The notes under the pieces: model-generated | Told to the model about the DNA's origin: nothing | The model's database searches: none | The model's input: only the letters and a program-made list of their open reading frames with translations | Shown: positions 1 through 64,000 of the stretch, in pieces | Layout of the letters: every line of letters begins with the position of its first letter | Numbering within the stretch: position 1 is the stretch's first letter | Made by a program: the position numbers and the translations under genes | DNA from: Leuconostoc palmae | Lineage (GTDB): Bacteria; Bacillota; Bacilli; Lactobacillales; Lactobacillaceae | Assembly: GCF_019656075.1 (NCBI RefSeq) | Contig: NZ_BPKZ01000001.1 | Coordinates: 186,001-250,000, forward strand | Direction of reading: 5' to 3' | Length of the DNA: 64,000 nucleotides

Positions 1-634
1 TCACTTGATCAAGAATAGATAAAGCATCACGCATGCCACCTTCTGCTACATTTGCAATAATACGTAAAGCATCACTATCAAATGTGATCTGCTGGTTTTT
101 TAAAATAGCTTCTAATCTATTTTGTATAGTCTGCCCATTAATACGTTTAAATTCAAATCTTTGTGTGCGAGACAAAATTGTTACTGGAACTTTTTGTGGT
201 TCAGTAGTGGCTAAAATAAATTTTACGTTTGTTGGAGGTTCTTCAAGTGTTTTCAATAGTGCATTGAACGCACTATTTGATAACATATGCACTTCATCAA
301 TAATATATACTTTGAATTTAGATTCAATGGGCGCATAGTCGACATTAGATAAAATATCACGTATGTCCTCAACACGACTATTAGAGGCCGCATCAAATTC
401 AATAATATCAGGTATTTGAGAATCTTCTGTCGCTGGATCAATACCATTAATTTCACGAGCAAAAATTTTAGCGGCTGAAGTTTTCCCTGTCCCTCGCGGT
501 CCTGAAAAGAGATAGGCATGCCCAGTTTGTTCTGTTTCAATAGCATTTTTCAAAGTTTGGGTGATGACTTCTTGACCAACCATATCATCAAAGGTTTTCG
601 GTCTGTACACACGATATAGTGCTTGATATGCCAA
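1..634 (-). CDS. dnaX: DNA polymerase III subunit gamma/tau (5' part; runs off the window)
   Basis: Clamp-loader ATPase of the replicative polymerase; 211 N-terminal residues are visible. The start is a TTG at 632-634, eight bases after GGAGG, giving MAYQALYRVYRPKTF. The Walker A motif GPRGTGKT (residues 45-52), Walker B region IIDEVHML (111-118) and LLKTLEEPP are intact. The segment between KIFAREIN and FDAASN, which normally carries a Cys4 zinc module, has no cysteine and is about 15 residues shorter than in E. coli or B. subtilis DnaX as I recall them. The identity is certain from the motifs; the zinc loss is read directly from the translation. It lies downstream of the SRP RNA gene on the same strand. 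Confidence 0.95.
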   Translation of the reverse strand, partial: MAYQALYRVYRPKTFDDMVGQEVITQTLKNAIETEQTGHAYLFSGPRGTGKTSAAKIFAREINGIDPATEDSQIPDIIEFDAASNSRVEDIRDILSNVDYAPIESKFKVYIIDEVHMLSNSAFNALLKTLEEPPTNVKFILATTEPQKVPVTILSRTQRFEFKRINGQTIQNRLEAILKNQQITFDSDALRIIANVAEGGMRDALSILDQV

Positions 635-667
635 AGTTATCGCCTCCCAATAGAAAATAGTTCACAA

Positions 668-694
668 TAAGTTCAGTATTTTTAACTGAACTTA
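668..694. repeat. 9-bp inverted repeat upstream of dnaX
   Basis: TAAGTTCAG at 668-676 is perfectly repeated in inverted orientation (CTGAACTTA) at 686-694 with a 9-nt spacer. It lies between the SRP RNA terminator and the dnaX start, where a dnaX promoter would be expected. It has no U-tract, so an operator or a leader hairpin is more likely than a terminator. Function unknown. Confidence 0.5.
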
Positions 695-695
695 C

Positions 696-717
696 AAAAA
701 AAGACCGCTAAGCGGCC
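696..717 (-). terminator. Intrinsic terminator of the SRP RNA gene
   Basis: On the minus strand GGCCGC-TTA-GCGGTC (six pairs including one G-U) is followed by seven Ts. It immediately follows the conserved SRP RNA domain. Confidence 0.85.
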
Positions 718-805
718 AAATATGTACACAAGCACAACACCGAACAACCTTAGGGCTGCTACATTCCTGTCCTGACCCGGTTCGAGAGCCGACATTTGCC
801 TGCCT
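716..805 (-). ncRNA. ffs: Signal recognition particle RNA (small, 4.5S type)
   Basis: The minus strand contains GGTCAGGACAGGAATGTAG followed by CAGCCC, the conserved apical SRP RNA domain that binds Ffh (GGUCAGG, GGAA tetraloop, AGCAGCC). The flanks pair: GCAAAU near the 5' end with AUUUG-GC near the 3' end. About 90 nt fits the short form without an Alu domain. The gene lies just upstream of dnaX, a common Firmicutes arrangement. The exact ends are estimated from the promoter and terminator positions. Confidence 0.88.
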
Positions 806-809
806 TATT

Positions 810-838
810 ATTATATCTAATTTTTATATTTTACGCAA
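810..838 (-). promoter_or_regulatory. Promoter of the SRP RNA gene
   Basis: Minus-strand TTGCGT (833-838) and TATAAT (810-815) are separated by 17 bp, predicting a start near 803-804. The -35 box overlaps the last codons of the HD-domain gene. Confidence 0.75.
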
Positions 839-1349
839 ATACTTCTGAAACTTTTTTGACCCATCTTGTGCGCCACTTGAAATAAGTTAAATAAGCTTTT
901 GGGATTAGGTATTCGTTTACAGCAGCAAAATCATCAACTAGTGAAACAATCCAGCTTTCACGATATTTTGGTAGACCAATTGTTGCACCAAACATGTGCT
1001 TAACAATAATATCAGCTTCTTTATCACTAATGTGGGTGATCTTTTGTGCATTAGCTAATGCAATTCTAGGATGAACGTATGCATGAGATCCTTCACTAAA
1101 TTTAGTAACGCGCCAATCATAATAAAACATATCATGAAGTAATCCGGCACGTGCTGTGGCTACTGAGTCCCCACCTACAAATTTAGCAATTTTATAAGAT
1201 TGGTATGACACAGATATCGAGTGACGTAATCTATTTGAAAAGTGATGTTGTGTATACTGCTCTAATTGTTGCACTTCTTGATGTTGTAATAAATCGTTAA
1301 CAATACTTAAATACTCTTGATCGTGTTGCCAAGCGTCGGGATTATACAT
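831..1349 (-). CDS. HD domain protein, putative metal-dependent phosphohydrolase
   Basis: A 172-residue soluble protein. The HD signature is visible as RHSISVSY (His43) and LLHDMFYYDW (His72-Asp73), with further His and Asp residues around positions 93 and 137. HD proteins of this size hydrolyse phosphoesters, often nucleotides, but the substrate cannot be told from sequence. The gene is separated from tadA by about 45 bp, in which a TATAAT suggests its own promoter. Family assignment is confident; function is not. Confidence 0.75.
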   Translation of the reverse strand: MYNPDAWQHDQEYLSIVNDLLQHQEVQQLEQYTQHHFSNRLRHSISVSYQSYKIAKFVGGDSVATARAGLLHDMFYYDWRVTKFSEGSHAYVHPRIALANAQKITHISDKEADIIVKHMFGATIGLPKYRESWIVSLVDDFAAVNEYLIPKAYLTYFKWRTRWVKKVSEVFA

Positions 1350-1396
1350 GTATGTTTTAGCCTCTTTATTAATGCTTTACTACCATTATAATACGT

Positions 1397-1921
1397 TTAT
1401 TCATTTTTAGCTAAATTTTTTTGTAAAGATTTATTTTCTCGGCGCTTTTTCCTAATATTGGCAAAAAAATTTTGTAATAAAACACGACTATCATCATGTC
1501 GTATTTGAGAATGAACTTCGACACGATGATTTAAACGGCTATCGTCCAGCAATCTATAAAGTGATTTTGCTGCACCCGCTTTAACATCATCTGCGGCATA
1601 GTAGACAATTGGGATACGAGAATTAATAATAGCTCCCGAACACATAATACATGGTTCTAAAGTAACAAACAAGGCGACATTTTCTAATCGCCAAGACCCA
1701 AGTAACTGGTTAGCTTTTTCAATAGCCACTAATTCTGCATGCGACGTTGCTAATTGTTCGGCTTCACGATGATTATGCGCACGAGCAATAATTTGATTTT
1801 CTTGGACAATAACAGCCCCTATAGGAACTTCGCCTTCTTCTCCTGCTTGTTTAGCCTCATTCAAAGCCTCTTGCATAAAATAATCAATTTGAGCATCACT
1901 AAATGTCGGTATTTGGTTCAT
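1397..1921 (-). CDS. tadA: tRNA(adenosine-34) deaminase
   Basis: Converts A34 of tRNAs to inosine. The zinc ligands and catalytic glutamate are in SHAELVAIEKA (His61, Glu63) and PCIMC (Cys91, Cys94), and VPIGAVIV is the typical N-terminal strand. I chose the ATG seven bases after GGAGAG; an in-frame GTG two codons earlier abuts that SD and is unlikely. The protein is 174 residues, normal for TadA. It overlaps the end of the upstream methyltransferase gene by 23 bp, so translation is probably coupled. It is relevant to the A34-bearing tRNA-Leu at 29462-29546. Confidence 0.93.
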   Translation of the reverse strand: MNQIPTFSDAQIDYFMQEALNEAKQAGEEGEVPIGAVIVQENQIIARAHNHREAEQLATSHAELVAIEKANQLLGSWRLENVALFVTLEPCIMCSGAIINSRIPIVYYAADDVKAGAAKSLYRLLDDSRLNHRVEVHSQIRHDDSRVLLQNFFANIRKKRRENKSLQKNLAKNE

Positions 1922-2540
1922 AAACACTCTCCAATATGTAATAACCTTTATTTTTATGAATTACTTTTATATTACCAAAAACAGCATGCATATTTTTTTG
2001 TGCTGAAGGAGCGCCTTGCTTTTTTTGCAATACGGCAATTAATTTACCACCGGGAAGTAAGTAGTTTTTCGCTTGTTGAAGCATATCTGTTACAACATGT
2101 TTGCCTGCTCTAATCGGTGGATTGGTAAGAATTAACGCATATTTATCAGTAATATTTTCATAAATATCAGATTTAAAAATATGGGTCAACTGTTCAACAT
2201 GATTTTGTACTGCATTAATTTTAGCTAATTCTAACGCTCGTTCATTGACATCAACCATATCAACTGATCGTTGAAATGCTTTGGCAATTGCTATTCCAAC
2301 AGGCCCATATCCAGAACCTAAATCTAAGATTTTGCCATCAATGATAGTTGTTTTTGATAAAGCATCGAGCATTGTTCTAGTTCCAAAATCAACAGTTGAT
2401 TTTGAAAAAACACCACTATCTGTTTTAAAGTGTAACACTTGATTCAAAAGTTCAAAATCAAAATTTTGATATCGATGTTCTGAATTAGGATTGGCAGTAA
2501 AATACATTTCTCCAGAGGTCTTCTGTTCTTTAGAGTTCAT
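1899..2540 (-). CDS. Class I SAM-dependent methyltransferase, RsmC/YbxB type
   Basis: 213 residues. The SAM-binding motif I is LDLGSGYGPVGIA (about 72-84) and the substrate-base motif is NPPIRAG (140-146), the N-P-P signature of RsmC/RlmG-type guanine-N2 rRNA methyltransferases. The single-domain length and position directly after rplL match B. subtilis ybxB between rplL and rpoB. Likely acts on 16S rRNA, but the exact nucleotide is not inferable. An intrinsic terminator separates it from rplL, so expression may need read-through. Confidence 0.8.
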   Translation of the reverse strand: MNSKEQKTSGEMYFTANPNSEHRYQNFDFELLNQVLHFKTDSGVFSKSTVDFGTRTMLDALSKTTIIDGKILDLGSGYGPVGIAIAKAFQRSVDMVDVNERALELAKINAVQNHVEQLTHIFKSDIYENITDKYALILTNPPIRAGKHVVTDMLQQAKNYLLPGGKLIAVLQKKQGAPSAQKNMHAVFGNIKVIHKNKGYYILESVYEPNTDI

Positions 2541-2567
2541 TACTTGATATCTCCTTAGCTTATGTAC

Positions 2568-2597
2568 AAAAAAAGAAGTACCGGAGTACCTCTTTTA
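2568..2597 (-). terminator. Terminator after rplL
   Basis: On the minus strand AAGAGGTAC-TCCG-GTACTTCTT forms nine pairs (one G-U) and runs into a T-tract. It ends the rplJ-rplL transcript ahead of the methyltransferase gene. Confidence 0.85.
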
Positions 2598-2664
2598 ATA
2601 TGACAACTAATGCTTAAAAATTACAATAGCTATTAAGCATTACTCGAAATTATTAGAACTCAGA

Positions 2665-3030
2665 TTACTTCAAAGTAACTGAAGCACCAGTTTCTTCCAA
2701 GGCTGCCTTCAAGTCGTTAGCAGCTGCTTCGTCAAGACCTTCCTTAACGATTGAAGGTGCGTTGTCAACTAAGTCCTTAGCTTCCTTCAAACCAAGACCT
2801 GTTGCTTCACGAACTGCCTTGATAACCTTAACCTTAGCAGTACCTGCTGAAGTCAATTCTACATCGAAGTCTGTCTTTGCTGCGGCTGCGCCGTCAGCTG
2901 CACCAGCTGCTGCTACAGGAGCTGCTGCTGAAACGTTAAATTCTTCTTCGATTGCTGAAACTAAGTCAGCCAAATCCAAGATTGTTGCATCTTTCAATGA
3001 TGCGATAATCGCGTCTTTATCAAAAGCCAT
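2665..3030 (-). CDS. rplL: Ribosomal protein L7/L12
   Basis: Stalk protein that recruits translation factors. 121 residues starting [15 protein letters not shown], with GGAGG eight bases before the ATG; an in-frame start five codons upstream would include the SD and is rejected. N-terminal dimerisation region, Ala/Gly-rich hinge around residues 35-52 and C-terminal domain with [12 protein letters not shown] are all present. Directly downstream of rplJ as part of the L10 leader-controlled unit. Confidence 0.97.
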
Positions 3031-3094
3031 GATTAAATCCTCCAAATTTTTTATGTGTGTTTATAAAATAGTTTAATACTTGAAACCAAACTGA

Positions 3095-3640
3095 TTATTC
3101 AGCAGAAGTCGCTTCTTCAACGTTAGTTGCAGCGGCTTCGCCACCTTCTTCTTCCAACTTTTCTTGCAATGCCTTAACAACATATGCAAATGAACGGATT
3201 GGGAATTGGAATTCTGCCAATAATTGGCCAAACAAACCTTCGCGTGATGGCAAAGATGCATACTTGTTAATATCATCAAGGTTAGCAATGTTACCATCAA
3301 CAACGCCACCTTTAATTTCCAAGTGTTCATTTTCATCAGCAAACTTCTTCAAAATACGTGAAGGGGCAATTGCATCTTCACTTGAGAAAGCAACTGCTGA
3401 TGGACCAGCAAAGATATCCTGCAATTCAGCATATCCTGCTTTTTCAGCTGCACGAGTCAAAATCTTGTTCTTAATTACTTCAAGAACAACACCTTCTTGA
3501 CGCAATTGATGACGTAATTCAGTTGATTGAGCAACTGTTAAACCACGCGCATCAACAACAACTGATGATGCTGAGTTTTTAAATTGTTCAGCAATTTCTT
3601 CAACTTTTTGCGCCTTAATTGCAATAGCTTTTTCACTCAT
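3095..3640 (-). CDS. rplJ: Ribosomal protein L10
   Basis: Base of the L7/L12 stalk. 181 residues starting MSEKAIAIKAQKVEEIAEQF after the SD AAGGAAGGAG. The open frame continues 42 codons upstream, but that stretch is the conserved L10 leader RNA rather than protein. The C-terminal tail is Glu/Ala-rich, where L12 dimers bind in this family. Confidence 0.96.
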   Translation of the reverse strand: MSEKAIAIKAQKVEEIAEQFKNSASSVVVDARGLTVAQSTELRHQLRQEGVVLEVIKNKILTRAAEKAGYAELQDIFAGPSAVAFSSEDAIAPSRILKKFADENEHLEIKGGVVDGNIANLDDINKYASLPSREGLFGQLLAEFQFPIRSFAYVVKALQEKLEEEGGEAAATNVEEATSAE

Positions 3641-3654
3641 AGTGTTTTCTCCTT

Positions 3655-3775
3655 CCTTAAATTTTTCTTTTGCAAAAGAAATCCCGTGCGCAAAAGACAC
3701 ACGGGAAAAGTATTTAAACTTCCTCGGCAGGATATTAAGGTAAAATACCACCTGAGTCTTAGGCAAAATGATTTA
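3655..3775 (-). ncRNA. Ribosomal protein L10 leader
   Basis: The transcript between the promoter and rplJ contains GACTCAGGTGGTATTTTACC and ATCCTGCCGAGG, which match the conserved elements of the Firmicutes L10 leader to which the L10-L12 complex binds for feedback control. A second hairpin, CCCGTGTGTC...GCGCACGGG, lies closer to the SD. Boundaries are approximate. Confidence 0.85.
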
Positions 3776-3787
3776 ATTTACTTAAAC

Positions 3788-3816
3788 AGTATAACAGCTT
3801 AAGTCATTAACGTCAA
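3788..3816 (-). promoter_or_regulatory. Promoter of rplJ-rplL
   Basis: Minus-strand TTGACG (3811-3816) and TATACT (3788-3793) with a 17-bp spacer, placing the start just before the L10 leader. Confidence 0.85.
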
Positions 3817-3827
3817 TTAATTTTTAA

Positions 3828-4520
3828 TTATAGCGATGTTACATCTAATGAAACTGATGGACCAAATGTTGAAGAAATTGATACGTGTTGTACATAAGTT
3901 CCTTTAACAGCTGCAGGGCGTGCCTTCAAAACTGTTCCAGCAATTGTCTTAATGTTTTCAGCTAGTTTAGCATCTTCGAAAGATACACGTCCCACTGGTA
4001 CAGCAACGTTACCATCACGATCAGTACGGTATGTCACTTGTCCACCTTTAGCGTCTGAAACAGCCTTAGTTACGTCCATAGTAACTGTTCCAGTCTTAGG
4101 GTTTGGCATCATACCTTTAGGTCCCAAGATACGTGCAACACGTCCAACTTGTGCCATCATATCAGGTGTGGCAATGGCTGTATCAAAGTCCATCCATCCA
4201 CCTTGAATTTGGGCAACTAAGTCAGCTGCACCAACAACATCAGCACCAGCAGCTTCGGCTTCCTTAGCCTTATCACCTTGTGCAAATACGATAACTTTCT
4301 TGTCTTTACCAGTACCGTTTGGCAACACAACAGCTCCACGTAATTGTTGATCTGCTTGACGTGTGTCAACGTTTAACTTGAAAGCAATTTCAATTGATGA
4401 ATCAAAATTAGCGTAATCAATTTCTTTAACTAGTGCAACAGCATCATTTAAACTGTAGTTCTTTTCAGCGTCTACTTTTTCAAATGCTGCAACATACTTC
4501 TTACCATGTTTTTGAGTCAT
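3828..4520 (-). CDS. rplA: Ribosomal protein L1
   Basis: L1 stalk protein and, in many bacteria, translational repressor of its own operon. 230 residues starting [20 protein letters not shown], with the conserved [14 protein letters not shown] segment. Its ATG shares the A of the rplK stop (TAATG), implying coupled translation. Probable effector of the leader structure at 5005-5035. Confidence 0.97.
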
Positions 4521-4984
4521 TATTCTGCGTCCTCCTTGATTGCTGTTCCTTCAACAGTCAAGTCAACACCATCAACAGTAACACCCATTGAACGTGCTGT
4601 ACCTTCGATCATACGCATAGCTGCTGTAATATCGTTAGCATTCAAGTCTGCCATCTTGTTTTCAGCAATTGCACGAATTTGATCCAAAGTGACGTTTCCA
4701 ACCTTCTTAGTGTTAGGTTCACCTGAACCCTTACCAACGATCTTACGTAATTGGTCAGCAGCAGGTGGTGTCTTTGTAACAAATTCAAATGAACGATCAT
4801 CAAAGACAGAAATTTCAACTGGAATAATTGAACCTGCTTGATCTGCTGTACGCGCGTTAAATTCCTTTGTAAATTGCGCGATGTTAATACCTGCTTGACC
4901 CAAAGCCGGACCAACTGGTGGAGCTGGTGTTGCTTTAGCAGCAGCGATTTGTAGTTTAACTACTGTTGTAACTTTTTTAGCCAC
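4520..4984 (-). CDS. rplK: Ribosomal protein L11
   Basis: Binds the GTPase-associated centre of 23S rRNA. The start is a GTG after GAGGAGG (residues [12 protein letters not shown], with V read as fMet), not the upstream in-frame codons that run through the leader. It has 154 residues, about 13 more than the usual 141: the normal end around SMGVTVDG is followed by an acidic tail ending IKEDAE. The core is conventional. Confidence 0.96.
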
Positions 4985-5004
4985 GATTTTTTCCTCCTCG
5001 TGTT

Positions 5005-5035
5005 GTGGTAGACGCAGCTTTAGTGCTGCTCCCAC
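5005..5035 (-). promoter_or_regulatory. Probable L1-binding leader hairpin before rplK
   Basis: In the minus-strand transcript GUGG (5035-5032) pairs with CCAC (5008-5005) and GCAGC with GCUGC, around an asymmetric internal loop (two bases against five). Two short helices flanking such a loop resemble the L1 target that mimics the 23S L1 site. It lies between promoter and SD of rplK-rplA. The structural call is direct; L1 binding is inference. Confidence 0.6.
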
Positions 5036-5058
5036 GCATGTCTATGACATACCATTCA

Positions 5059-5087
5059 ATTATACACACAAAAATCTATTTATTCAA
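5059..5087 (-). promoter_or_regulatory. Promoter of rplK-rplA
   Basis: Minus-strand TTGAAT (5082-5087), 17-bp spacer, TATAAT (5059-5064). The -35 box lies just outside the end of nusG. Confidence 0.85.
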
Positions 5088-5095
5088 TAGTTTTT

Positions 5096-5716
5096 TTATG
5101 CTTCATCTAGAACTGTGTCAATATCAGCAAAGTCTAGCTCTGTCGGTGTTTCACGACCAAATACCTCAACTGTGGCTTCAAGTGTCTGTTTTTCAACGTC
5201 AACAGCCGTAACTGCGCCTTCCATACCTGAAAATGGCCCTGCTATTATTTTAACCATTTGCCCAACTTCAACATTTAGTTCAACGACTTCTCTGGTAACC
5301 ATACCCATACGCTTCATCAATAAATCTACTTCTTCAGGAAGCAATGAGTTAGGCTTTGACCCAGCACCGTGAGACCCTAAGAAACCAGTGACGCCAGGTG
5401 TGTTACGCACAACATACCAAGCTTCATCAGTCATATTATAGTCATGAGGTGTTGCCATCTCAACTAAAACATATCCGGGAAAATCATTTTCCACAGAAGT
5501 TTTTGCTTCACCATCTTGAATGGTGGTAACTTCTTGTTCAGGCACTAAAATACGAAAGATTTGTTGACTCATACCCATTGTTTGAGTACGAGACTCCAAA
5601 TTTGCTTTAACTTTATGTTCATAACCTGAATAAGTGTGAACCACGAACCATGATTTCTCAATGTCGTCATTAGTTACCTGTGTATTTTCTGAATCATTGT
5701 TATTAATTTCTGACAT
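5096..5716 (-). CDS. nusG: Transcription termination/antitermination factor NusG
   Basis: 206 residues: an acidic, Asn-rich N-terminal extension of about 19 residues, the NGN domain starting KSWFVVHTYSGYEHKVK, then a C-terminal KOW domain (VEVGQMVKIIAGPFSGMEG). Binds RNA polymerase and, through KOW, S10 or other partners. The only usable start is the ATG at 5714-5716, because upstream in-frame codons reach a stop and no start codon lies downstream before the conserved domain. The SD (AAGGAGG) is 39 nt upstream, separated by a perfect palindrome. Follows secE, from which a terminator separates it. Confidence 0.95.
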   Translation of the reverse strand: MSEINNNDSENTQVTNDDIEKSWFVVHTYSGYEHKVKANLESRTQTMGMSQQIFRILVPEQEVTTIQDGEAKTSVENDFPGYVLVEMATPHDYNMTDEAWYVVRNTPGVTGFLGSHGAGSKPNSLLPEEVDLLMKRMGMVTREVVELNVEVGQMVKIIAGPFSGMEGAVTAVDVEKQTLEATVEVFGRETPTELDFADIDTVLDEA

Positions 5717-5728
5717 GTTATTGATGAA

Positions 5729-5752
5729 ATTATCGAATTATAATTCGATAAT
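5729..5752. repeat. Perfect 24-bp palindrome between the SD and start codon of nusG
   Basis: Positions 5729-5752 are self-complementary without mismatch (half-site ATTATCGAATTA). The SD AAGGAGG lies at 5756-5762 and the ATG at 5714-5716. Folded as an RNA hairpin, the palindrome would leave about 15 nt between SD and AUG instead of 39. It could also be a DNA operator. Confidence 0.8.
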
Positions 5753-5776
5753 ATTCCTCCTTAATTTTTGAGATAT

Positions 5777-5804
5777 AAAAAAGAACTCCTTACAGAAGTT
5801 CTTG
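5777..5804 (-). terminator. Intrinsic terminator between secE and nusG
   Basis: Minus-strand AAGAACTTC, loop TGTAAG, GAGTTCTT forms a stem with one bulge followed by six Ts. nusG begins only about 60 bp further, so its expression probably depends on partial read-through. Confidence 0.8.
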
Positions 5805-5844
5805 TCGTTGGTTTAATTATACTATATTTCAGCTGATTGCGCTA

Positions 5845-6018
5845 TTATTTCATAATTGTATTGAAGCCAGTTTGTAACAACCAATCAACACCACCGAGAA
5901 ATACAGCAAAAACAATTGAAACTGTAATAACAGTTACTGTTTCTTTCGAGGCTTGTTCTAGTGACAACCAGGTCACATTTTTCATTTCTGCTGCAACGTT
6001 TTTAAAATATTTAAACAT
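5845..6018 (-). CDS. secE: Preprotein translocase subunit SecE
   Basis: 57 residues, MFKYFKNVAAEMKNVTWLSL at the N terminus, then one hydrophobic segment (about residues 28-50), the single-TM architecture of Gram-positive SecE. The amphipathic KNVTW segment is the conserved SecY-contacting element. The SD AAAGG is nine bases before the ATG. It lies between rpmG and nusG as in most Firmicutes. Confidence 0.93.
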   Translation of the reverse strand: MFKYFKNVAAEMKNVTWLSLEQASKETVTVITVSIVFAVFLGGVDWLLQTGFNTIMK

Positions 6019-6030
6019 AAATTCAAACCT

Positions 6031-6180
6031 TTACTTTGTTTGTTGATGAGGTGTATGTTTCCCACAAAAAGAACAAAACTTTTTGACAGCTAAACGTTCT
6101 GTACGATCTTTAGATAATGTTACCGTATAATTGCGCGAACCACATTCTGTACACGCGAGTGAAACTTTTTGACTAGCCAT
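6031..6180 (-). CDS. rpmG: Ribosomal protein L33, zinc-ribbon (Cys4) type
   Basis: 49 residues starting [20 protein letters not shown], with CTEC and CSFC cysteine pairs, so this copy retains the zinc-binding form. SD GGAG before the ATG. First gene of the rpmG-secE pair. Confidence 0.93.
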
Positions 6181-6232
6181 AATTGTTCTCCATTTAATCC
6201 TTATAATAGAATAACACTTACGTTTTTAAAAC

Positions 6233-6823
6233 TCAATGTTCAGCAACACCATTTAAAATCAGATCAACAAGCTGATACACATGCTCGTCTATACTTTGCC
6301 CCCCATTTAATGCATGAAAATTACCAAATAAAGGTGCCAAACTTGTAATATAAAAGGAGCTTGCTACTCTCGAATCGACATTCCCACGTAACACTAGTGA
6401 AGATTTTTCAAAAAAACTAGCAATAGGCATAATGTAATCATGTCCAAACACTTTGCCTAATTCCTGTTGATTCCTTAGTGACAAACTTTTAAAACTACTA
6501 TGAATCAGTGTAAACACATCACTGGGATGACGATTCACAATCACTCTAGTTAATGCAACAAGTTGGTCAACAGGGCTTTTATAAGATTGATCCAATATAG
6601 ACTGCATGTCACCAAACACTTGATGCCCAACTCTTTTTATGACCTCAACAAACAATTCTTCTTTATCACCAAAATAGTGATATAAAGCTGGTTGTGTCAT
6701 ATTTAGTAGTTTTGAAATTTCTCGCGTTGTGGTTTGATCATAACCATGAGATAAAAACTGTGTGGTCGCAGCTAAAATGATCCTTTCCTTTGTTGCTTCA
6801 CTTGTCTTTGACTTCACTACCAT
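6233..6823 (-). CDS. TetR/AcrR family transcriptional regulator
   Basis: 196 residues from the ATG at 6823. The N-terminal HTH is clear: ATKERIILAATTQFLSHGYD, TTTREISKLLNMTQPALYHY, FGDKEELF. The C-terminal half is a variable ligand domain. The open frame extends 17 codons upstream through a TATAAT that looks like its own promoter, so the longer start is rejected. It follows the YhgE-like gene on the same strand and probably controls it; effector unknown. Confidence 0.85.
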   Translation of the reverse strand: MVVKSKTSEATKERIILAATTQFLSHGYDQTTTREISKLLNMTQPALYHYFGDKEELFVEVIKRVGHQVFGDMQSILDQSYKSPVDQLVALTRVIVNRHPSDVFTLIHSSFKSLSLRNQQELGKVFGHDYIMPIASFFEKSSLVLRGNVDSRVASSFYITSLAPLFGNFHALNGGQSIDEHVYQLVDLILNGVAEH

Positions 6824-6898
6824 TTTTAATATTGCATCCTTTGAGCACTCTAATTTAGTTACATTATAAAACAAATTTCCAAAACTTTTCAGAATTCG

Positions 6899-8434
6899 TT
6901 ACTGTTCCAATGCTGATTTTAAATATTGACGTTGCTTCATACGATAGTAACTAACTAATACTATTGTTAATAGTACACACCATAAAATTAAAATTAAGAA
7001 ATCTTGTTGCACATTATTGTCAAAAACTATTGCGCGAATAACATGTCCTAATACACTTAGTGGCAACATACCTTGCAAATAACTTAACCATTGATTTGAC
7101 ACTACAGAAATGTTAGCAAGTATAGCTTGTCCTATCATAAAAGAAACTGATAACCACCATCCAACTTGTCCTAGCCACTGTTTCAAATACCAAGTTAACG
7201 TGATTGAAGCCAAAGTGGCCAGTATTATAGCAATCGTCAATAAGAACACGTTATTTACTGTGACATGAAGCATTAGTGTTGTTGAAACTATCAACAAGCT
7301 AGCTAGCAAAGTAAAACTACCAATAACGCTAAAAGTTTGCCACCATTCTTTTAACGCTAAACCATCGAGCTTTGTAGTTGTAACTGGTAATAAAATTCCG
7401 ACTAACACCGTAAATATAATGACACTCGACACAATTACCATAGGCAACAATATTTGTCCATCCTGTTTAATCGGTTTCAAATCTGTGATATCAAAGACCA
7501 ACATTTGTGTCAGTGGTGAAGACTTCGTGTCAGAATCAGTATCGCCAAATAGTTCGTTTAACTTATCAGATAGTGCTGATTGCTGGCTTTTAATTTTCTT
7601 CACACTTGATTGAATTGCGCCATTATTGTCACTTAAGGCCTTTGTTTGATTTAAACTAGAAGCTATATTACTAATGCCATTCACAATATCACTTTGAAAT
7701 GTGTAAGACAGATTGTTGATAGCTACTGCCATAGCTTGAATTTTCGTGGTGTCTCCTGCGTTAACTGCGTCATTTAGTTGTGCCGAGTAACTAGCTAACT
7801 TTGTCGCTGTGTCACTAGCAGTGTCACGTAAATCGCTAGCATTTTCCGCATCCAAACTGCTACCAACAGACTGTAAGCTACTTTGTAAATTATCTGTCTG
7901 CTCAGATAATTCTTGACTTTTTGCAGCTATATTTTTTAAAGTAGAACCATTATCTGTGCCTAAACTTAGCATACTACTTTCTCTAGTCAATGTTTGATTA
8001 AGCACACGTTGTAAATATTCTCCGGCAAATGCATTATTTCCCATTGCTAAAAATAACGGCAAACGAACCGTTTCTCCATGTTGCTGAAATTCAGCTAACT
8101 GTTGTGTTAAATTTTTGGGGATGATAACAGCTGCAGTAATATCACCTTGTAATACTGCTTTTTTTAAGTTTTTTTCAGTTGCATAACTCTTCACTTTAAA
8201 GTCATGATTTTCTTGAAAATCACGTTGCAACTTATTTCCAATACGTTGCTTCTTGCCTTGATAGTCAGCACCTTGATCTAAATTAATCACACCAAGCGAA
8301 AAGTTTTTAGCTTGCTGGGTACGATGCCCGTTTGTGATTAAAACACCGATTACTAAAACAGCTGGGATCGCAACTGCCCATAACCATTTAATTAATTGAT
8401 GCTTATTTTGTATTAAATTACGCCACGTTAACAT
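6899..8434 (-). CDS. YhgE/Pip-like ABC-2-type membrane protein
   Basis: 511 residues. One N-terminal membrane segment (WLWAVAIPAVLVIGVLI), a large extracytoplasmic region of about 300 residues rich in Ser/Asp/Gln with a helical part (residues about 175-300), then five or six C-terminal membrane segments. This is the shape of the YhgE/phage-infection-protein and ABC-2 permease families. No ATPase gene adjoins it. I chose the ATG preceded by AGAGG rather than an ATG 11 codons upstream with no SD. Possibly an exporter or envelope protein; substrate unknown. Confidence 0.7.
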   Translation of the reverse strand: MLTWRNLIQNKHQLIKWLWAVAIPAVLVIGVLITNGHRTQQAKNFSLGVINLDQGADYQGKKQRIGNKLQRDFQENHDFKVKSYATEKNLKKAVLQGDITAAVIIPKNLTQQLAEFQQHGETVRLPLFLAMGNNAFAGEYLQRVLNQTLTRESSMLSLGTDNGSTLKNIAAKSQELSEQTDNLQSSLQSVGSSLDAENASDLRDTASDTATKLASYSAQLNDAVNAGDTTKIQAMAVAINNLSYTFQSDIVNGISNIASSLNQTKALSDNNGAIQSSVKKIKSQQSALSDKLNELFGDTDSDTKSSPLTQMLVFDITDLKPIKQDGQILLPMVIVSSVIIFTVLVGILLPVTTTKLDGLALKEWWQTFSVIGSFTLLASLLIVSTTLMLHVTVNNVFLLTIAIILATLASITLTWYLKQWLGQVGWWLSVSFMIGQAILANISVVSNQWLSYLQGMLPLSVLGHVIRAIVFDNNVQQDFLILILWCVLLTIVLVSYYRMKQRQYLKSALEQ

Positions 8435-8532
8435 AGAAAACCTCTTTTTTATACTATCTAATAGCATAACGATAATTCATTGAAAATTGTTAGATTTTAT
8501 AAACTTTTAAAATATAGGTTACATCACCAAAA

Positions 8533-8580
8533 TGAAAACATAAAAAAGCTACTAAAATTTAGTAGCTTTTTATGTTTTCA
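8533..8580 (-). terminator. Terminator of hpf (long, nearly perfect palindrome)
   Basis: Two arms of 24 and 23 bases around GCTACTAAA/TTTAGTAGC differ by a single bulged base; the minus strand has six Ts after the core stem. The structure begins four bases beyond the hpf stop codon and is symmetrical enough to act in both directions. Confidence 0.85.
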
Positions 8581-8584
8581 TAAC

Positions 8585-9133
8585 TTATGCATTAACTGTT
8601 TCTAGCAAACCATATTTACCATCTTGACGCTTATAAATAACAGAATCAGTGTTCGTGTCGGAATCCTTGAAAATAAAGAAATCATGACCTAACAAGTCCA
8701 TCTGTAATGCCGCCTCTTCTGGAGACATTGGCTTTAAGTTAACTTGCTTCGTTCGTACAATCTGCAGTGCTACATCATCGTTTTCCTCATCAGGAATTTC
8801 ATTTTGTGAATCAATACCTTTAAAACCAGTTTCTCGAGACTTACGGTTAATCTTAGTCTTATACTTACGGATTTGACGTTCTAATTTTTCAGAAACAGCA
8901 TCAATCGCTGCATACATATCTTTATTTGTATCCTCAGCACGTAAAACAACGTAAGGCAAGACAATTGTAACTTCTGCTTTTCCTGAATTGTCGGACTTGT
9001 ATGTGCGTAAATTGACATTAGCATTTGACTTTTCCTCGATGTAACGGTTCAATTTAGTCAGTCTCTTCTCGACATATTCACGAAGTGAATCAGTTACTGC
9101 GATATTTTCGCCACGTACATTATAATCTAACAT
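8585..9133 (-). CDS. hpf: Ribosome hibernation promoting factor, long form
   Basis: 182 residues. The N-terminal RaiA/HPF domain (MLDYNVRGENIAVTDSLREY, about residues 1-100) binds in the decoding centre; the C-terminal domain (about 125-182, containing KPMSPEEAALQMDLLGHDFF) mediates 100S dimerisation in long HPFs. The start was chosen five codons inside the longest frame because GGAGG lies eight bases before that ATG. The promoter region has a cre-like site and a palindrome over the -10. Confidence 0.95.
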   Translation of the reverse strand: MLDYNVRGENIAVTDSLREYVEKRLTKLNRYIEEKSNANVNLRTYKSDNSGKAEVTIVLPYVVLRAEDTNKDMYAAIDAVSEKLERQIRKYKTKINRKSRETGFKGIDSQNEIPDEENDDVALQIVRTKQVNLKPMSPEEAALQMDLLGHDFFIFKDSDTNTDSVIYKRQDGKYGLLETVNA

Positions 9134-9156
9134 AATAAATTCCTCCATTGAGTTAC

Positions 9157-9190
9157 TACACTTATTATAGCATAAGTGTAAGCGTTTTCT
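9157..9190 (-). promoter_or_regulatory. hpf promoter with -10 palindrome and cre-like site
   Basis: The -10 TATAAT (9164-9169, minus strand) is preceded by TGC, an extended -10. It lies in a 24-bp palindrome with 9-bp arms (9157-9165 and 9172-9180, TACACTTAT). Overlapping its upstream arm, TGTAAGCGTTTTCT (9177-9190) matches the CcpA cre consensus at all but the last position. Both sites would interfere with polymerase binding. Confidence 0.65.
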
Positions 9191-9214
9191 GTAAAAAAAT
9201 TCATTTTTTCATAT

Positions 9215-9886
9215 TTAACGCGCTAATGAACAACTTTTCACATTTTTAGCGCCAGCTTGATATAATATATCAGCAGCATGATACAATGTCATGCCTGTTG
9301 TATAAACGTCATCAACTAAAGTAATGTCTTTCCCTATAACAGCAGTTTTGTTTTCAATCATGAAAAATTGTTCTCGGTTTAATCGATCATATCGGCTAAA
9401 CTTTGATTGACGTTGTTTACTACTCTTAATGGTAACTAATAAATCAGTTAACCTAACATTCTCAAATAACCCTATTGTTTGATTAAATCCTCTAGTCATT
9501 AGTGTATGGTAGCTCACTGGAATCGGTACCACCATATCAGTGTCACGACTTTTAACTAGGTCTTTTAACTTCCGATTAAACACATGCCGTATTGCATATT
9601 CGCCATAAAATTTGTAACGTTGCATAAATAATTTCATAGCATCATTATACTGGTAGAGTGCACGATGTTGAAGTAACCGTTTGCCATCTATTTGCCAGCG
9701 AACACAATCAGTACATAATTGATTATTTCCTTGATGTCGTCCACAACCTTTACAACTTGTAAATATTGCGGCAAACTGATTATTGCAATCATCACATATT
9801 GGTCGTTCTAGTACTTTTTTTAAACCAAGTACCTGTAATAAAGTATCTGATTCATATTTTTTTGTCTGACATAGTAAACAAATCAT
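9215..9886 (-). CDS. comFC: ComFC/GntX-type phosphoribosyltransferase-fold competence protein
   Basis: 223 residues. Three cysteine pairs (C3/C6, C31/C34, C45/C48, plus C58/C61) form N-terminal zinc sites. A PRPP-loop-like ITLVDDVYTTGMT lies near residue 195. Works with ComFA in uptake of transforming DNA. Its start overlaps the comFA stop by four bases. Whether it binds PRPP is unknown. Confidence 0.88.
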   Translation of the reverse strand: MICLLCQTKKYESDTLLQVLGLKKVLERPICDDCNNQFAAIFTSCKGCGRHQGNNQLCTDCVRWQIDGKRLLQHRALYQYNDAMKLFMQRYKFYGEYAIRHVFNRKLKDLVKSRDTDMVVPIPVSYHTLMTRGFNQTIGLFENVRLTDLLVTIKSSKQRQSKFSRYDRLNREQFFMIENKTAVIGKDITLVDDVYTTGMTLYHAADILYQAGAKNVKSCSLAR

Positions 9887-11160
9887 AATTGATTCTTTAA
9901 CATTCTCCCCTTTTTATTCATAGATTTTATTTGGCGTTGTGCAGCGAGAATTTTAAAATTAATATGTTGTACATAAGCTTGAACTAACCCTGTTGGCCGC
10001 TCTTTACTTCGGCCAACTCTACCAGCAATTTGAACTAATGCATTTTCAGTAAATGTATCCTCTTCAGCACCAAATATAATGACATCAATTCCTGGAAAAG
10101 TGACACCTCTCTCTAAAATAGTTGTTGTTACTAAATATTGAATGTTTTCTTGACGCATACTTTCTACTTTTTCTTGCCTTAAATCATCTGATGCCGACAC
10201 AAAGTCACCTTTCATTTCTGGAATATGCGATTTAATAACTTTGCATAATGTTTTAGTATCAGCAACTTTTGGGACAAAAATCAAAAAACGTTGCTGATTT
10301 TTATAAAATGTCTGTAACTGTTTTAAACATTTAGTTGGTAATTTTTTACGCCAATCATTAATCGTTTTTGTTACAATTTCCGGTAAGAGATTCTGATGAA
10401 ACCTTAAAGGTAAGTAAGAAGTTGCTATAAGCCCTGCGTTACTTTTTTTTCGCAATTTTTTTGTAGGTGTTGCCGTTAAATAAATAAGTGTACTCAATTG
10501 TTTTCTGGCTTTCTCTACACCATATTCGAGCATCTGATTACCTGCATATGGAAAGCTATCAACTTCATCAATAATCATTAAATCAAATGCTGCTCTGAAA
10601 TTAAGCATTTGATGCGTTGTTGCTAAAACTAGTGGGGTATATTGATACGCTTCGTTTTGATCACCGTATAGTACTGCTAAATCGGTGTTCATAAACGCCT
10701 CCTGAATTCTAGGAGCTAATTCGACGATAACATCCACTCTTGGTGATACGATGGCAACTCGCTTGGATTGTTTAAGCGCCATATAAATTAAAGGAAACAT
10801 CATCTCTGTTTTGCCAGCACCAGTAACTGCCCACACAAGATGTTCCCCGTTTTTGGAAAACGTTTTTAATAATGCATTACTTACTCGGTTTTGTTGTTTA
10901 GTTAATTGGCCTTTCCATGTGAGTTCCACTTGATTGCTAAAATGATTTGGTTCTGGTAAAGATAACATGACATCTAAGGAGCTAACACGTCCTAAAATAA
11001 AACATGCTTTACAATAAAACTGTTGATTAGGTAAAATATAATGATTTATTTGACCACAGCGCTGACAAACATCATTAATAAAGCATGGCCTAATTTTAAG
11101 GCCAGCTGTAATAGCATCAATCTTAGGTACTACAATTTGCCGTCCATAATATCTATCCAT
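9883..11160 (-). CDS. comFA: ComFA, DNA-uptake helicase
   Basis: 425-residue superfamily 2 ATPase thought to power single-stranded DNA import. A Cys4 zinc finger (C32, C35, C50, C53) precedes Walker A AVTGAGKTEM (111-120), the DEVD box (198-201), LTATPTKK and the C-terminal QIAGRVGRS motif VI. All helicase motifs look intact. No SD precedes the ATG; a TATTAT lies about five bases upstream, so a leaderless mRNA is possible. Diverges from yigZ with only 17 bp between starts. Confidence 0.92.
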   Translation of the reverse strand: MDRYYGRQIVVPKIDAITAGLKIRPCFINDVCQRCGQINHYILPNQQFYCKACFILGRVSSLDVMLSLPEPNHFSNQVELTWKGQLTKQQNRVSNALLKTFSKNGEHLVWAVTGAGKTEMMFPLIYMALKQSKRVAIVSPRVDVIVELAPRIQEAFMNTDLAVLYGDQNEAYQYTPLVLATTHQMLNFRAAFDLMIIDEVDSFPYAGNQMLEYGVEKARKQLSTLIYLTATPTKKLRKKSNAGLIATSYLPLRFHQNLLPEIVTKTINDWRKKLPTKCLKQLQTFYKNQQRFLIFVPKVADTKTLCKVIKSHIPEMKGDFVSASDDLRQEKVESMRQENIQYLVTTTILERGVTFPGIDVIIFGAEEDTFTENALVQIAGRVGRSKERPTGLVQAYVQHINFKILAAQRQIKSMNKKGRMLKNQL

Positions 11161-11177
11161 AATGTATAATACGTTAC
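11161..11177. promoter_or_regulatory. 17-bp divergent promoter region of comFA and yigZ
   Basis: TATAAT at 11165-11170 faces yigZ and ends seven bases before its ATG. TATTAT on the opposite strand (11166-11171) ends about five bases before the comFA ATG. Neither start has an SD. The two -10 candidates overlap, so the promoters would exclude each other and both mRNAs would start at or next to the start codon. No good -35 was found for either. Confidence 0.5.
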
Positions 11178-11813
11178 ATGAATAAATACATCACAATTGC
11201 ACCACTAACTTATCGTTGGGAAGAAACTATCAAAAAATCGCGTTTCATCTTAAATATCTCTCGCATTGAATCAGAAAGTGATGCACATAATTTTATCAAT
11301 CAAATTACTAAGCAACATCACAAGGCCAACCACAATGTTTTCGCTTATGTTTTAGGAGAAAAAAGTGAAATTCAGCGCTATTCCGATAACGGTGAACCAA
11401 GTGGGACAGCCGGTGTCCCTATGTTAGAAGTTATTCAGAAAAATGAACTACGCAATGTTGTAGCTGTAATAACGCGTTATTTTGGCGGTATTAAATTAGG
11501 TGCTGGTGGTTTGATTCGTGCCTATGCTAGTACCACAGCAAAAGGCATTGAACAAGCAGGGCTAGTCAATCGGTTACTGCAACAAAAAATTACTATTACG
11601 ATTGACTATAAGTATGCTGACTCATTGATTTATTGGTTAACTGTCAATAAATATACACTATCAGAAATCAGTTATGATACTGCAGTCCATATCATTGTTC
11701 CTATTGAGAAGGACAAAGTGACTGACGTGCGTGCAACATTGACTGACCGATTTTCAAACCAACTTACTTTTATTATTGGTGATGAAACATTTTTTGAAAT
11801 TCCACTAAAATAA
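11178..11813 (+). CDS. YigZ/YvyE family protein (IMPACT family)
   Basis: 211 residues. Residues 1-125 form the conserved UPF0029/IMPACT domain (KKSRFI, DNGEPSGTAGVPMLEV, TRYFGGIKLGAGGLIRAY), followed by the small ferredoxin-like C-terminal domain. The family is linked to ribosome or translation control, but the biochemical role is not settled. The N terminus aligns in length with homologues, supporting this ATG even though it lacks an SD. Confidence 0.88.
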   Translation: MNKYITIAPLTYRWEETIKKSRFILNISRIESESDAHNFINQITKQHHKANHNVFAYVLGEKSEIQRYSDNGEPSGTAGVPMLEVIQKNELRNVVAVITRYFGGIKLGAGGLIRAYASTTAKGIEQAGLVNRLLQQKITITIDYKYADSLIYWLTVNKYTLSEISYDTAVHIIVPIEKDKVTDVRATLTDRFSNQLTFIIGDETFFEIPLK

Positions 11814-11821
11814 GCTATAAT
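11794..11821 (+). promoter_or_regulatory. Promoter of tRNA-Arg
   Basis: TTGAAA (11794-11799), 16-bp spacer, TATAAT (11816-11821), with a second overlapping TATAAT at 11821-11826. The -35 lies in the last codons of yigZ. Confidence 0.75.
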
Positions 11822-11832
11822 ATAATAGTTAT

Positions 11833-11904
11833 GATTCGCTAGTGTAATGGATCGCACGCAAGATTCCGGTTCTTGAAATCCGGGTTCGACTCCCGGGTGA
11901 ATCA
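11833..11904 (+). tRNA. tRNA-Arg (anticodon CCG)
   Basis: Acceptor arm GATTCGC pairs with GTGAATC. The anticodon stem CAAGA/TCTTG encloses TTCCGGT, giving CCG. The T arm is CCGGG-TTCGACT-CCCGG. Seventy-two nucleotides; CCA is not encoded. Confidence 0.93.
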
Positions 11905-11905
11905 T

Positions 11906-11942
11906 AAAAAAGTAGTAAGACTAATAGTCTTACTACTTTTTT
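11906..11942. terminator. Bidirectional terminator between tRNA-Arg and ppx
   Basis: Two perfect 17-base arms (11906-11922 and 11926-11942, core GTAGTAAGACT) with a 3-nt loop, A-tract on one side and T-tract on the other. It serves the convergent tRNA-Arg and polyphosphate genes. Confidence 0.92.
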
Positions 11943-11951
11943 ATTTTTATA

Positions 11952-12938
11952 TTAAGATATATCTTCTGTATCAACTGTCATAGATGCAGGTTCAGGTGAA
12001 ATAACCTCATGACCAGTATGTGAAGTAATTTGTTCAAACAAAAATCCTTCACGCAAACCACTTTGAGAAAAAATAACTTGACGACTCTCAGTGTACAATA
12101 ATAACTCAATTAAAGGTAATAAACCACCTATAATGATGTCTCCACGTTCTTTGGCTAACCCTGGTACTTTCTTTCGTTGATCAAGATTTTTAGACAAGAT
12201 ATCTTGAAAAATTGATGATATATCATCAATTTTTAAATGATAGCCATGAATTGGCATATCTTGGACTTTTTCTTGTTTACGACTAATCTTAGCTAAGGTA
12301 CGATTACTACCCCCTAGTGCAACAATAGGTAAGTTAATAGCTTCTCGAAGCCAAGCAATATCTCCAAATAACTGTCGCATCCCCATAATAGCCTTGAATA
12401 ACGAACGCGCAGTTATTAGATCAGGTTCTAAATATCGCTCTGTAATATTGACAGCACCCACAGGTAAACTGACAGCATGGATTGGTTTTTTATTACGAAC
12501 CAATATGATCTCTGAAGAGGCACCACCTGTGTCTAATATAAGTGCATCACGAATAGGAAATGTATTGATTACACCGACATAGTCAAAGTACGCCTCTTCT
12601 TCACCTGACAAAATTCGCAATTCAAAACCCATTGTTTTTTTAAAATCTAACAAAAAAGCCTTCTGATTACTGGCCTGTCGTACTGCAGCTGTTGCAACTG
12701 CATGAACATGTAGCTTCTTTTGATCGTATGCTTTTAATGCTTCTTTAAATTTTTCTAGTGCCGACAATGTACGTTTAATTGATTCAGGTTGAAGAACTTT
12801 ATCTTTTCCCATACCAGCAGACAATCTAACCATTTCCTGAAAACGTGCTAACACATCGTAAGAACCATCAGAATGATATCGACTAACTGTCATGCGCACA
12901 GAGTTAGAGCCTAAATCAATTACTGAAATTATTGTCAT
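11952..12938 (-). CDS. ppx: Exopolyphosphatase, short Ppx/GppA type
   Basis: 328 residues covering only the ASKHA phosphatase domains. Motifs are intact: VIDLGSNSVRMTV (phosphate 1), ILSGEEEAYFDYVGV (catalytic Glu region), LDTGGASSEIILV (phosphate 2) and ALGGSNRTLAKI. Releases phosphate from polyphosphate, or acts on pppGpp in related enzymes. Starts 2 bp after the ppk stop with GAGG seven bases before the ATG. Confidence 0.9.
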   Translation of the reverse strand: MTIISVIDLGSNSVRMTVSRYHSDGSYDVLARFQEMVRLSAGMGKDKVLQPESIKRTLSALEKFKEALKAYDQKKLHVHAVATAAVRQASNQKAFLLDFKKTMGFELRILSGEEEAYFDYVGVINTFPIRDALILDTGGASSEIILVRNKKPIHAVSLPVGAVNITERYLEPDLITARSLFKAIMGMRQLFGDIAWLREAINLPIVALGGSNRTLAKISRKQEKVQDMPIHGYHLKIDDISSIFQDILSKNLDQRKKVPGLAKERGDIIIGGLLPLIELLLYTESRQVIFSQSGLREGFLFEQITSHTGHEVISPEPASMTVDTEDIS

Positions 12939-12940
12939 AT

Positions 12941-15079
12941 TTATGCCTCATTTTCATCATTAATAAATGGATTATTTAGTGGTTCAAATCGCTGAGTCAT
13001 TTCCATCATTCTAGTTTGACTTTTTACTTGATTTTGTCTCATAATTGCATCTGCTATAAATAATTCTTGTGAATTCACGGCAAGAATACCACGACGATCT
13101 TTTTTAATGAACTCACCATTTGGTTGTAGTACACGTGTTTTAACGTTATCTTCCCACATTGTATTGAATATTTCTAATACTTTATCACGTAATAAATCAG
13201 ATTTCAATGGAAATAGTAATTCTACCCGGCGATCTAAATTCCGAGTCATTAGATCTGCAGATGATAAATAAACTTTAGGATTCCCGTCATTTTCAAAACT
13301 ATAAACACGACTGTGTTCTAAAAATCGTCCTACTATAGAGTGCACCTCAATACTATCACTTACTTCAGGAATCCCTACTTTTAAAATAGTGATGCCTCTT
13401 ATAATCAGTGAAACTGGTACGCCAGCATGACTAGCTTCATATAAATGCTTAACCATCCGCTCGTCAGAAAGAGAATTAAACTTCATTTTTATACCAGATG
13501 GTTTCCCAGCCTTGGCATTGTTAATTTCTTGATCAATTTGATCATAAATAAACTCACGAATACCGTCAGGCGACATATGTAGTTGGTGAAAGTAACCCGG
13601 ATCAGAATAACCTGTCAAAATATTAAAAATAGAAGCAACATCTGCACCCAGTTCAGGATCACTCGTCAACAATCCTAAGTCAGTATAGAAGTTAGCTGTC
13701 ACATCATTATAATTACCTGTCCCTAAATGTACGTAACGGCGTATAGCATCATCTTCACGTCTAACTACTAGGGTCACTTTAGCGTGGGTCTTTAAACCTC
13801 GAAGACCGTATACAACATGCACCCCTTGTCTTTCTAATTCTCGCGCCCAGTGTACATTATTTTCTTCATCAAATCTTGCTTTGATCTCAACTAAAACCGT
13901 TACCTGTTTACCTAGTTGTGCAGCATCTCCTAGAGCTTTTATTATCGGAGACTTGCCAGAAACACGATACAGCGTCATTTTAATCGCCAAAACTTGATCA
14001 TCTTTTGCAGCGGTCTGAATAAACTGTAACACTGATTGAAATGAATCGTATGGATGATGTAATAAGTAGTCGTTAGTTCTTATACTATTGAAAATGTTTT
14101 CAGGAAACAAATCAGGATTATTATAGCCTTTAAAGTCTGGAAATTTTAACGTATCATTTTTTATGAATTTTAACCAAGAATTTAAAAATGTTAAATCTAT
14201 TGGTCCGTTAACAAGATATGTCCGTTTCTCGTCAACATGCAATAATTTAATTAATTTAATCATCAAAGCTTTACTAGTTGACCCAGATAAAATTAATCGA
14301 ATAATTCTACCACGTTCACGTTCTTGCAATTTAGATTGTACTTCTTGCAAGATATTAGGTGTATCTTCATCATCAGCAACATCTAATTCCATATCACGAA
14401 GTACGTGAAATACAGTAGATTCTTTAATCGTATAGGCTGGAAAAAGAGAATCCAAAAACATTTGAACAACATCTTCTACTAAGATATATTGACCTGTTTC
14501 TGGTAATGGAATGACACGACCCGATGTTTCTGGTACTTGCAAAACCGCTAAATATTTTTCTGTTTTTTCACCTGATTTTTTCAAACGCACACCAATATTA
14601 AGTGTATCATTACTCAAGAAAGGGAATGGTCGTGTTGAATCAACTGCCATAGGTGTCAGTACGGGCAATAATTCTTGTTCAAAGAATTGTTTTAAAAATT
14701 CAAACTGTCCATTTGATAATTCCTCTGCTTTAAGTAATTCATATCCCTCACGCTTTAATGCTGGTAGCAAACTACGTGTCCATACTTGATACTGATCTTT
14801 AATTTGTTTTCCTGAGATTTTTGAAACTTCACTTAGTTGCTTTTCTGGTGTTAAACCTGCCGCATCAATCTTGTCATGCCCTAACATGACTTGTTGTTGT
14901 AAACTCGCAACTCTTACCATGAACCATTCATCCATGTTTTTTTGTGTAATGGATAAAAAGTTTGCTCGTTCTAACAAAGGATTATGAGTATCACGAGCCT
15001 CTTCCAGTACACGATCATTAAATGCTAACCAACTCACTTCTCTATTAACATAGTACTTCGGTAACTTGAAATCCACCAT
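12941..15079 (-). CDS. ppk: Polyphosphate kinase 1
   Basis: 712 residues of the Ppk1 family, which reversibly transfers the ATP gamma-phosphate to polyphosphate. Starts with YYVNREVSWLAFNDRVL. The two phospholipase D-like His regions are present: LKTHAKVTLVVRREDD with YVHLGTGNYND, and YLSSADLMTRNLDRRVELLFP. Length is typical. Its ATG overlaps the stop of the preceding Ppx-like gene by one base (TGATG). Stands between two Ppx-family genes, forming a synthesis and turnover unit. Confidence 0.96.
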   Translation of the reverse strand: MVDFKLPKYYVNREVSWLAFNDRVLEEARDTHNPLLERANFLSITQKNMDEWFMVRVASLQQQVMLGHDKIDAAGLTPEKQLSEVSKISGKQIKDQYQVWTRSLLPALKREGYELLKAEELSNGQFEFLKQFFEQELLPVLTPMAVDSTRPFPFLSNDTLNIGVRLKKSGEKTEKYLAVLQVPETSGRVIPLPETGQYILVEDVVQMFLDSLFPAYTIKESTVFHVLRDMELDVADDEDTPNILQEVQSKLQERERGRIIRLILSGSTSKALMIKLIKLLHVDEKRTYLVNGPIDLTFLNSWLKFIKNDTLKFPDFKGYNNPDLFPENIFNSIRTNDYLLHHPYDSFQSVLQFIQTAAKDDQVLAIKMTLYRVSGKSPIIKALGDAAQLGKQVTVLVEIKARFDEENNVHWARELERQGVHVVYGLRGLKTHAKVTLVVRREDDAIRRYVHLGTGNYNDVTANFYTDLGLLTSDPELGADVASIFNILTGYSDPGYFHQLHMSPDGIREFIYDQIDQEINNAKAGKPSGIKMKFNSLSDERMVKHLYEASHAGVPVSLIIRGITILKVGIPEVSDSIEVHSIVGRFLEHSRVYSFENDGNPKVYLSSADLMTRNLDRRVELLFPLKSDLLRDKVLEIFNTMWEDNVKTRVLQPNGEFIKKDRRGILAVNSQELFIADAIMRQNQVKSQTRMMEMTQRFEPLNNPFINDENEA

Positions 15080-16572
15080 CAGATCCTCTTTCCCTTTCTC
15101 TTTAATATAATTGGTAAACCAAACACGTTTTCAAAAAAGTTTGCTTTTTTGGCAAATACAAACATTTCTAATTGTAGATTAGCCGCTGTTTGAGCTGTAA
15201 CTACAATTTCTTTTTGTCCAATAGATACTGACAACTTTTCAATTTTCTGTAGACGACTATCATCTAAAGCATCTGCTAGACGTAAAATAGACACTAACTT
15301 AGCTATACGTATGCGTTGTTTAGGTGAGAAATCTTGTGTTGATCGTAAGTCGCTATCTGGAGTTTCAGCACTATGATACCTTGCAATCATGGCAATCATA
15401 TGTTGTTCACTTGTAGATAAACCGTGTAAATCTATTCCAGAGATGACTTCCTCAGAATATTGGTAATGTCGTTGAGAATTAATAAAACTACCGACATCAT
15501 GTATTAACGCAGCCACGCCTAATAATAATCTATCTCTTTTGGTAAGATTATGGATACGCTTTAATCGATCAAACAACTGATTGGCATAAAGCAATACAAT
15601 TTCGCAATGATTTTCTTCAACCATGTATCGCTCAGCTATTCCCCTAGCAGCTGTAATAATATCGTTTTCATCTCGGTTTCCTTGAACAATTAAGCCATCC
15701 AGTACTGTTAAATCGCCAATTTGAACATTGTTTACTCCAACGGCTGTCATAACATTCATAAGCAATAGCATTTCAGTTAAAGCAAAAGGAACGTCATTAA
15801 GATGTACATCATATTTTTCAATAACGGCTTGATCATTTAAAAATGATAGATTATCGATAACAGTTTGAACTTCTTGTTTTTCAACGTTTACCCAATGTTT
15901 GCTATCCTGTAAAAAAACATTTTGTGCTGTTTCAGCACCAAGTAAGACTAATTTATCGATTCGATTAAACGGTGGTAGCATGTGCCAAAAGTCTGCTAGT
16001 TTACTATTAATAAATTCACTTGCTAAAGCTGTTTCTTCGGTTACTTCAAGTGACATCTCATGTATAGTTTTTGCTAAACGTACTGGTCCAACAGAAGAAT
16101 GTTGAGAAAATTTAAAATAACCATGTTCAAAATATCCTAAATCAATTCTAGTAGAACTCATCCCTAAAACAAGCACATTTTCATCTGCCATGCACGATTC
16201 ATTGCCACTTTGCGATTGCCTAAAAGCTAATTGACGAAAATAACTCTCCTGATTGCCGTTAAGCCAGTTTATCTGTAATCCTGTTACACTTTCTAACTGA
16301 TCTGCAAAATAAACCGCATTATTCATTTCAGACAATGTTTCACTACCAAATAATTTCACTTCCGTTACACCATAGTCACGAATCAGTTGCTGAAAACGTT
16401 GAATTTGTTCTAATGCACGATTCATAATATCGCTAGAAAATACCGGTGCATTAATATCACTTTCAGTAAACTCTTTACTAACATTCTCAATCGGTTTACC
16501 CGATGTCAAATTGACGATTTGCAATGATGCAGTATTTGAATTTAATAAAATAACACCCTCGAATTTTGCCAT
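15079..16572 (-). CDS. Ppx/GppA-like protein with HD domain, degenerate phosphatase motifs
   Basis: 497 residues with the architecture of long Ppx: ASKHA half (about 1-305) and HD half (about 310-497). The HD motif is good (LLLGVAALIHDVGSF, later HSAE and LRLADALDD). The phosphate-binding Asp of DLGSNS is replaced (ILLNSNTA) and DIGGGS is replaced by VLGMSST. The Glu region survives as NGNQESYF. Probably not a working exopolyphosphatase; it may sense a ligand or work through HD. Start is the ATG after GAGGG; the GTG two codons earlier overlaps the SD. Confidence 0.75.
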   Translation of the reverse strand: MAKFEGVILLNSNTASLQIVNLTSGKPIENVSKEFTESDINAPVFSSDIMNRALEQIQRFQQLIRDYGVTEVKLFGSETLSEMNNAVYFADQLESVTGLQINWLNGNQESYFRQLAFRQSQSGNESCMADENVLVLGMSSTRIDLGYFEHGYFKFSQHSSVGPVRLAKTIHEMSLEVTEETALASEFINSKLADFWHMLPPFNRIDKLVLLGAETAQNVFLQDSKHWVNVEKQEVQTVIDNLSFLNDQAVIEKYDVHLNDVPFALTEMLLLMNVMTAVGVNNVQIGDLTVLDGLIVQGNRDENDIITAARGIAERYMVEENHCEIVLLYANQLFDRLKRIHNLTKRDRLLLGVAALIHDVGSFINSQRHYQYSEEVISGIDLHGLSTSEQHMIAMIARYHSAETPDSDLRSTQDFSPKQRIRIAKLVSILRLADALDDSRLQKIEKLSVSIGQKEIVVTAQTAANLQLEMFVFAKKANFFENVFGLPIILKRKGKRI

Positions 16573-16639
16573 GTTCACCCTCTAAATTTTATATATTTAG
16601 TTTATCACATGCACTTTTCATTTTGTAAAGAAATCGCTA

Positions 16640-16950
16640 TCAGATAATGTTCTTAAAACTACATGTCATTTCATGATCATTAATTACACCAATGGCTTGT
16701 AAATAAGAATATATAATAACTGGTCCAACAAACTGAAAGCCCAATGCTTTCATTTGTTTTGAAATTTCCTGTGACAATCGTGTCTGAGTTGGCACATCAG
16801 AAGGTGAATTTATTGTATGGTTAATAATTTCATATTTTGTGAATTTCCACATATAATCGGCCTTCCCCACTCGCAATCATGATAATTTTTCATTAATTGT
16901 GAGGCTTTCCCTTCAGCCCATAAGCATCTTTTTAATTGTTTTTCAACCAT
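16640..16950 (-). pseudogene. tag remnant (3-methyladenine DNA glycosylase I), internal deletion and frameshift
   Basis: Frame 1 from the ATG at 16950 (SD AAGAAGG) encodes KRCLWAEG...NYHDCEWGRP, the Tag N terminus. It then runs out of frame to a stop. The adjoining frame encodes IINHTINSPSDVPTQTRLSQ, ALGFQFVGPVIIYSYLQAIG and INDHEMTC, the Tag C terminus. About 85 central codons, including the catalytic Glu region, are missing. Both ends are still recognisable, so the decay looks recent. Confidence 0.85.
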
Positions 16951-17066
16951 TTGAATAACCTTCTTAAAGGATCTTTAACTCTAGTTTTATCATCACGCGT
17001 CTCCCAATAAATAACATGCGCTAAACTGAACAGTAATAATATACTAATTAGTCGTTTATAAATCAT
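16932..17066 (-). CDS. Small predicted membrane peptide, unknown function
   Basis: 44 residues: a basic N terminus (MIYKRLI), one hydrophobic segment (SILLLFSLAHVIYW) and a basic tail rich in Lys/Arg. The SD is weak (GGAT about ten bases upstream). The 3' end overlaps the tag remnant start by 19 bases. It follows the eno terminator. It could be a real short membrane protein or chance coding; no family recognised. Confidence 0.35.
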   Translation of the reverse strand: MIYKRLISILLLFSLAHVIYWETRDDKTRVKDPLRRLFKWLKNN

Positions 17067-17131
17067 ATTCGTAATTATCCAATCCAACTGATTTGTGTTT
17101 TATTTTACCACTGACGTGTAATTTTCAGCAC

Positions 17132-17158
17132 AAAAAAACACACGCTAGTGTGCTTTTT
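17132..17158 (-). terminator. Terminator of eno
   Basis: On the minus strand AAGCACACTAGCGTGTGTT forms a compact hairpin followed by a T-tract. It lies 11 bp past the eno stop. Confidence 0.85.
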
Positions 17159-17169
17159 AAAAATATCAA

Positions 17170-18576
<1,407 letters not shown>

Positions 18577-18584
18577 TAATTATT

Positions 18585-19145
18585 TCAGTATGTACTATTT
18601 ATCGCTGATCGAATGGATTTTTTTAAACGATACTGCATTTGTTCCAAGCGACGGCTTGATTTGATATTTTTAATGTGTTCAACACCTAAAAAATGTCTTA
18701 TTGCCTGACAAAATTCAGGAGTTCTTGCAACTTCTGTCTGCTGCAACAGTTCTCGTAAGATATACAATTCTTCAGGATTATAAGTATCAGTTCCTTGTTC
18801 AAAATGATAACCATAGTCTTCAGAATTATCTGACAGTAAATTTTTTTCAAAATCTGCTTTTGCTGTGTAATACGATCTTACTAAATCAGTAGCATGATTT
18901 GACAGTGCAGATATAAAGTACGTTGAAAACTTTGCCCTGGGATTGTCTGTATCAAATTTGTTAACACATTTGATAAGCACATTGAGTCCGTCTGAATACC
19001 ACTCATCTGCAGTCATTCTACTACTAACTTTTCGTCGATGTATATCAAATACCGCTCCCTTTAAATGTTTAATTAAAACATCATATGCAACATCGTGTCC
19101 TTTTTGTGCTGCACGTACAACTGAAACTAATCTATCTTTTGCCAA
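18585..19145 (-). CDS. SigH/ComX-type alternative sigma factor (putative competence sigma)
   Basis: 186 residues. A region 2-like segment (ADEWYSDGLNVLIKCVNKFD, AKFSTYFISALSNHATDLVR) is followed by an acidic linker and a short C-terminal region. In Lactobacillales the gene downstream of mrnC-rlmB is the SigH/ComX-like sigma that drives late competence genes, and this one has that position. TTG start eight bases after GAGG. comFA and comFC in the window are plausible targets, although no clear ComX box was seen there. Confidence 0.72.
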   Translation of the reverse strand: MAKDRLVSVVRAAQKGHDVAYDVLIKHLKGAVFDIHRRKVSSRMTADEWYSDGLNVLIKCVNKFDTDNPRAKFSTYFISALSNHATDLVRSYYTAKADFEKNLLSDNSEDYGYHFEQGTDTYNPEELYILRELLQQTEVARTPEFCQAIRHFLGVEHIKNIKSSRRLEQMQYRLKKSIRSAINSTY

Positions 19146-19191
19146 ATTAATATCCTCATTATACTAATCGGTAAAATCAATTACCTATTAA

Positions 19192-19953
19192 TTATAATGG
19201 GTTGCGTGAATTATATCCTTGATAAATCAATAAACTTGCCGCCACACTAGCATTAAGACTTTGAACATGCCCGATCATTGGGATAGTTAACATGCTATCC
19301 ACTTTCTTTTTGAGTAACGGTGATATTCCCTTACCCTCATTGCCAATAACTAATGCTGTAGCACCTTTAGCATCCCAATGCCGATAGTCCTCACCAGACA
19401 TGTCAGTCCCAAATACCCATACTCCACGGTCTTTAAGTTCACCAACAAGATTAACTAAGTTAGTAACTCGGGCCACAGGAATATGCTCAATTGCACCAGT
19501 TGAAATTTTAGCAACAGTAGCTGTCAGCTGAACTGCCCTTCTTTTTGGAATGATAATGCCGTGAACACCAGCTGCATCAGCTGTTCTTAAAATGGATCCT
19601 AAATTATGTGGATCCTCGATACCATCTAAAATCAAAAAAAATGGTGCTTCATTATGTTTTTCAGCATTTTCGAACAACTCATCAATCGTCGCATAATTAT
19701 AAGCTGCCACACTTAATACAACGCCTTGGTGATTACCACCGTCTGTTAATTCATCCAACTTTGATTTAGGTGCTTGTTGAATTACTAGACCACGTTTTTT
19801 TGCTAATTGCGTCACTTCATTTCTTATTTTATCTTGTAGTCCAGTCTGCAACCAAACCTTATTGATTTCTTGTGTGCCTTTAAGCGATTCGACACCGGCA
19901 TAGTGTCCATATACAAATTCAGATTGATGCGTTTCTACTTGTTCACGTTTCAT
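19192..19953 (-). CDS. rlmB: 23S rRNA (guanosine-2251-2'-O)-methyltransferase
   Basis: 253 residues: N-terminal substrate-binding domain (YGHYAGVESLKG), then a SPOUT domain with the three motifs LDGIEDPHNLGSILRTADAAG, VIGNEGKGI and IPMIGHVQSLNASVAASLL, the trefoil-knot SAM site. Its start overlaps the mrnC stop by one base. Confidence 0.93.
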   Translation of the reverse strand: MKREQVETHQSEFVYGHYAGVESLKGTQEINKVWLQTGLQDKIRNEVTQLAKKRGLVIQQAPKSKLDELTDGGNHQGVVLSVAAYNYATIDELFENAEKHNEAPFFLILDGIEDPHNLGSILRTADAAGVHGIIIPKRRAVQLTATVAKISTGAIEHIPVARVTNLVNLVGELKDRGVWVFGTDMSGEDYRHWDAKGATALVIGNEGKGISPLLKKKVDSMLTIPMIGHVQSLNASVAASLLIYQGYNSRNPL

Positions 19954-20360
19954 TATTGACCTGTTCTCCCGGTTTCTACCTGTTCAAAAATCCATAACAT
20001 TAATTGATGAATACGATCATGTTGCTCCGATAAATATAAATAACCAAAAAGTGATTCTATACCTGTGGATATTCTATATGTGACAACATCTGTATTCTTT
20101 GCCTTGGTATGAGATTTAGCATTGCGACCTCTTTTAAAATAACTCAATTCTTGTTCTGTTAACAATTGTTCTTGTGTCATATTAGAAAAAAGTGCAGCAT
20201 GTGCTTTAGCCGAAACATAGGCTTTACTCCGTTTTTGTAACATGTTTACTTTAGTTAACCCTAATGACAATAAGTGTTGACGAACTTCAAGTTCATATAT
20301 TGCATCACCGATATAAGCCAACGATAACCCATTCATTTGTTCATATTCTAATTTATTCAT
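19953..20360 (-). CDS. mrnC: Mini-ribonuclease 3
   Basis: 135 residues with only an RNase III catalytic domain and no dsRNA-binding domain. Signature LSLAYIGDAIYELEVRQHLL carries the catalytic Asp. Matures 23S rRNA in Firmicutes. First gene of mrnC-rlmB-sigma; cysS, usual upstream neighbour, is absent here. Confidence 0.9.
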   Translation of the reverse strand: MNKLEYEQMNGLSLAYIGDAIYELEVRQHLLSLGLTKVNMLQKRSKAYVSAKAHAALFSNMTQEQLLTEQELSYFKRGRNAKSHTKAKNTDVVTYRISTGIESLFGYLYLSEQHDRIHQLMLWIFEQVETGRTGQ

Positions 20361-20440
20361 AGTTCTATTATACGCAAGTTTATTAGTTCGCGTATTAGTT
20401 TATCAATGTTCTGCAGAACTTTTTTAGTTTATATGAATGA
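20361..20440 (-). promoter_or_regulatory. Repeat-containing promoter region of mrnC-rlmB-sigma
   Basis: On the minus strand a TATAAT lies 9 bp before the mrnC ATG. Upstream are two copies of AACTAATA spaced 12 bp apart, a third related copy (ATAAACTAA, shared with the first), and a perfect 12-bp palindrome GTTCTGCAGAAC (20408-20419). No good -35 is seen; the repeats occupy its place, which suggests activator binding. Confidence 0.5.
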
Positions 20441-20499
20441 ACATCATTACGCTATTAATTTGCCCTAATTGGTTTTTTATTTGTCTTAATTGGGAAAAT

Positions 20500-20537
20500 A
20501 AAAAAAGCTATTTACTTACATCGTAAATAGCTTTTAT
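20500..20537 (-). terminator. Terminator of rpoC
   Basis: Minus strand: GCTATTTAC, 7-nt loop, GTAAATAGC, then seven Ts, beginning a few bases past the rpoC stop. Confidence 0.92.
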
Positions 20538-20538
20538 A

Positions 20539-23500
20539 TTATTCTTCAAATGTTCTGGCAACATCATCCAATTTTGGTATATCAGATGTTACATCATTTT
20601 CAGTATCAGGTTGTGCAATTACATCGCCAACCACTTTACTTTTAATCTTACGGTACTCAGCCATACCAGTACCAGCAGGAATAATCTTACCAATAATTAC
20701 ATTTTCCTTTAGTCCAACTAACGGATCATTCTTACCGCGTATCGCAGCATCTGTCAATACACGTGTTGTTTCTTGGAATGAAGCAGCAGACAAGAATGAA
20801 TTAGTTTCCAAGGCAGCCTTAGTAATACCTAGCAAAACAGGTCGTGCTGTAGCAGGTACAAGTCCATCAAAGAGTGCTGGCTCATTTGCACGCTGGAAAT
20901 CAGCAATATCCATAAGCATACCTGGTAAGAGCTTAGTTTCACCAGGATCCATAACACGTACTTTACGTAACATTTGACGAATCATAACTTCAATATGTTT
21001 ATCAGACACTTCAATACCTTGCAAACGATAAACTTTTTGTATTTCTGTTAACATGTATGATTCTGTCGTTAATGTATCCGTAACAGCTAGCAATTCTTTA
21101 GGATCAATAGGTCCTTCATTAATTGCATCACCTCGTTTAATATCATCACCTTCAGCAAAACGCATACGTGCTGCTAATGGTAGAGTATAAGTACGTGTGT
21201 CAGTCTCACCTTCAATTGTCACAGCTTTTGTACGTTCAGCTGGATTTTCTTCAATAGAAACCACTGTTCCTGTGACTTCAGAAATTTCTGCACGTCCCTT
21301 AGGAATACGAGCTTCAACAATTTCTTGAACACGAGGCAAACCTTGCGTAATATCGTTTCCGCCGGCAACACCACCTGTGTGGAAGTTACGCATAGTCAAT
21401 TGTGTACCAGGTTCACCAATTGATTGTGCAGCAACAGTTCCTACAGCTTCACCAACTTCAACTTCTTCTCCAGTCGCTAAGTTACGACCGTAATCAAGAA
21501 CTGAAACACCATGCTCGGTTGTTGATGTAAATACCGAACGAATAGTTACTTCTTCAATACCAGCAGCAACAATTGCTTTAGCAACATCTTCATCAATCAT
21601 TTCATTACGCGAAACTAACTTATCACCCGTTTCTGGATTAAAGACTGATTTCATTGCGTAACGACCCAAGATACGATCGTACAATGGTTCAACAACAGAT
21701 GTACCATCCATGATTGCTTTAACAGCAACACCACGGTCTGAGTTATTGTTCCATTCGCGAACAATAACATCTTGCGCAACATCAACCAATCGACGTGTCA
21801 AATAACCTGAGTTGGCGGTCTTCAACGCTGTATCTGACATCCCCTTACGCGCTCCGTGAGTAGAAATAAACATTTCCATCACAGTTAAGCCTTCACGGAA
21901 GTTGGCAGTAACCGGCAATTCGATAATCTTACCACCAGGACCAGCCATCAAGCCACGCATACCAGCTAATTGAACGAAGTTCGAAATGTTACCACGCGCA
22001 CCTGAATCTTGCATCATGAAGATTGGGTTTGTTGGTTCAAAAGATTCAATCAACTTGTCTTGGATCACATCCTTTGCCTTTGTCCAAATTTCTGTCACAC
22101 GTTGATAACGTTCTTCGTCTGTAATCAACCCACGACGGAATTGTTTTGTAACAGTCGCAACTTGTTTGTGAGCATCCTCCAAGATGGCTGGCTTCTCTGT
22201 TAATTCAGTCACATCATTCATCGAAACTGTTAGTCCAGATTCTGTTGACTTAGCATAACCAAGATCCTTCATTCTGTCCAAAAGTAGAGATGTTTCAGTC
22301 ACTTTATAACGCTTATAAACTTCTGCAATTATGTCTGATAAGAACCCTTTTTTGAATGAACCTACAACTGCTGTCTCAGCCAAATGTTCATTGATATTTT
22401 CTCCAAAATCAATGAAGAATTTATCATCAACACCTTTGAAGTTGTCTTCAGAAGGTTCATTAATATATGGAAAATCCGTAGGTAATATTTCGTTAAAAAT
22501 TAACTTACCGACAGACGTAATCAAAATTTTTGATCTTTGTTTTTCAGTAAATGGTTTTTCTGATGGGAAAGATGATGTTTGAATACCAATACGTGTATGA
22601 TAATGTACAACTTTGCTTGCAAAGGCAATTTGCGCTTCTTCTACTGAAGAGAAAATCATCCCTTCGCCCTCACGCTTTGCTTCTTCGGTTGTCAAATAAT
22701 AGTTTCCAATCACCATATCCTGAGATGGTGCAACGATTGGCTTACCATCTTTCGGTGCCAAAATGTGCCCAGCGGCAAGCATCAACAAACGTGCTTCAGC
22801 TTGTGCTTCATCAGACAATGGCACGTGAATGGCCATCTGATCACCATCGAAATCGGCGTTATAGGCTTCAGTAACCAATGGGTGCAAACGCATGGCCTTC
22901 CCAGATACCAAAACAGGTTCAAAGGCTTGAATTCCTAAACGGTGCAACGTAGGAGCGCGGTTCAAAAGAACTGGATGTTCCTTGATTACATCTTCCAATA
23001 CGTCCATCACATCTTCATCAGCCTTGTCAATTTTGCGCTTAGCAGACTTGACATTACCGGCCAACTTACGTGTTGTCAGTTCTTTCATGATGAATGGGCG
23101 GAACAATTCAATTGCCATTGGACGTGGCAAGCCCATTTGGTTCATCTTTAAGAATGGCCCAACATCGATAACAGAACGTCCTGAATAGTCGACACGCTTA
23201 CCCAACAAGTTTTGACGGAATCGTCCTTGCTTACCCTTCAACATATGTGAAAGTGATTTCAATGGGCGATTTCCTGGTCCAGCCACTGGACGTCCACGAC
23301 GACCATTATCAATCAATGCATCAACGGCTTCTTGTAACATACGTTTTTCATTTTGAACGATGATACCTGGTGCATTCAAATCTAACAAACGCTTCAAACG
23401 ATTATTACGATTAATAACACGACGATACAAATCATTCAAATCAGAAGTAGCAAAACGGCCGCCTTCTAATTGAACCATGGGACGCAAGTCAGGTGGAATA

Positions 23501-24201
23501 ATTGGAATAACATCCATAACCATCCATTCAGGCTTGTTAGCTGATTGCAAGAAAGCTTCAATAATGTCTAAACGGCGAACCGCCCTGACACGTTTTTGAC
23601 CCGTTGCTTCCTGTAATTCACGTTTCAATTGATCTGCTTCATCAGCTAAATCAACACTTGCGAGCAAATCTTTAATTGCTTCAGCACCCATGCCAGCCTT
23701 AAAACTAGCACCATATTCACGTTTTAATTCTCGGTACTCACGCTCTGTTAACAACTGTTTTTTCTCAACTGGCGCATCACCAGGTTCAATAACAGTGTAT
23801 GAAGCAAAATAAATAATTTCTTCCAATGACCGTGGTGACATGTCTAAGACAAGTCCCATACGAGAAGGAATACCCTTGAAGTACCAAATATGCGTTACAG
23901 GCGCAGCCAATTCGATGTGACCCATTCGTTCACGGCGAACTTTTGATGATGTTACTTCAACACCACAACGGTCACAAACAATTCCTTTATATCGGATTCG
24001 TTTGTATTTACCACAGGCACATTCATAATCCTTTGTAGGTCCGAAGATGCGTTCATCGAACAAACCGTCTTTTTCTGGCTTAAGTGTTCGATAATTAATC
24101 GTTTCAGGCTTCTTCACTTCACCATAAGACCACGAACGGATCTTATCAGGAGAAGCCAAACCGATTTGCATGCTTTCGAACTTATTAACATCGATTGCCA
24201 T
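20539..24201 (-). CDS. rpoC: RNA polymerase subunit beta'
   Basis: 1220 residues. The N-terminal zinc site is present ([21 protein letters not shown]). The active-site magnesium loop [10 protein letters not shown] is intact, as are the trigger-loop region and bridge helix ([19 protein letters not shown]). Length and order follow Gram-positive RpoC without the large insertions of proteobacteria. Separated from rpoB by 153 bp holding two hairpins. AAAGG lies 13 bases before the ATG. Confidence 0.98.
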
Positions 24202-24234
24202 CTATTTGCTGTTACCTTTCGTTATTTATTAAAT

Positions 24235-24340
24235 CCAACATGTTAACAATGTTGGCACGCTTGCTATAGGCTATTCTTACTTCCTCTGAGTGAAAAATTA
24301 AAAACACCCTATAACAAACGTGCTAGCTTTGCTACACGTT
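24235..24340 (-). other. Two hairpins in the rpoB-rpoC spacer
   Basis: In the sense transcript AACGUG-UAGC pairs with GCUA-G-CACGUU (24340-24317, one bulged G), and CCAACAU pairs with AUGUUGG (24255-24235). Neither is followed by a U-tract, so they look like RNA processing or stability elements rather than terminators. Confidence 0.55.
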
Positions 24341-24354
24341 GTTTTGATTTGTGT

Positions 24355-27300
24355 TTAGTTACTTTGCTCTGGTGTTTCTCTAGATTCAACCTTAGAGAAA
24401 GCAGCCGCAACTTCATCGTCTTCTTTGTTTAATAGGTCTGGATTAGTACGAACTAACTTTTCTAATGCATCAACAGGCAAAATTGAATCGTCTTCATCCA
24501 TTTGGCGCAATTCCACTTCGTCACCCGCATTATCCAAGACTTGCATATCTAAGCCAAGTGCTTGCAATTCTTTTACAAGCACACGGAATGACTCAGGTAC
24601 ACCTGGACGTGGAATTGGTTCACCCTTAATGATTGATTCATAAACCTTAACACGACCAGCAACATCATCTGACTTATAAGTCAAAATTTCTTGCAATGTG
24701 TACGCCGCACCATAAGCTTCAAGCGCCCAAACTTCCATTTCACCGAAACGCTGACCACCGAATTGGGCTTTACCACCCAAAGGCTGTTGTGTAACTAATG
24801 AGTAAGGACCGATTGAACGTGCATGAATTTTATCATCGACCATGTGTGCAAGTTTCATGTAATGCATCACACCAACACCGACACGCTTATCAAAAGCTTC
24901 ACCTGTACGACCATCATAAACAACAGACTTACCATCTTTTGGCAAACCAGCTTCACGTAAAGCAGCCTCAATTTCGTCATCACTTGCACCGTCAAAGACT
25001 GGTGAAGCAACATGAATACCAAGCTCTTTAGCAGCTAATCCTAGATGTAATTCAAGAACCTGCCCAATGTTCATACGTGAAGGCACACCCATAGGTGACA
25101 ACAAAATATCAATCGGTGTACCGTCTGGCATATATGGCATGTCTTCTTCTGGAACAACAACGGAAACTGTTCCCTTGTTACCGTGACGACCGGCCATCTT
25201 ATCACCAACTTGAATCTTACGCTTTTGAGCGATGTACACACGAACCATCATGTTAACACCTGGCGCTAATTCATCCCCATTTTCAGGTGTATAAATACGG
25301 ACATTTTGCACAACGCCGCCACCACCATGAGGTACACGTAGTGATGTGTCTCGTACTTCACGAGCTTTTTCACCAAAAATGGCATGTAATAAACGTTCTT
25401 CAGCTGATAATTCTGTCACACCCTTAGGTGTTACTTTACCAACCAAAATATCGCCATCATGAACTTCTGCACCAACACGAATAATACCATCAGCATCCAA
25501 ATCCTTTAACTGATCTTCACCAGTATTAGGGATTTCGCGAGTCATTTCTTCCGGTCCAAGTTTTGTATCACGAGCCTCAGAATCGTACTCCTCAATATGA
25601 ATTGACGTATACACATCTTCACGAACCAAACGTTCATTCAAAACAATGGCATCTTCGAAGTTGTACCCTTGCCAAGTCATAAAGGCAATTAATGGATTTT
25701 GTCCCAGAGCTAGCTCACCATTTTCCATAGACGGACCATCCGCCAATACTGCATCAGCTTCAACATGTTCCCCTTCACTAACAATTGGTTTTTGGTTATA
25801 GTTTTTACCACCGTTAGAACGACGGAACTTCATAAGTTCATAAGTATCAAGTTGACCATCTTCACGACGCACACGAATTTGACGCCCATCAACATATTCA
25901 ACAACACCAGCCGCACGAGAGATCATTGCAACACCAGAATCGTGAGCAGCCTTATATTCGATACCTGTACCAACAAGTGGTGCATGTGGGTCAAGCAAAG
26001 GTACAGCCTGACGTTGCATGTTGGCACCCATCAAGGCACGGTTAGAATCATCATTTTCTAAGAAAGGAATTGCTGCTGTACCAACAGAAACAACTTGCTT
26101 AGGCGAAACGTCCATGTAATCAATGCGATCTATTGGTGTTTCGATGTTTTCTTCACCAAAACGTGCCATAACTGTATTATGAACGAAACTACCATCATCA
26201 TTTAATGGTGAGTTAGCTTGTGCGACAATATAGTTGTCTTCTTCATCAGCAGTTAAATAGTCGATTTTGTCAGTAACCATATGGGTTGTCCAATCAACAC
26301 GACGATACGGTGTCTCAATGAAGCCATACTTGTTAATGCGACCATATGTAGCTAACGAGTTAATCAGACCAATGTTTGGACCTTCTGGCGTTTCGATTGG
26401 ATCAATTCGACCATAGTGTGTATAGTGAACATCTCGCACTTCAACACCAGCACGATCACGTGTCAAACCACCAGGTCCAAGGGCTGAAAGACGACGCTTG
26501 TGGTTCATTTCACCCAATGGATTTGTTTGGTCCATGAACTGTGAAAGTTGTGATGAACCAAAGAATTCTTTAACAGCTGCCACAACAGGTCGAATGTTGA
26601 TTAATTGTTGTGGTGTAACTGTATTGGCATCCTGAATTGACATGCGTTCACGAACAACACGCTCCATACGTGTTAAACCGATACGGAATTGGTTTTGTAG
26701 CAACTCACCAACAGAGCGAATACGACGATTACCAAGATGATCGATATCATCAACATTTCCGATGCCTTCTTGTAAGTTCAAGAAGTAGTTCATACCAGCT
26801 AAGATATCTGCTGGACGTACTGTACGATCGGTTTCATCAATATGTCCATTACCAATTAATAGTAATGTCTTTTCAGGATTTTCTGGTGATTCAATTTTAA
26901 TCTTTTGAAGTGTTACAGGTTCTTCAAGAACAGCATCACCAGATGGTGTGTATGTCGTTGTCTTAAAGTCTTCACGATCAAGGAATGGACTTAACTTAGA
27001 CATTACTGTTTTATCTACCAAAGTACCTTTTTCAGCAATAACTTCACCTGAATCAGGATCTGCTAATGTTTCAGCTAAAGTTTGGTTAAGTAAACGTGTC
27101 TTTAATGATAGCTTTTTATTAATCTTATAACGACCAACTGAAGCTAAATCATAACGCTTTGGATCAAAGAAGCGAGCAACCAACAATGCTCGAGATGAAT
27201 CAGCTGTCTTAGGTTCCCCTGGACGCAATCGTTCGTAAACGTCTTTCAAAGCTTCTTCAACACGTGAATCAGACATGTCTTTATGAACATCTTTTTCCAA

Positions 27301-27963
27301 AGTCATGTTTAAAGCGTCATATTGGTCAGAGAAAATATCGAGAATGTCTGAATCAGATCCAAACCCAAGGGCACGAACCAATTCTGTCATCAATAACTTT
27401 CTCGTGCGATCGATACGAACGTTTGCAATTCCTTTAGCATCAGTTTCGTATTCTAACCAAGCACCACGATTAGGAATAACCGTTGTTCCATAGCGTGGGC
27501 GACCATTTTTATCATTTTCTTGGTTATAGTAAATACCAGGAGAACGTACTAATTGTGAAACAATAACACGTTCAGCACCATTAATGATAAATGTGCCTTG
27601 CTCGGTCATCAATGGAAAATCACCAAAAAATACATCTTGGGACTTGATTTCACCTGTTTCATGATTTGTTAATCGTAACGTCACATGCAATGGCGCTGAA
27701 TAATTGGCATCGTGTTCACGGGCCTCATCAATATTATATTTTGGTTCCATCAATTGATAATCAACGTATTCCAAAGATAGTGTTCCTTGGAAATCATCGA
27801 TTGGCATGATATCACCAAACATCTCTTTTATACCTTCATCTAAGAACCATTGATATGATGCCGTTTGAATTTCTATTAAGTTAGGCACATCAAGAACTTC
27901 TTTGATGCTAGCGTATGAACGACGGGTACGGTGCTTACCGTACTTAACTAAATGTCCTGCCAC
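24355..27963 (-). CDS. rpoB: RNA polymerase subunit beta
   Basis: 1202 residues from a GTG start ([20 protein letters not shown]) eight bases after GAGG; the GTG three codons earlier overlaps the SD. The rifampicin cluster ([22 protein letters not shown]) is wild-type in appearance, with [11 protein letters not shown] and the C-terminal [20 protein letters not shown] switch region. The C terminus is acidic. It is transcribed from a strong promoter with a leader of about 200 nt. Confidence 0.98.
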
Positions 27964-28055
27964 ATTTATCACCTCGTTTGTTTTTTGCTGCGTTTTGTTG
28001 TTACAATTTGGTTACAAAAACAACTTTAATATCGTTTTCGTTGCCGCATAGGCAC

Positions 28056-28097
28056 AAAAAAAGCAATCGCCGCTGTTTCCGCAGACAACGTTTGCTT
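28056..28097 (-). terminator. Terminator-like hairpin in the rpoB leader (possible attenuator)
   Basis: In the transcript AAGCAA pairs with UUGCUU and, inside, CGUUG and CUG pair with GGCG/C and CAG around a 6-nt loop; the stem is followed by seven Us. It lies between the rpoB promoter and gene, so it could stop part of the transcripts. Nearby UUGCG/CGCAA and UUG-GCC/GGC-CAA segments could form competing structures. Confidence 0.6.
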
Positions 28098-28164
28098 CAA
28101 TATAAAGGTATTGCGGACAATATTTCGCAAATTTCCGTATTTATTCACAGTACTACTATACACA

Positions 28165-28193
28165 ATTATACGTTTTTTGTTGTTAATTTGCAA
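28165..28193 (-). promoter_or_regulatory. Promoter of rpoB-rpoC
   Basis: Minus-strand TTGCAA (28188-28193), 17-bp spacer, TATAAT (28165-28170). It starts a leader of roughly 195 nt before rpoB. Confidence 0.85.
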
Positions 28194-28202
28194 GTTAAAA
28201 AC

Positions 28203-29015
28203 TCAAACATGATCAATGTCAAAGTTTGGCACTGACGGATCTTTGGCAATCTCGACCAATTGTAGAAACTTGTCAGGATCAAGCGCTGCTGTCCCAACTA
28301 GTACACCATCTATGTCTTCTTGAGACATAATTTCACGTGCATTATTGGGTGTTACAGAACCACCGTACAAAATACGTACTTGTTCTGCAATAACTGGCGA
28401 ATACAACTTAGCTAATGTTTGACGAATTAAGTACGCTGCTTTTTGAGCTTGATCAGCACTTGCTGCCTCCCCAGAGCCAATTGCCCAAGTCGGTTCATAA
28501 GCAATAGTTACTTTTCGAATTTGATCAACCGATACGCCCGCCAGAGCTGCTGAAACTTGTGCTACAGAAGGTTGCGCATCCATAAACTGAGCATAAGTAC
28601 TCATATCTTCGTCAACATCAATAATTGGTCGTAACCCATTTCTCAGTGCAGCAGTGACTTTTAAATTAACAGTTGAATCTGTTTCATTAAAAAACTTGCG
28701 ACGTTCAAAATGCCCAATTAGCACATATTTAGCACCGACATCTTTTAACGCCTTTGGAGAAGTTTCACCTGTATACGCACCATTGTCTTCCCAATGAACA
28801 TTCTCAGCAACAATATGAATCGGTGAATCCGCTGTTGCACGAACCATATCTGCTAAAAACAAATCTTGTGCTGCAATACCTGTTTCCACGACTTTTTCGC
28901 CAGGTACTTTCTCGTTAACTTTTTCAAGAAAGTCCATAACATCACTTTGTAACTTATTAATTTTCCAATTAGCAACAACAAATGGAATGCGTCGCTCTTT
29001 ATGAATTTTTGACAT
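28203..29015 (-). CDS. tpiA: Triosephosphate isomerase, divergent
   Basis: 270 residues, about 20 longer than usual. Catalytic Lys (VVANWKINKL), His (LIGHFERR) and Glu (AYEPTWAIGSG) are present, and the phosphate loop LYGGSVTP is intact. Two near-invariant neighbours are changed: the Ser of GHSERR is Phe, and the Cys of (V/I)C(V/I)GE is Asp (RPIIDVDED). The gene adjoins rpoB and starts 2 bp after a coiled-coil membrane protein gene. Isomerase identity is sure; catalytic efficiency is open. Confidence 0.88.
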   Translation of the reverse strand: MSKIHKERRIPFVVANWKINKLQSDVMDFLEKVNEKVPGEKVVETGIAAQDLFLADMVRATADSPIHIVAENVHWEDNGAYTGETSPKALKDVGAKYVLIGHFERRKFFNETDSTVNLKVTAALRNGLRPIIDVDEDMSTYAQFMDAQPSVAQVSAALAGVSVDQIRKVTIAYEPTWAIGSGEAASADQAQKAAYLIRQTLAKLYSPVIAEQVRILYGGSVTPNNAREIMSQEDIDGVLVGTAALDPDKFLQLVEIAKDPSVPNFDIDHV

Positions 29016-29017
29016 GA

Positions 29018-29359
29018 TTACTTATCATCTCCTTGTAACATCATGAACATGAAAGCAGCTTCTATTAACAGAAGTACCACCTTATATTGTGGGTCTTCAT
29101 TAAGAAAATGCAAAAATAGATAACTAACAATCAAAACACTTAATCCAATAGCTGTTTTAGTTAATTTCTTTCGAAACCCACTTTGCAATAATTTAGTTTC
29201 TACACGTTCTTTTTCCACTTGCAATTCTGCTAAATCTAGTTTCAACGCTTCTACTTGATCCAATAGCTGGTCGTTTTCTTTTTGAATGTTGTCAAATTCA
29301 GCCTGTGATATCAATTGATCATTTTGTTTTTCACGTGATTTTCTTTTAAAAAATTGCAT
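29018..29359 (-). CDS. Coiled-coil membrane protein of unknown function
   Basis: 113 residues: a basic N terminus (MQFFKRKSREK), a predicted coiled coil (about residues 18-60, heptad Leu/Val), then two hydrophobic segments (about 70-85 and 92-106). No family recognised. The gene ends 2 bp before tpiA and so is co-transcribed with it. It may anchor something at the membrane, but nothing in sequence shows what. Confidence 0.6.
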   Translation of the reverse strand: MQFFKRKSREKQNDQLISQAEFDNIQKENDQLLDQVEALKLDLAELQVEKERVETKLLQSGFRKKLTKTAIGLSVLIVSYLFLHFLNEDPQYKVVLLLIEAAFMFMMLQGDDK

Positions 29360-29419
29360 AATGTCTTATCTCCATAAACTCTATTTTACCATAAGAAAAC
29401 TACGTAAAAACGTAAAATA

Positions 29420-29455
29420 AAAAGCATCACTTCAAAATCATTGAAGGATGCTTTT
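29420..29455 (-). terminator. Terminator of tRNA-Leu
   Basis: Minus-strand AAAGCATC-CTTCAA and TTGAAG-GATGCTTT pair around a short loop and are followed by Ts, directly after the tRNA. Confidence 0.85.
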
Positions 29456-29461
29456 ACCTAG

Positions 29462-29546
29462 TGCAGCCGGCGGGAGTCGAACCCGCACGCCCTAAACGGG
29501 CACAGGATCCTTAATCCTGCGCGTCTGCCAATTCCGCCACGGCTGC
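29462..29546 (-). tRNA. tRNA-Leu (anticodon AAG)
   Basis: Acceptor GCAGCCG pairs with CGGCTGC. The anticodon stem CAGGA/TCCTG encloses TTAAGGA, so positions 34-36 read AAG. The long variable arm (TGCCCGTTTAGGGCG) is type II, as for leucine. T arm GCGGG-TTCGACT-CCCGC. Eighty-five nucleotides, no encoded CCA. Reading the loop as UAA would require a mispaired stem, so AAG is preferred. Confidence 0.88.
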
Positions 29547-29684
29547 AATGTTGTTTGTATTGACAACCTTATTATTTTAACGTGAAAAATTTTATTTGTC
29601 AATTAGAAACCTTGACCAATAGATGCGTACTCTATCTTTTTTAATAACTACTAAAGCGATGCCAGATTACATTTTAAATTATAC

Positions 29685-29712
29685 TTGCTTAATCTCATCA
29701 ATATGTTACACT
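29685..29712 (+). promoter_or_regulatory. Promoter of the cold-shock gene
   Basis: TTGCTT (29685-29690), 16-bp spacer ending TGT, then TACACT (29707-29712): an extended -10. The predicted leader before the CDS is about 110 nt, long as is usual for csp genes whose mRNA folds respond to temperature. Confidence 0.6.
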
Positions 29713-29830
29713 AGCCTTGTAATAAAAGTTATTGATTTTGATTTGTTTTTCTCGGAAGGCGCTCAAGTACCAATTATTTAAGTTACAAAATAAAAATCAT
29801 TGGTGGAGCACACCAAAGGAGAAACATATC

Positions 29831-30031
29831 ATGGAAAAAGGCACAGTAAAGTGGTTTAACGGCGAAAAGGGTTACGGTTTCGTAACTCGCGAAAACGGTG
29901 AAGATGTGTTCGCACACTTCTCAGCTATCCAAGGTGACGGCTTCAAGACTCTTGAAGAAGGTCAAGCTGTTGAATTCGAAGTTGAATCATCAGACCGCGG
30001 TTTGCAAGCTGCAAACATCGTAAAGTTGTAA
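29831..30031 (+). CDS. Cold-shock protein (CspA family)
   Basis: 66 residues, a single S1-like OB fold. RNP1 is KGYGFVT and RNP2 is VFAHFSAI, the RNA-binding surface. The start follows AAAGGAG by about nine bases; the frame is open 33 codons further upstream but lies in the leader. Strong codon bias suggests high expression. Own promoter and terminator. Confidence 0.96.
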
Positions 30032-30052
30032 GATTAAGTTCTACAATTTTTC

Positions 30053-30080
30053 AAAAACTCGCTTAGGCGAGTTTTTTTGT
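30053..30080 (+). terminator. Terminator of csp
   Basis: AAACTCGC-TTAG-GCGAGTTT followed by Ts. Confidence 0.92.
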
Positions 30081-30092
30081 GTCGAAAATTCG

Positions 30093-30101
30093 TGGTATAA
30101 T
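30093..30101 (+). promoter_or_regulatory. Extended -10 promoter of gpmA
   Basis: TGGTATAAT (30093-30101) is an extended -10 with the TGn element; the -35 region is only T-rich terminator sequence. It gives a leader of about 35 nt. Confidence 0.65.
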
Positions 30102-30142
30102 GATTTTGTTAGATTAAACACAAATTAAGGAGTTTAGCACAC

Positions 30143-30856
30143 ATGGCTAAGTTAGTATTAATCCGTCACGGTCAAAGTGAATGGAACGCATTGAACTTAT
30201 TTAACGGTTGGATTGACACAAAGTTGTCAGACAAAGGCATTGCCCAAGCAAAAGAAGCTGGTGAATTATTAGCTGCCGAAGGCATCCAATTTGATCAGGC
30301 ATACACATCTGTTTTGACACGTGCCATCACAACATTGCACTACGCATTGGAAGAAGCTGGACAACTATTTATTCCCGAAGCAAAATCATGGCGTTTGAAC
30401 GAACGTCACTACGGCGCTTTGCAAGGCCAAAATAAAGCTGAAGCTGCAGAAAAATGGGGAGACGAGCAAGTGCATATTTGGCGTCGTTCATACGATGTGT
30501 TGCCACCATTGTTGGACGGTTACGATAAAGAAGTGACTGTTCAAGGTAAGACATACCCCGCCTTTGACCGTCGCTATGCAGATGTTCCTGAAGGTGAATT
30601 GCCATTAGGCGAAAACTTGAAGATTACTTTGGAACGCGTTTTGCCTTTCTGGGAATCAGATATTGCGCCACAATTGCAAGCTGGTAAGAATGTTGTTATT
30701 GCCGCCCATGGTAACTCATTGCGTGCTTTGGTTAAGCATCTAGAAGATATTTCTGATGATGACATTTTGAACGTTGAAATTGCCAACGGCCAACCATTGG
30801 TATATGACTTAGCTGATGATTTGTCTGTTATTTCTAAAAAAACATTAACTAAGTAA
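30143..30856 (+). CDS. gpmA: 2,3-bisphosphoglycerate-dependent phosphoglycerate mutase
   Basis: 237 residues interconverting 3- and 2-phosphoglycerate. Catalytic His is in [10 protein letters not shown] (His9); the second His in [23 protein letters not shown] and NRRSYD-like RRSYDVLPP are typical of dPGM. SD AAGGAG. Strong codon bias, as for eno. Confidence 0.96.
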
Positions 30857-30859
30857 GTT

Positions 30860-30887
30860 AAAACCACCTCTGTCTGGTGGTTTTTTT
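30860..30887 (+). terminator. Terminator of gpmA
   Basis: AAACCACC-TCTGTC-TGGTGGTTT then Ts. Confidence 0.9.
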
Positions 30888-30891
30888 GTAT

Positions 30892-30921
30892 AAAAAAATA
30901 GTCCTTTACAGGACTATTTTT
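30892..30921 (-). terminator. Terminator of the tRNA-Tyr/tRNA-Gln unit
   Basis: AAAAATAGTCC and GGACTATTTTT form an 11-bp stem with a 6-nt loop. On the minus strand it is followed by Ts just after tRNA-Gln. Symmetrical, so it also backs up the gpmA terminator. Confidence 0.85.
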
Positions 30922-30932
30922 ACTTATTTTGA

Positions 30933-31004
30933 TTGCCCCTGCTGGATTCGAACCAGCGCATGGCGGTACCAAAAACCGCTGCCTTACCGCTTGGCGAAGG
31001 GGCA
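30933..31004 (-). tRNA. tRNA-Gln (anticodon TTG)
   Basis: Acceptor TGCCCCT pairs with AGGGGCA; stem GCGGT/ACCGC encloses TTTTGGT, anticodon TTG. D arm GCCAAGCGGTAAGGC. Seventy-two nucleotides, no encoded CCA. Confidence 0.95.
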
Positions 31005-31043
31005 ATAGTTAATTTATTTAGCCGTTAACTATTAGATCGGCTA

Positions 31044-31126
31044 TGGGAGCGGTAGGATTCGAACCTACGAACCCGAAGGAACGGAGTTACAGTCCGTCGC
31101 GTTTAGCCAGACTTCGCTACACTCCC
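31044..31126 (-). tRNA. tRNA-Tyr (anticodon GTA)
   Basis: Acceptor begins GGGAG and pairs with CTCCC; anticodon stem ACGGA/TCCGT encloses CTGTAAC, anticodon GTA. Long variable arm as in bacterial tRNA-Tyr. Eighty-three nucleotides; probably co-transcribed with tRNA-Gln, 39 bp downstream. Confidence 0.95.
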
Positions 31127-31309
31127 ATATCTCAAACAACTATATTATCATAACAAAAATTATTACCCTTATCAACCTTTTTTACTAACTTATTTAAAAT
31201 AGATTATTTTATATACAAAAAGATAGTCATTCATTCTCGAATAGCCTTGTTTATACCTAAACGTTTCATTATACTAGAGTAAGGTAAATTTATCACGTGG
31301 AGTAATTTA

Positions 31310-31978
31310 ATGATTATATCAGTTACAAATAAACAACGACGATATGCTTTAATTAATCTAGTTATATTATTGTTGTTAACTATTCTAGTAAAACTAAATT
31401 TTATAATTCCAGTTGGCATTGATAATATATTCCACAACTTATTTAATAATTTACAAAGCGGATTCGGTGATATTGTCATGACCGTTGCTGCTTTTCTGGG
31501 CAATCCGATTGTAGATTTTATATATATTCTTGCTCTCACCGGTGTACTAATTATAGCAAAATTACGTATCCCTGCCATATGGGCAATCTTAACTATTCTA
31601 TCAGGAAATATTGTTCTAAAGATTTTTCAAATCATAATCAATCGTCCAAGACCGATGGGACACCTACTTTCTGACAGTTCTGCTTCATTTCCCAGCTCAT
31701 ATATTTTTGGATTATTTGTGGTTATATTTATTATCAAAATCCTCGTGATTCCCAATGTTAATACGCTATTGACACAAATTGTTATGAATTGGGTTATCAT
31801 ATTAATAGGTTTAATGGCAATTATGAGTCGTATTTACTTCAATGCACATTTTGTTAGTGACACAGTTGCTTCAGTTATGTTTGCCTATTCATGGGTTATC
31901 TTCTCAGCAACATGTTACGGTAAATTAGCTCACTACTTAAAAAAACGGCTTGTTTTACTCGAAAATGATGAAATATAA
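31310..31978 (+). CDS. PAP2-family membrane phosphatase-like protein
   Basis: 222 residues with about six membrane segments. Motif 1 (KIFQIIINRPRP) and motif 3 (SRIYFNAHFVSD, catalytic His and Asp) are conserved. Motif 2, normally PSGH or PSSH, reads FPSSYIFG: the His is a Tyr. Such proteins dephosphorylate undecaprenyl pyrophosphate or lipid phosphates; the missing His may lower or change activity. GGAG before the ATG. Ends in a terminator shared with nrdF. Confidence 0.8.
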   Translation: MIISVTNKQRRYALINLVILLLLTILVKLNFIIPVGIDNIFHNLFNNLQSGFGDIVMTVAAFLGNPIVDFIYILALTGVLIIAKLRIPAIWAILTILSGNIVLKIFQIIINRPRPMGHLLSDSSASFPSSYIFGLFVVIFIIKILVIPNVNTLLTQIVMNWVIILIGLMAIMSRIYFNAHFVSDTVASVMFAYSWVIFSATCYGKLAHYLKKRLVLLENDEI

Positions 31979-32010
31979 AAAGCTAAGGAATAATTATTCC
32001 TTAGCTTTTT
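31977..32010. terminator. Bidirectional terminator between the PAP2 gene and nrdF
   Basis: AAAAAGCTAAGGAATA and TATTCCTTAGCTTTTT form 16-bp arms. The nrdF stop codon (31994-31996) and its last codons lie inside the hairpin, and the PAP2 gene stop abuts it. Confidence 0.92.
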
Positions 32011-32986
32011 TGTTCGACCCGATTGTGTAGTCATCTTCTTCCATCGCTTCAACAGCACCTAGAAGATAGCCGTTACCCACTCCTGAAAAGAAGTCGTGGT
32101 TTGCTGTCGACGTCGAAATACCGTTCATAACAACAGGATTCACATCATCGGCACCATCAGGAAACATTGGTTCTTGTCCTAAGTTCATTAATGCCTTGTT
32201 AGCATTGTAACGCAAAAAAGTAAGCACTTGTTCTGTCCAGCCTAAATCATCATAGAGTTCATGTGTGTATTTGTCTTCGTTTTCGTATAATTCAAAGAGT
32301 AAATCATACATCCAACTTTGTAACGTGTCACGTTCTGATTCTGGCAATTGATTAAATCCAATTTGAAATTTATAGCCAATATAAGTGCCATGAACTGATT
32401 CATCGCGGATAATCAGTTTAATAATTTCAGCAACGTTCAACATCTTGTTGTGACCTAAAAAATATAACGGTGTGTAAAATCCAGAATAAAACAAGAATGT
32501 CTCTAAAAATACTGAAGCAATTTTCCGTTGTAATGGTGTTCCTGTCTGGTAAATATCATTGATACGATTTGCTTTATACTGCAAAAATTCGTTTGAGTCA
32601 GCCCAATTAAAAATTGACTCTATCTCTGCTTTTTCGTTTAGTGTTTCAAAAATTGAAGAATATGACTTAGCATGAACTGATTCCATAAATTGAATATTGT
32701 TCAACACTGCCTCTTCTTTTTGATTCACAACGTCTAACTTCAATGCTGCCATACCATCTTGAGACTGCAATGTATCTAATGTTGTTAACCCACCAAAAAC
32801 AAGGTTCAATGTCTGCCGTTCCTTGTCTGACATATTTCCACGCCATGTTCTTAAATCATTTGAAATGGGGATACGTGTATCTAACCAAAATTGTTGTGTC
32901 AACTTTTCCCAAGTTGCTTTATCAAGTTCATCTTCAATATTATTCCAATTTATTGCAGTATATGAATTATTTTGTGTATGTTTCAC
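31994..32986 (-). CDS. nrdF: Class Ib ribonucleotide reductase, beta subunit
   Basis: 330 residues carrying the dimetal-tyrosyl radical cofactor. Ligand regions are visible: SVHAKSYSSIFETL, FLETFLFYSGFYTPLY and IIRDESVHGTYIGYKFQ. GTG start after GGAGGAG, overlapping the nrdI stop by four bases. Last gene of nrdHEIF. Confidence 0.96.
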   Translation of the reverse strand: MKHTQNNSYTAINWNNIEDELDKATWEKLTQQFWLDTRIPISNDLRTWRGNMSDKERQTLNLVFGGLTTLDTLQSQDGMAALKLDVVNQKEEAVLNNIQFMESVHAKSYSSIFETLNEKAEIESIFNWADSNEFLQYKANRINDIYQTGTPLQRKIASVFLETFLFYSGFYTPLYFLGHNKMLNVAEIIKLIIRDESVHGTYIGYKFQIGFNQLPESERDTLQSWMYDLLFELYENEDKYTHELYDDLGWTEQVLTFLRYNANKALMNLGQEPMFPDGADDVNPVVMNGISTSTANHDFFSGVGNGYLLGAVEAMEEDDYTIGSNKKAKE

Positions 32987-33429
32987 GATTCTCCTCCAAA
33001 TAACGGTTTCATCAAATTATAAACTTTTTCTGCATCAAAGATACTTCCACGCAGTTCAAACTCAAACAAAAGTGGCACATCAAATTTTTCAGCGTAACGT
33101 CTACCAGTTAAATCAAACTGAACATTAAAATTACGATTACCTCCACCAACAATTCCTTTTAAAAACTGTCGATTATTCTCGTATGCTATATAGTCACCAA
33201 GAGCATTAGTAAATATTTCCGTTACATCTGGACCTGTGCCAGTGCCGCCAGTTAAGTAAGTTGGCACAACTGCTATATACGGAGCCGTTTCAATTTCATA
33301 TTCTGTCTCATCACCAATATTTTTCGTTAAAAGCACATTCCCGTTTGATTCCGCAACTGTTTTTAATTTTTCTACAAATGACTTAGTATTGCCTTCTGTG
33401 GAAGTGTATAAGACATTCATCGTCACCAT
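32983..33429 (-). CDS. nrdI: NrdI, flavodoxin-like activator of NrdF
   Basis: 148 residues. The phosphate loop is LYTSTEGNTKSF and the 80s loop region contains GGGNRNFN. Supplies oxidant for assembly of the Mn-tyrosyl cofactor in NrdF. ATG after GAGAGGGG. Located between nrdE and nrdF, which is less common than nrdHIEF. Confidence 0.9.
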   Translation of the reverse strand: MVTMNVLYTSTEGNTKSFVEKLKTVAESNGNVLLTKNIGDETEYEIETAPYIAVVPTYLTGGTGTGPDVTEIFTNALGDYIAYENNRQFLKGIVGGGNRNFNVQFDLTGRRYAEKFDVPLLFEFELRGSIFDAEKVYNLMKPLFGGES

Positions 33430-33455
33430 GAAGTACCCCTCTCAATATTATGTAC

Positions 33456-33487
33456 AAAAAACCATTAAGACTTGATAATGATTTTTT
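33456..33487 (-). terminator. Terminator-like hairpin between nrdE and nrdI
   Basis: Minus strand AATCATTA, 8-nt loop, TAATGGTT (eight pairs, one G-U) followed by six Ts, inside the operon. Confidence 0.65.
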
Positions 33488-33499
33488 ATATTTAAATTT

Positions 33500-35671
33500 T
33501 TAAATTGAACAACTTTCACACTCATTAACCCCTGATTCTTGATTATCATCAGTAAAGGTTCTGATATAGTACAGTGACTTAATACCTTTATTGAATGCAT
33601 AGTGTCTTAGAATCGTTAAGTCACGTGTTGTCATCTTATTAGTCCGACCTTGTTTCCATTCATACAATTGTTCTGACAAGGTTGAACGCATAAATAATGT
33701 CAAAGACATCCCTTGATCCACATGCTCCTGAGCTGCCGCATAGACGTCAATTACTTTACGCATATCAGTGTCATACGCCGATACATAGTATGGCATAGTT
33801 TCATTGTTTAATCCAGGTGCCGGATAATAAACTTTACCAATCATCCCTTCTTGGCGTTCTTCAATTCTGTTAACTATTGGTAGCAGTGTTGCTGTTGTAT
33901 CGTTGACATATGATATTGAGCCAGTCGGTGCAATAGCATGTCGATATGCATTATACATACCATATTGCGCAACTTCTGCTTTTAATTGTTCCCAATCATT
34001 TTTAGTTGGTATATGATGATCTTTAAACAATTGCGTCACTTTTTCAGTTCGAGGCGTCCAATCGTTTTCTAAGTACTTATCAAAATATGTTCCATCAGCA
34101 TAAGCAGATTTTTCAAATTCAAAGAAACTTTCGTTACGTTCCTTTGCGATGTTCATTGATGCTTTAATCGAATAATAATTCAACGTCAAGAAAAAAGTTG
34201 AGGTGAAGTCGATTGATTCATCATCGCCATAGTACATTTTATTTTGTGCTAAATACGCAGCAAGACCCATCGCACCCAAACCAATCGCGTGTTTTTCAGT
34301 GTTACCCTTGGCTATAGATGGCACAACCGATAAATTAGACGTATCAGAAACAAAAGTAAGTGCTCTTACCATAGTATCAACGGAAGTACTGAAATCTGCA
34401 GTGTTCATCATGTTAACAATATTAATCGACCCTAAGTTACAACTCACATCTGAGCCTAGTTTCGTATATTCTTGTTCATCATTAATATTCGAAGAACTCT
34501 GTACTTGTAGAATTTCTGAACATAAGTTTGAAGAAATAATCTTACCATTAATTGGATTAGCTCGATTAGCTGTGTCAATGTTAATGATGTAAGGATATCC
34601 AGATTCTTGTTGAAGTTTGGAAATTTCTTCTTCTAACATACGAGCATCTACACGATATTTGGCAATTTTTTCATTTTCAACCATGTTATCGTATTCTGCT
34701 GTAATATCAACATAATTAAATGGTGTATCATATACTTTTTCTACGTCTGCAGGACTAAAAAGATACATTGGTTTATTTTGACGTACTAATTCATAAAATT
34801 TATCTGGAACTGTTAAGCCAAGAGATAGCGTTTTAACACGGACTTTTTCATCTGCATTTTCTTTTTTTGTAGACAAAAATGCCATAATGTCCGGATGGAA
34901 AATAGACAAGTAAACAACACCCGCGCCTTGTCGTGCCCCCACTTGTGAAGAAAAAGTAAATGAATCTTCCAATAATTTCATAATTGGCACAACACCACCA
35001 GCTGAGTTTGCAATACCCATAACTGGTGCTCCGGCTTCACGAACATTGGATAATGCAATGCCAACTCCCCCGCCCATCTTTGACAATTGCAACGCTGAAT
35101 TAATTGTACGACCAATTGAATTCATGTCATCAGAAGTTTGAATAATGAAACAAGAAACCAACTCACCTCTACGAGCACGACCAGCATTTAAAAAGCTGGG
35201 AGTGGCCGGTTGATATCGTTGATGGATCATCTCATCTGCTAACCTTAACGCGAGTTCTTCGCGTCCATTTGCATAATACAACGCATTCATCGCAACTCGG
35301 TCCACATAGGTTTCTACATAATGTTGCCCATCGTTTGTTTTTAGGGCATATTGATTATAGAACTTAAAGGCAGCCATGAAAGACTTGAAATTAAAATGTT
35401 GAGCATCAAGAAAATCGTAAATTTTCTCTACAAAAGAAAAACGATATTGCTCAATAAATTGGCGTTCTAAAAAATTATTTTCAAAAAGCCAATCAAATCT
35501 TTCAGCAAGAGAATCAAATTTTAATACATTGGGCCACACATTTTCAGTCAAAAAGGCATCGAGAGCCTCTTGATCTTTCTCTAATTGAATTTGATTATTC
35601 TTTGGGATATTGACTTGATTATTTAAATCAAAATAAGTAACAGCATCAATATCAAGTTCTTTTAATGGCAT
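33500..35671 (-). CDS. nrdE: Class Ib ribonucleotide reductase, alpha subunit
   Basis: 723 residues from the ATG nine bases after GAGG; the longer TTG start would place the SD inside the gene. Catalytic landmarks: LVSCFIIQ and NLCSEILQ region cysteines, the radical-transfer tyrosines near the C terminus, and the tail NECESCSI whose CxxC is reduced by NrdH. No N-terminal ATP cone is apparent, as expected for class Ib. Confidence 0.97.
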   Translation of the reverse strand: MPLKELDIDAVTYFDLNNQVNIPKNNQIQLEKDQEALDAFLTENVWPNVLKFDSLAERFDWLFENNFLERQFIEQYRFSFVEKIYDFLDAQHFNFKSFMAAFKFYNQYALKTNDGQHYVETYVDRVAMNALYYANGREELALRLADEMIHQRYQPATPSFLNAGRARRGELVSCFIIQTSDDMNSIGRTINSALQLSKMGGGVGIALSNVREAGAPVMGIANSAGGVVPIMKLLEDSFTFSSQVGARQGAGVVYLSIFHPDIMAFLSTKKENADEKVRVKTLSLGLTVPDKFYELVRQNKPMYLFSPADVEKVYDTPFNYVDITAEYDNMVENEKIAKYRVDARMLEEEISKLQQESGYPYIINIDTANRANPINGKIISSNLCSEILQVQSSSNINDEQEYTKLGSDVSCNLGSINIVNMMNTADFSTSVDTMVRALTFVSDTSNLSVVPSIAKGNTEKHAIGLGAMGLAAYLAQNKMYYGDDESIDFTSTFFLTLNYYSIKASMNIAKERNESFFEFEKSAYADGTYFDKYLENDWTPRTEKVTQLFKDHHIPTKNDWEQLKAEVAQYGMYNAYRHAIAPTGSISYVNDTTATLLPIVNRIEERQEGMIGKVYYPAPGLNNETMPYYVSAYDTDMRKVIDVYAAAQEHVDQGMSLTLFMRSTLSEQLYEWKQGRTNKMTTRDLTILRHYAFNKGIKSLYYIRTFTDDNQESGVNECESCSI

Positions 35672-35707
35672 ATTGTTTAACCTCAAATTTTTTTATATTT
35701 TTGGAAT

Positions 35708-35739
35708 AAAAAAACATCGTTCGTTTTCCTCTCGATGTT
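35708..35739 (-). terminator. Terminator-like hairpin between nrdH and nrdE
   Basis: Minus strand AACATCG, 13-nt loop, CGATGTT, then seven Ts. Partial termination here would yield more NrdH than NrdE. Confidence 0.7.
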
Positions 35740-35750
35740 ATCTAGTAAGA

Positions 35751-35981
35751 TTAAGCTGAAATCTTTTTTAACACGTCTGGACGAAAGCCAGAAAACTTAG
35801 GCATACCTTCAACCGATATAACTGGTGTTTGACGGAATCCATCAGCCTTTAATTGATCAACATAGTCAACTTCTTCTTCGATATTAATTTCCTTAAAGGG
35901 AACCCCTTGTGCCTCTAAAAACTTTTTAGTCATTTTGCATTGTACACAATTGTATTTTGTATATACTGTTACTTTTTCCAT
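35751..35981 (-). CDS. nrdH: NrdH glutaredoxin-like protein
   Basis: 76 residues. Active site CVQC (Cys12, Cys15) in YTKYNCVQCKMTKKFL and the C-terminal GFRPDVLKKI typical of NrdH rather than glutaredoxin. Reduces NrdE. SD AGAGGG. First gene of the operon. Confidence 0.94.
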   Translation of the reverse strand: MEKVTVYTKYNCVQCKMTKKFLEAQGVPFKEINIEEEVDYVDQLKADGFRQTPVISVEGMPKFSGFRPDVLKKISA

Positions 35982-36476
35982 AATCAGTTCCCTCTTCTCT
36001 TAAAATTTATATTAATAACTAAATAAACTGTTATATGTTAGTTTACCTTTTTTATTCAGATTAACAAGGACTATATAAGTCCTCACAAACAATTGTTCGA
36101 GATAATTCAATAACAACAAGAATCTAGCATACGAATTTTTTTAAAATTTCACAAACTATTCTAACGAACGTTAAAAACCTTGATAAATCAACCTTTTTAA
36201 CGATTTTTAACAAATGAAATTTGTACCATAATTTTATAAAAGTTCTTCAAAAGCTTTAAAATCAACTTTTTTTCAAAGATCCCTTAATTAATTAATTTCA
36301 GTTAAACGAAAATATGTTCGCTTTTTATTCAACAGAACTAATATTATTTTTATAAAGTTCGTTATATATAATAAAAAAGTTAGGATTTCAATAATTATTT
36401 CATACAATGTACTATTAATGTGCTATTTTCTGGTATAATAGCCGATAGTTATAATTAAGAAAAGAGGTTTACGATT
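35982..36476. other. 495-bp AT-rich divergent intergenic region
   Basis: No gene seen. It contains two palindromes near nrdH (36025-36083), a hairpin with CGTTAAAAA (36169-36177) and TTTTTAACG (36194-36202) enclosing TTGAT/ATCAA, and a TGGTATAAT extended -10 about 35 bp before the plus-strand CBS gene. The rest is featureless to the eye. Confidence 0.6.
36025..36083. promoter_or_regulatory. Two palindromes upstream of nrdH (candidate NrdR-like operator)
   Basis: Site 1 (36025-36044) has AAACT/AGTTT flanking a TTATAT core. Site 2 (36067-36083) is perfect, AGGACT-ATATA-AGTCCT. Centres are about 40 bp apart, near four helical turns. Their ACT...ATATA...AGT shape resembles NrdR boxes, though neither matches the consensus exactly. 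Confidence 0.4.
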
Positions 36477-37880
36477 TTGGATTCTGGTCCGTCTATGTTC
36501 CTTAACTTTTTCATCATTGTTTTGGTTCTATTACTTGCTATTTTATTTACTTTGACAGAATATTCTTTGGTTAAAGTACGTTTGAGTGCACTTCGTGATT
36601 TGCAAGAAAAACGTGACAAACCTTCACGAAATATTGACAATGCCATCCATATGGTAACGCATTTAACTGAATATTTGTCCACAGCACAAGTAGGTATTAC
36701 TTTGACGAGTCTTATCTTAGGTTGGATTGGTGAGGAAACAGTTGCCGAAATTATTTTAGGTACTGGTATGTTACCAGCAGAATATGCTCGCGTTGTGTCA
36801 TCTGTTTCCGCCATGATTATATTTACAATTGTGCATGCCGTCTTTACTGATTTAGTACCTAAAAACATCGCAATTGAATCACCTGTTAAAGTTTTATTGT
36901 TCATTGTTCGTCCAGTTAGATTTTTCCATATCGCGCTTTTCCCAATGATATGGTCGTTAGATCATCTATCAAACTTTATTACTCATTTGTTGGGTTTCCG
37001 CACTGATGGTGAGGAAGATATTTATTCTCAAACAGAAATTTTATCTCTTTCAAAGAATGCCGCTGCTGCTGGTGAATTAGATGAAGAAGATCTGACTTTC
37101 ATGCAGCGTGCTTTTGAAATGAATGATAAAGTCGCGGTAGATATCATGATTGATCGAACATCAATGACAGCAATTGATGTTAAAACAACAATTGCTGATG
37201 CGCTCAACTTATATTTGCAAGAACGCTACTCACGTTTCCCAGTAATCGCTGATAACGATAAAGATAAAGTTTTGGGATATGTGTTTAACTACGATTTGGT
37301 TCGCCAAGCCCGCATTAATGATACAGACTCTGTTTCAAAAATTATGCGTGACATTCCTGCGGTACCAGAAAACATGGATTTGCATGATGTGATGGACGAA
37401 ATGATTATTAAACGTTCCCCTATTGCGATTGTTGTTGACGAATACGGTGGTACAAGTGGGCTTATTACCGATAAAGATATTTATGAAGAATTATTTGGTA
37501 CTGTTAGAGATGAAATAGATGATGTCTCAGATGATTATATTAAAAAATTAGGGGATCACCGCTATAAAGTTTCTGGTAAAATGACGCTTTACGATTTCGA
37601 GCGATACTTTAATCAAAATATTAAAGAGCTGGAAGAAGATGATGCTGTTACACTAACTGGTTATGTCTTGAATCATGATCCCGAATTTAGAGCTGGTGAT
37701 ACCATGAAAGTAGCTAACTTTAGGTTTACCGCACTAGATTACGACAACGCTTATATTTCGGAATTTATTGTGCAAGCCTCTCCTACACCTCGTCAAGATC
37801 GTAATAATAATGGTATTTTTGACGAAGATGAAGTCGCACAAACAACAGAGGAAACAACTGAAAGTACTATCACAAACTAA
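36477..37880 (+). CDS. CNNM/CorC-type membrane protein (HlyC family)
   Basis: 467 residues: a DUF21/CNNM membrane domain (about 1-200, three to four TM segments), two CBS repeats (about 215-345, containing RFPVIADND and IAIVVDEYGGTSGLIT) and a CorC_HlyC domain. Family members are linked to magnesium or cobalt efflux. TTG start nine bases after AGAGG; an ATG six codons on is an alternative. The last 25 residues are acidic and Thr-rich. Confidence 0.88.
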   Translation: MDSGPSMFLNFFIIVLVLLLAILFTLTEYSLVKVRLSALRDLQEKRDKPSRNIDNAIHMVTHLTEYLSTAQVGITLTSLILGWIGEETVAEIILGTGMLPAEYARVVSSVSAMIIFTIVHAVFTDLVPKNIAIESPVKVLLFIVRPVRFFHIALFPMIWSLDHLSNFITHLLGFRTDGEEDIYSQTEILSLSKNAAAAGELDEEDLTFMQRAFEMNDKVAVDIMIDRTSMTAIDVKTTIADALNLYLQERYSRFPVIADNDKDKVLGYVFNYDLVRQARINDTDSVSKIMRDIPAVPENMDLHDVMDEMIIKRSPIAIVVDEYGGTSGLITDKDIYEELFGTVRDEIDDVSDDYIKKLGDHRYKVSGKMTLYDFERYFNQNIKELEEDDAVTLTGYVLNHDPEFRAGDTMKVANFRFTALDYDNAYISEFIVQASPTPRQDRNNNGIFDEDEVAQTTEETTESTITN

Positions 37881-37906
37881 GAAACCGTATATGCGGTTTT
37901 TTTTAG
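37881..37906 (+). terminator. Terminator of the CBS/CorC gene
   Basis: AAACCG-TATATG-CGGTTT followed by Ts. Confidence 0.85.
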
Positions 37907-37948
37907 TATATTCATAAAATAAATGTTAAAATCGAGGTAATAATAAAT

Positions 37949-37992
37949 AGGAGGTTTGTACGCATTAATTCAATAATACGTACAATTTATTT
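37949..37992 (+). promoter_or_regulatory. SD with hairpin spacer before the histidine phosphatase gene
   Basis: AGGAGG lies at 37949-37954 and the ATG at 37993, 38 nt later. In between TTGTACG (37956-37962) pairs perfectly with CGTACAA (37979-37985), loop 16 nt. Folding would leave one base on the SD side and seven on the AUG side, a normal effective spacing of eight. No other in-frame start exists between the SD and this ATG. Confidence 0.65.
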
Positions 37993-38658
37993 ATGGCAAT
38001 CAACTTATATATTGTTAGACATGGTGAGACTTACTTTAATTTTTTACATCGCTTTCAAGGATGGTCAGATGCACCACTAACACCTAAAGGTATCGAACAT
38101 GGCAACCAAGCTGGTAAACGATTAGCCAATATTCATTTTGATGGTGCCTATTCTTCAGATTTAACACGTGCTATCCACACAGCCAAATACATTTTACAAC
38201 AAAATAATGCTAATTCACCACTTGAACCAAAACAAGTATTTGATTTTAGAGAGCAATTTTTTGGATCATTTGAAGGTGTCAACGGTGAAACGGTTGCCAC
38301 AACCTTACAAGCATATAAAGCAGAACAATTTAACGATTACACTGATTTAATAACACAATTTGGTATGGCAACTGCAATGAACACCATTGCTGAAGCTGAT
38401 CCTTATCATTTCTCTGAAAATGATAGTAAATGGTGGCAACGTGTTTCGCAGGGAATAGAGTCAATTCGTAGCCAACATAAAGATGGTGATAATGTTTTAA
38501 TTGTGTCGCATGGTACTACAATCAGAGGTATTGCTGAAAAATTAGGACGCCATGATTTGGCAAGTCAACCCGTTAAAAATGGTGGGTTAATGATTCTAGA
38601 ATTATCACATGATAAAGACCAAATCACACTATTCAACGACGATCAAACTGTATTTTAG
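37993..38658 (+). CDS. Histidine phosphatase superfamily protein
   Basis: 221 residues. Catalytic LYIVRHGETYFN (Arg9, His10), YSSDLTRAIHTA and the second His in LIVSHGTTIRG. Resembles PhoE-type broad phosphatases rather than phosphoglycerate mutase, so the substrate is unknown. The strand-1 motif begins at residue 5, which fixes the start despite the distant SD. Confidence 0.88.
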   Translation: MAINLYIVRHGETYFNFLHRFQGWSDAPLTPKGIEHGNQAGKRLANIHFDGAYSSDLTRAIHTAKYILQQNNANSPLEPKQVFDFREQFFGSFEGVNGETVATTLQAYKAEQFNDYTDLITQFGMATAMNTIAEADPYHFSENDSKWWQRVSQGIESIRSQHKDGDNVLIVSHGTTIRGIAEKLGRHDLASQPVKNGGLMILELSHDKDQITLFNDDQTVF

Positions 38659-38873
38659 ACAAGCATAATATTGGACATTACTACTATAACCTGTTAAAAT
38701 TAACAAATTATAATGAAGGAAGTAAAGTGACTTGTCAAAAAAATTTTAAGATTTCACATACAAAAATAGTTATTTTTTTGTATGATTTCTTGAGATTGGT
38801 TTGACATTTTACTTTCGTTCAGTCAGTTAAAATGCCACCAGTCTCACTATGAAAAGACTAGAGGTATTTTTTT
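38659..38873 (+). promoter_or_regulatory. hflX leader with possible leader peptide and terminal hairpin
   Basis: TATAAT (38709-38714) may start transcription. GGAAG then GTG at 38727 opens a 25-codon frame ending TGA (38804). It spans a hairpin of CATACAAAAA and TTTTTTTGTATG (38757-38784). A second hairpin (38831-38866; ATGCC...AGTCT pairs with AGACTAGAGGTAT, two mismatches) runs into seven Ts that touch the hflX ATG and contains its SD AGAGG. The arrangement resembles translation-controlled attenuation; promoter and peptide are inference. Confidence 0.5.
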
Positions 38874-40172
38874 ATGACCGAACAACGTATTATTAACGAT
38901 AAAAAACGTAGTGTATTTTTAATTGGTTTAACTAATTCTAGAACAAACATTGATTACGAGTTAGAGGAACTTGCGAACTTAGCAAAAGCTAACAATTTAA
39001 TACCACAAGAAATTTTTTCTCAAAAATTAGAAAGACCAAATCCTGCAACTTATTTTGGTAAAGGAAAAGTCGAAGAACTTGCTGAATTAAGCAAAACATA
39101 CGATGTTGATATGATTATTGCAAATGATGAATTGTCTCCATCTCAAATTAGAAATCTAGAAAAGTTAACCAATACCACTGTTTTAGATCGAACAGGGTTA
39201 ATTCTAGACATTTTTGCACAACGCGCGCAAACTAAAACTGCTAAACTACAAGTTCAACTGGCACGCTTACAATATCAGCTACCACGTTTAAGAACAAGTA
39301 TGTCTATCAGTTTAGATCAGCAGACTGGCGCCGGAGGTGGCGGATTCACCTCTCGTGGATCAGGAGAAACAAAGTTAGAAGAATCTCGGCGTCGTATTAC
39401 TTCTCAAATGGTTCATATTCGCCAAGAGCTTGCAGAACTATCAAAAGGAGATAACACGCGCGCTTTACGCAGACAAACGAATAACTTAGCTAGTGTTGCT
39501 TTGGTCGGGTATACTAACGCCGGCAAATCAACGCTAATGAATCGTTTACTCAATAGATTTGGTATTGGTTCTGAGACATCATCTACTAAACAAGTCTTCG
39601 AAAAAGACATGCTATTTGCCACATTGAATACCACTGTTAGACAGTTAACACTCCCTGATAAAAAGCAGTTCTTATTGAGCGATACTGTCGGTTTTGTCTC
39701 TAAATTGCCTCATAACCTTGTAGCTGCATTTAAATCAACTTTACAAGAAGCATCTCAAGCTGATTTACTATTGCAAGTCGTTGATATTTCTGATGAACAT
39801 TACAAAGAAATGATGGCTACTACTGAGCAAACATTATCAGAAATTGGTGTAACCGATATTCCTATGATTACAATATATAATAAGGCTGATAAAGCAGAGT
39901 TGAACTATCCTGATATTTCTGGCGAAAATACTATCACACTATCGGCATACGATGAAGCCTCGCAAGACGCACTAATCGAACTAATCAAAAAACAAATTTT
40001 TAATGATACAGAAATTGTTAATCTTCATATTCCTTTTGATAAAGGTGATGTCCAAGCAAAATTAGCCGCTAATCATACTTTCATTGAGGAAAACTATGAT
40101 ACATCTGGTACATTATTAACAATTGAATTATCCAAATTAGAACGTGAACTTTTTAAAAAGTATATTCTATAA
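38874..40172 (+). CDS. hflX: GTPase HflX
   Basis: 432 residues: N-terminal ATP-binding HflX domain (PATYFGKGKVEEL, NDELSPSQIRNLE), a helical linker with RGSGETKLEESRRRI, then a G domain with G1 GYTNAGKST, G3 DTVGF, G4 NKAD. Splits stalled 70S ribosomes under heat or antibiotic stress. SD AGAGG nine bases before ATG lies within a leader hairpin. Confidence 0.95.
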   Translation: MTEQRIINDKKRSVFLIGLTNSRTNIDYELEELANLAKANNLIPQEIFSQKLERPNPATYFGKGKVEELAELSKTYDVDMIIANDELSPSQIRNLEKLTNTTVLDRTGLILDIFAQRAQTKTAKLQVQLARLQYQLPRLRTSMSISLDQQTGAGGGGFTSRGSGETKLEESRRRITSQMVHIRQELAELSKGDNTRALRRQTNNLASVALVGYTNAGKSTLMNRLLNRFGIGSETSSTKQVFEKDMLFATLNTTVRQLTLPDKKQFLLSDTVGFVSKLPHNLVAAFKSTLQEASQADLLLQVVDISDEHYKEMMATTEQTLSEIGVTDIPMITIYNKADKAELNYPDISGENTITLSAYDEASQDALIELIKKQIFNDTEIVNLHIPFDKGDVQAKLAANHTFIEENYDTSGTLLTIELSKLERELFKKYIL

Positions 40173-40210
40173 AAAAACAAGAAACTTAATACTAAGTTTC
40201 TTGTTTTTTA
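40171..40210 (+). terminator. Terminator of hflX
   Basis: AAAAACAAGAAACTTA and TAAGTTTCTTGTTTTT arms with a short loop; T-tract on the plus strand. Confidence 0.92.
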
Positions 40211-40224
40211 TTAAGCATCACAAC

Positions 40225-40262
40225 AAAAAGGCAATTAATACCCAGGTATTAATTGCCTTTTT
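40225..40262 (-). terminator. Terminator of rpsI
   Basis: AAAAAGGCAATTAATACC and GGTATTAATTGCCTTTTT arms with a 2-nt centre, about 25 bp beyond the rpsI stop; T-tract also on the minus strand. Confidence 0.9.
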
Positions 40263-40287
40263 AGCATAATAATATTTTTTAAAAATA

Positions 40288-40683
40288 TTAACGCTTTGAG
40301 AATTGTGATGCCTTACGGGCTTTCTTCAAACCTGGCTTCTTACGTTCCTTCATACGTGAGTCACGAGTCAACAAACCTGCTGCCTTCAATGCTGCACGGA
40401 AATCAGGATCTACTGTCAACAACGCGCGGGCGATACCGTGACGTGTTGCACCAGCTTGACCAGAATAACCACCACCAATAACATTAACTAATACATCGTA
40501 GTTACCCAATGTTTCAGTTGCGTTAAATGGTTGCAAAACAACTTCACGCAAGTTAGCAAAAGGAATATATTCTTCGATTGACTTGCCGTTCATTGTGATT
40601 TGACCATTACCTGGAACCAAACGCACACGAGCAACTGAGTTCTTACGACGGCCTGTGCCGGCATATTGTACTGCTGTAGCCAT
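40288..40683 (-). CDS. rpsI: Ribosomal protein S9
   Basis: 131 residues. [14 protein letters not shown] at the N terminus and the basic C-terminal tail [12 protein letters not shown], whose last Lys-Arg contacts P-site tRNA. Pairs with rplM 18 bp upstream. Confidence 0.98.
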
Positions 40684-40701
40684 AATTTAGATTCTCCTTT
40701 C

Positions 40702-41145
40702 TTAAACCAACTTGTTGATGTCAAGTACTTCAGGTTGTTGTGCAGTATGTGCATGTTCTGCACCTGCATATACGTGCAAGTTTAAACCTTGCTTACGTCC
40801 CAAAGTGTTCTTTGGCAACATACCGTGGATTGATAATTCAAGCAACTTTTCAGGGTTGAATTCACGATAGTTTCCAGCTGTGCGAGCCTTCAAACCACCT
40901 GGGTGGTTTGAGTGATGGTAATAAACTTTATCAGTGGCTTTCTTACCAGTCAATTTAACTTCGCTTGCATTAATGATAATTACATGGTCACCCATGTCAA
41001 CGTTTGGTGTAAACGTTGGCTTGTTCTTACCACGCAAAATTGAAGCAACTACTGTTGACAAACGTCCCAAAACGACGTCTTTGGCATCAATAATATACCA
41101 CTTCTTTTCGATTTCACCTGGTTTTGCTAAAAATGTTGTACGCAT
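40702..41145 (-). CDS. rplM: Ribosomal protein L13
   Basis: 147 residues, containing [28 protein letters not shown] and MLPKNTLGR. Early 50S assembly protein. Preceded by a structured leader and its own promoter although truA and ecf genes lie immediately upstream. Confidence 0.98.
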
Positions 41146-41164
41146 GTTGCGCTCCTTTGATTAG

Positions 41165-41236
41165 TTGTTTACAAACATAGCCGTTCCTTGCTATGCAATT
41201 ACAATAAGTTTCCGGGGCTTATCGTGAGGTAAACAA
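41165..41236 (-). ncRNA. Ribosomal protein L13 leader
   Basis: The transcript folds as a three-way junction: UUGUUUAC (41236-41229) with GUAAACAA (41172-41165), enclosing AUAAG/CUUAU and CAUAGC/GCUAUG hairpins. Location directly before rplM matches the L13 leader class of Firmicutes. Fold read by eye. Confidence 0.7.
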
Positions 41237-41247
41237 TACCGTGTATT

Positions 41248-41276
41248 ATCTTACCTAAAATAAGCAATAATGTCAA
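41248..41276 (-). promoter_or_regulatory. Promoter of rplM-rpsI
   Basis: TTGACA (41271-41276), 17-bp spacer, TAAGAT (41248-41253) on the minus strand. Confidence 0.75.
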
Positions 41277-41291
41277 TGGGTTTAATCAAAT

Positions 41292-42080
41292 TTATCGTTT
41301 TAGCAAAGAGATTTCATCATAAAAAATCTCATCCAAATATAATCCACTTGCTGGTGCTGTGAATCGCGCTTGTTCTCTATCTTTAACAGCAATTAAACGT
41401 TGGATATCATGAACATCCCGACGTTCATTGCCTATTTCTAGCAAAACACCAACCATAATACGAATTTGATTATACAAAAAGGCATTGCCCTCAAAGATGA
41501 AAATTAATTCATCTTCCTTTTCATCTTGTATTAACTCTGCTCGAGTAATTGTGCGAATTGTTGTCATAGTTTGATTTCCAGAAGCTGCAAAACTTGCGAA
41601 ATCATGCTCCCCTATTAAATCGGGTAAAGCTTCTTTGATTCGATCAATATTTAAGCGCCACTGAAAATGTCCAGTATAGTGACGTTTAAATGGATCTGTA
41701 AAATCTTGGGTTGATACTCGATAAAAATAACGTTTTGCATGCGTATTAAACCTTGCATGAAATGCATCTGACACCTTAAATACTTTTTTAACCATAATGT
41801 CTCTCGGTAATAATGTATTTAATCCTTTTCTAACACCATCTTCATGTATGTCAAATGGCAAATCAAAGTGAACGACTTGTCCATTTGCATGAACCCCAGT
41901 GTCAGTACGAGAAGCCCCGACTACTTTGATAGCAGGAACAGGGTTTTTAGCCATTTGATTGACCGCACGTATTAGTTCTCCCTGTACTGTTCTATCACGC
42001 TCGACTCCTTGTTTGGTCTGGATTTGAAATCCATAAAAATCAGAGCCGTCATATGAAACAATGGCCTTGTATCGTGGCAT
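41292..42080 (-). CDS. truA: tRNA pseudouridine(38-40) synthase TruA
   Basis: 262 residues. Catalytic Asp in ASRTDTGVHANGQVVHF; YRYRV-like RYFYRVSTQ and the C-terminal RITRAELI and NAFLYNQIRIMVG are typical. Ends the ecfA1-ecfA2-ecfT-truA unit. AAGGAG lies 13 bases before the ATG. Confidence 0.95.
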   Translation of the reverse strand: MPRYKAIVSYDGSDFYGFQIQTKQGVERDRTVQGELIRAVNQMAKNPVPAIKVVGASRTDTGVHANGQVVHFDLPFDIHEDGVRKGLNTLLPRDIMVKKVFKVSDAFHARFNTHAKRYFYRVSTQDFTDPFKRHYTGHFQWRLNIDRIKEALPDLIGEHDFASFAASGNQTMTTIRTITRAELIQDEKEDELIFIFEGNAFLYNQIRIMVGVLLEIGNERRDVHDIQRLIAVKDREQARFTAPASGLYLDEIFYDEISLLKR

Positions 42081-42110
42081 AAGCGTTAACTATCTCCTTA
42101 CTACGTATAA

Positions 42111-42911
42111 CTATGATATTAATTTAATACCTATAAAAATTACGGTAAACACACCTAAACAACCAAAAGCAAAGTAATCGACTCGATTGTATTTTAAAAC
42201 ACGATACTTAGTTCTTTGTACAGCATCTTTAAAACCACGAACTTCCATAGCATTTGCTAAATCAAGTGCACGCTGTAAGGCACCAATGAACAGCGGTATC
42301 AATAGCGGTATAATAGCTTTTGCTCGCTTAATAGGTCCGCCACTTGAAAAGCTCATGCCTCGTGATTTTTGCGCATTCATAATTTTTTGTGTTTCATCCA
42401 TTAACAACGGCACAAATCTCAGTGCAATAGATAACATTAACGCTAGCTCAGCTACTGGTACTCGTATTTTTTTTAAAGGCTTTAGTAACGATTCAATGGC
42501 ATTGGCAATGCTTGTGGGTGGTGTTGTCAACGTTAAAATAGTAGACATCAGAATGATTAAAATGAAACGAATCATAACATACACAGCATTGACAACGCCT
42601 GTTGTTGTAATTTGAAGTGGCCCAATTTTTAAAAGTGTTGGTGTCCCAGGTGTAAACAATAATTGCAGAACAACCGTAAATAAAATCAAACAAAAAATAG
42701 GTTTTAACCCATCCCAATATAATTTCAATGGCTGGCTTGTTAGCTTAATACTAGCAAAAATAAAAATAGCTGCCCATAAATAAGTTTGCCAACTATCAGC
42801 CCACAGCATCACAAAAATATAGACAAAAGTCGCAATCATTTTTGTTCTTGGATCCAGTCTGTGAATGAATGACTCACCCGGAATAAAGCGACCAATCATA
42901 ATGTTATTCAT
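42111..42911 (-). CDS. ecfT: Energy-coupling factor transporter transmembrane protein EcfT
   Basis: 266 residues, N-terminal [14 protein letters not shown], about five to six membrane segments and the two coupling Ala-Arg-Gly helices seen as AQKSRGM and AMEVRGF, which contact the ATPases. ATG seven bases after AAGGAG, overlapping the ecfA2 stop by eight bases. Shared scaffold for vitamin-specific S components located elsewhere. Confidence 0.94.
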
Positions 42912-43761
42912 GGTCAATCTCCTTATTAATTAAATCTGCTAATTCATCTACTGTTAAAGGGCGACGCGATAGTTTAATCCCTGCTTTTTCTAACTTTTCA
43001 CTAAACTGCCCTGCTTTAGGTAGATCAAGTCGCATCTCTTTAAACCAATTAATATCACGATTAAACAATTCTTGTGGTGTCGTTTCAGCTGAAACTTCGC
43101 CATCATGCATCACAATAACTTTATCAGCAACATGAATAACATGATCCATTTGATGCGAAATAAACACAACCGTTTTCCCCAATTTTTTTAGTTCCAGTAC
43201 CAAATTTAGAAGTTCTTTTTGGCCTTTAGGATCTAAACCAGCAGCTGGCTCATCCATTACAATTACTTCTGGATCACTCGCAAGTGCTCCAGCCATTGCA
43301 ACACGTCTCATTTGCCCGCCTGACAAATCAAAGGGAGATTTCATCCATAGAGATTCTGCAACACCAACACGAGTTAAAGCTTTTTCTGCTAAACTACGAG
43401 CGGCTTCTTTGTTACTACCAAAATTAAGTGGGGCATACATAACGTCTTCTATAACAGTATTAGCAAATAGTTGATTTTCTGGAAATTGAAATACCATTCC
43501 AACTTTTTGCCTAAGCGTCACCAATTCTTTTTCTTTGGTTTTAGAAGTCAACTCAAAGTCGTCTATCGTGACTTTACCACTGGTTGGCTTTAGCAATCCA
43601 TTAATGTGCTGTACTAATGTTGATTTCCCAGAACCAGTTTGCCCAATTATTGCAGTAATCGCTCCAGTTTTCATTTCCAAAGAAACATGATGTAAAACAC
43701 TTTGTGCAAGTGTTGTTCCTGCACCGTAACTAAAATTTACTTGTTCAAATTTGATAGCCAC
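42904..43761 (-). CDS. ecfA2: ECF transporter ATPase EcfA2
   Basis: 285 residues. Walker [11 protein letters not shown] loop FPENQLF, signature [13 protein letters not shown], Walker [14 protein letters not shown] loop SHQMDHV. GTG start, overlapping the ecfA1 end by 25 bases. Energises uptake of vitamins with EcfA1 and EcfT. Confidence 0.95.
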
Positions 43762-44558
43762 TGAATCAATTCTCTTTCATTTAAGTAATGTTTTGGCTTA
43801 TGTTGCAATGATGCCACAAGTTCAGCAGAAAATGGTAGTTCAAGCCCATTTTCATGTATAAGATTAGTTTGTTTAAAAACATCTTCTGGTTCACCGTCTA
43901 AAATCAACTGGCCATCATTAATCACAACGACCCGGTCAGCCAATGCTGCCTCATCCATATCATGCGTAATTGTTATTAATGTTAGTTCTGAGCCAAATTG
44001 TGCCTTGAGCAACTTTAATGTGCGCATTACCGTGTCCCTACCATCAGGGTCAAGCATTGCTGTCGCTTCATCAAGAATAATTATTTTTGGTTTGAGTGCT
44101 AGAACACTAGCCAAAGCAACTCTTTGTTTTTGACCACCAGACAATGTATGCGGTTCACGGTTTTTAAAATCTTGCATCCCAACTACAGCTAACGCTTCAT
44201 CGATTGTTTTTGCCATTTCTTTGTTAGGAATTTGTTTATTTTCTAAACCAAAAGCAACATCATCAGCAACAGTTGCTCCAACAAATTGATTATCCGGATT
44301 CTGAAATACCATGCCAATTTGTTCTCTAACATGATAAACAGTGTCTGTGGTTAGTTGTTCATCAAAAACACAAATTTTACCTGAATTAGCCACCATTAAC
44401 CCAAGGATTAATTTAGCTAGTGTTGATTTCCCAGAACCATTATGTCCTACTAATGCGACCCACTGACCTTCTTCGATAGATAAATTGAAATCTTCAAATA
44501 AAGTATGATCTTCATTATAGTTATAGTTTAAATTGTTAATTTTAATTGCTTTAGTCAT
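43737..44558 (-). CDS. ecfA1: ECF transporter ATPase EcfA1
   Basis: 273 residues. Walker A GHNGSGKST, Q loop FQNPDNQF, signature LSGGQKQRVALAS, Walker B IIILDEATAMLD, H loop THDMDEA. In other Lactobacillales this gene directly follows rplQ; here two oppositely oriented genes intervene. Confidence 0.95.
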   Translation of the reverse strand: MTKAIKINNLNYNYNEDHTLFEDFNLSIEEGQWVALVGHNGSGKSTLAKLILGLMVANSGKICVFDEQLTTDTVYHVREQIGMVFQNPDNQFVGATVADDVAFGLENKQIPNKEMAKTIDEALAVVGMQDFKNREPHTLSGGQKQRVALASVLALKPKIIILDEATAMLDPDGRDTVMRTLKLLKAQFGSELTLITITHDMDEAALADRVVVINDGQLILDGEPEDVFKQTNLIHENGLELPFSAELVASLQHKPKHYLNERELIQWLSNLNK

Positions 44559-44746
44559 TAGTCACTATTTTATCACAGGTTAACGTAATATTCTCTATTT
44601 TAGTTTATGGCATACCTTGTCAGATTTAATGTTTCTTCACAAGGATATTTTCTAGTTAACCCTTTTAAAATAAAGAATATTGGTCTATAATAAAATAGAT
44701 ATTTCACAAGAATATTAGACAATTCACAATAAGGAAGAAAATAGTC

Positions 44747-46417
44747 ATGGCAGAAAAAAACATTGTCATTGTTGGCGCTGGGTTTGGTGGTGTATTCGCA
44801 GCAAAAACATTGTCAAAGAAGTTAAAATCACATAAAGAATATAATATTATTTTAATCGATAAACATTCTTACTTCACATACATGACAGAATTGCACGAAG
44901 TGGCTTCAGAACGTGTTTTACCTAAGCATGTTCAAGAAGATTTAGAGCATCTCTTTTACCAAAATAAAAATGTTAAACTATTGACTGCTGAAGTAAACGG
45001 TATTGATAAATCAGCTAAAATTGTCAAAACAACACATGGCGATATTAGTTATGAAAAACTACTTTTAGCCGTTGGTGGTCAATCCAATGATTTTGGTACT
45101 CCAGGTGTTAAAGAGCATGGTTTTGAACTATGGTCAATGGAAGAATCATTAAAAATACGTGCACATATTGAAAACATTATCGGACAAGGTGCCGGAGAGT
45201 TAGATCCAATAAAGCGTGAACAACTCCTAACAGTTGCAGTAGTTGGTTCTGGATTCACCGGTGCTGAGTTAATGGGTGAATTTATTGAACAACGTAAAAT
45301 TCTTGCAAGAGATTACAAACTAGATGAAAAGGAAATCAAGCTCGTATTGCTGGAAGCCTCTCCTTCAATTCTTAATATGTTAAAGGATCGTAATCTTGCT
45401 AATAAAGCGTTTAAATACATGACAGACAACGGTGTTGACATCCGTCTTAATTCTCGCGTTACAGGTGTCACAGAAGATGGTGTTGTATTTTCTGATGATA
45501 CAACCTTACCAACAAAGTCATTAATTTGGACAGCCGGTGTTAAAGCAAAGTCATTTATTTCTGATTGGGGATTTAAATATGGACGCGGTGGTCGTATCGA
45601 AGCTGATGATTACATGCGTGCTACATTAGACGATGAAACACCAGCTGCTGATATTTATGTTGCTGGTGACACATTGTCATACGTCGATGAAAAAACTGGT
45701 CCAGTTCCTCAAACAGTTGAAGGTGCTGAAAGTGCTGCTAGAACTGCTTCTAACAACATTTTAGCTGATTTGGGGTTTGGAAAAGCAAAGACTTTTTCAG
45801 AATTAGTCAGTTATCATGGTTTTGCGGTTTCTATCGGTTCTCAGTACACAGTTGCTAGTCTATTAGGCTTAAACTTCTCTGGTTTCTTTGCAAGCCTTGC
45901 AAAACATGGTATTAATTTATTTTTCTATTCTCAAATACGATCAATGTACTCTATTTTCCATTACATGCTTGACGAATTTTTCCGAACAGAAAATGGCCGT
46001 AACCCATTCAAAGGGTCTATTTCTAGATTAGGTAACGTTTTGTGGTCAACACCATTACGTATTTTCTTAGGACTTTTCTGGATACTAGCTGCTCTAGGTA
46101 ATCTTGGTAGTTTGAATGACTTGTTCTGGCAAAATAGTGTATTGAGTTTTGTTGAAATTGCTACTGGTGCTGGTATATTAGTTGGCTTAATGACTTGGCC
46201 ATTAGCACTTGTTTCAATTGTGCTAACTATTGCTGCTTGGGCAACTAATGGATACGATATAACACATTTGTTCTTAATCCTTTCAAGCCTTGCTATCATG
46301 AATGGATCTGGTCGTGGATTTGGATTGGACTTTTATGTTGTGCCACTACTACAAAAGATTTTTGGTGGTCTTTGGTACGGTAAATCTAAATCTGTCTATG
46401 ACGACTTACAAAAATAA
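44747..46417 (+). CDS. Type II NADH dehydrogenase with C-terminal membrane domain
   Basis: 556 residues. FAD-binding IVIVGAGFGGVFAAKTL, NAD-binding VAVVGSGFTGAELMGEF and AGDTLSYVDE identify NDH-2, which passes electrons from NADH to quinone. Normal NDH-2 ends near residue 400-430. The extra C-terminal stretch (about 430-540) has four hydrophobic segments reminiscent of DoxX proteins. Followed by a polyprenyl synthase gene, suggesting a menaquinone-linked role. Confidence 0.85.
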   Translation: MAEKNIVIVGAGFGGVFAAKTLSKKLKSHKEYNIILIDKHSYFTYMTELHEVASERVLPKHVQEDLEHLFYQNKNVKLLTAEVNGIDKSAKIVKTTHGDISYEKLLLAVGGQSNDFGTPGVKEHGFELWSMEESLKIRAHIENIIGQGAGELDPIKREQLLTVAVVGSGFTGAELMGEFIEQRKILARDYKLDEKEIKLVLLEASPSILNMLKDRNLANKAFKYMTDNGVDIRLNSRVTGVTEDGVVFSDDTTLPTKSLIWTAGVKAKSFISDWGFKYGRGGRIEADDYMRATLDDETPAADIYVAGDTLSYVDEKTGPVPQTVEGAESAARTASNNILADLGFGKAKTFSELVSYHGFAVSIGSQYTVASLLGLNFSGFFASLAKHGINLFFYSQIRSMYSIFHYMLDEFFRTENGRNPFKGSISRLGNVLWSTPLRIFLGLFWILAALGNLGSLNDLFWQNSVLSFVEIATGAGILVGLMTWPLALVSIVLTIAAWATNGYDITHLFLILSSLAIMNGSGRGFGLDFYVVPLLQKIFGGLWYGKSKSVYDDLQK

Positions 46418-46513
46418 TTTTTTAAAAAGTGCGATGATTCTTTTCTCGCACTTTGTACATAATACCTGTATACTGGTTAATAGTATACTTGAGAGAAATA
46501 GAGAAAATTTAAC

Positions 46514-47515
46514 ATGGCAACGCCTACTTTACCTAAAATTTGGAATGACTTCCCAGAACTATCTGCTCCTTTACAGTCTGTTCTAGCAGATATATCTTCT
46601 AGCTGGCATATTGGTTTTGATGAAATTGATAGCGCTATACGCTCACAATTAAATGCCGGCAAACTAATCCGACCATCCTTAACTCTGATGTTTTCAAATC
46701 TTACAAAAAATCCTTATAGTGAGGAAGCTGTTGCTTTAGGCGCCAGTGTTGAGTTACTACATCTTGCAACATTAATTCATGATGATATTATTGATCAATC
46801 AAAATTACGTCGTGGACATGAGAGTATTCAAAGTCAGTTTGGCGCTGATACTGCCGTATATGCTGGTGACTATCTGCTGACAGGTATGTTTTCTTTACTA
46901 CAAAAAGCAAATAAAAAAGATGCTAGCGGATTAGCCCTAAAAGCATTACAAGAAATACTTTTCGGTGAACTCACTCAAAAACATAATAGATACGATTTAA
47001 ATTCTAACTTCTCGTCTTATTTGCAGCAAATTAAAGGTAAAACTGCAGCATTATTCCGACTAAGTGTTACTTTCGGTATTGTGAGTGGCAGTGACGACTA
47101 CGATAATGAGCTCTTAGAAACAGTTGCAAAATTAGGTGAAAATATTGGAATTACTTTTCAGTTATTAGATGATTATTTAGATTTTGAATCAACTGAAGAA
47201 AATATTTCTTTGGGTAAACCCATTGGTCAAGATGTTCGTAATGGTATCTATACAGCCCCCATACTATTTGCCTTAGAAGATAGTCTTATTACAAATAAAA
47301 TAAGACCGTTACTACTGAAGCGAGATTTAATTACCAATGAGGAGTTGCTAATTTTACACGAACTTATCAATAATAGTAGCGCAATGCAGAAAATGTCTGA
47401 TTTGTTAAGTGACTATTCTCAACAATTAAACGACATGATTCAAAAACTACCTAGTAACATATTACGTACACAATTAGAAACATTGAGCCAATTGTTACTT
47501 AACAGAACCTACTAA
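46514..47515 (+). CDS. Polyprenyl diphosphate synthase (trans type)
   Basis: 333 residues. First Asp-rich motif LIHDDIIDQSKLRRG and second QLLDDYLDF bind Mg-diphosphate; GKLIRPSL is conserved. Makes a C30-C45 prenyl chain, probably the menaquinone tail given the neighbouring NADH dehydrogenase. Product length not predictable by eye. SD weak. The stop codon lies within a perfect palindrome. Confidence 0.85.
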   Translation: MATPTLPKIWNDFPELSAPLQSVLADISSSWHIGFDEIDSAIRSQLNAGKLIRPSLTLMFSNLTKNPYSEEAVALGASVELLHLATLIHDDIIDQSKLRRGHESIQSQFGADTAVYAGDYLLTGMFSLLQKANKKDASGLALKALQEILFGELTQKHNRYDLNSNFSSYLQQIKGKTAALFRLSVTFGIVSGSDDYDNELLETVAKLGENIGITFQLLDDYLDFESTEENISLGKPIGQDVRNGIYTAPILFALEDSLITNKIRPLLLKRDLITNEELLILHELINNSSAMQKMSDLLSDYSQQLNDMIQKLPSNILRTQLETLSQLLLNRTY

Positions 47516-47569
47516 TACAAAATAAAAAGCTTGGAGCAATTTGCTCCAAGCTTTTTATTTTGTATTAGT
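47511..47569. terminator. 59-bp perfect palindrome, bidirectional terminator
   Basis: Arms of 29 bases (47511-47539 and 47541-47569) match without error around one central base; core AAAAAGCTTGGAGCAA. It begins inside the last two codons of the prenyl synthase gene and lies 18 bp beyond the rplQ stop, serving both convergent units. Confidence 0.95.
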
Positions 47570-47587
47570 TTAACTCGTAAAGTAATA

Positions 47588-47971
47588 TTAATCAACAAGT
47601 TCCAAGATGACCAATTGAGCGGCATCGCCACGACGTTGGACAGTCTTGAGAATTCTTGTGTAACCACCATTACGTTCTGCAAAGCGAGGTGCAACGTCAT
47701 CAAACAACTTTTGCAAAGCTGATTGTACTTTCACGTTGTCGCCGTCTTCAATAACGTCAGCAACTTCATTGCGAACGAATGCAGCAGCTTGACGACGAGC
47801 CGCCAAGTCACCACGCTTACCTAATGTAATCATTTTGTCAGTAGTTTTACGGACTTCTTTAGCACGTGCTTCTGTTGTTGTAATACGACCATTAATCAAA
47901 AGATCTGTAGTCAAATCACGCAACATAGCTTTACGTTGTGAAGATGTACGACCCAACTTACGATATGGCAT
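47588..47971 (-). CDS. rplQ: Ribosomal protein L17
   Basis: 127 residues. [20 protein letters not shown] at the N terminus and GGYTRILKT near the C terminus. Last gene of the alpha operon, 37 bp after rpoA. Confidence 0.98.
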
Positions 47972-48008
47972 TGGTGAATCCTCCTTTTTTGTAGTATAAA
48001 GACATATG

Positions 48009-48953
48009 TTAATCTTCCTTGCGGAATCCTAAGCCCATTTCAATGAGTTTTTCTTGGATTTCGTCAAGTGATTTCCGACCGAGATTACGCACTTTCATCA
48101 TGTCAGCTTCAGTGCGATCCGTCAACTCTACAATAGTGTTGATACCGGCCCTTTTGAGACAATTATAAGAGCGAACTGATAGATCTAAATCTTCAATTGG
48201 CGCAGAATCTGATGCGTTAGCTGTAACTGGTTCTGCTTCAACCATAACACTAGCTTCTGCTGCTACTGGAGATATATCCATGAACAAGTTTAAATGTTCA
48301 GCCAATATTTTTGAGCCTAAACTCAAAGCATCACTTGGCTTAATTGAACCATTTGTCCAAATATCAAATGTAAGCTTATCATAGTCATCACGTGAACCAA
48401 CACGAGTATTTTCTACATGATAATTTACACGTTCGATAGGCGTATAAATTGAATCAACTGCCAAAACACCAATTGGCATTTCTTCGCGCAATTGCTTATT
48501 CTCATCAGCAGATGAATAACCACGACCTTTAACTGCTGTAACAGTCATATGTAATGATTTACCTGCTGCTACAGTAGCAATATGCAAATCTGGATTCAAA
48601 ACTTCTACATCTGCCCCTGCTTGCAAATCTGCAGCAGTTACATCTGCAGGACCTTGAACATCAATTTCAAGGCTACGTTCATCATCAGAATCAATTGCCA
48701 ACACAACTTTCTTAAGATTTAAGATAATTTGTGTGACATCTTCAACAACGCCATCCACTGTTGAAAACTCGTGGACAACACCGTCAATTTGAACCGTGTT
48801 AACGGCTGCACCTGGTAACGAAGATAATAATATACGACGCAAAGAGTTGCCTAACGTTGTACCATACCCACGCTCAAGAGGTTCTACAACAAACTTGCCA
48901 TAGTGTGCATCCTCTTCGATGTTATGAATATTTGGCTTTTCAAATTCAATCAT
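48009..48953 (-). CDS. rpoA: RNA polymerase subunit alpha
   Basis: 314 residues. NTD with [20 protein letters not shown]; a linker with Glu/Ala-rich residues (about 232-246); CTD with [15 protein letters not shown] and [10 protein letters not shown], the UP-element and activator surface. Confidence 0.98.
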
Positions 48954-48999
48954 CTGTAATTCTTACCCCTTCTTTCAAAGCAAGAGCAATGAAAATCAA

Positions 49000-49386
49000 T
49001 TAAACACGACGACGCTTTGGTGGGCGTGATCCGTTGTGGGGAACTGGTGTAACATCTTTGATTGATGTTACTTCCAAGCCGGCTGCTGCCAAAGCACGGA
49101 TTGCTGATTCACGACCAGAACCTGGTCCCTTAACAGTAACCGAAACAGTGCGCATGTTCATTTCCATGGCACCTTTTGCTGCTGCTTCTGCTGCCATTTG
49201 AGCAGCGAATGGTGTTGACTTACGGCTTCCTTTGAAGCCAAGTGCACCAGCAGATGACCAAGCAACTGCATTACCTTGAACATCTGTAATCATAACAATA
49301 GTGTTGTTGAATGTTGAATGGATGTGTGCTACACCTGATTCAATATTCTTTTTCACACGACGCTTACGCGTTGTACGACCTGCCAT
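49000..49386 (-). CDS. rpsK: Ribosomal protein S11
   Basis: 128 residues; [29 protein letters not shown] and the C-terminal [13 protein letters not shown]. The 133-bp spacer to rpsM holds a GGTTAA/TTAACC hairpin (49428-49445). Confidence 0.98.
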
Positions 49387-49519
49387 ATTGTTTGCCTCCT
49401 TTTCAATACATTTCTTATAATTTCTCGGGTTAAAATTAATTAACCAACATTACACAACTAAGGTTGCGATAATCATTTGCCGTATCGATGAGGATACAAC
49501 AGAAAAAGAAAAAACTATT

Positions 49520-49891
49520 TTACTTTTTCTTACCAGCAATTGCTTTAGCTGGGCCTTTACGTGTACGGGCGTTGTTTTTCGTGTTTTGTCCACGAACTGG
49601 CAATCCCTTACGATGACGAATGCCTCGGTATGAAGCGATTTCTTGCAAAGATTTGATGTCAAGAGACACCTTACGACGCAAGTCTCCTTCAAGTTGCAAG
49701 TTTAACTTGTCAACAGTTGCACGAATGGCATCTTCTTGATCTGCTGAAAGATCACGAACGCGGACGTCTTCTGAAACGCCTGCTTCAGCCAAAATATGTT
49801 GTGCAGTAGTATTACCGATTCCGTAAATGTATGTTAAGCCAATGACAATACGCTTGTCACGTGGCAAATCAATACCTGCTATACGAGCCAT
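49520..49891 (-). CDS. rpsM: Ribosomal protein S13
   Basis: 123 residues, [20 protein letters not shown], and C-terminal [14 protein letters not shown] plus a basic tail that reaches the P site. Confidence 0.98.
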
Positions 49892-49973
49892 AACAATTTA
49901 CCTCCTATTTAATATTTTGAAAATGACAATTATGTCGATTTACAATCATTTAATAAAATTGTGCTGTTAGAAA

Positions 49974-50093
49974 TTACTTTCCAGCACGTTGCTTGTGCTT
50001 AGGGTTAGCTGAGCAGATGATCATTGTGCGACCATTACGCTTGATAACACGACAAGCATCACACATCTTTTTAACTGATGGGCGTACTTTCAT
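49974..50093 (-). CDS. rpmJ: Ribosomal protein L36
   Basis: 39 residues, [20 protein letters not shown], with zinc ligands Cys11, Cys14, Cys27 and a His near 33, so the zinc form is retained. Placed between infA and rpsM as usual. Confidence 0.97.
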
Positions 50094-50138
50094 AATCTAT
50101 TCCTCCTATTCGGTTAACTGATTATTCCAAATCACTTC

Positions 50139-50354
50139 TTAACGGAAACGATAAGTAATACGACCTTTTGTTAAGTCGTATGGTGACATTTCAACAGTGA
50201 CGCGGTCACCTGGTAATATTCTAATAAAATTTTTTCTTATTTTACCAGAAACGTGCGCCAGGATAACTGCGCCATTTTCGAGTTCTACTTGGAACATCGC
50301 ATTTGGTAGAGTTTCTTTAACTTTACCTTCGATTTCGATGACATCATTGGCCAT
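50139..50354 (-). CDS. infA: Translation initiation factor IF-1
   Basis: 71-residue OB fold: [20 protein letters not shown], then [19 protein letters not shown]. Binds the A site of 30S during initiation. Confidence 0.98.
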
Positions 50355-50456
50355 GCACTTAACCTCCTGTATTAATAATGTTCAACAATGCTGATAAGTG
50401 CTTAACCTATCAAATTATACCAGATTTACCAGTATCTTTCAACGATGTCTTAATAA

Positions 50457-51020
50457 TTATAAATTATTCAATACATCCTTAACATCATGATACACCTCGG
50501 CAAGTTCACGTCCGCCATCAATCGTGTGAAGCACACCTGCACGCTTGTAATAATCAACAAGAGGCAGATTAGCGGCTTTATTAACTTCTAAACGATTATC
50601 AATAACTTCGGGTGTATCGTCAGCACGTCCACGTCCTAACAAACGTTGACGTAGCAAAGAATCAGAGACCTCAAAATAAAGTGTAGCAGATACTTTATCA
50701 TCTTTTTTTGCTAGATAATTATCTAAAAATTCGGCCTGAGCTTCATTTCTTGGATAACCATCAAGCATAAAACCATTTATTTGCACGTCATCTTGATTCA
50801 AACGATCAGCAACCATTGCGTTTGTGATTTCGTCAGGGACTAAATTACCTGCATCCATGAATTCTCGTGCTTGTTTACCTAATTCTGTATCATGAGATAG
50901 ATTAGCGCGGAATATATCTCCAGTAGAGATATGAACAGTAGGATAGTCCTTCACAATAAATTCTGCCTGTGTGCCTTTTCCAGCACCTGGCAAACCCAAC
51001 AAAATCAAATTTTTAGCCAT
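50457..51020 (-). CDS. adk: Adenylate kinase, short-lid form
   Basis: 187 residues. P-loop [13 protein letters not shown] region ISTGDIFRA, and DGYPRN. The lid after [16 protein letters not shown] is very short and lacks the four cysteines and about 27 residues of the zinc lid common in Gram-positive Adk. Starts within the end of secY (8-bp overlap). Confidence 0.95.
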
Positions 51021-52347
51021 TAGTTGCCTCCCGATTTGCTAACTGTTTTTTTGTAATAAATCCAACATAGTTTCTTTTTTGCATTAAACCATCAATTTGT
51101 CGTATTAAATCTAAAGCAACACCAATCGCAATGAGTAAGCTTGTCCCACCCAATCCAATTTTTTCGTTTAAACTCCAACCATCAGATGCAATTAATGGTA
51201 CAAGAGCAACAAATCCTAAAAATAAGGACCCTACAAAGCTTAAGTTTATTAGTAACTTTGACACAAATGCTTTTGTTTCGTCTCCAGGACGTACACCAAC
51301 AATATATGCGCCTTGCTTTTGCAGGTTTTCGGCTAATTTTTCAGGATTAACTTGTACGAAAGCATAGAAATAAGTAAATATAATGATTAAAACGGTATAT
51401 AATATTGCACCAGGAAGTGTTGTCATACTAAATATCTGTTGCATCACTTGATACCAATGCGCAGAAGCATATTTATCTTGGAATGCTAGCATGATAGTTT
51501 GTGGTGTACTAATAAATGATGAGGCAAAAATTACTGGAATCACACCAGAAACATTGACTTTCAAAGGTAAATACGCCTCACTACCATACGATACTGCAGA
51601 ACGTGTATATTGCATTTGTAAACGACGAGTTGCTTCGTAAAACCACGTTGTTATCCCAACAATTAAAATCATTGCAGATAACAATACTACCATAAAAATA
51701 ATACCGTTTATCAAATCATTTTGTCCTGCTTGTAAAACATTTTCTTTAAATATTTCATACAAACCTTCTGGTGCTTGTGCTATAATTCCAGCAAAAATGA
51801 TCATGGAAACTCCGTTCCCCAGACCCTTTTCTGTAATCATTTCACCCAGCCACATTGCAAAAAATGTTCCTATTGTCATTACCGAACCGATAATAACAAA
51901 TGACATGACATTATTTGTCTGACTGACTAGTCCATAAGCAGAAAGCGAGTTAAAACCAGCTGTTATTCCTACAGACTGCACAAAAGCAAGCACGAGCGTT
52001 AACCAACGTGTGGCGTTGTTCAACTTTCGCCGTCCAACTTCCCCTTGCTTACTCCATTCAACAAAGCGAGGCACGATATCTAACTGCAAAAGCTGCACAA
52101 CAATTTGTGCCGTAACGTATGGTGAAACACCCATTGCGAACAATGAATAGTTCATCAAGCCACCACCAGAAAAAATATTCAAAATATTCATTAATCCTGA
52201 GTTAGCCATATTCGCCATTGCTGAAGGATTGACACCCGGAACAGTGATATGTGTTCCAATTCTATAAACAAAAAGAATTAAAAATGTCCATCCTAGCTTT
52301 TTACGAATATCTTTTTCACGTACTGCATTAAATAACGTGCGTAGCAT
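51013..52347 (-). CDS. secY: Preprotein translocase subunit SecY
   Basis: 444 residues with ten predicted membrane helices. [14 protein letters not shown] near the N terminus; the cytoplasmic loop [26 protein letters not shown] carries SecA and ribosome contacts. Shares one base with the rplO stop. Confidence 0.97.
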
Positions 52348-52781
52348 TAAAGTACCTCAGTTGTTCCACCGGCTTGTTCAATGGCAGCTTTAGCAGCGCC
52401 AGAAAACTTATGTGCCTTAACAGTCAACTTCTTTTCAAGTTGACCGACAGCCAAAACTTTAATACCTGACTTTTGATTTTTAACAATACCGTTTTCAATC
52501 AAAAGTGCTGGTGTTACTTCTGTGCCATCTGAGAATGTGTTCAACTTTTCCAAGTTAACCACAGCGAATTCCTTACGTGAAATGTTAGTAAATCCACGTT
52601 TTGGAATACGACGGTACAAAGGCATTTGTCCACCTTCAAACCCCAAACGCACTTTGCCACGAGCCTTTTGACCCTTTTGACCACGTCCAGATGTCTTACC
52701 GTTTCCTGATGACGTACCGCGACCTACACGGTTACGCAATTTGCGTGAACCAGCAGCAGGTTGTAATTCATTCAAGTTCAT
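52347..52781 (-). CDS. rplO: Ribosomal protein L15
   Basis: 144 residues: [20 protein letters not shown], Gly-rich [37 protein letters not shown]. Confidence 0.98.
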
Positions 52782-52810
52782 CTTTCGGTACCTCCTATTT
52801 TAATTGTTTA

Positions 52811-52993
52811 TTACTTTACTTCTTCGACGCTTACTAAGTGTGCAATGTGGAAAATTGCGCCACGAGTAGCTTCGTTATTAGGCTTCACCACTGAGCTAGA
52901 CACGCGACCAAGCCCTAAAGACTTAACAATCGCACGTTGCTTTGGTAAGCGATGAGCCGCACTTTTAATCAAAGTGATTTTCAAATCAGCCAT
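52811..52993 (-). CDS. rpmD: Ribosomal protein L30
   Basis: 60 residues, [31 protein letters not shown]. Lies between rplO and rpsE. Confidence 0.96.
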
Positions 52994-53004
52994 TTTATCG
53001 CTCC

Positions 53005-53511
53005 TTATTCAGCCAAGTGTTCCAAAGAAACACCACGCAAAGCTGCTACTTGTTCCGCATCTTTTAAGCTTGACAAAGCATCAAAAGTTGCACGGACAAC
53101 GTTTACTGGTGTAGCTGAGCCAAGTGACTTTGCAGTCACATCAGCAATACCTGCTAGTTCCATAACAGAACGTGCGGCACCACCAGCTGCAACACCAGAT
53201 CCTTCTTCGGCTGGCTTGATCAAAATCTTACCGCCGCCCCATACGCCAAGGACGTCGTGAGGAATAGTCGTTGCCACTGTAGGAACAGTGATCAACTTAC
53301 GCTTAGCATCTTCGATAGCCTTGCGGATAGCTTCAGGCACTTCTTGTGCCTTTCCTGTACCAAAACCAACATGTCCTTGCTTATCACCAACAACAACCAA
53401 CGCAGCAAAACGCAAACGACGGCCACCTTTGACAACCTTTGTGACACGGTTAATAGCAACAACGTTTTCTTCTAATTCACCAAGTGACTTAGGGTTAACG
53501 AATTCAACCAT
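53005..53511 (-). CDS. rpsE: Ribosomal protein S5
   Basis: 168 residues. N-terminal dsRBD-like region with [20 protein letters not shown] and [20 protein letters not shown]; spectinomycin-site loop appears normal (KVVKGGRR). Confidence 0.98.
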
Positions 53512-53531
53512 TTTTTATATTCCTCCTTTCC

Positions 53532-53885
53532 CTAGAACTTCAATCCGTTTTCACGGGCTGATTCTGCCAATGCTTGAACACGGCCGTGATATAGGTAACC
53601 ACCACGATCGAAGATAACATCTTCTAATCCTGCAGCCTTACCACGTGTTGCGATCAATTCACCAACTTTAGTAGCTTGTTCTGTTTTTGTACCTGATACT
53701 TCTGCATCATGGCTTGAGGCACTTGCTAGCGTTACACCCGCTACGTCATCAATTAATTGCGCGTAGATGTTTGCATTAGAACGAAAAACGTTCAAACGTG
53801 GGCGAGCAGCAGTACCAGAAATCTTTCCACGAACGCGCTTGTGACGCTTAACGCGGAGCTTGTTTTTATCTGGTTTTGAAATCAT
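53532..53885 (-). CDS. rplR: Ribosomal protein L18
   Basis: 117 residues: [37 protein letters not shown], and C-terminal [20 protein letters not shown]. 5S rRNA-binding protein. Confidence 0.98.
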
Positions 53886-53973
53886 AGCTGTGCTTTCCTT
53901 TTCTGATGGCTATAGGCCATTTTAATTTATGTTTAAATATAGGGGTTAAACTAAGTTAAATAAAGTATTAACT

Positions 53974-54510
53974 TTACTTACCAGTCTTACCTTCCTTACG
54001 ACGTACAACTTCGCCTTCATAACGAATACCCTTACCTTTATAAGGTTCTGGTGAGCGAACAGCACGAATTTCAGCGGCGAAATCACCAACTTTTTGTTTA
54101 GAAATCCCTGAAACTTTGATTGTCAATGCATCAGGTACTTCTACTGTCAATTCTTCACGATCTTCGAAATCAACAGGGTGTGAATAACCAACTGATAAAG
54201 TTAACTTAGATCCTGCTTTTGCAGCACGGTATCCGACACCAACTAGCTTCAGTGTTTTAGTGAATCCTGTAGAAACACCTTCAACCATGTTAGCAACGTT
54301 TGCACGAGTTGTACCGTGCAACGCTTTAGTCTTATTATCGTCACTGCTACGTGTAAATGATACTTCTGTTCCTTCAACAGTCATTGAAATTTGTGAAGCA
54401 ATTTCACGAGACAAAGAACCTTTAGGTCCCTTAACAGTAACAATTGCACCTTCCTGAGATACTTCAACATCTGCTGGAAGTGTAATTATTTTATTTCCAA
54501 TACGGCTCAT
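53974..54510 (-). CDS. rplF: Ribosomal protein L6
   Basis: 178 residues with two related domains: [17 protein letters not shown] and the C-terminal [20 protein letters not shown]. Confidence 0.98.
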
Positions 54511-54534
54511 GGTAAGTCTCCTTTCTTAGATATA

Positions 54535-54933
54535 TTACCAAACGTAAGCGATTACTTCGCCACCAATTTGCTTTGCTCTAGCTTCTTTGTCAGTAATCAC
54601 ACCAACCGAAGTAGAAATAATAGCAACACCCAAACCATTCAACACCTTTGGTAATGAATCAGCTTTGGCATACTTACGCAAACCTGGCTTTGAAATACGC
54701 TTAATTCCTGTAATCACACGATTACGGTCTTCTCCGTACTTAAGAAATACACGGATAACACCTTGCTTGTTATCTTCAATGTATTCTACGTCGCGAATAA
54801 AACCTTCTGATTTCAAGATTTCGGCGATGCTCTTTTTAATTTTTGATGCTGGAATTTCAACAACTTCGCGATTAGCCATATTGGCATTACGAATACGTGT
54901 TAACAAATCAGCAATTGGATCAGTCATAGACAT
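54535..54933 (-). CDS. rpsH: Ribosomal protein S8
   Basis: 132 residues: [52 protein letters not shown]. Two in-frame ATGs (MSM) follow AAGGAGG; the first is taken. rpsN, expected just upstream, is absent. Confidence 0.97.
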
Positions 54934-54976
54934 CTATCGATATCCTCCTTTTATTTTTGAACGGACATAATGAAAT

Positions 54977-55031
54977 GACACGCTCTTAACTATTATAGAC
55001 TATTTATGTCTATAACAGTTAAAAACGTGTC
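54977..55031 (-). ncRNA. 24-bp RNA hairpin at the expected rpsN position
   Basis: In the sense (minus-strand) transcript 55031-55008 pairs with 55000-54977 over 24 consecutive pairs; 21 are Watson-Crick and three are G-U. The loop is AUAAAUA. On the opposite strand the same three positions would be C-A mismatches, so the structure fits RNA of the operon rather than DNA or antisense RNA. A smaller hairpin (ACTCTT/AAGAGT, 55032-55049) adjoins it, and UAAAAACGU/ACGUUUUUA (55020-55028, 55055-55063) offers an alternative pairing. Confidence 0.8.
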
Positions 55032-55071
55032 ACTCTTTTTATTAAGAGTAACAGACGTTTTTATCTGCTAA

Positions 55072-55614
55072 TTACTTAGCAAATGGCATACCCAAGAGTG
55101 TCATTAATTCACGACCCTCTTCATCGTTCTGAGCAGTTGTAACAACAACAATATCTAACCCACGAACGCGATTAACTTGATCAAAGTCAATTTCTGGGAA
55201 AATCAATTGTTCACGAATACCTAAAGTATAATTACCGCGACCATCAAATGCTTTTGATGATACACCACGGAAATCACGGACACGTGGTAATGAGATATTG
55301 ATCAACTTATCTAAGAATTCATACATACGTTCTCCACGCAATGTAACCTTAGTTCCAATTGACATACCTTCACGCAAACGGAAACCAGCGATTGATTTCT
55401 TTGCTTTTGTGATAACTGGTTGTTGTCCAGCAATCAACTTCAATTCTGCAACCGCTTCATCCAAGTTTTTTGAGTTTGAAACTGCATCACCAACACCCAT
55501 ATTAAGAACAATTTTCTCAATTTTTGGTGCTTGCATTGGTGATGTAAAGTTAAACTTTTCGATCAAAGCAGGTTGAACTTCATTAACATATTTTTCTTTT
55601 AATGCGTTAGCCAT
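55072..55614 (-). CDS. rplE: Ribosomal protein L5
   Basis: 180 residues: [45 protein letters not shown]. Followed by a 138-bp spacer where most bacteria have rpsN. Confidence 0.98.
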
Positions 55615-55638
55615 GAAAATGATTTCACCTTTCGATAA

Positions 55639-55947
55639 TTAGCCTAGTACGTTACCAGACTTTTTAGATACGCGAACTTTCTTGCCATCTTCAATCTTGA
55701 ACGCAACTTTAGTTGGTTCGCTAGTTGAAGGGTCAAGCAATTGCACGTTTGATACATGAATAGGTGCTTCGATATCGATAACACCACCTTGTGGATATTC
55801 GTTAGAAGGCTTTTGATGCTTCTTAACGATGTTCACGCCTTCGACAACAACGCGATCTTTTCCAGCAACAGTCTTAGTGATTGTGCCTTCTTTTCCCTTA
55901 TCTTTGCCGGCAATGACGCGAACCTTATCACCTGTTTTTACAAACAT
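55639..55947 (-). CDS. rplX: Ribosomal protein L24
   Basis: 102 residues with the KOW motif [16 protein letters not shown] and [20 protein letters not shown]. Confidence 0.97.
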
Positions 55948-55970
55948 GATTTGGCTCCTCCTTGTCAGTA

Positions 55971-56339
55971 TTAGAGCACTTCTGGTGCCAATGATACGAT
56001 ACGCATATAGTCACTGTCACGCAATTCACGTGCAACAGGGCCAAAAATACGCGTCCCAACTGGTGACTTGTCGTCCTTAACGATAACAGCAGCATTTTCA
56101 TCAAAGTTGATGTATGAGCCATCTGCACGTCGAACGTCAGAAACTGTACGAACGATAACAGCCTTTACGACGTCACCCTTCTTTACGTTACCACCAGGGA
56201 TTGCTTGCTTAACTGTAGCGACAATCATGTCACCTACGCCTGCAAACTTACGGCCTGAACCACCGAGCACTTTAATCGTTAAGATTTCACGTGCGCCAGA
56301 GTTGTCAGCCACTTTTAAACGACTCTCTTGTTGAATCAT
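55971..56339 (-). CDS. rplN: Ribosomal protein L14
   Basis: 122 residues: [49 protein letters not shown]. Confidence 0.98.
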
Positions 56340-56389
56340 GGTTCTTCCTCCTTAGTTAGCAATTAATTACGACGATTTGATAAATCGAA

Positions 56390-56656
56390 TTAAAGAATAA
56401 CAGCCTCTTCAACGATTTTAACCAAACGGAAGTGCTTAGTTGCAGACAAAGGACGTGTTTCCATAATTTGAACAATATCATTCATCTTAGCAGTATTGTT
56501 TTCATCATGGGCTTTAAACTTCTTTGTGTACTTAACACGCTTACCATATACTGGGTGTGTCACATAAGTATCAACAGCGACAGTGATTGTCTTGTCCATC
56601 TTATCTGAAACAACACGGCCTTGGTAAACCTTACGAGCATTACGATCTTCACTCAT
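56390..56656 (-). CDS. rpsQ: Ribosomal protein S17
   Basis: 88 residues: [40 protein letters not shown]. Confidence 0.98.
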
Positions 56657-56678
56657 TTTTCAGCTTCTTCCTTTCGTC

Positions 56679-56885
56679 TTATTTGTTGGCGTTTGCCAAT
56701 TCTTGTGCACGGATAACTGTTTTAACTCGTGCAATGTCCTTACGAACTTGTGCAATACGCGCCGTGTTTTCAAGTTGACCTGTGGCCAATTGGAAACGTA
56801 GGTTGAATAATTCTTCCTTGAATTCGGCTTCGCGCTTTTGCAAATCCGCAAGTGACAATTCTTTCAATTCACTTGCTTTAGCCAT
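56679..56885 (-). CDS. rpmC: Ribosomal protein L29
   Basis: 68 residues, helical: [50 protein letters not shown]. Its ATG overlaps the rplP stop by one base. Confidence 0.97.
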
Positions 56886-57298
56886 TATTCAGCCTCCCGA
56901 GCAATAATCTTCGTACGTACAGGCAACTTGTGTTGTGCCAAACGTAATGCTTCACGTGCAGTAGCTTCAGGAACGCCACCAACTTCAAACATCACTTTGC
57001 CACGCTTAACTGGTTCAACCCAACCTTCAGGTGCACCTTTTCCGTTACCCATTCGAACACCGACACCTTTAGATGTATATGACTTGTGAGGGAAGATTTT
57101 AATCCAAACCTTACCACCACGCTTCATATAACGTGTCATTGCAATACGGGCAGCCTCAATTTGACGATTGGTAATCCAGCTTGACGTTGTTGCTTGCAAG
57201 CCAAATTCACCGAACGCAACCGTCTTTCCACCTTTTGCTTCGCCACGCATGTGACCACGGTGTACACGACGGAATTTAACACGCTTTGGTACTAACAT
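56885..57298 (-). CDS. rplP: Ribosomal protein L16
   Basis: 137 residues: [59 protein letters not shown]. Confidence 0.98.
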
Positions 57299-57312
57299 GT
57301 TTGCTTCCCTCC

Positions 57313-57984
57313 TTACTTACTGTTCTTTTTTTGTGGCAAAACATCACCACGATAAATCCATGTCTTAATACCCAAGTTACCATAAGCAGTCATTGCTTCG
57401 TCCCATGAGTAATCAATGTCGGCACGCAAAGTATGAAGCGGCACAGTGCCTTCAGTATATTGTTCGATACGTGCAATATCAGCACCATTCAAACGACCTG
57501 AAACCATAACTTTGATACCTTTTGCACCTGAACGTGTAGCACGTTGAATAGCTCCACGCATTGCACGACGGAAAGCAACACGGCGTTCCAAATCTCCGGC
57601 AATTTGTTGTCCAACCAAATGCGCTGACAAATCAGGCTTCTTAATTTCCACGATATTGATGAACACGCGCTTTGAGCGACCTTTTTCATCAGTATCTGTT
57701 AGCTTAGCTAATTGTGTGCGAAGCTTTTCAACTTCTGATCCACCCTTACCGATAACCATTCCTGGCTTAGCAGTGTGAATAGATACATCTACACGTGACT
57801 TAGTGCTACGTTCAATTTCAATGCGATCAACTGCGGCATCAGCTAAATTCTTTTCGATATACTTACGGATACGTAAGTCTTCGTGAAGTTGGTTAGCATA
57901 GTCAGCCTTATCAGCAAACCACTTTGCATCCCAGTCGCGAATAACGCCAACACGGAATCCAGTAGGGTTAATCTTTTGACCCAT
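57313..57984 (-). CDS. rpsC: Ribosomal protein S3
   Basis: 223 residues: [22 protein letters not shown] domain with [16 protein letters not shown]-terminal [15 protein letters not shown] shares a base with the rplV stop. Confidence 0.98.
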
Positions 57985-58340
57985 TACTTTGCCTCCTTCT
58001 CAGCAACCACAATAGTAATGTGGCTTGTGCGCTTGTTGATAGGTGAAGCAGAACCCTTGGCACGTGGACGGAAACGCTTAAGCGTAGGTCCTTCGTTTGC
58101 AAAAGCTTCCTTCACAATAAGATCTTCTCTGTCCATTGAGAAGTTGTTTTCAGCATTAGCAACTGCTGAGTTCAAAACCTTGTAAATATCTTCAGTAGAA
58201 GTGTTAGGTAGGAACTTCAAAATTGCGTATGCTTCGTTAACGCTCTTACGACGAATAGTATCAAGAACTAAGCGTGCCTTACGTGGGGCAACGCGAACAA
58301 TCTTGGCTGTCGCGCGAGCTGAAGTAATTTGTTCAGCCAT
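57984..58340 (-). CDS. rplV: Ribosomal protein L22
   Basis: 118 residues: [20 protein letters not shown], and the tunnel-lining hairpin around [20 protein letters not shown], ending RTSHITIVV. Confidence 0.98.
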
Positions 58341-58356
58341 TTTTCAATTTCCTCCT

Positions 58357-58638
58357 TTATTTTTTACCAGTCTTTTTATCATCAGCCTTGTGGCCTTTGA
58401 ATGTACGAGTTGGCACAAATTCACCTAACTTGTGACCAACCATGTCTTCTTGCACAAATACTGGAACGTGCTTGCGACCATCATAAACGGCAATTGTAAA
58501 GCCGATAAAGCTTGGGAAGATTGTCGAACGACGTGACCAAGTTTTGATCACTGACTTCTTTTCAGAATCTACTTGCGCTTCAATCTTCTTAAGCAAGTGT
58601 GGGTCCGCAAATGGTCCCTTTTTTAAACTACGAGCCAT
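58357..58638 (-). CDS. rpsS: Ribosomal protein S19
   Basis: 93 residues: [56 protein letters not shown]. Confidence 0.98.
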
Positions 58639-58655
58639 TAGTTGTCTCCTTTCCC

Positions 58656-59489
58656 TTACTTACTCTTACGACCGCGAACGATAAACTTCGTTGAAGCCTT
58701 CTTCTTATCGCGAGTCTTCTTACCAGCAGTCTTCTTACCCCATGGTGACATAGGACTTGGACGACCAACTGGAGCTTTACCTTCACCACCACCGTGTGGG
58801 TGATCGTTAGGGTTCATAACTGATCCACGAACATGTGGACGCTTACCACGCCAACGGTTACGGCCAGCTTTACCCCAGTTAATTAATGAATGTTCAGAAT
58901 TACCAACTTCACCAATTGTTGCACGATTAGTTGCTAGAACTAGACGTACTTCACCAGAAGTAAGACGTACAATGATATACTTACCGTCTTTACCAAGAAT
59001 TTGAGCTGAAGTTCCAGCTGAACGTGCCAATTGACCGCCCTTTCCTGGCTTCAATTCGATATTGTGAATCAAAGTACCTTCAGGAATATTGCTTAATGGC
59101 AAGGCATTGCCGACCTTGATGTCGGCATCAGGACCAGATTGCACTTTATCTCCAACCTTTAATCCCTTTGGCGCCAAGATATATGACTTGATACCATCTT
59201 CATAAACAAGCAAAGCAATGTTTGCTGTACGATTTGGATCGTATTCGATAGCCTTTACAGTAGCTGTCTTGTTATCTTTAATACGCTTAAAGTCTACCAA
59301 ACGGTAGGCTTGCTTGTGTCCGCCAGCATGGTGACGAACTGTCATACGACCAGAGTTATTACGTGCACCAGTCTTTGACTTTTTTGCCAACAAGCTCTTT
59401 TCGGGCGTTGACTTCGTGATTTCAGAGAAATCTGAAGCCGTCATGTTACGACGTCCGTTCGAGGTTGGCTTATACTTCTTGATAGCCAA
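58656..59489 (-). CDS. rplB: Ribosomal protein L2
   Basis: 277 residues: [50 protein letters not shown] (the conserved His near the peptidyl-transferase centre). Confidence 0.98.
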
Positions 59490-59511
59490 TGTCTTTTCCT
59501 CCTATTTAGAA

Positions 59512-59799
59512 TTAACCTTCGTTAAAAATTTGAATATCTTTTGAATCTTTAGACAACGTTACTGTTGCCTTCTTCAACTTACGTGTGTAACCAACATAAC
59601 GACCTTGACGCTTTTTCTTACCGCGAACGTTAGCTGTGTTCAAACCACTCACTTGAACGTCGAAGATCTCTTCAATTGCCTTCTTAATTTCAGGCTTTGT
59701 TGCGCGAGTATCAACTTCAAACACATAACGCTTGCGTTCTGTTTGTGCCATTGAAGCTTCAGTGATAATCGGGCGACGGATAATATCGCGTGCATCCAT
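59512..59799 (-). CDS. rplW: Ribosomal protein L23
   Basis: 95 residues: [40 protein letters not shown]. Tunnel-exit docking site for SRP and trigger factor. Overlaps rplD by one base. Confidence 0.97.
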
Positions 59800-60422
59800 T
59801 AGGCAAGACCTCCTTGGATTTCTTCGATTGATGATTGAACAATCACCAGCTTATCTGCATTAACAACGTCGAGTACGTTGATACCCTTTGTTGTCATAAC
59901 TTGAACGTTAGCCAAGTTACGTGCTGACAAGATTGCGTTTTCGTTGTCTTCATCAACAACTACTAATGTCTTTGTGTCAACTGACAAGTTAGCCAAAACT
60001 TTCTTGAAGTCTTGCGTCTTTGGTGCTTCGAATGACAAAGCATCAACAACTACTAACTTACTTTCAGCAACTTTTTGTGACAAAACTGACTTCAAAGCCA
60101 ATTGGTATGCCTTACGGTTGATACGGTATGCGTATGAACGTGGTGTAGGGCCAAAAACAATACCACCGCCACGGAATTGTGGTTCGCGAATTGAACCGGC
60201 ACGTGCACGACCAGTACCCTTCTGCTTCCAAGGCTTACGTCCACCACCAGATACCGCTGAACGGTTCTTGACAGCGTGTGTACCTTGACGCATTGATGCG
60301 CGTTGCATCAAAACTGCATCAGTAATAACGGCGTTGTTAGGTTCGATGGCGAAAACTGCGTCGTTCAATTCGATTTCAGCAGCTTGACTACCATCTTGCT
60401 TTAATACAGCAACTTTAGTCAT
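59799..60422 (-). CDS. rplD: Ribosomal protein L4
   Basis: 207 residues. Extended loop with [19 protein letters not shown] reaches the exit tunnel; also the candidate autoregulator of the S10 operon. Confidence 0.98.
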
Positions 60423-60454
60423 GATTGATTGTTCTCCTTTCTATATATTTTATA

Positions 60455-61138
60455 TTAAGCTTCTTCAGCTGTAGCAGGTGTAGCCACACCAGCCATCTTA
60501 ACTTCAGGATGCTTTGCGTTAACTTTAACTGTTGACTTGATAGTCAATAGTGACTTGTTGGCACCAGGAACATTGCCCTTCAACAACAACAAGTTGTTTT
60601 CAACATCAACGTGAACAATAGCAACATTTTGCATTGTACGCTTATTGTTACCCATGCGACCAGGCAATAGCTTACCCTTAAATACGCGGTTGATGATTGC
60701 ACCCATTGAACCAGGACGACGGTGGTAGCGAGAACCGTGGGCCATAGGACCACGTGATTGTCCAAGCTTTTTAATAGCACCCTGGAAGCCATGTCCCTTT
60801 GTGATACCGGTTACGTCGACGTAATCACCTGCTTGGAATGTGTCAACCTTAATTTCATCCCCTGCGTTAAATTCGCCTTCCGCATCGCGGATTTCACGAA
60901 CGTAGCGCTTAGGGGTCGTGTTTGCTTTAGAAGCGTGACCTTGTTCAGGTTTGTTTGACAAAACTGCGCGCTTGTCTTGGTAACCAAGTTGGATAGCATT
61001 ATAACCATCAGTTGCAACATTTTTTACTTGTAATACAACGTTTGGTGTAGCTTCAACAGCAGTTACGGCGATCAATTCACCAGATTCTGTGAAAACCTGA
61101 GTCATACCGACTTTACGGCCTAAGATACCTTTAGTCAT
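60455..61138 (-). CDS. rplC: Ribosomal protein L3
   Basis: 227 residues: [53 protein letters not shown]. The C-terminal tail ends with TPATAEEA. Confidence 0.98.
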
Positions 61139-61209
61139 GACTAATCTCCTTATTTTTTTAAATATTATTATTCTCTTTTTAAAAGAATGGTAAAATGCAA
61201 TTCAATGAA

Positions 61210-61518
61210 TTACAATTTAATTTCAATCGCAACACCTGATGGCAATTCAAGCTTACGCAATGCGTCAACTGTCTTGTCAGTAGGGTTCACAATGTCGATC
61301 AATCGCTTGTGCGTACGCATTTCGAATTGCTCACGACTATCCTTATGCTTATGTGGTGAACGTAGAATTGTGTACAATGTACGTTCTGTTGGCAATGGGA
61401 TAGGACCAGCAATTTCTGCACCTGTGCGCTTAGCTGTCTCAACAATCTTTTCTGCTGATTGGTCTAAGATACGGTGTTCGTATGCCTTCAAACGGATACG
61501 GATCTTCTTTTGTGCCAT
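61210..61518 (-). CDS. rpsJ: Ribosomal protein S10 (NusE)
   Basis: 102 residues: [40 protein letters not shown]. First gene of the superoperon; also a NusG partner. SD GGAGG nine bases before ATG. Confidence 0.98.
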
Positions 61519-61706
61519 TATTTTGTGCCTCCTCGTTGATTTTGTAAATCAGCTAACTTCGATTAAAAACCGACAACACTGCTTGTGTTTTGCGCGCCCA
61601 TGGCAACGCGGCCGCGCGTGTCGCAACCTTAATCATCATCGCTAAATATTGATACACCAGGCTTTCGGTAGGTTTATATGACTACTGTTCCAAAAGCGTA
61701 CTTAAC
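61519..61706 (-). promoter_or_regulatory. S10 operon leader
   Basis: About 180 nt between the predicted start and rpsJ. It contains a GC-rich hairpin unusual for this AT-rich DNA: GCGA/UUGC and CGCG/CGCG around CGGC with a CA bulge (about 61598-61624). A second hairpin, AACAC/GTGTT, is nearby (about 61574-61588). Leaders at this place bind L4 in some bacteria; that role is inference. A 29-codon frame (ATG near 61636) crosses the hairpins but lacks an SD. Confidence 0.55.
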
Positions 61707-61707
61707 T

Positions 61708-61736
61708 ACTTTAACAGATTTATCAAGACATAGCAA
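61708..61736 (-). promoter_or_regulatory. Promoter of the S10-spc-alpha operon
   Basis: Minus-strand TTGCTA (61731-61736), 17-bp spacer ending TGT (extended -10), TAAAGT (61708-61713). Confidence 0.7.
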
Positions 61737-61756
61737 GCTTTTAAGAAACTTTTTTT

Positions 61757-61788
61757 AAAAAAATCTAGCAGATATCTGCTAGATTTTA
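61757..61788 (-). terminator. Terminator of the pot operon
   Basis: AAATCTAGCAGATATCTGCTAGATTT is a perfect hairpin followed by Ts on the minus strand, at the end of potD. Confidence 0.9.
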
Positions 61789-62865
61789 TCGTTGTGTCAT
61801 TTTAAATTCTAAAAATGCGTCATTATATTTTTCAGTCCACTTTTGTCCTAAATTATCATAAACTTGCAAATGGCTCACTGTTCGTTCATCAGGATAGAAT
61901 TGTTTATCATTTCGAATATCCTTAGGCAAAAAACTCAATGCTTTTTTATTTGGTGTAGCATATCCAATATACTTGGCGTTTTGCGCCGCATTTTCAGGAT
62001 TACTCATGAAGTTAATAAACGCATATGCAGCATCTTTATGCTTAGCAGTTTTTGGCATGACAATATTATCGAACCATAAATTGGAGCCTTCAGTTGGCAC
62101 AACATAATGCAAATGACTATTATTGCTTAATGCTTCTGATGCCTCCCCTGAATATGTGACTGCTATGGCTGCTTCATTTTGAGCCATATACATTTTTATT
62201 TCATCAGCAATCACAGCTTTTACATTAGGCATTAACGCTGTTAACTTTGCCTGAGCCGCAGCTAAATCAGCCTCTGACTTATCATTCACCGATTTATTTT
62301 GTGTTATGAGAGCAATACCTAAGGCATCACGCGCTGAATCAATCAGCATAATTTGATTCTTAAACTGCGGTGACCACAAATCATCCCAATGCTGCACTTG
62401 ATTGGCTTTTACGTACTTATCATTGTATATAATACCCAAGGTACCCCAGAAATAAGGCAACGAATACTTATTATTTTTATCAAAAGACTGATTCATAAAT
62501 CGAGAGTCATAATTAGACAGTCCCGTTAATCTAGAATGATCTAGCGGTAATAGTAAATTTTCACTCTTCATTTTTTGGATCATATAATCAGATGGTATTG
62601 TCAAATCATATGATGTACCGCCCTGCTTAATTTTAGTATACATTGCTTCATTGGAATCAAAAGTTTCATAGCTGACTTTATAACCTGTTTCTTTAGTAAA
62701 TTTTGTCAATAAATCAGGATCAATATAATCACCCCAATTGTACAAATTTAACACCTTGTCAGATGATTCTCCTGTACCCGTCTTCATTGCTAGGTATCTC
62801 TGTATACCAAACAATATTATGACGATAGTAATAATGGCAATAATACCTGTAATAAGTTTTTTCAT
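61786..62865 (-). CDS. potD: Spermidine/putrescine-binding protein PotD
   Basis: 359 residues. After an N-terminal hydrophobic segment the mature part begins VLNLYNWGDYIDPDLLTKF, the PotD signature; YDLTIPSDYMI and FWGTLGIIYNDK line the polyamine site. There is no lipobox Cys: the N terminus (MKKLITGIIAIITIVIILFG) looks like an uncleaved anchor. Starts 1 bp after the potC stop, SD GGAAGG. Confidence 0.93.
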   Translation of the reverse strand: MKKLITGIIAIITIVIILFGIQRYLAMKTGTGESSDKVLNLYNWGDYIDPDLLTKFTKETGYKVSYETFDSNEAMYTKIKQGGTSYDLTIPSDYMIQKMKSENLLLPLDHSRLTGLSNYDSRFMNQSFDKNNKYSLPYFWGTLGIIYNDKYVKANQVQHWDDLWSPQFKNQIMLIDSARDALGIALITQNKSVNDKSEADLAAAQAKLTALMPNVKAVIADEIKMYMAQNEAAIAVTYSGEASEALSNNSHLHYVVPTEGSNLWFDNIVMPKTAKHKDAAYAFINFMSNPENAAQNAKYIGYATPNKKALSFLPKDIRNDKQFYPDERTVSHLQVYDNLGQKWTEKYNDAFLEFKMTQR

Positions 62866-62866
62866 A

Positions 62867-63694
62867 TTATAAACCTTCCGACGCAGGCAAAACTAAGCGT
62901 GTTCCTTGTTTTTTATTTCGTCCAGAGCGTGACGATATAGCATAATAAACTAACACAAGTATCAAAGAAACCAAGAACATCATCGCTGATAGTGCATTAA
63001 TTTCAAGACTCACACCTTGACGCGCGCGGGAATAAATTTCAACTGATAATGTTGAAAAACCATTACCAGTAACGAAGAAAGTTACAGCAAAATCATCCAA
63101 AGAGTATGTAAAAGCCATAAAAAATCCTGCTAAAATGCCTGGTGAAATAACTGGTAAGATAACACGGGTTAACATTTGCCAGTTATTAGCTCCCAAGTCT
63201 TTTGCTGCCGCAACAAGCGATCGATTCATTTCTTGTAATCGAGGTAAAACCATTAACACAACAATGGGAATGCTAAATGCAATATGGGAAAGTAAAACTG
63301 ATGTGAACCCCAATGAAAATCCCATGACCGTAAAAAGAATTAAAAATGATGCACCAATGATGACATCAGGTGATACCAATAAAATATTGTTTAACGATAA
63401 AAAAACATTTTTAACCAATTCATGGTTTAAATTATATATATATAATGCACCAGCAGTCCCAATCATGCTAGCTAACAAAGAAGACAGCAATGCGACTAGA
63501 AATGTGTTAACCACAATTTCTAAAATTCTGGTATCTGCAAACAACTCCACATAATGTTTGAGAGAAAACCCCTCCCAACCTTGCATAACATCCCCTGAAT
63601 TAAATGAATAAATAACCAAGAAAAAGATTGGCAAATATAATATTACAAACATAAACCACAGGTAAATATTCCCCCATTTCACGTTTTTACTCAT
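62867..63694 (-). CDS. potC: Polyamine ABC transporter permease PotC
   Basis: 275 residues, six membrane segments, with the EAA loop AAAKDLGANNWQMLTRVILP that contacts PotA. Start chosen at ATG (MSKNVKWGNIYLW) with GAGG 8 bases upstream, overlapping the potB end by eight bases; the frame is open 14 more codons inside potB. Confidence 0.92.
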   Translation of the reverse strand: MSKNVKWGNIYLWFMFVILYLPIFFLVIYSFNSGDVMQGWEGFSLKHYVELFADTRILEIVVNTFLVALLSSLLASMIGTAGALYIYNLNHELVKNVFLSLNNILLVSPDVIIGASFLILFTVMGFSLGFTSVLLSHIAFSIPIVVLMVLPRLQEMNRSLVAAAKDLGANNWQMLTRVILPVISPGILAGFFMAFTYSLDDFAVTFFVTGNGFSTLSVEIYSRARQGVSLEINALSAMMFLVSLILVLVYYAISSRSGRNKKQGTRLVLPASEGL

Positions 63695-64000
63695 GAAGTG
63701 TTCCTCGCTTTCTACCAGTACGACGGATACGATCACGCGTCAAGATCATTGTAATCACCATAGCAACAATTAAAATAACACCAATAGTTGAACCCAGTTG
63801 CCAATTTTGAGTCACCAAGAAATGTTCTTCGATAGCTGTACCTAATGTAATTACTCTGTTGCCACCAATTAATCTTGTAATCATAAATAAAGATAGACTG
63901 GGAATAAATACCGCTTGGATACCGGCTTTAACACCAGGCATCGAAAGCGGCAGAATAATACGCTTTAAAGTTTGCCATTTATTAGCACCTAAATCCCGAC
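63687..64000 (-). CDS. potB: Polyamine ABC transporter permease PotB (3' part)
   Basis: The C-terminal 104 residues are visible and the gene continues beyond the window. EAA-loop residues RDLGANKWQTLKRIILPLSM are followed by two membrane segments (VFIPSLSLFMI and TIGVILIVAMVITMIL) and a basic tail. potA presumably lies upstream. Confidence 0.9.
   Translation of the reverse strand, partial: RDLGANKWQTLKRIILPLSMPGVKAGIQAVFIPSLSLFMITRLIGGNRVITLGTAIEEHFLVTQNWQLGSTIGVILIVAMVITMILTRDRIRRTGRKRGTLHE

Follow-up and report, generated by a model that had tools for sequence, protein, structure and literature searches.

A conserved structured RNA between rplE and rpsH in Leuconostoc and related genera that lack rpsN in the spc operon

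The rplE-rpsH spacer and the missing rpsN

The window, by which we mean the whole analysed stretch of 64,000 nucleotides from Leuconostoc palmae, holds an spc operon from which rpsN is missing, and this raises the question of what stands between rplE and rpsH in its place. An earlier note on this DNA described the gene as usual here in Firmicutes, and this is true for most of them, as S14 is found in the rplE-rpsH spacer of 75 of 80 named loci. It is absent in four (one Leuconostoc and three Weissella), and in one more (L058), outside the 75 counted, the start of an S14 frame is visible in the spacer. The spacer of the window is 138 nt long and has no S14 frame inside. The locus consists of:

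55072-55614, minus strand: rplE (uL5), the upstream gene (frame)
54934-55071, minus strand: the whole element, i.e. the rplE-rpsH spacer with hairpins A, B and C (covariance-model matches)
54535-54933, minus strand: rpsH (uS8), the downstream gene (frame)

The absence of any rpsN remnant, also claimed in the note, agrees with a comparison of the 37 spacers that carry the element with ten spc rpsN genes of relatives, where the best blastn match had an E value of 0.026 and was in reverse orientation. A search for a C- rpsN elsewhere in the genome was successful, since the sole S14 match (PF00253) in the 28-contig assembly is an 89-aa, cysteine-free protein on contig 8. At 1239-1665 of L001 its gene lies directly behind a 51-aa rpmG-like (L33-like) frame. 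This is an arrangement of zinc-independent paralogues, here of the sole S14. All 37 element-bearing genomes have one S14 match each, every time away from rplE.

The gene loss is already known. It is the published event F81 of PMC8046335, in which the spc operon of Leuconostocaceae lost rpsN, and the passages of that paper on the event state that, among its genomes, such a loss is seen in Leuconostocaceae only. The same passages do not mention an RNA element occupying the place of rpsN in part of the clade, and this element is the part that concerns us here. No internal promoter was found in 54700-55300.

Three hairpins and a predicted alternative fold

Comparison shows that the spacer holds a conserved RNA whose three hairpins, A, B and C in this order, follow one another on the operon strand with almost no linker around B. 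The inner arms of A and C, called s2 and s3, can also pair with each other, which extends B into a long hairpin. The parts are as follows:

55020-55063, minus strand: hairpin A (s1:s2), immediately after the rplE stop; a U-run follows or closes the stem, and the hairpin is flagged as terminator-like
55055-55063, minus strand: strand s1, outer 5' arm of A; first paired base 4-10 nt past the rplE stop in 33/33 distinct spacers
55019-55027, minus strand: core of strand s2 (CGUUUUUAA), partner s1 or s3
54986-55022, minus strand: hairpin B, the middle stem, common to both folds
54981-54989, minus strand: core of strand s3 (UUAAGAGCG), partner s2 or s4
54959-54985, minus strand: hairpin C (s3:s4), from per-sequence folds
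54959-54963, minus strand: core of strand s4 (CGUUC), partner of s3; hairpin C ends 25-27 nt before the rpsH AUG in 33/33 distinct spacers
54934-54949, minus strand: rpsH Shine-Dalgarno and spacer, identical in 30/30 loci checked
54976-55032, minus strand: predicted long hairpin of the alternative fold (B lengthened by s2:s3), 25 bp, the minimum-energy fold of the window sequence and the feature first noticed in the earlier note

The 37 spacers reduce to 33 distinct ones, which were used for fold energies, per-sequence folds, spacing and counts of s2, and alignment A2 holds 24 of these 33, with close Leuconostoc rows left out. Taken together, the tip of A, hairpin B and the base of C have 95.4% standard pairs over 24 sequences, with 15 pairs changed on both sides, as compared to 30-47% paired in slid controls. 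On the tree, 22 double-change events were counted in B (slid controls 4, 1 and 6). The corresponding number is 7 for A and 7 for C, counts that favour structure because unpaired cells were dropped, paired cells alone being counted with no slid control. Furthermore, the native halves of A, B and C pair better than chimeras, and none of 2000 permutations was as good. The s1:s4 control gave 466/2000. The permutations ignore relatedness, for which this control and the tree-based count correct in part only. It follows from the compensatory changes, the slid controls and the chimera tests that the three hairpins are well supported, and it is almost certain that the element is a functional structured RNA of some kind.

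Hairpins A and C fold in all 33 distinct spacers when each sequence is folded on its own. In the window and in part of Leuconostoc hairpin C is weak (5 + 1 + 3 pairs with mismatches), and in several relatives it reaches 10-12 pairs. A plain MAFFT alignment (A1) of 25 rows shows four outer-arm columns of A paired in 4-12 rows and five columns of C paired in 4-17. This poor pairing is put down to shifted bulges and loops, and the per-sequence folds were used instead. The loops and bulges are variable, and the invariant columns of the region are in the stems.

The feature first noticed was a hairpin of 24 consecutive pairs, and 54977-55000 does pair with 55008-55031 in this way; one further T-A pair makes it 25 bp. 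The three deviations from identity are indeed G-U when read on the operon strand. A folding energy of -51.6 kcal/mol was calculated for the spacer, with a z-score of -10.5 as compared to -5.8 for the opposite strand, and 0 of 200 shuffles was as stable on either strand. The cells of the long helix over 24 sequences comprise 451 Watson-Crick, 94 G-U, 7 A-C and 24 others, so that 94.6% of the cells are paired (slid partners 38-45%), and 10 pairs are changed on both sides. The excess of G-U over A-C argues for selection on the operon-strand RNA and is what such selection predicts. Two of the three G-U pairs sit in the GAG of s3, which also pairs with s4, and this double duty may explain them. An adjacent segment that had been thought able to refold the hairpin turned out to be a conserved hairpin arm, 55055-55070 pairing with 55013-55028. 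Thus, the part of the earlier reading that saw an RNA under selection, with many compensatory changes, stands, and the 24-bp hairpin has become one of two predicted folds of a larger element.

The two folds compete: either A, B and C form, or the long hairpin together with the tip of A. The mutually exclusive pairings, 1:2 and 3:4 against 2:3, are predicted in the 33 distinct sequences. With each fold imposed, the long fold is lower in energy in 24 of the 33, with a median gap of 2.5 kcal/mol, and the gap is 4 kcal/mol or less in 26. None of the 33 has a wider gap than the window sequence, where the long fold is the lower one by 10.7 kcal/mol, and this suggests that its element may hardly switch.

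What supports the predicted long alternative is that s2 and s3 have stayed complementary to each other and vary less than s1 (mean entropy 0.08, 0.04 and 0.26). Both s2 and s3 have two partners each, and this was counted together with their low variability as support for a switch. Five positions of the exclusive s2:s3 core are paired in 37/37, and the outward extension of this core is broken in some rows. Covariation of the spacer in relatives, proposed earlier as a check, is found as compensatory changes in A, B and C, and there is no double change on the tree in the exclusive s2:s3 core. The chimera test for s2:s3 was weak, -17.4 for native halves and -16.3 across genera, with 1/2000 permutations as good.

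For the rpsH Shine-Dalgarno an openness of 0.44 is predicted in one fold and 0.35 in the other, and for the stretch before it 0.61 and 0.62. These near-equal values argue against a simple sequestration and against a simple translational switch. The 16 nt before the start codon are identical not only for rpsH (30 loci) but also for rplF (30) and rplR (29), in L124-L153 from five genera, and for this reason the invariant stretch before the rpsH AUG was rejected as a special feature.

A further pairing is possible in part of genus g2 (L155, L157, L158 and L159), where the spacer begins with GACAAC-like bases and the loop of C is GUUGUU-like. When these two pair, an outer stem is closed around the long fold.

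Distribution among relatives

The element was found in 37 genomes of five genera, always between rplE and rpsH. A covariance model matched 44 of 397 family genomes at E ≤0.01, and 37 of these matches were strong (E 3.1e-14 or better): 19 in g1 (Leuconostoc), 13 in g2, 2 in g7, 1 in g8 and 2 in g56. All 19 Leuconostoc genomes examined carry it at this position. Each genome has its strong match at a single place, if one sets aside the opposite strand of that place and, in G228, a weak additional match that is T-box-like. In the other seven family genomes all matches were weak, and on inspection, which for G290 covered three of five places, they were IS-like ends and T-box-like or terminator-like hairpins. 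In a draw from the order, 3 of 295 genomes matched at E 1e-6 or better, and all three were Leuconostoc. A second copy in the window's own genome was not found by blastn.

In a tree of partial RplE and RpsH the element-bearing rows are on one side of a branch with support 100/99, and on these sequences the element-bearing genomes form one clade. The tree has 69 rows, and several element-bearing genomes are in it twice (48 rows for 37 genomes).

Twenty spacers of the family were examined. Ten of them have rpsN, six the element, and four have neither (L030, L031, L035 and L037). L030 and L031, from g18, group with Weissella in the tree, and in the three named Weissella species, whose spacers are 43-48 nt long, both are likewise missing. 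This implies that the loss of rpsN alone does not bring the element.

In L035 (G069, genus g46) the spacer is 120 nt long, has no rpsN, and holds a strong hairpin of its own which the model does not match. Its place in the tree, beside Weissella on a long branch, is unsure.

Possible functions of the element

Two features, the constant distances to the genes on either side and the series of alternative pairings, suggest that the element connects the expression of rpsH with termination on rplE. Tentatively, we propose that it is an intercistronic cis-regulatory RNA which links the translation of rplE to rpsH and the later genes, by reporting whether rplE is translated to its end. A ribosome that has arrived at the rplE stop would reach the base of A (s1), and s2 would be freed to pair with s3. 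This pairing would dissolve the outer arm of A and hairpin C, and s4 would be released beside the initiation site of rpsH. When there are no ribosomes at the rplE stop, A and C would form. As A is shaped like an intrinsic terminator, it is conceivable that an unhindered A stops some of the transcription before rpsH; s3 cannot prevent this termination, since it is transcribed after s2. By either route rpsH and the following genes would be tied to the translation of rplE, and the coupling would replace the tight gene packing that rpsN gives in the relatives. Counted against a coupling switch is that Weissella does without the element. That the RNA is a ligand-free device of two states, which reads ribosome termination on one r-protein gene and sets the expression of the next half of spc, is a further reading that seems rather doubtful.

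In trp-type attenuators a ribosome controls a chain of mutually exclusive pairings, 1:2, 2:3 and 3:4, behind a translated frame. The predicted pairings of the element have the same topology, but the terminator of the attenuators is 3:4, whereas here 3:4 (hairpin C) is followed by an A-rich stretch with no U-run, and it is 1:2 that resembles a terminator. The simplest active model for the element is that the ribosome finishing rplE would occlude s1. That ribosomes occlude hairpins and terminators is an established route of coupling, as set out in the relevant passages of PMC12548453. In the parts of the 2024 review PMC10931766 that deal with these operons, the target of uS7 in the E. coli str operon, between rpsL and rpsG, is like the element a structured RNA between r-protein genes and governs the downstream and coupled genes. 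That target binds uS7 by rRNA mimicry, and the likeness of the element to it is one of position and structure. Among working systems, this target and the uS8 operator of E. coli spc come closest to the element.

According to the same parts of PMC10931766, it is unknown how spc is regulated in B. subtilis or other species, and going by them the element would, if the two-state reading is true, be the first spc control element in Firmicutes. On that reading it would also be a ribosome-sensing coupling switch inside the operon, one that arose in a clade without rpsN at this place. The element is a precise and conserved candidate for control inside spc in one Firmicutes clade. From each helix one can predict a specific mutation and the change that would repair it, so that control inside the operon can be tested directly, and Weissella, with neither rpsN here nor the element, is a natural comparison group. 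Rfam 15 had no family at gathering score in the spacer, and the matches below threshold were mostly microRNA-like hairpins. In the open-licence literature no earlier description of the element or expression data were found, and a term search in the main text of PMC7247131, with 20 ribosomal leader candidates, gave no mention of rpsH, rplE or Leuconostoc. The Rfam L10 and L13 ribosomal leaders are also within the window, at 3667-3781 and 41162-41240 on the minus strand.

Instead, the element could be where RNase III or another endonuclease processes the mRNA, a function that the earlier note considered beside that of a stability element. Cleavage of the long fold would then let the upstream and downstream halves of the spc mRNA decay differently, and the three-hairpin fold would protect. 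RNase III readily takes about 20 or more uninterrupted pairs, the window has 25, and the long helix is well paired over the 24 sequences. However, the stem is interrupted in relatives, where one column pair is unpaired in 11 of the 24, and RNase III alone leaves the conserved arms s1 and s4 unexplained. We consider this explanation unlikely.

A ribosomal protein, for example uS8 or uL5, may bind the element and repress translation in the manner of uS8 in the E. coli spc operon. The position directly upstream of rpsH is in favour of this. The uS8 operator belongs to the same operon, and according to the parts of PMC10931766 on spc it is a control point near rplE that acts on the downstream genes via translational coupling, but it is at the start of rplE, unlike the element. 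From the description of the operator in PMC4176348, it needs an internal loop of seven conserved nucleotides; on inspection of the folds this loop, with its two base triples and bulged A, was not seen in the stems, and a mimic of the uS8 helix 21 was rejected as a candidate. The variable loops and bulges, with the invariant columns in stems, also speak against a protein operator. We consider it quite improbable.

About equally improbable, or a shade more so, is that hairpin A and its U-run are a partial intrinsic terminator which lowers the distal spc transcription, B and C merely protecting the new ends. Hairpin A was found by a terminator scan, with 3 G-C pairs, and the scan gave 2 sites in 601 bases where 0.3 were expected. 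The U-run is kept in 27 of the 33 distinct spacers, those with the s2 core CGUUUUUAA. It is broken in the other six, which have CGUUCUUAA, while the pairing with s1 is kept there by matching changes, and this argues against a simple terminator.

With still less probability, the RNA may be a passive fold whose effect is to bring the rplE stop and the rpsH start closer together along the mRNA. When all three hairpins are formed, about 30-37 unpaired nt are outside them, which resembles the 42-52 nt spacers of relatives that have neither rpsN nor the element. The mutual complementarity of s2 and s3 is not explained by such a fold. Finally, the element sits where rpsN was, and yet a scar of the rpsN loss or a functionless mobile repeat, both considered in the earlier note, can be practically dismissed, as there is no remnant of the gene, one copy per genome, one clade with conservation across five genera and compensatory evolution, and no element in Weissella without rpsN.

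Outside the element-bearing genomes, L037 (G028, genus g11) has a 70-nt rplE-rpsH spacer without rpsN, and its single S14 is on another contig. About 20 nt of this spacer resemble the end of rpsN (best blastn E 0.013), and judged by this similarity it is possibly a true rpsN scar.
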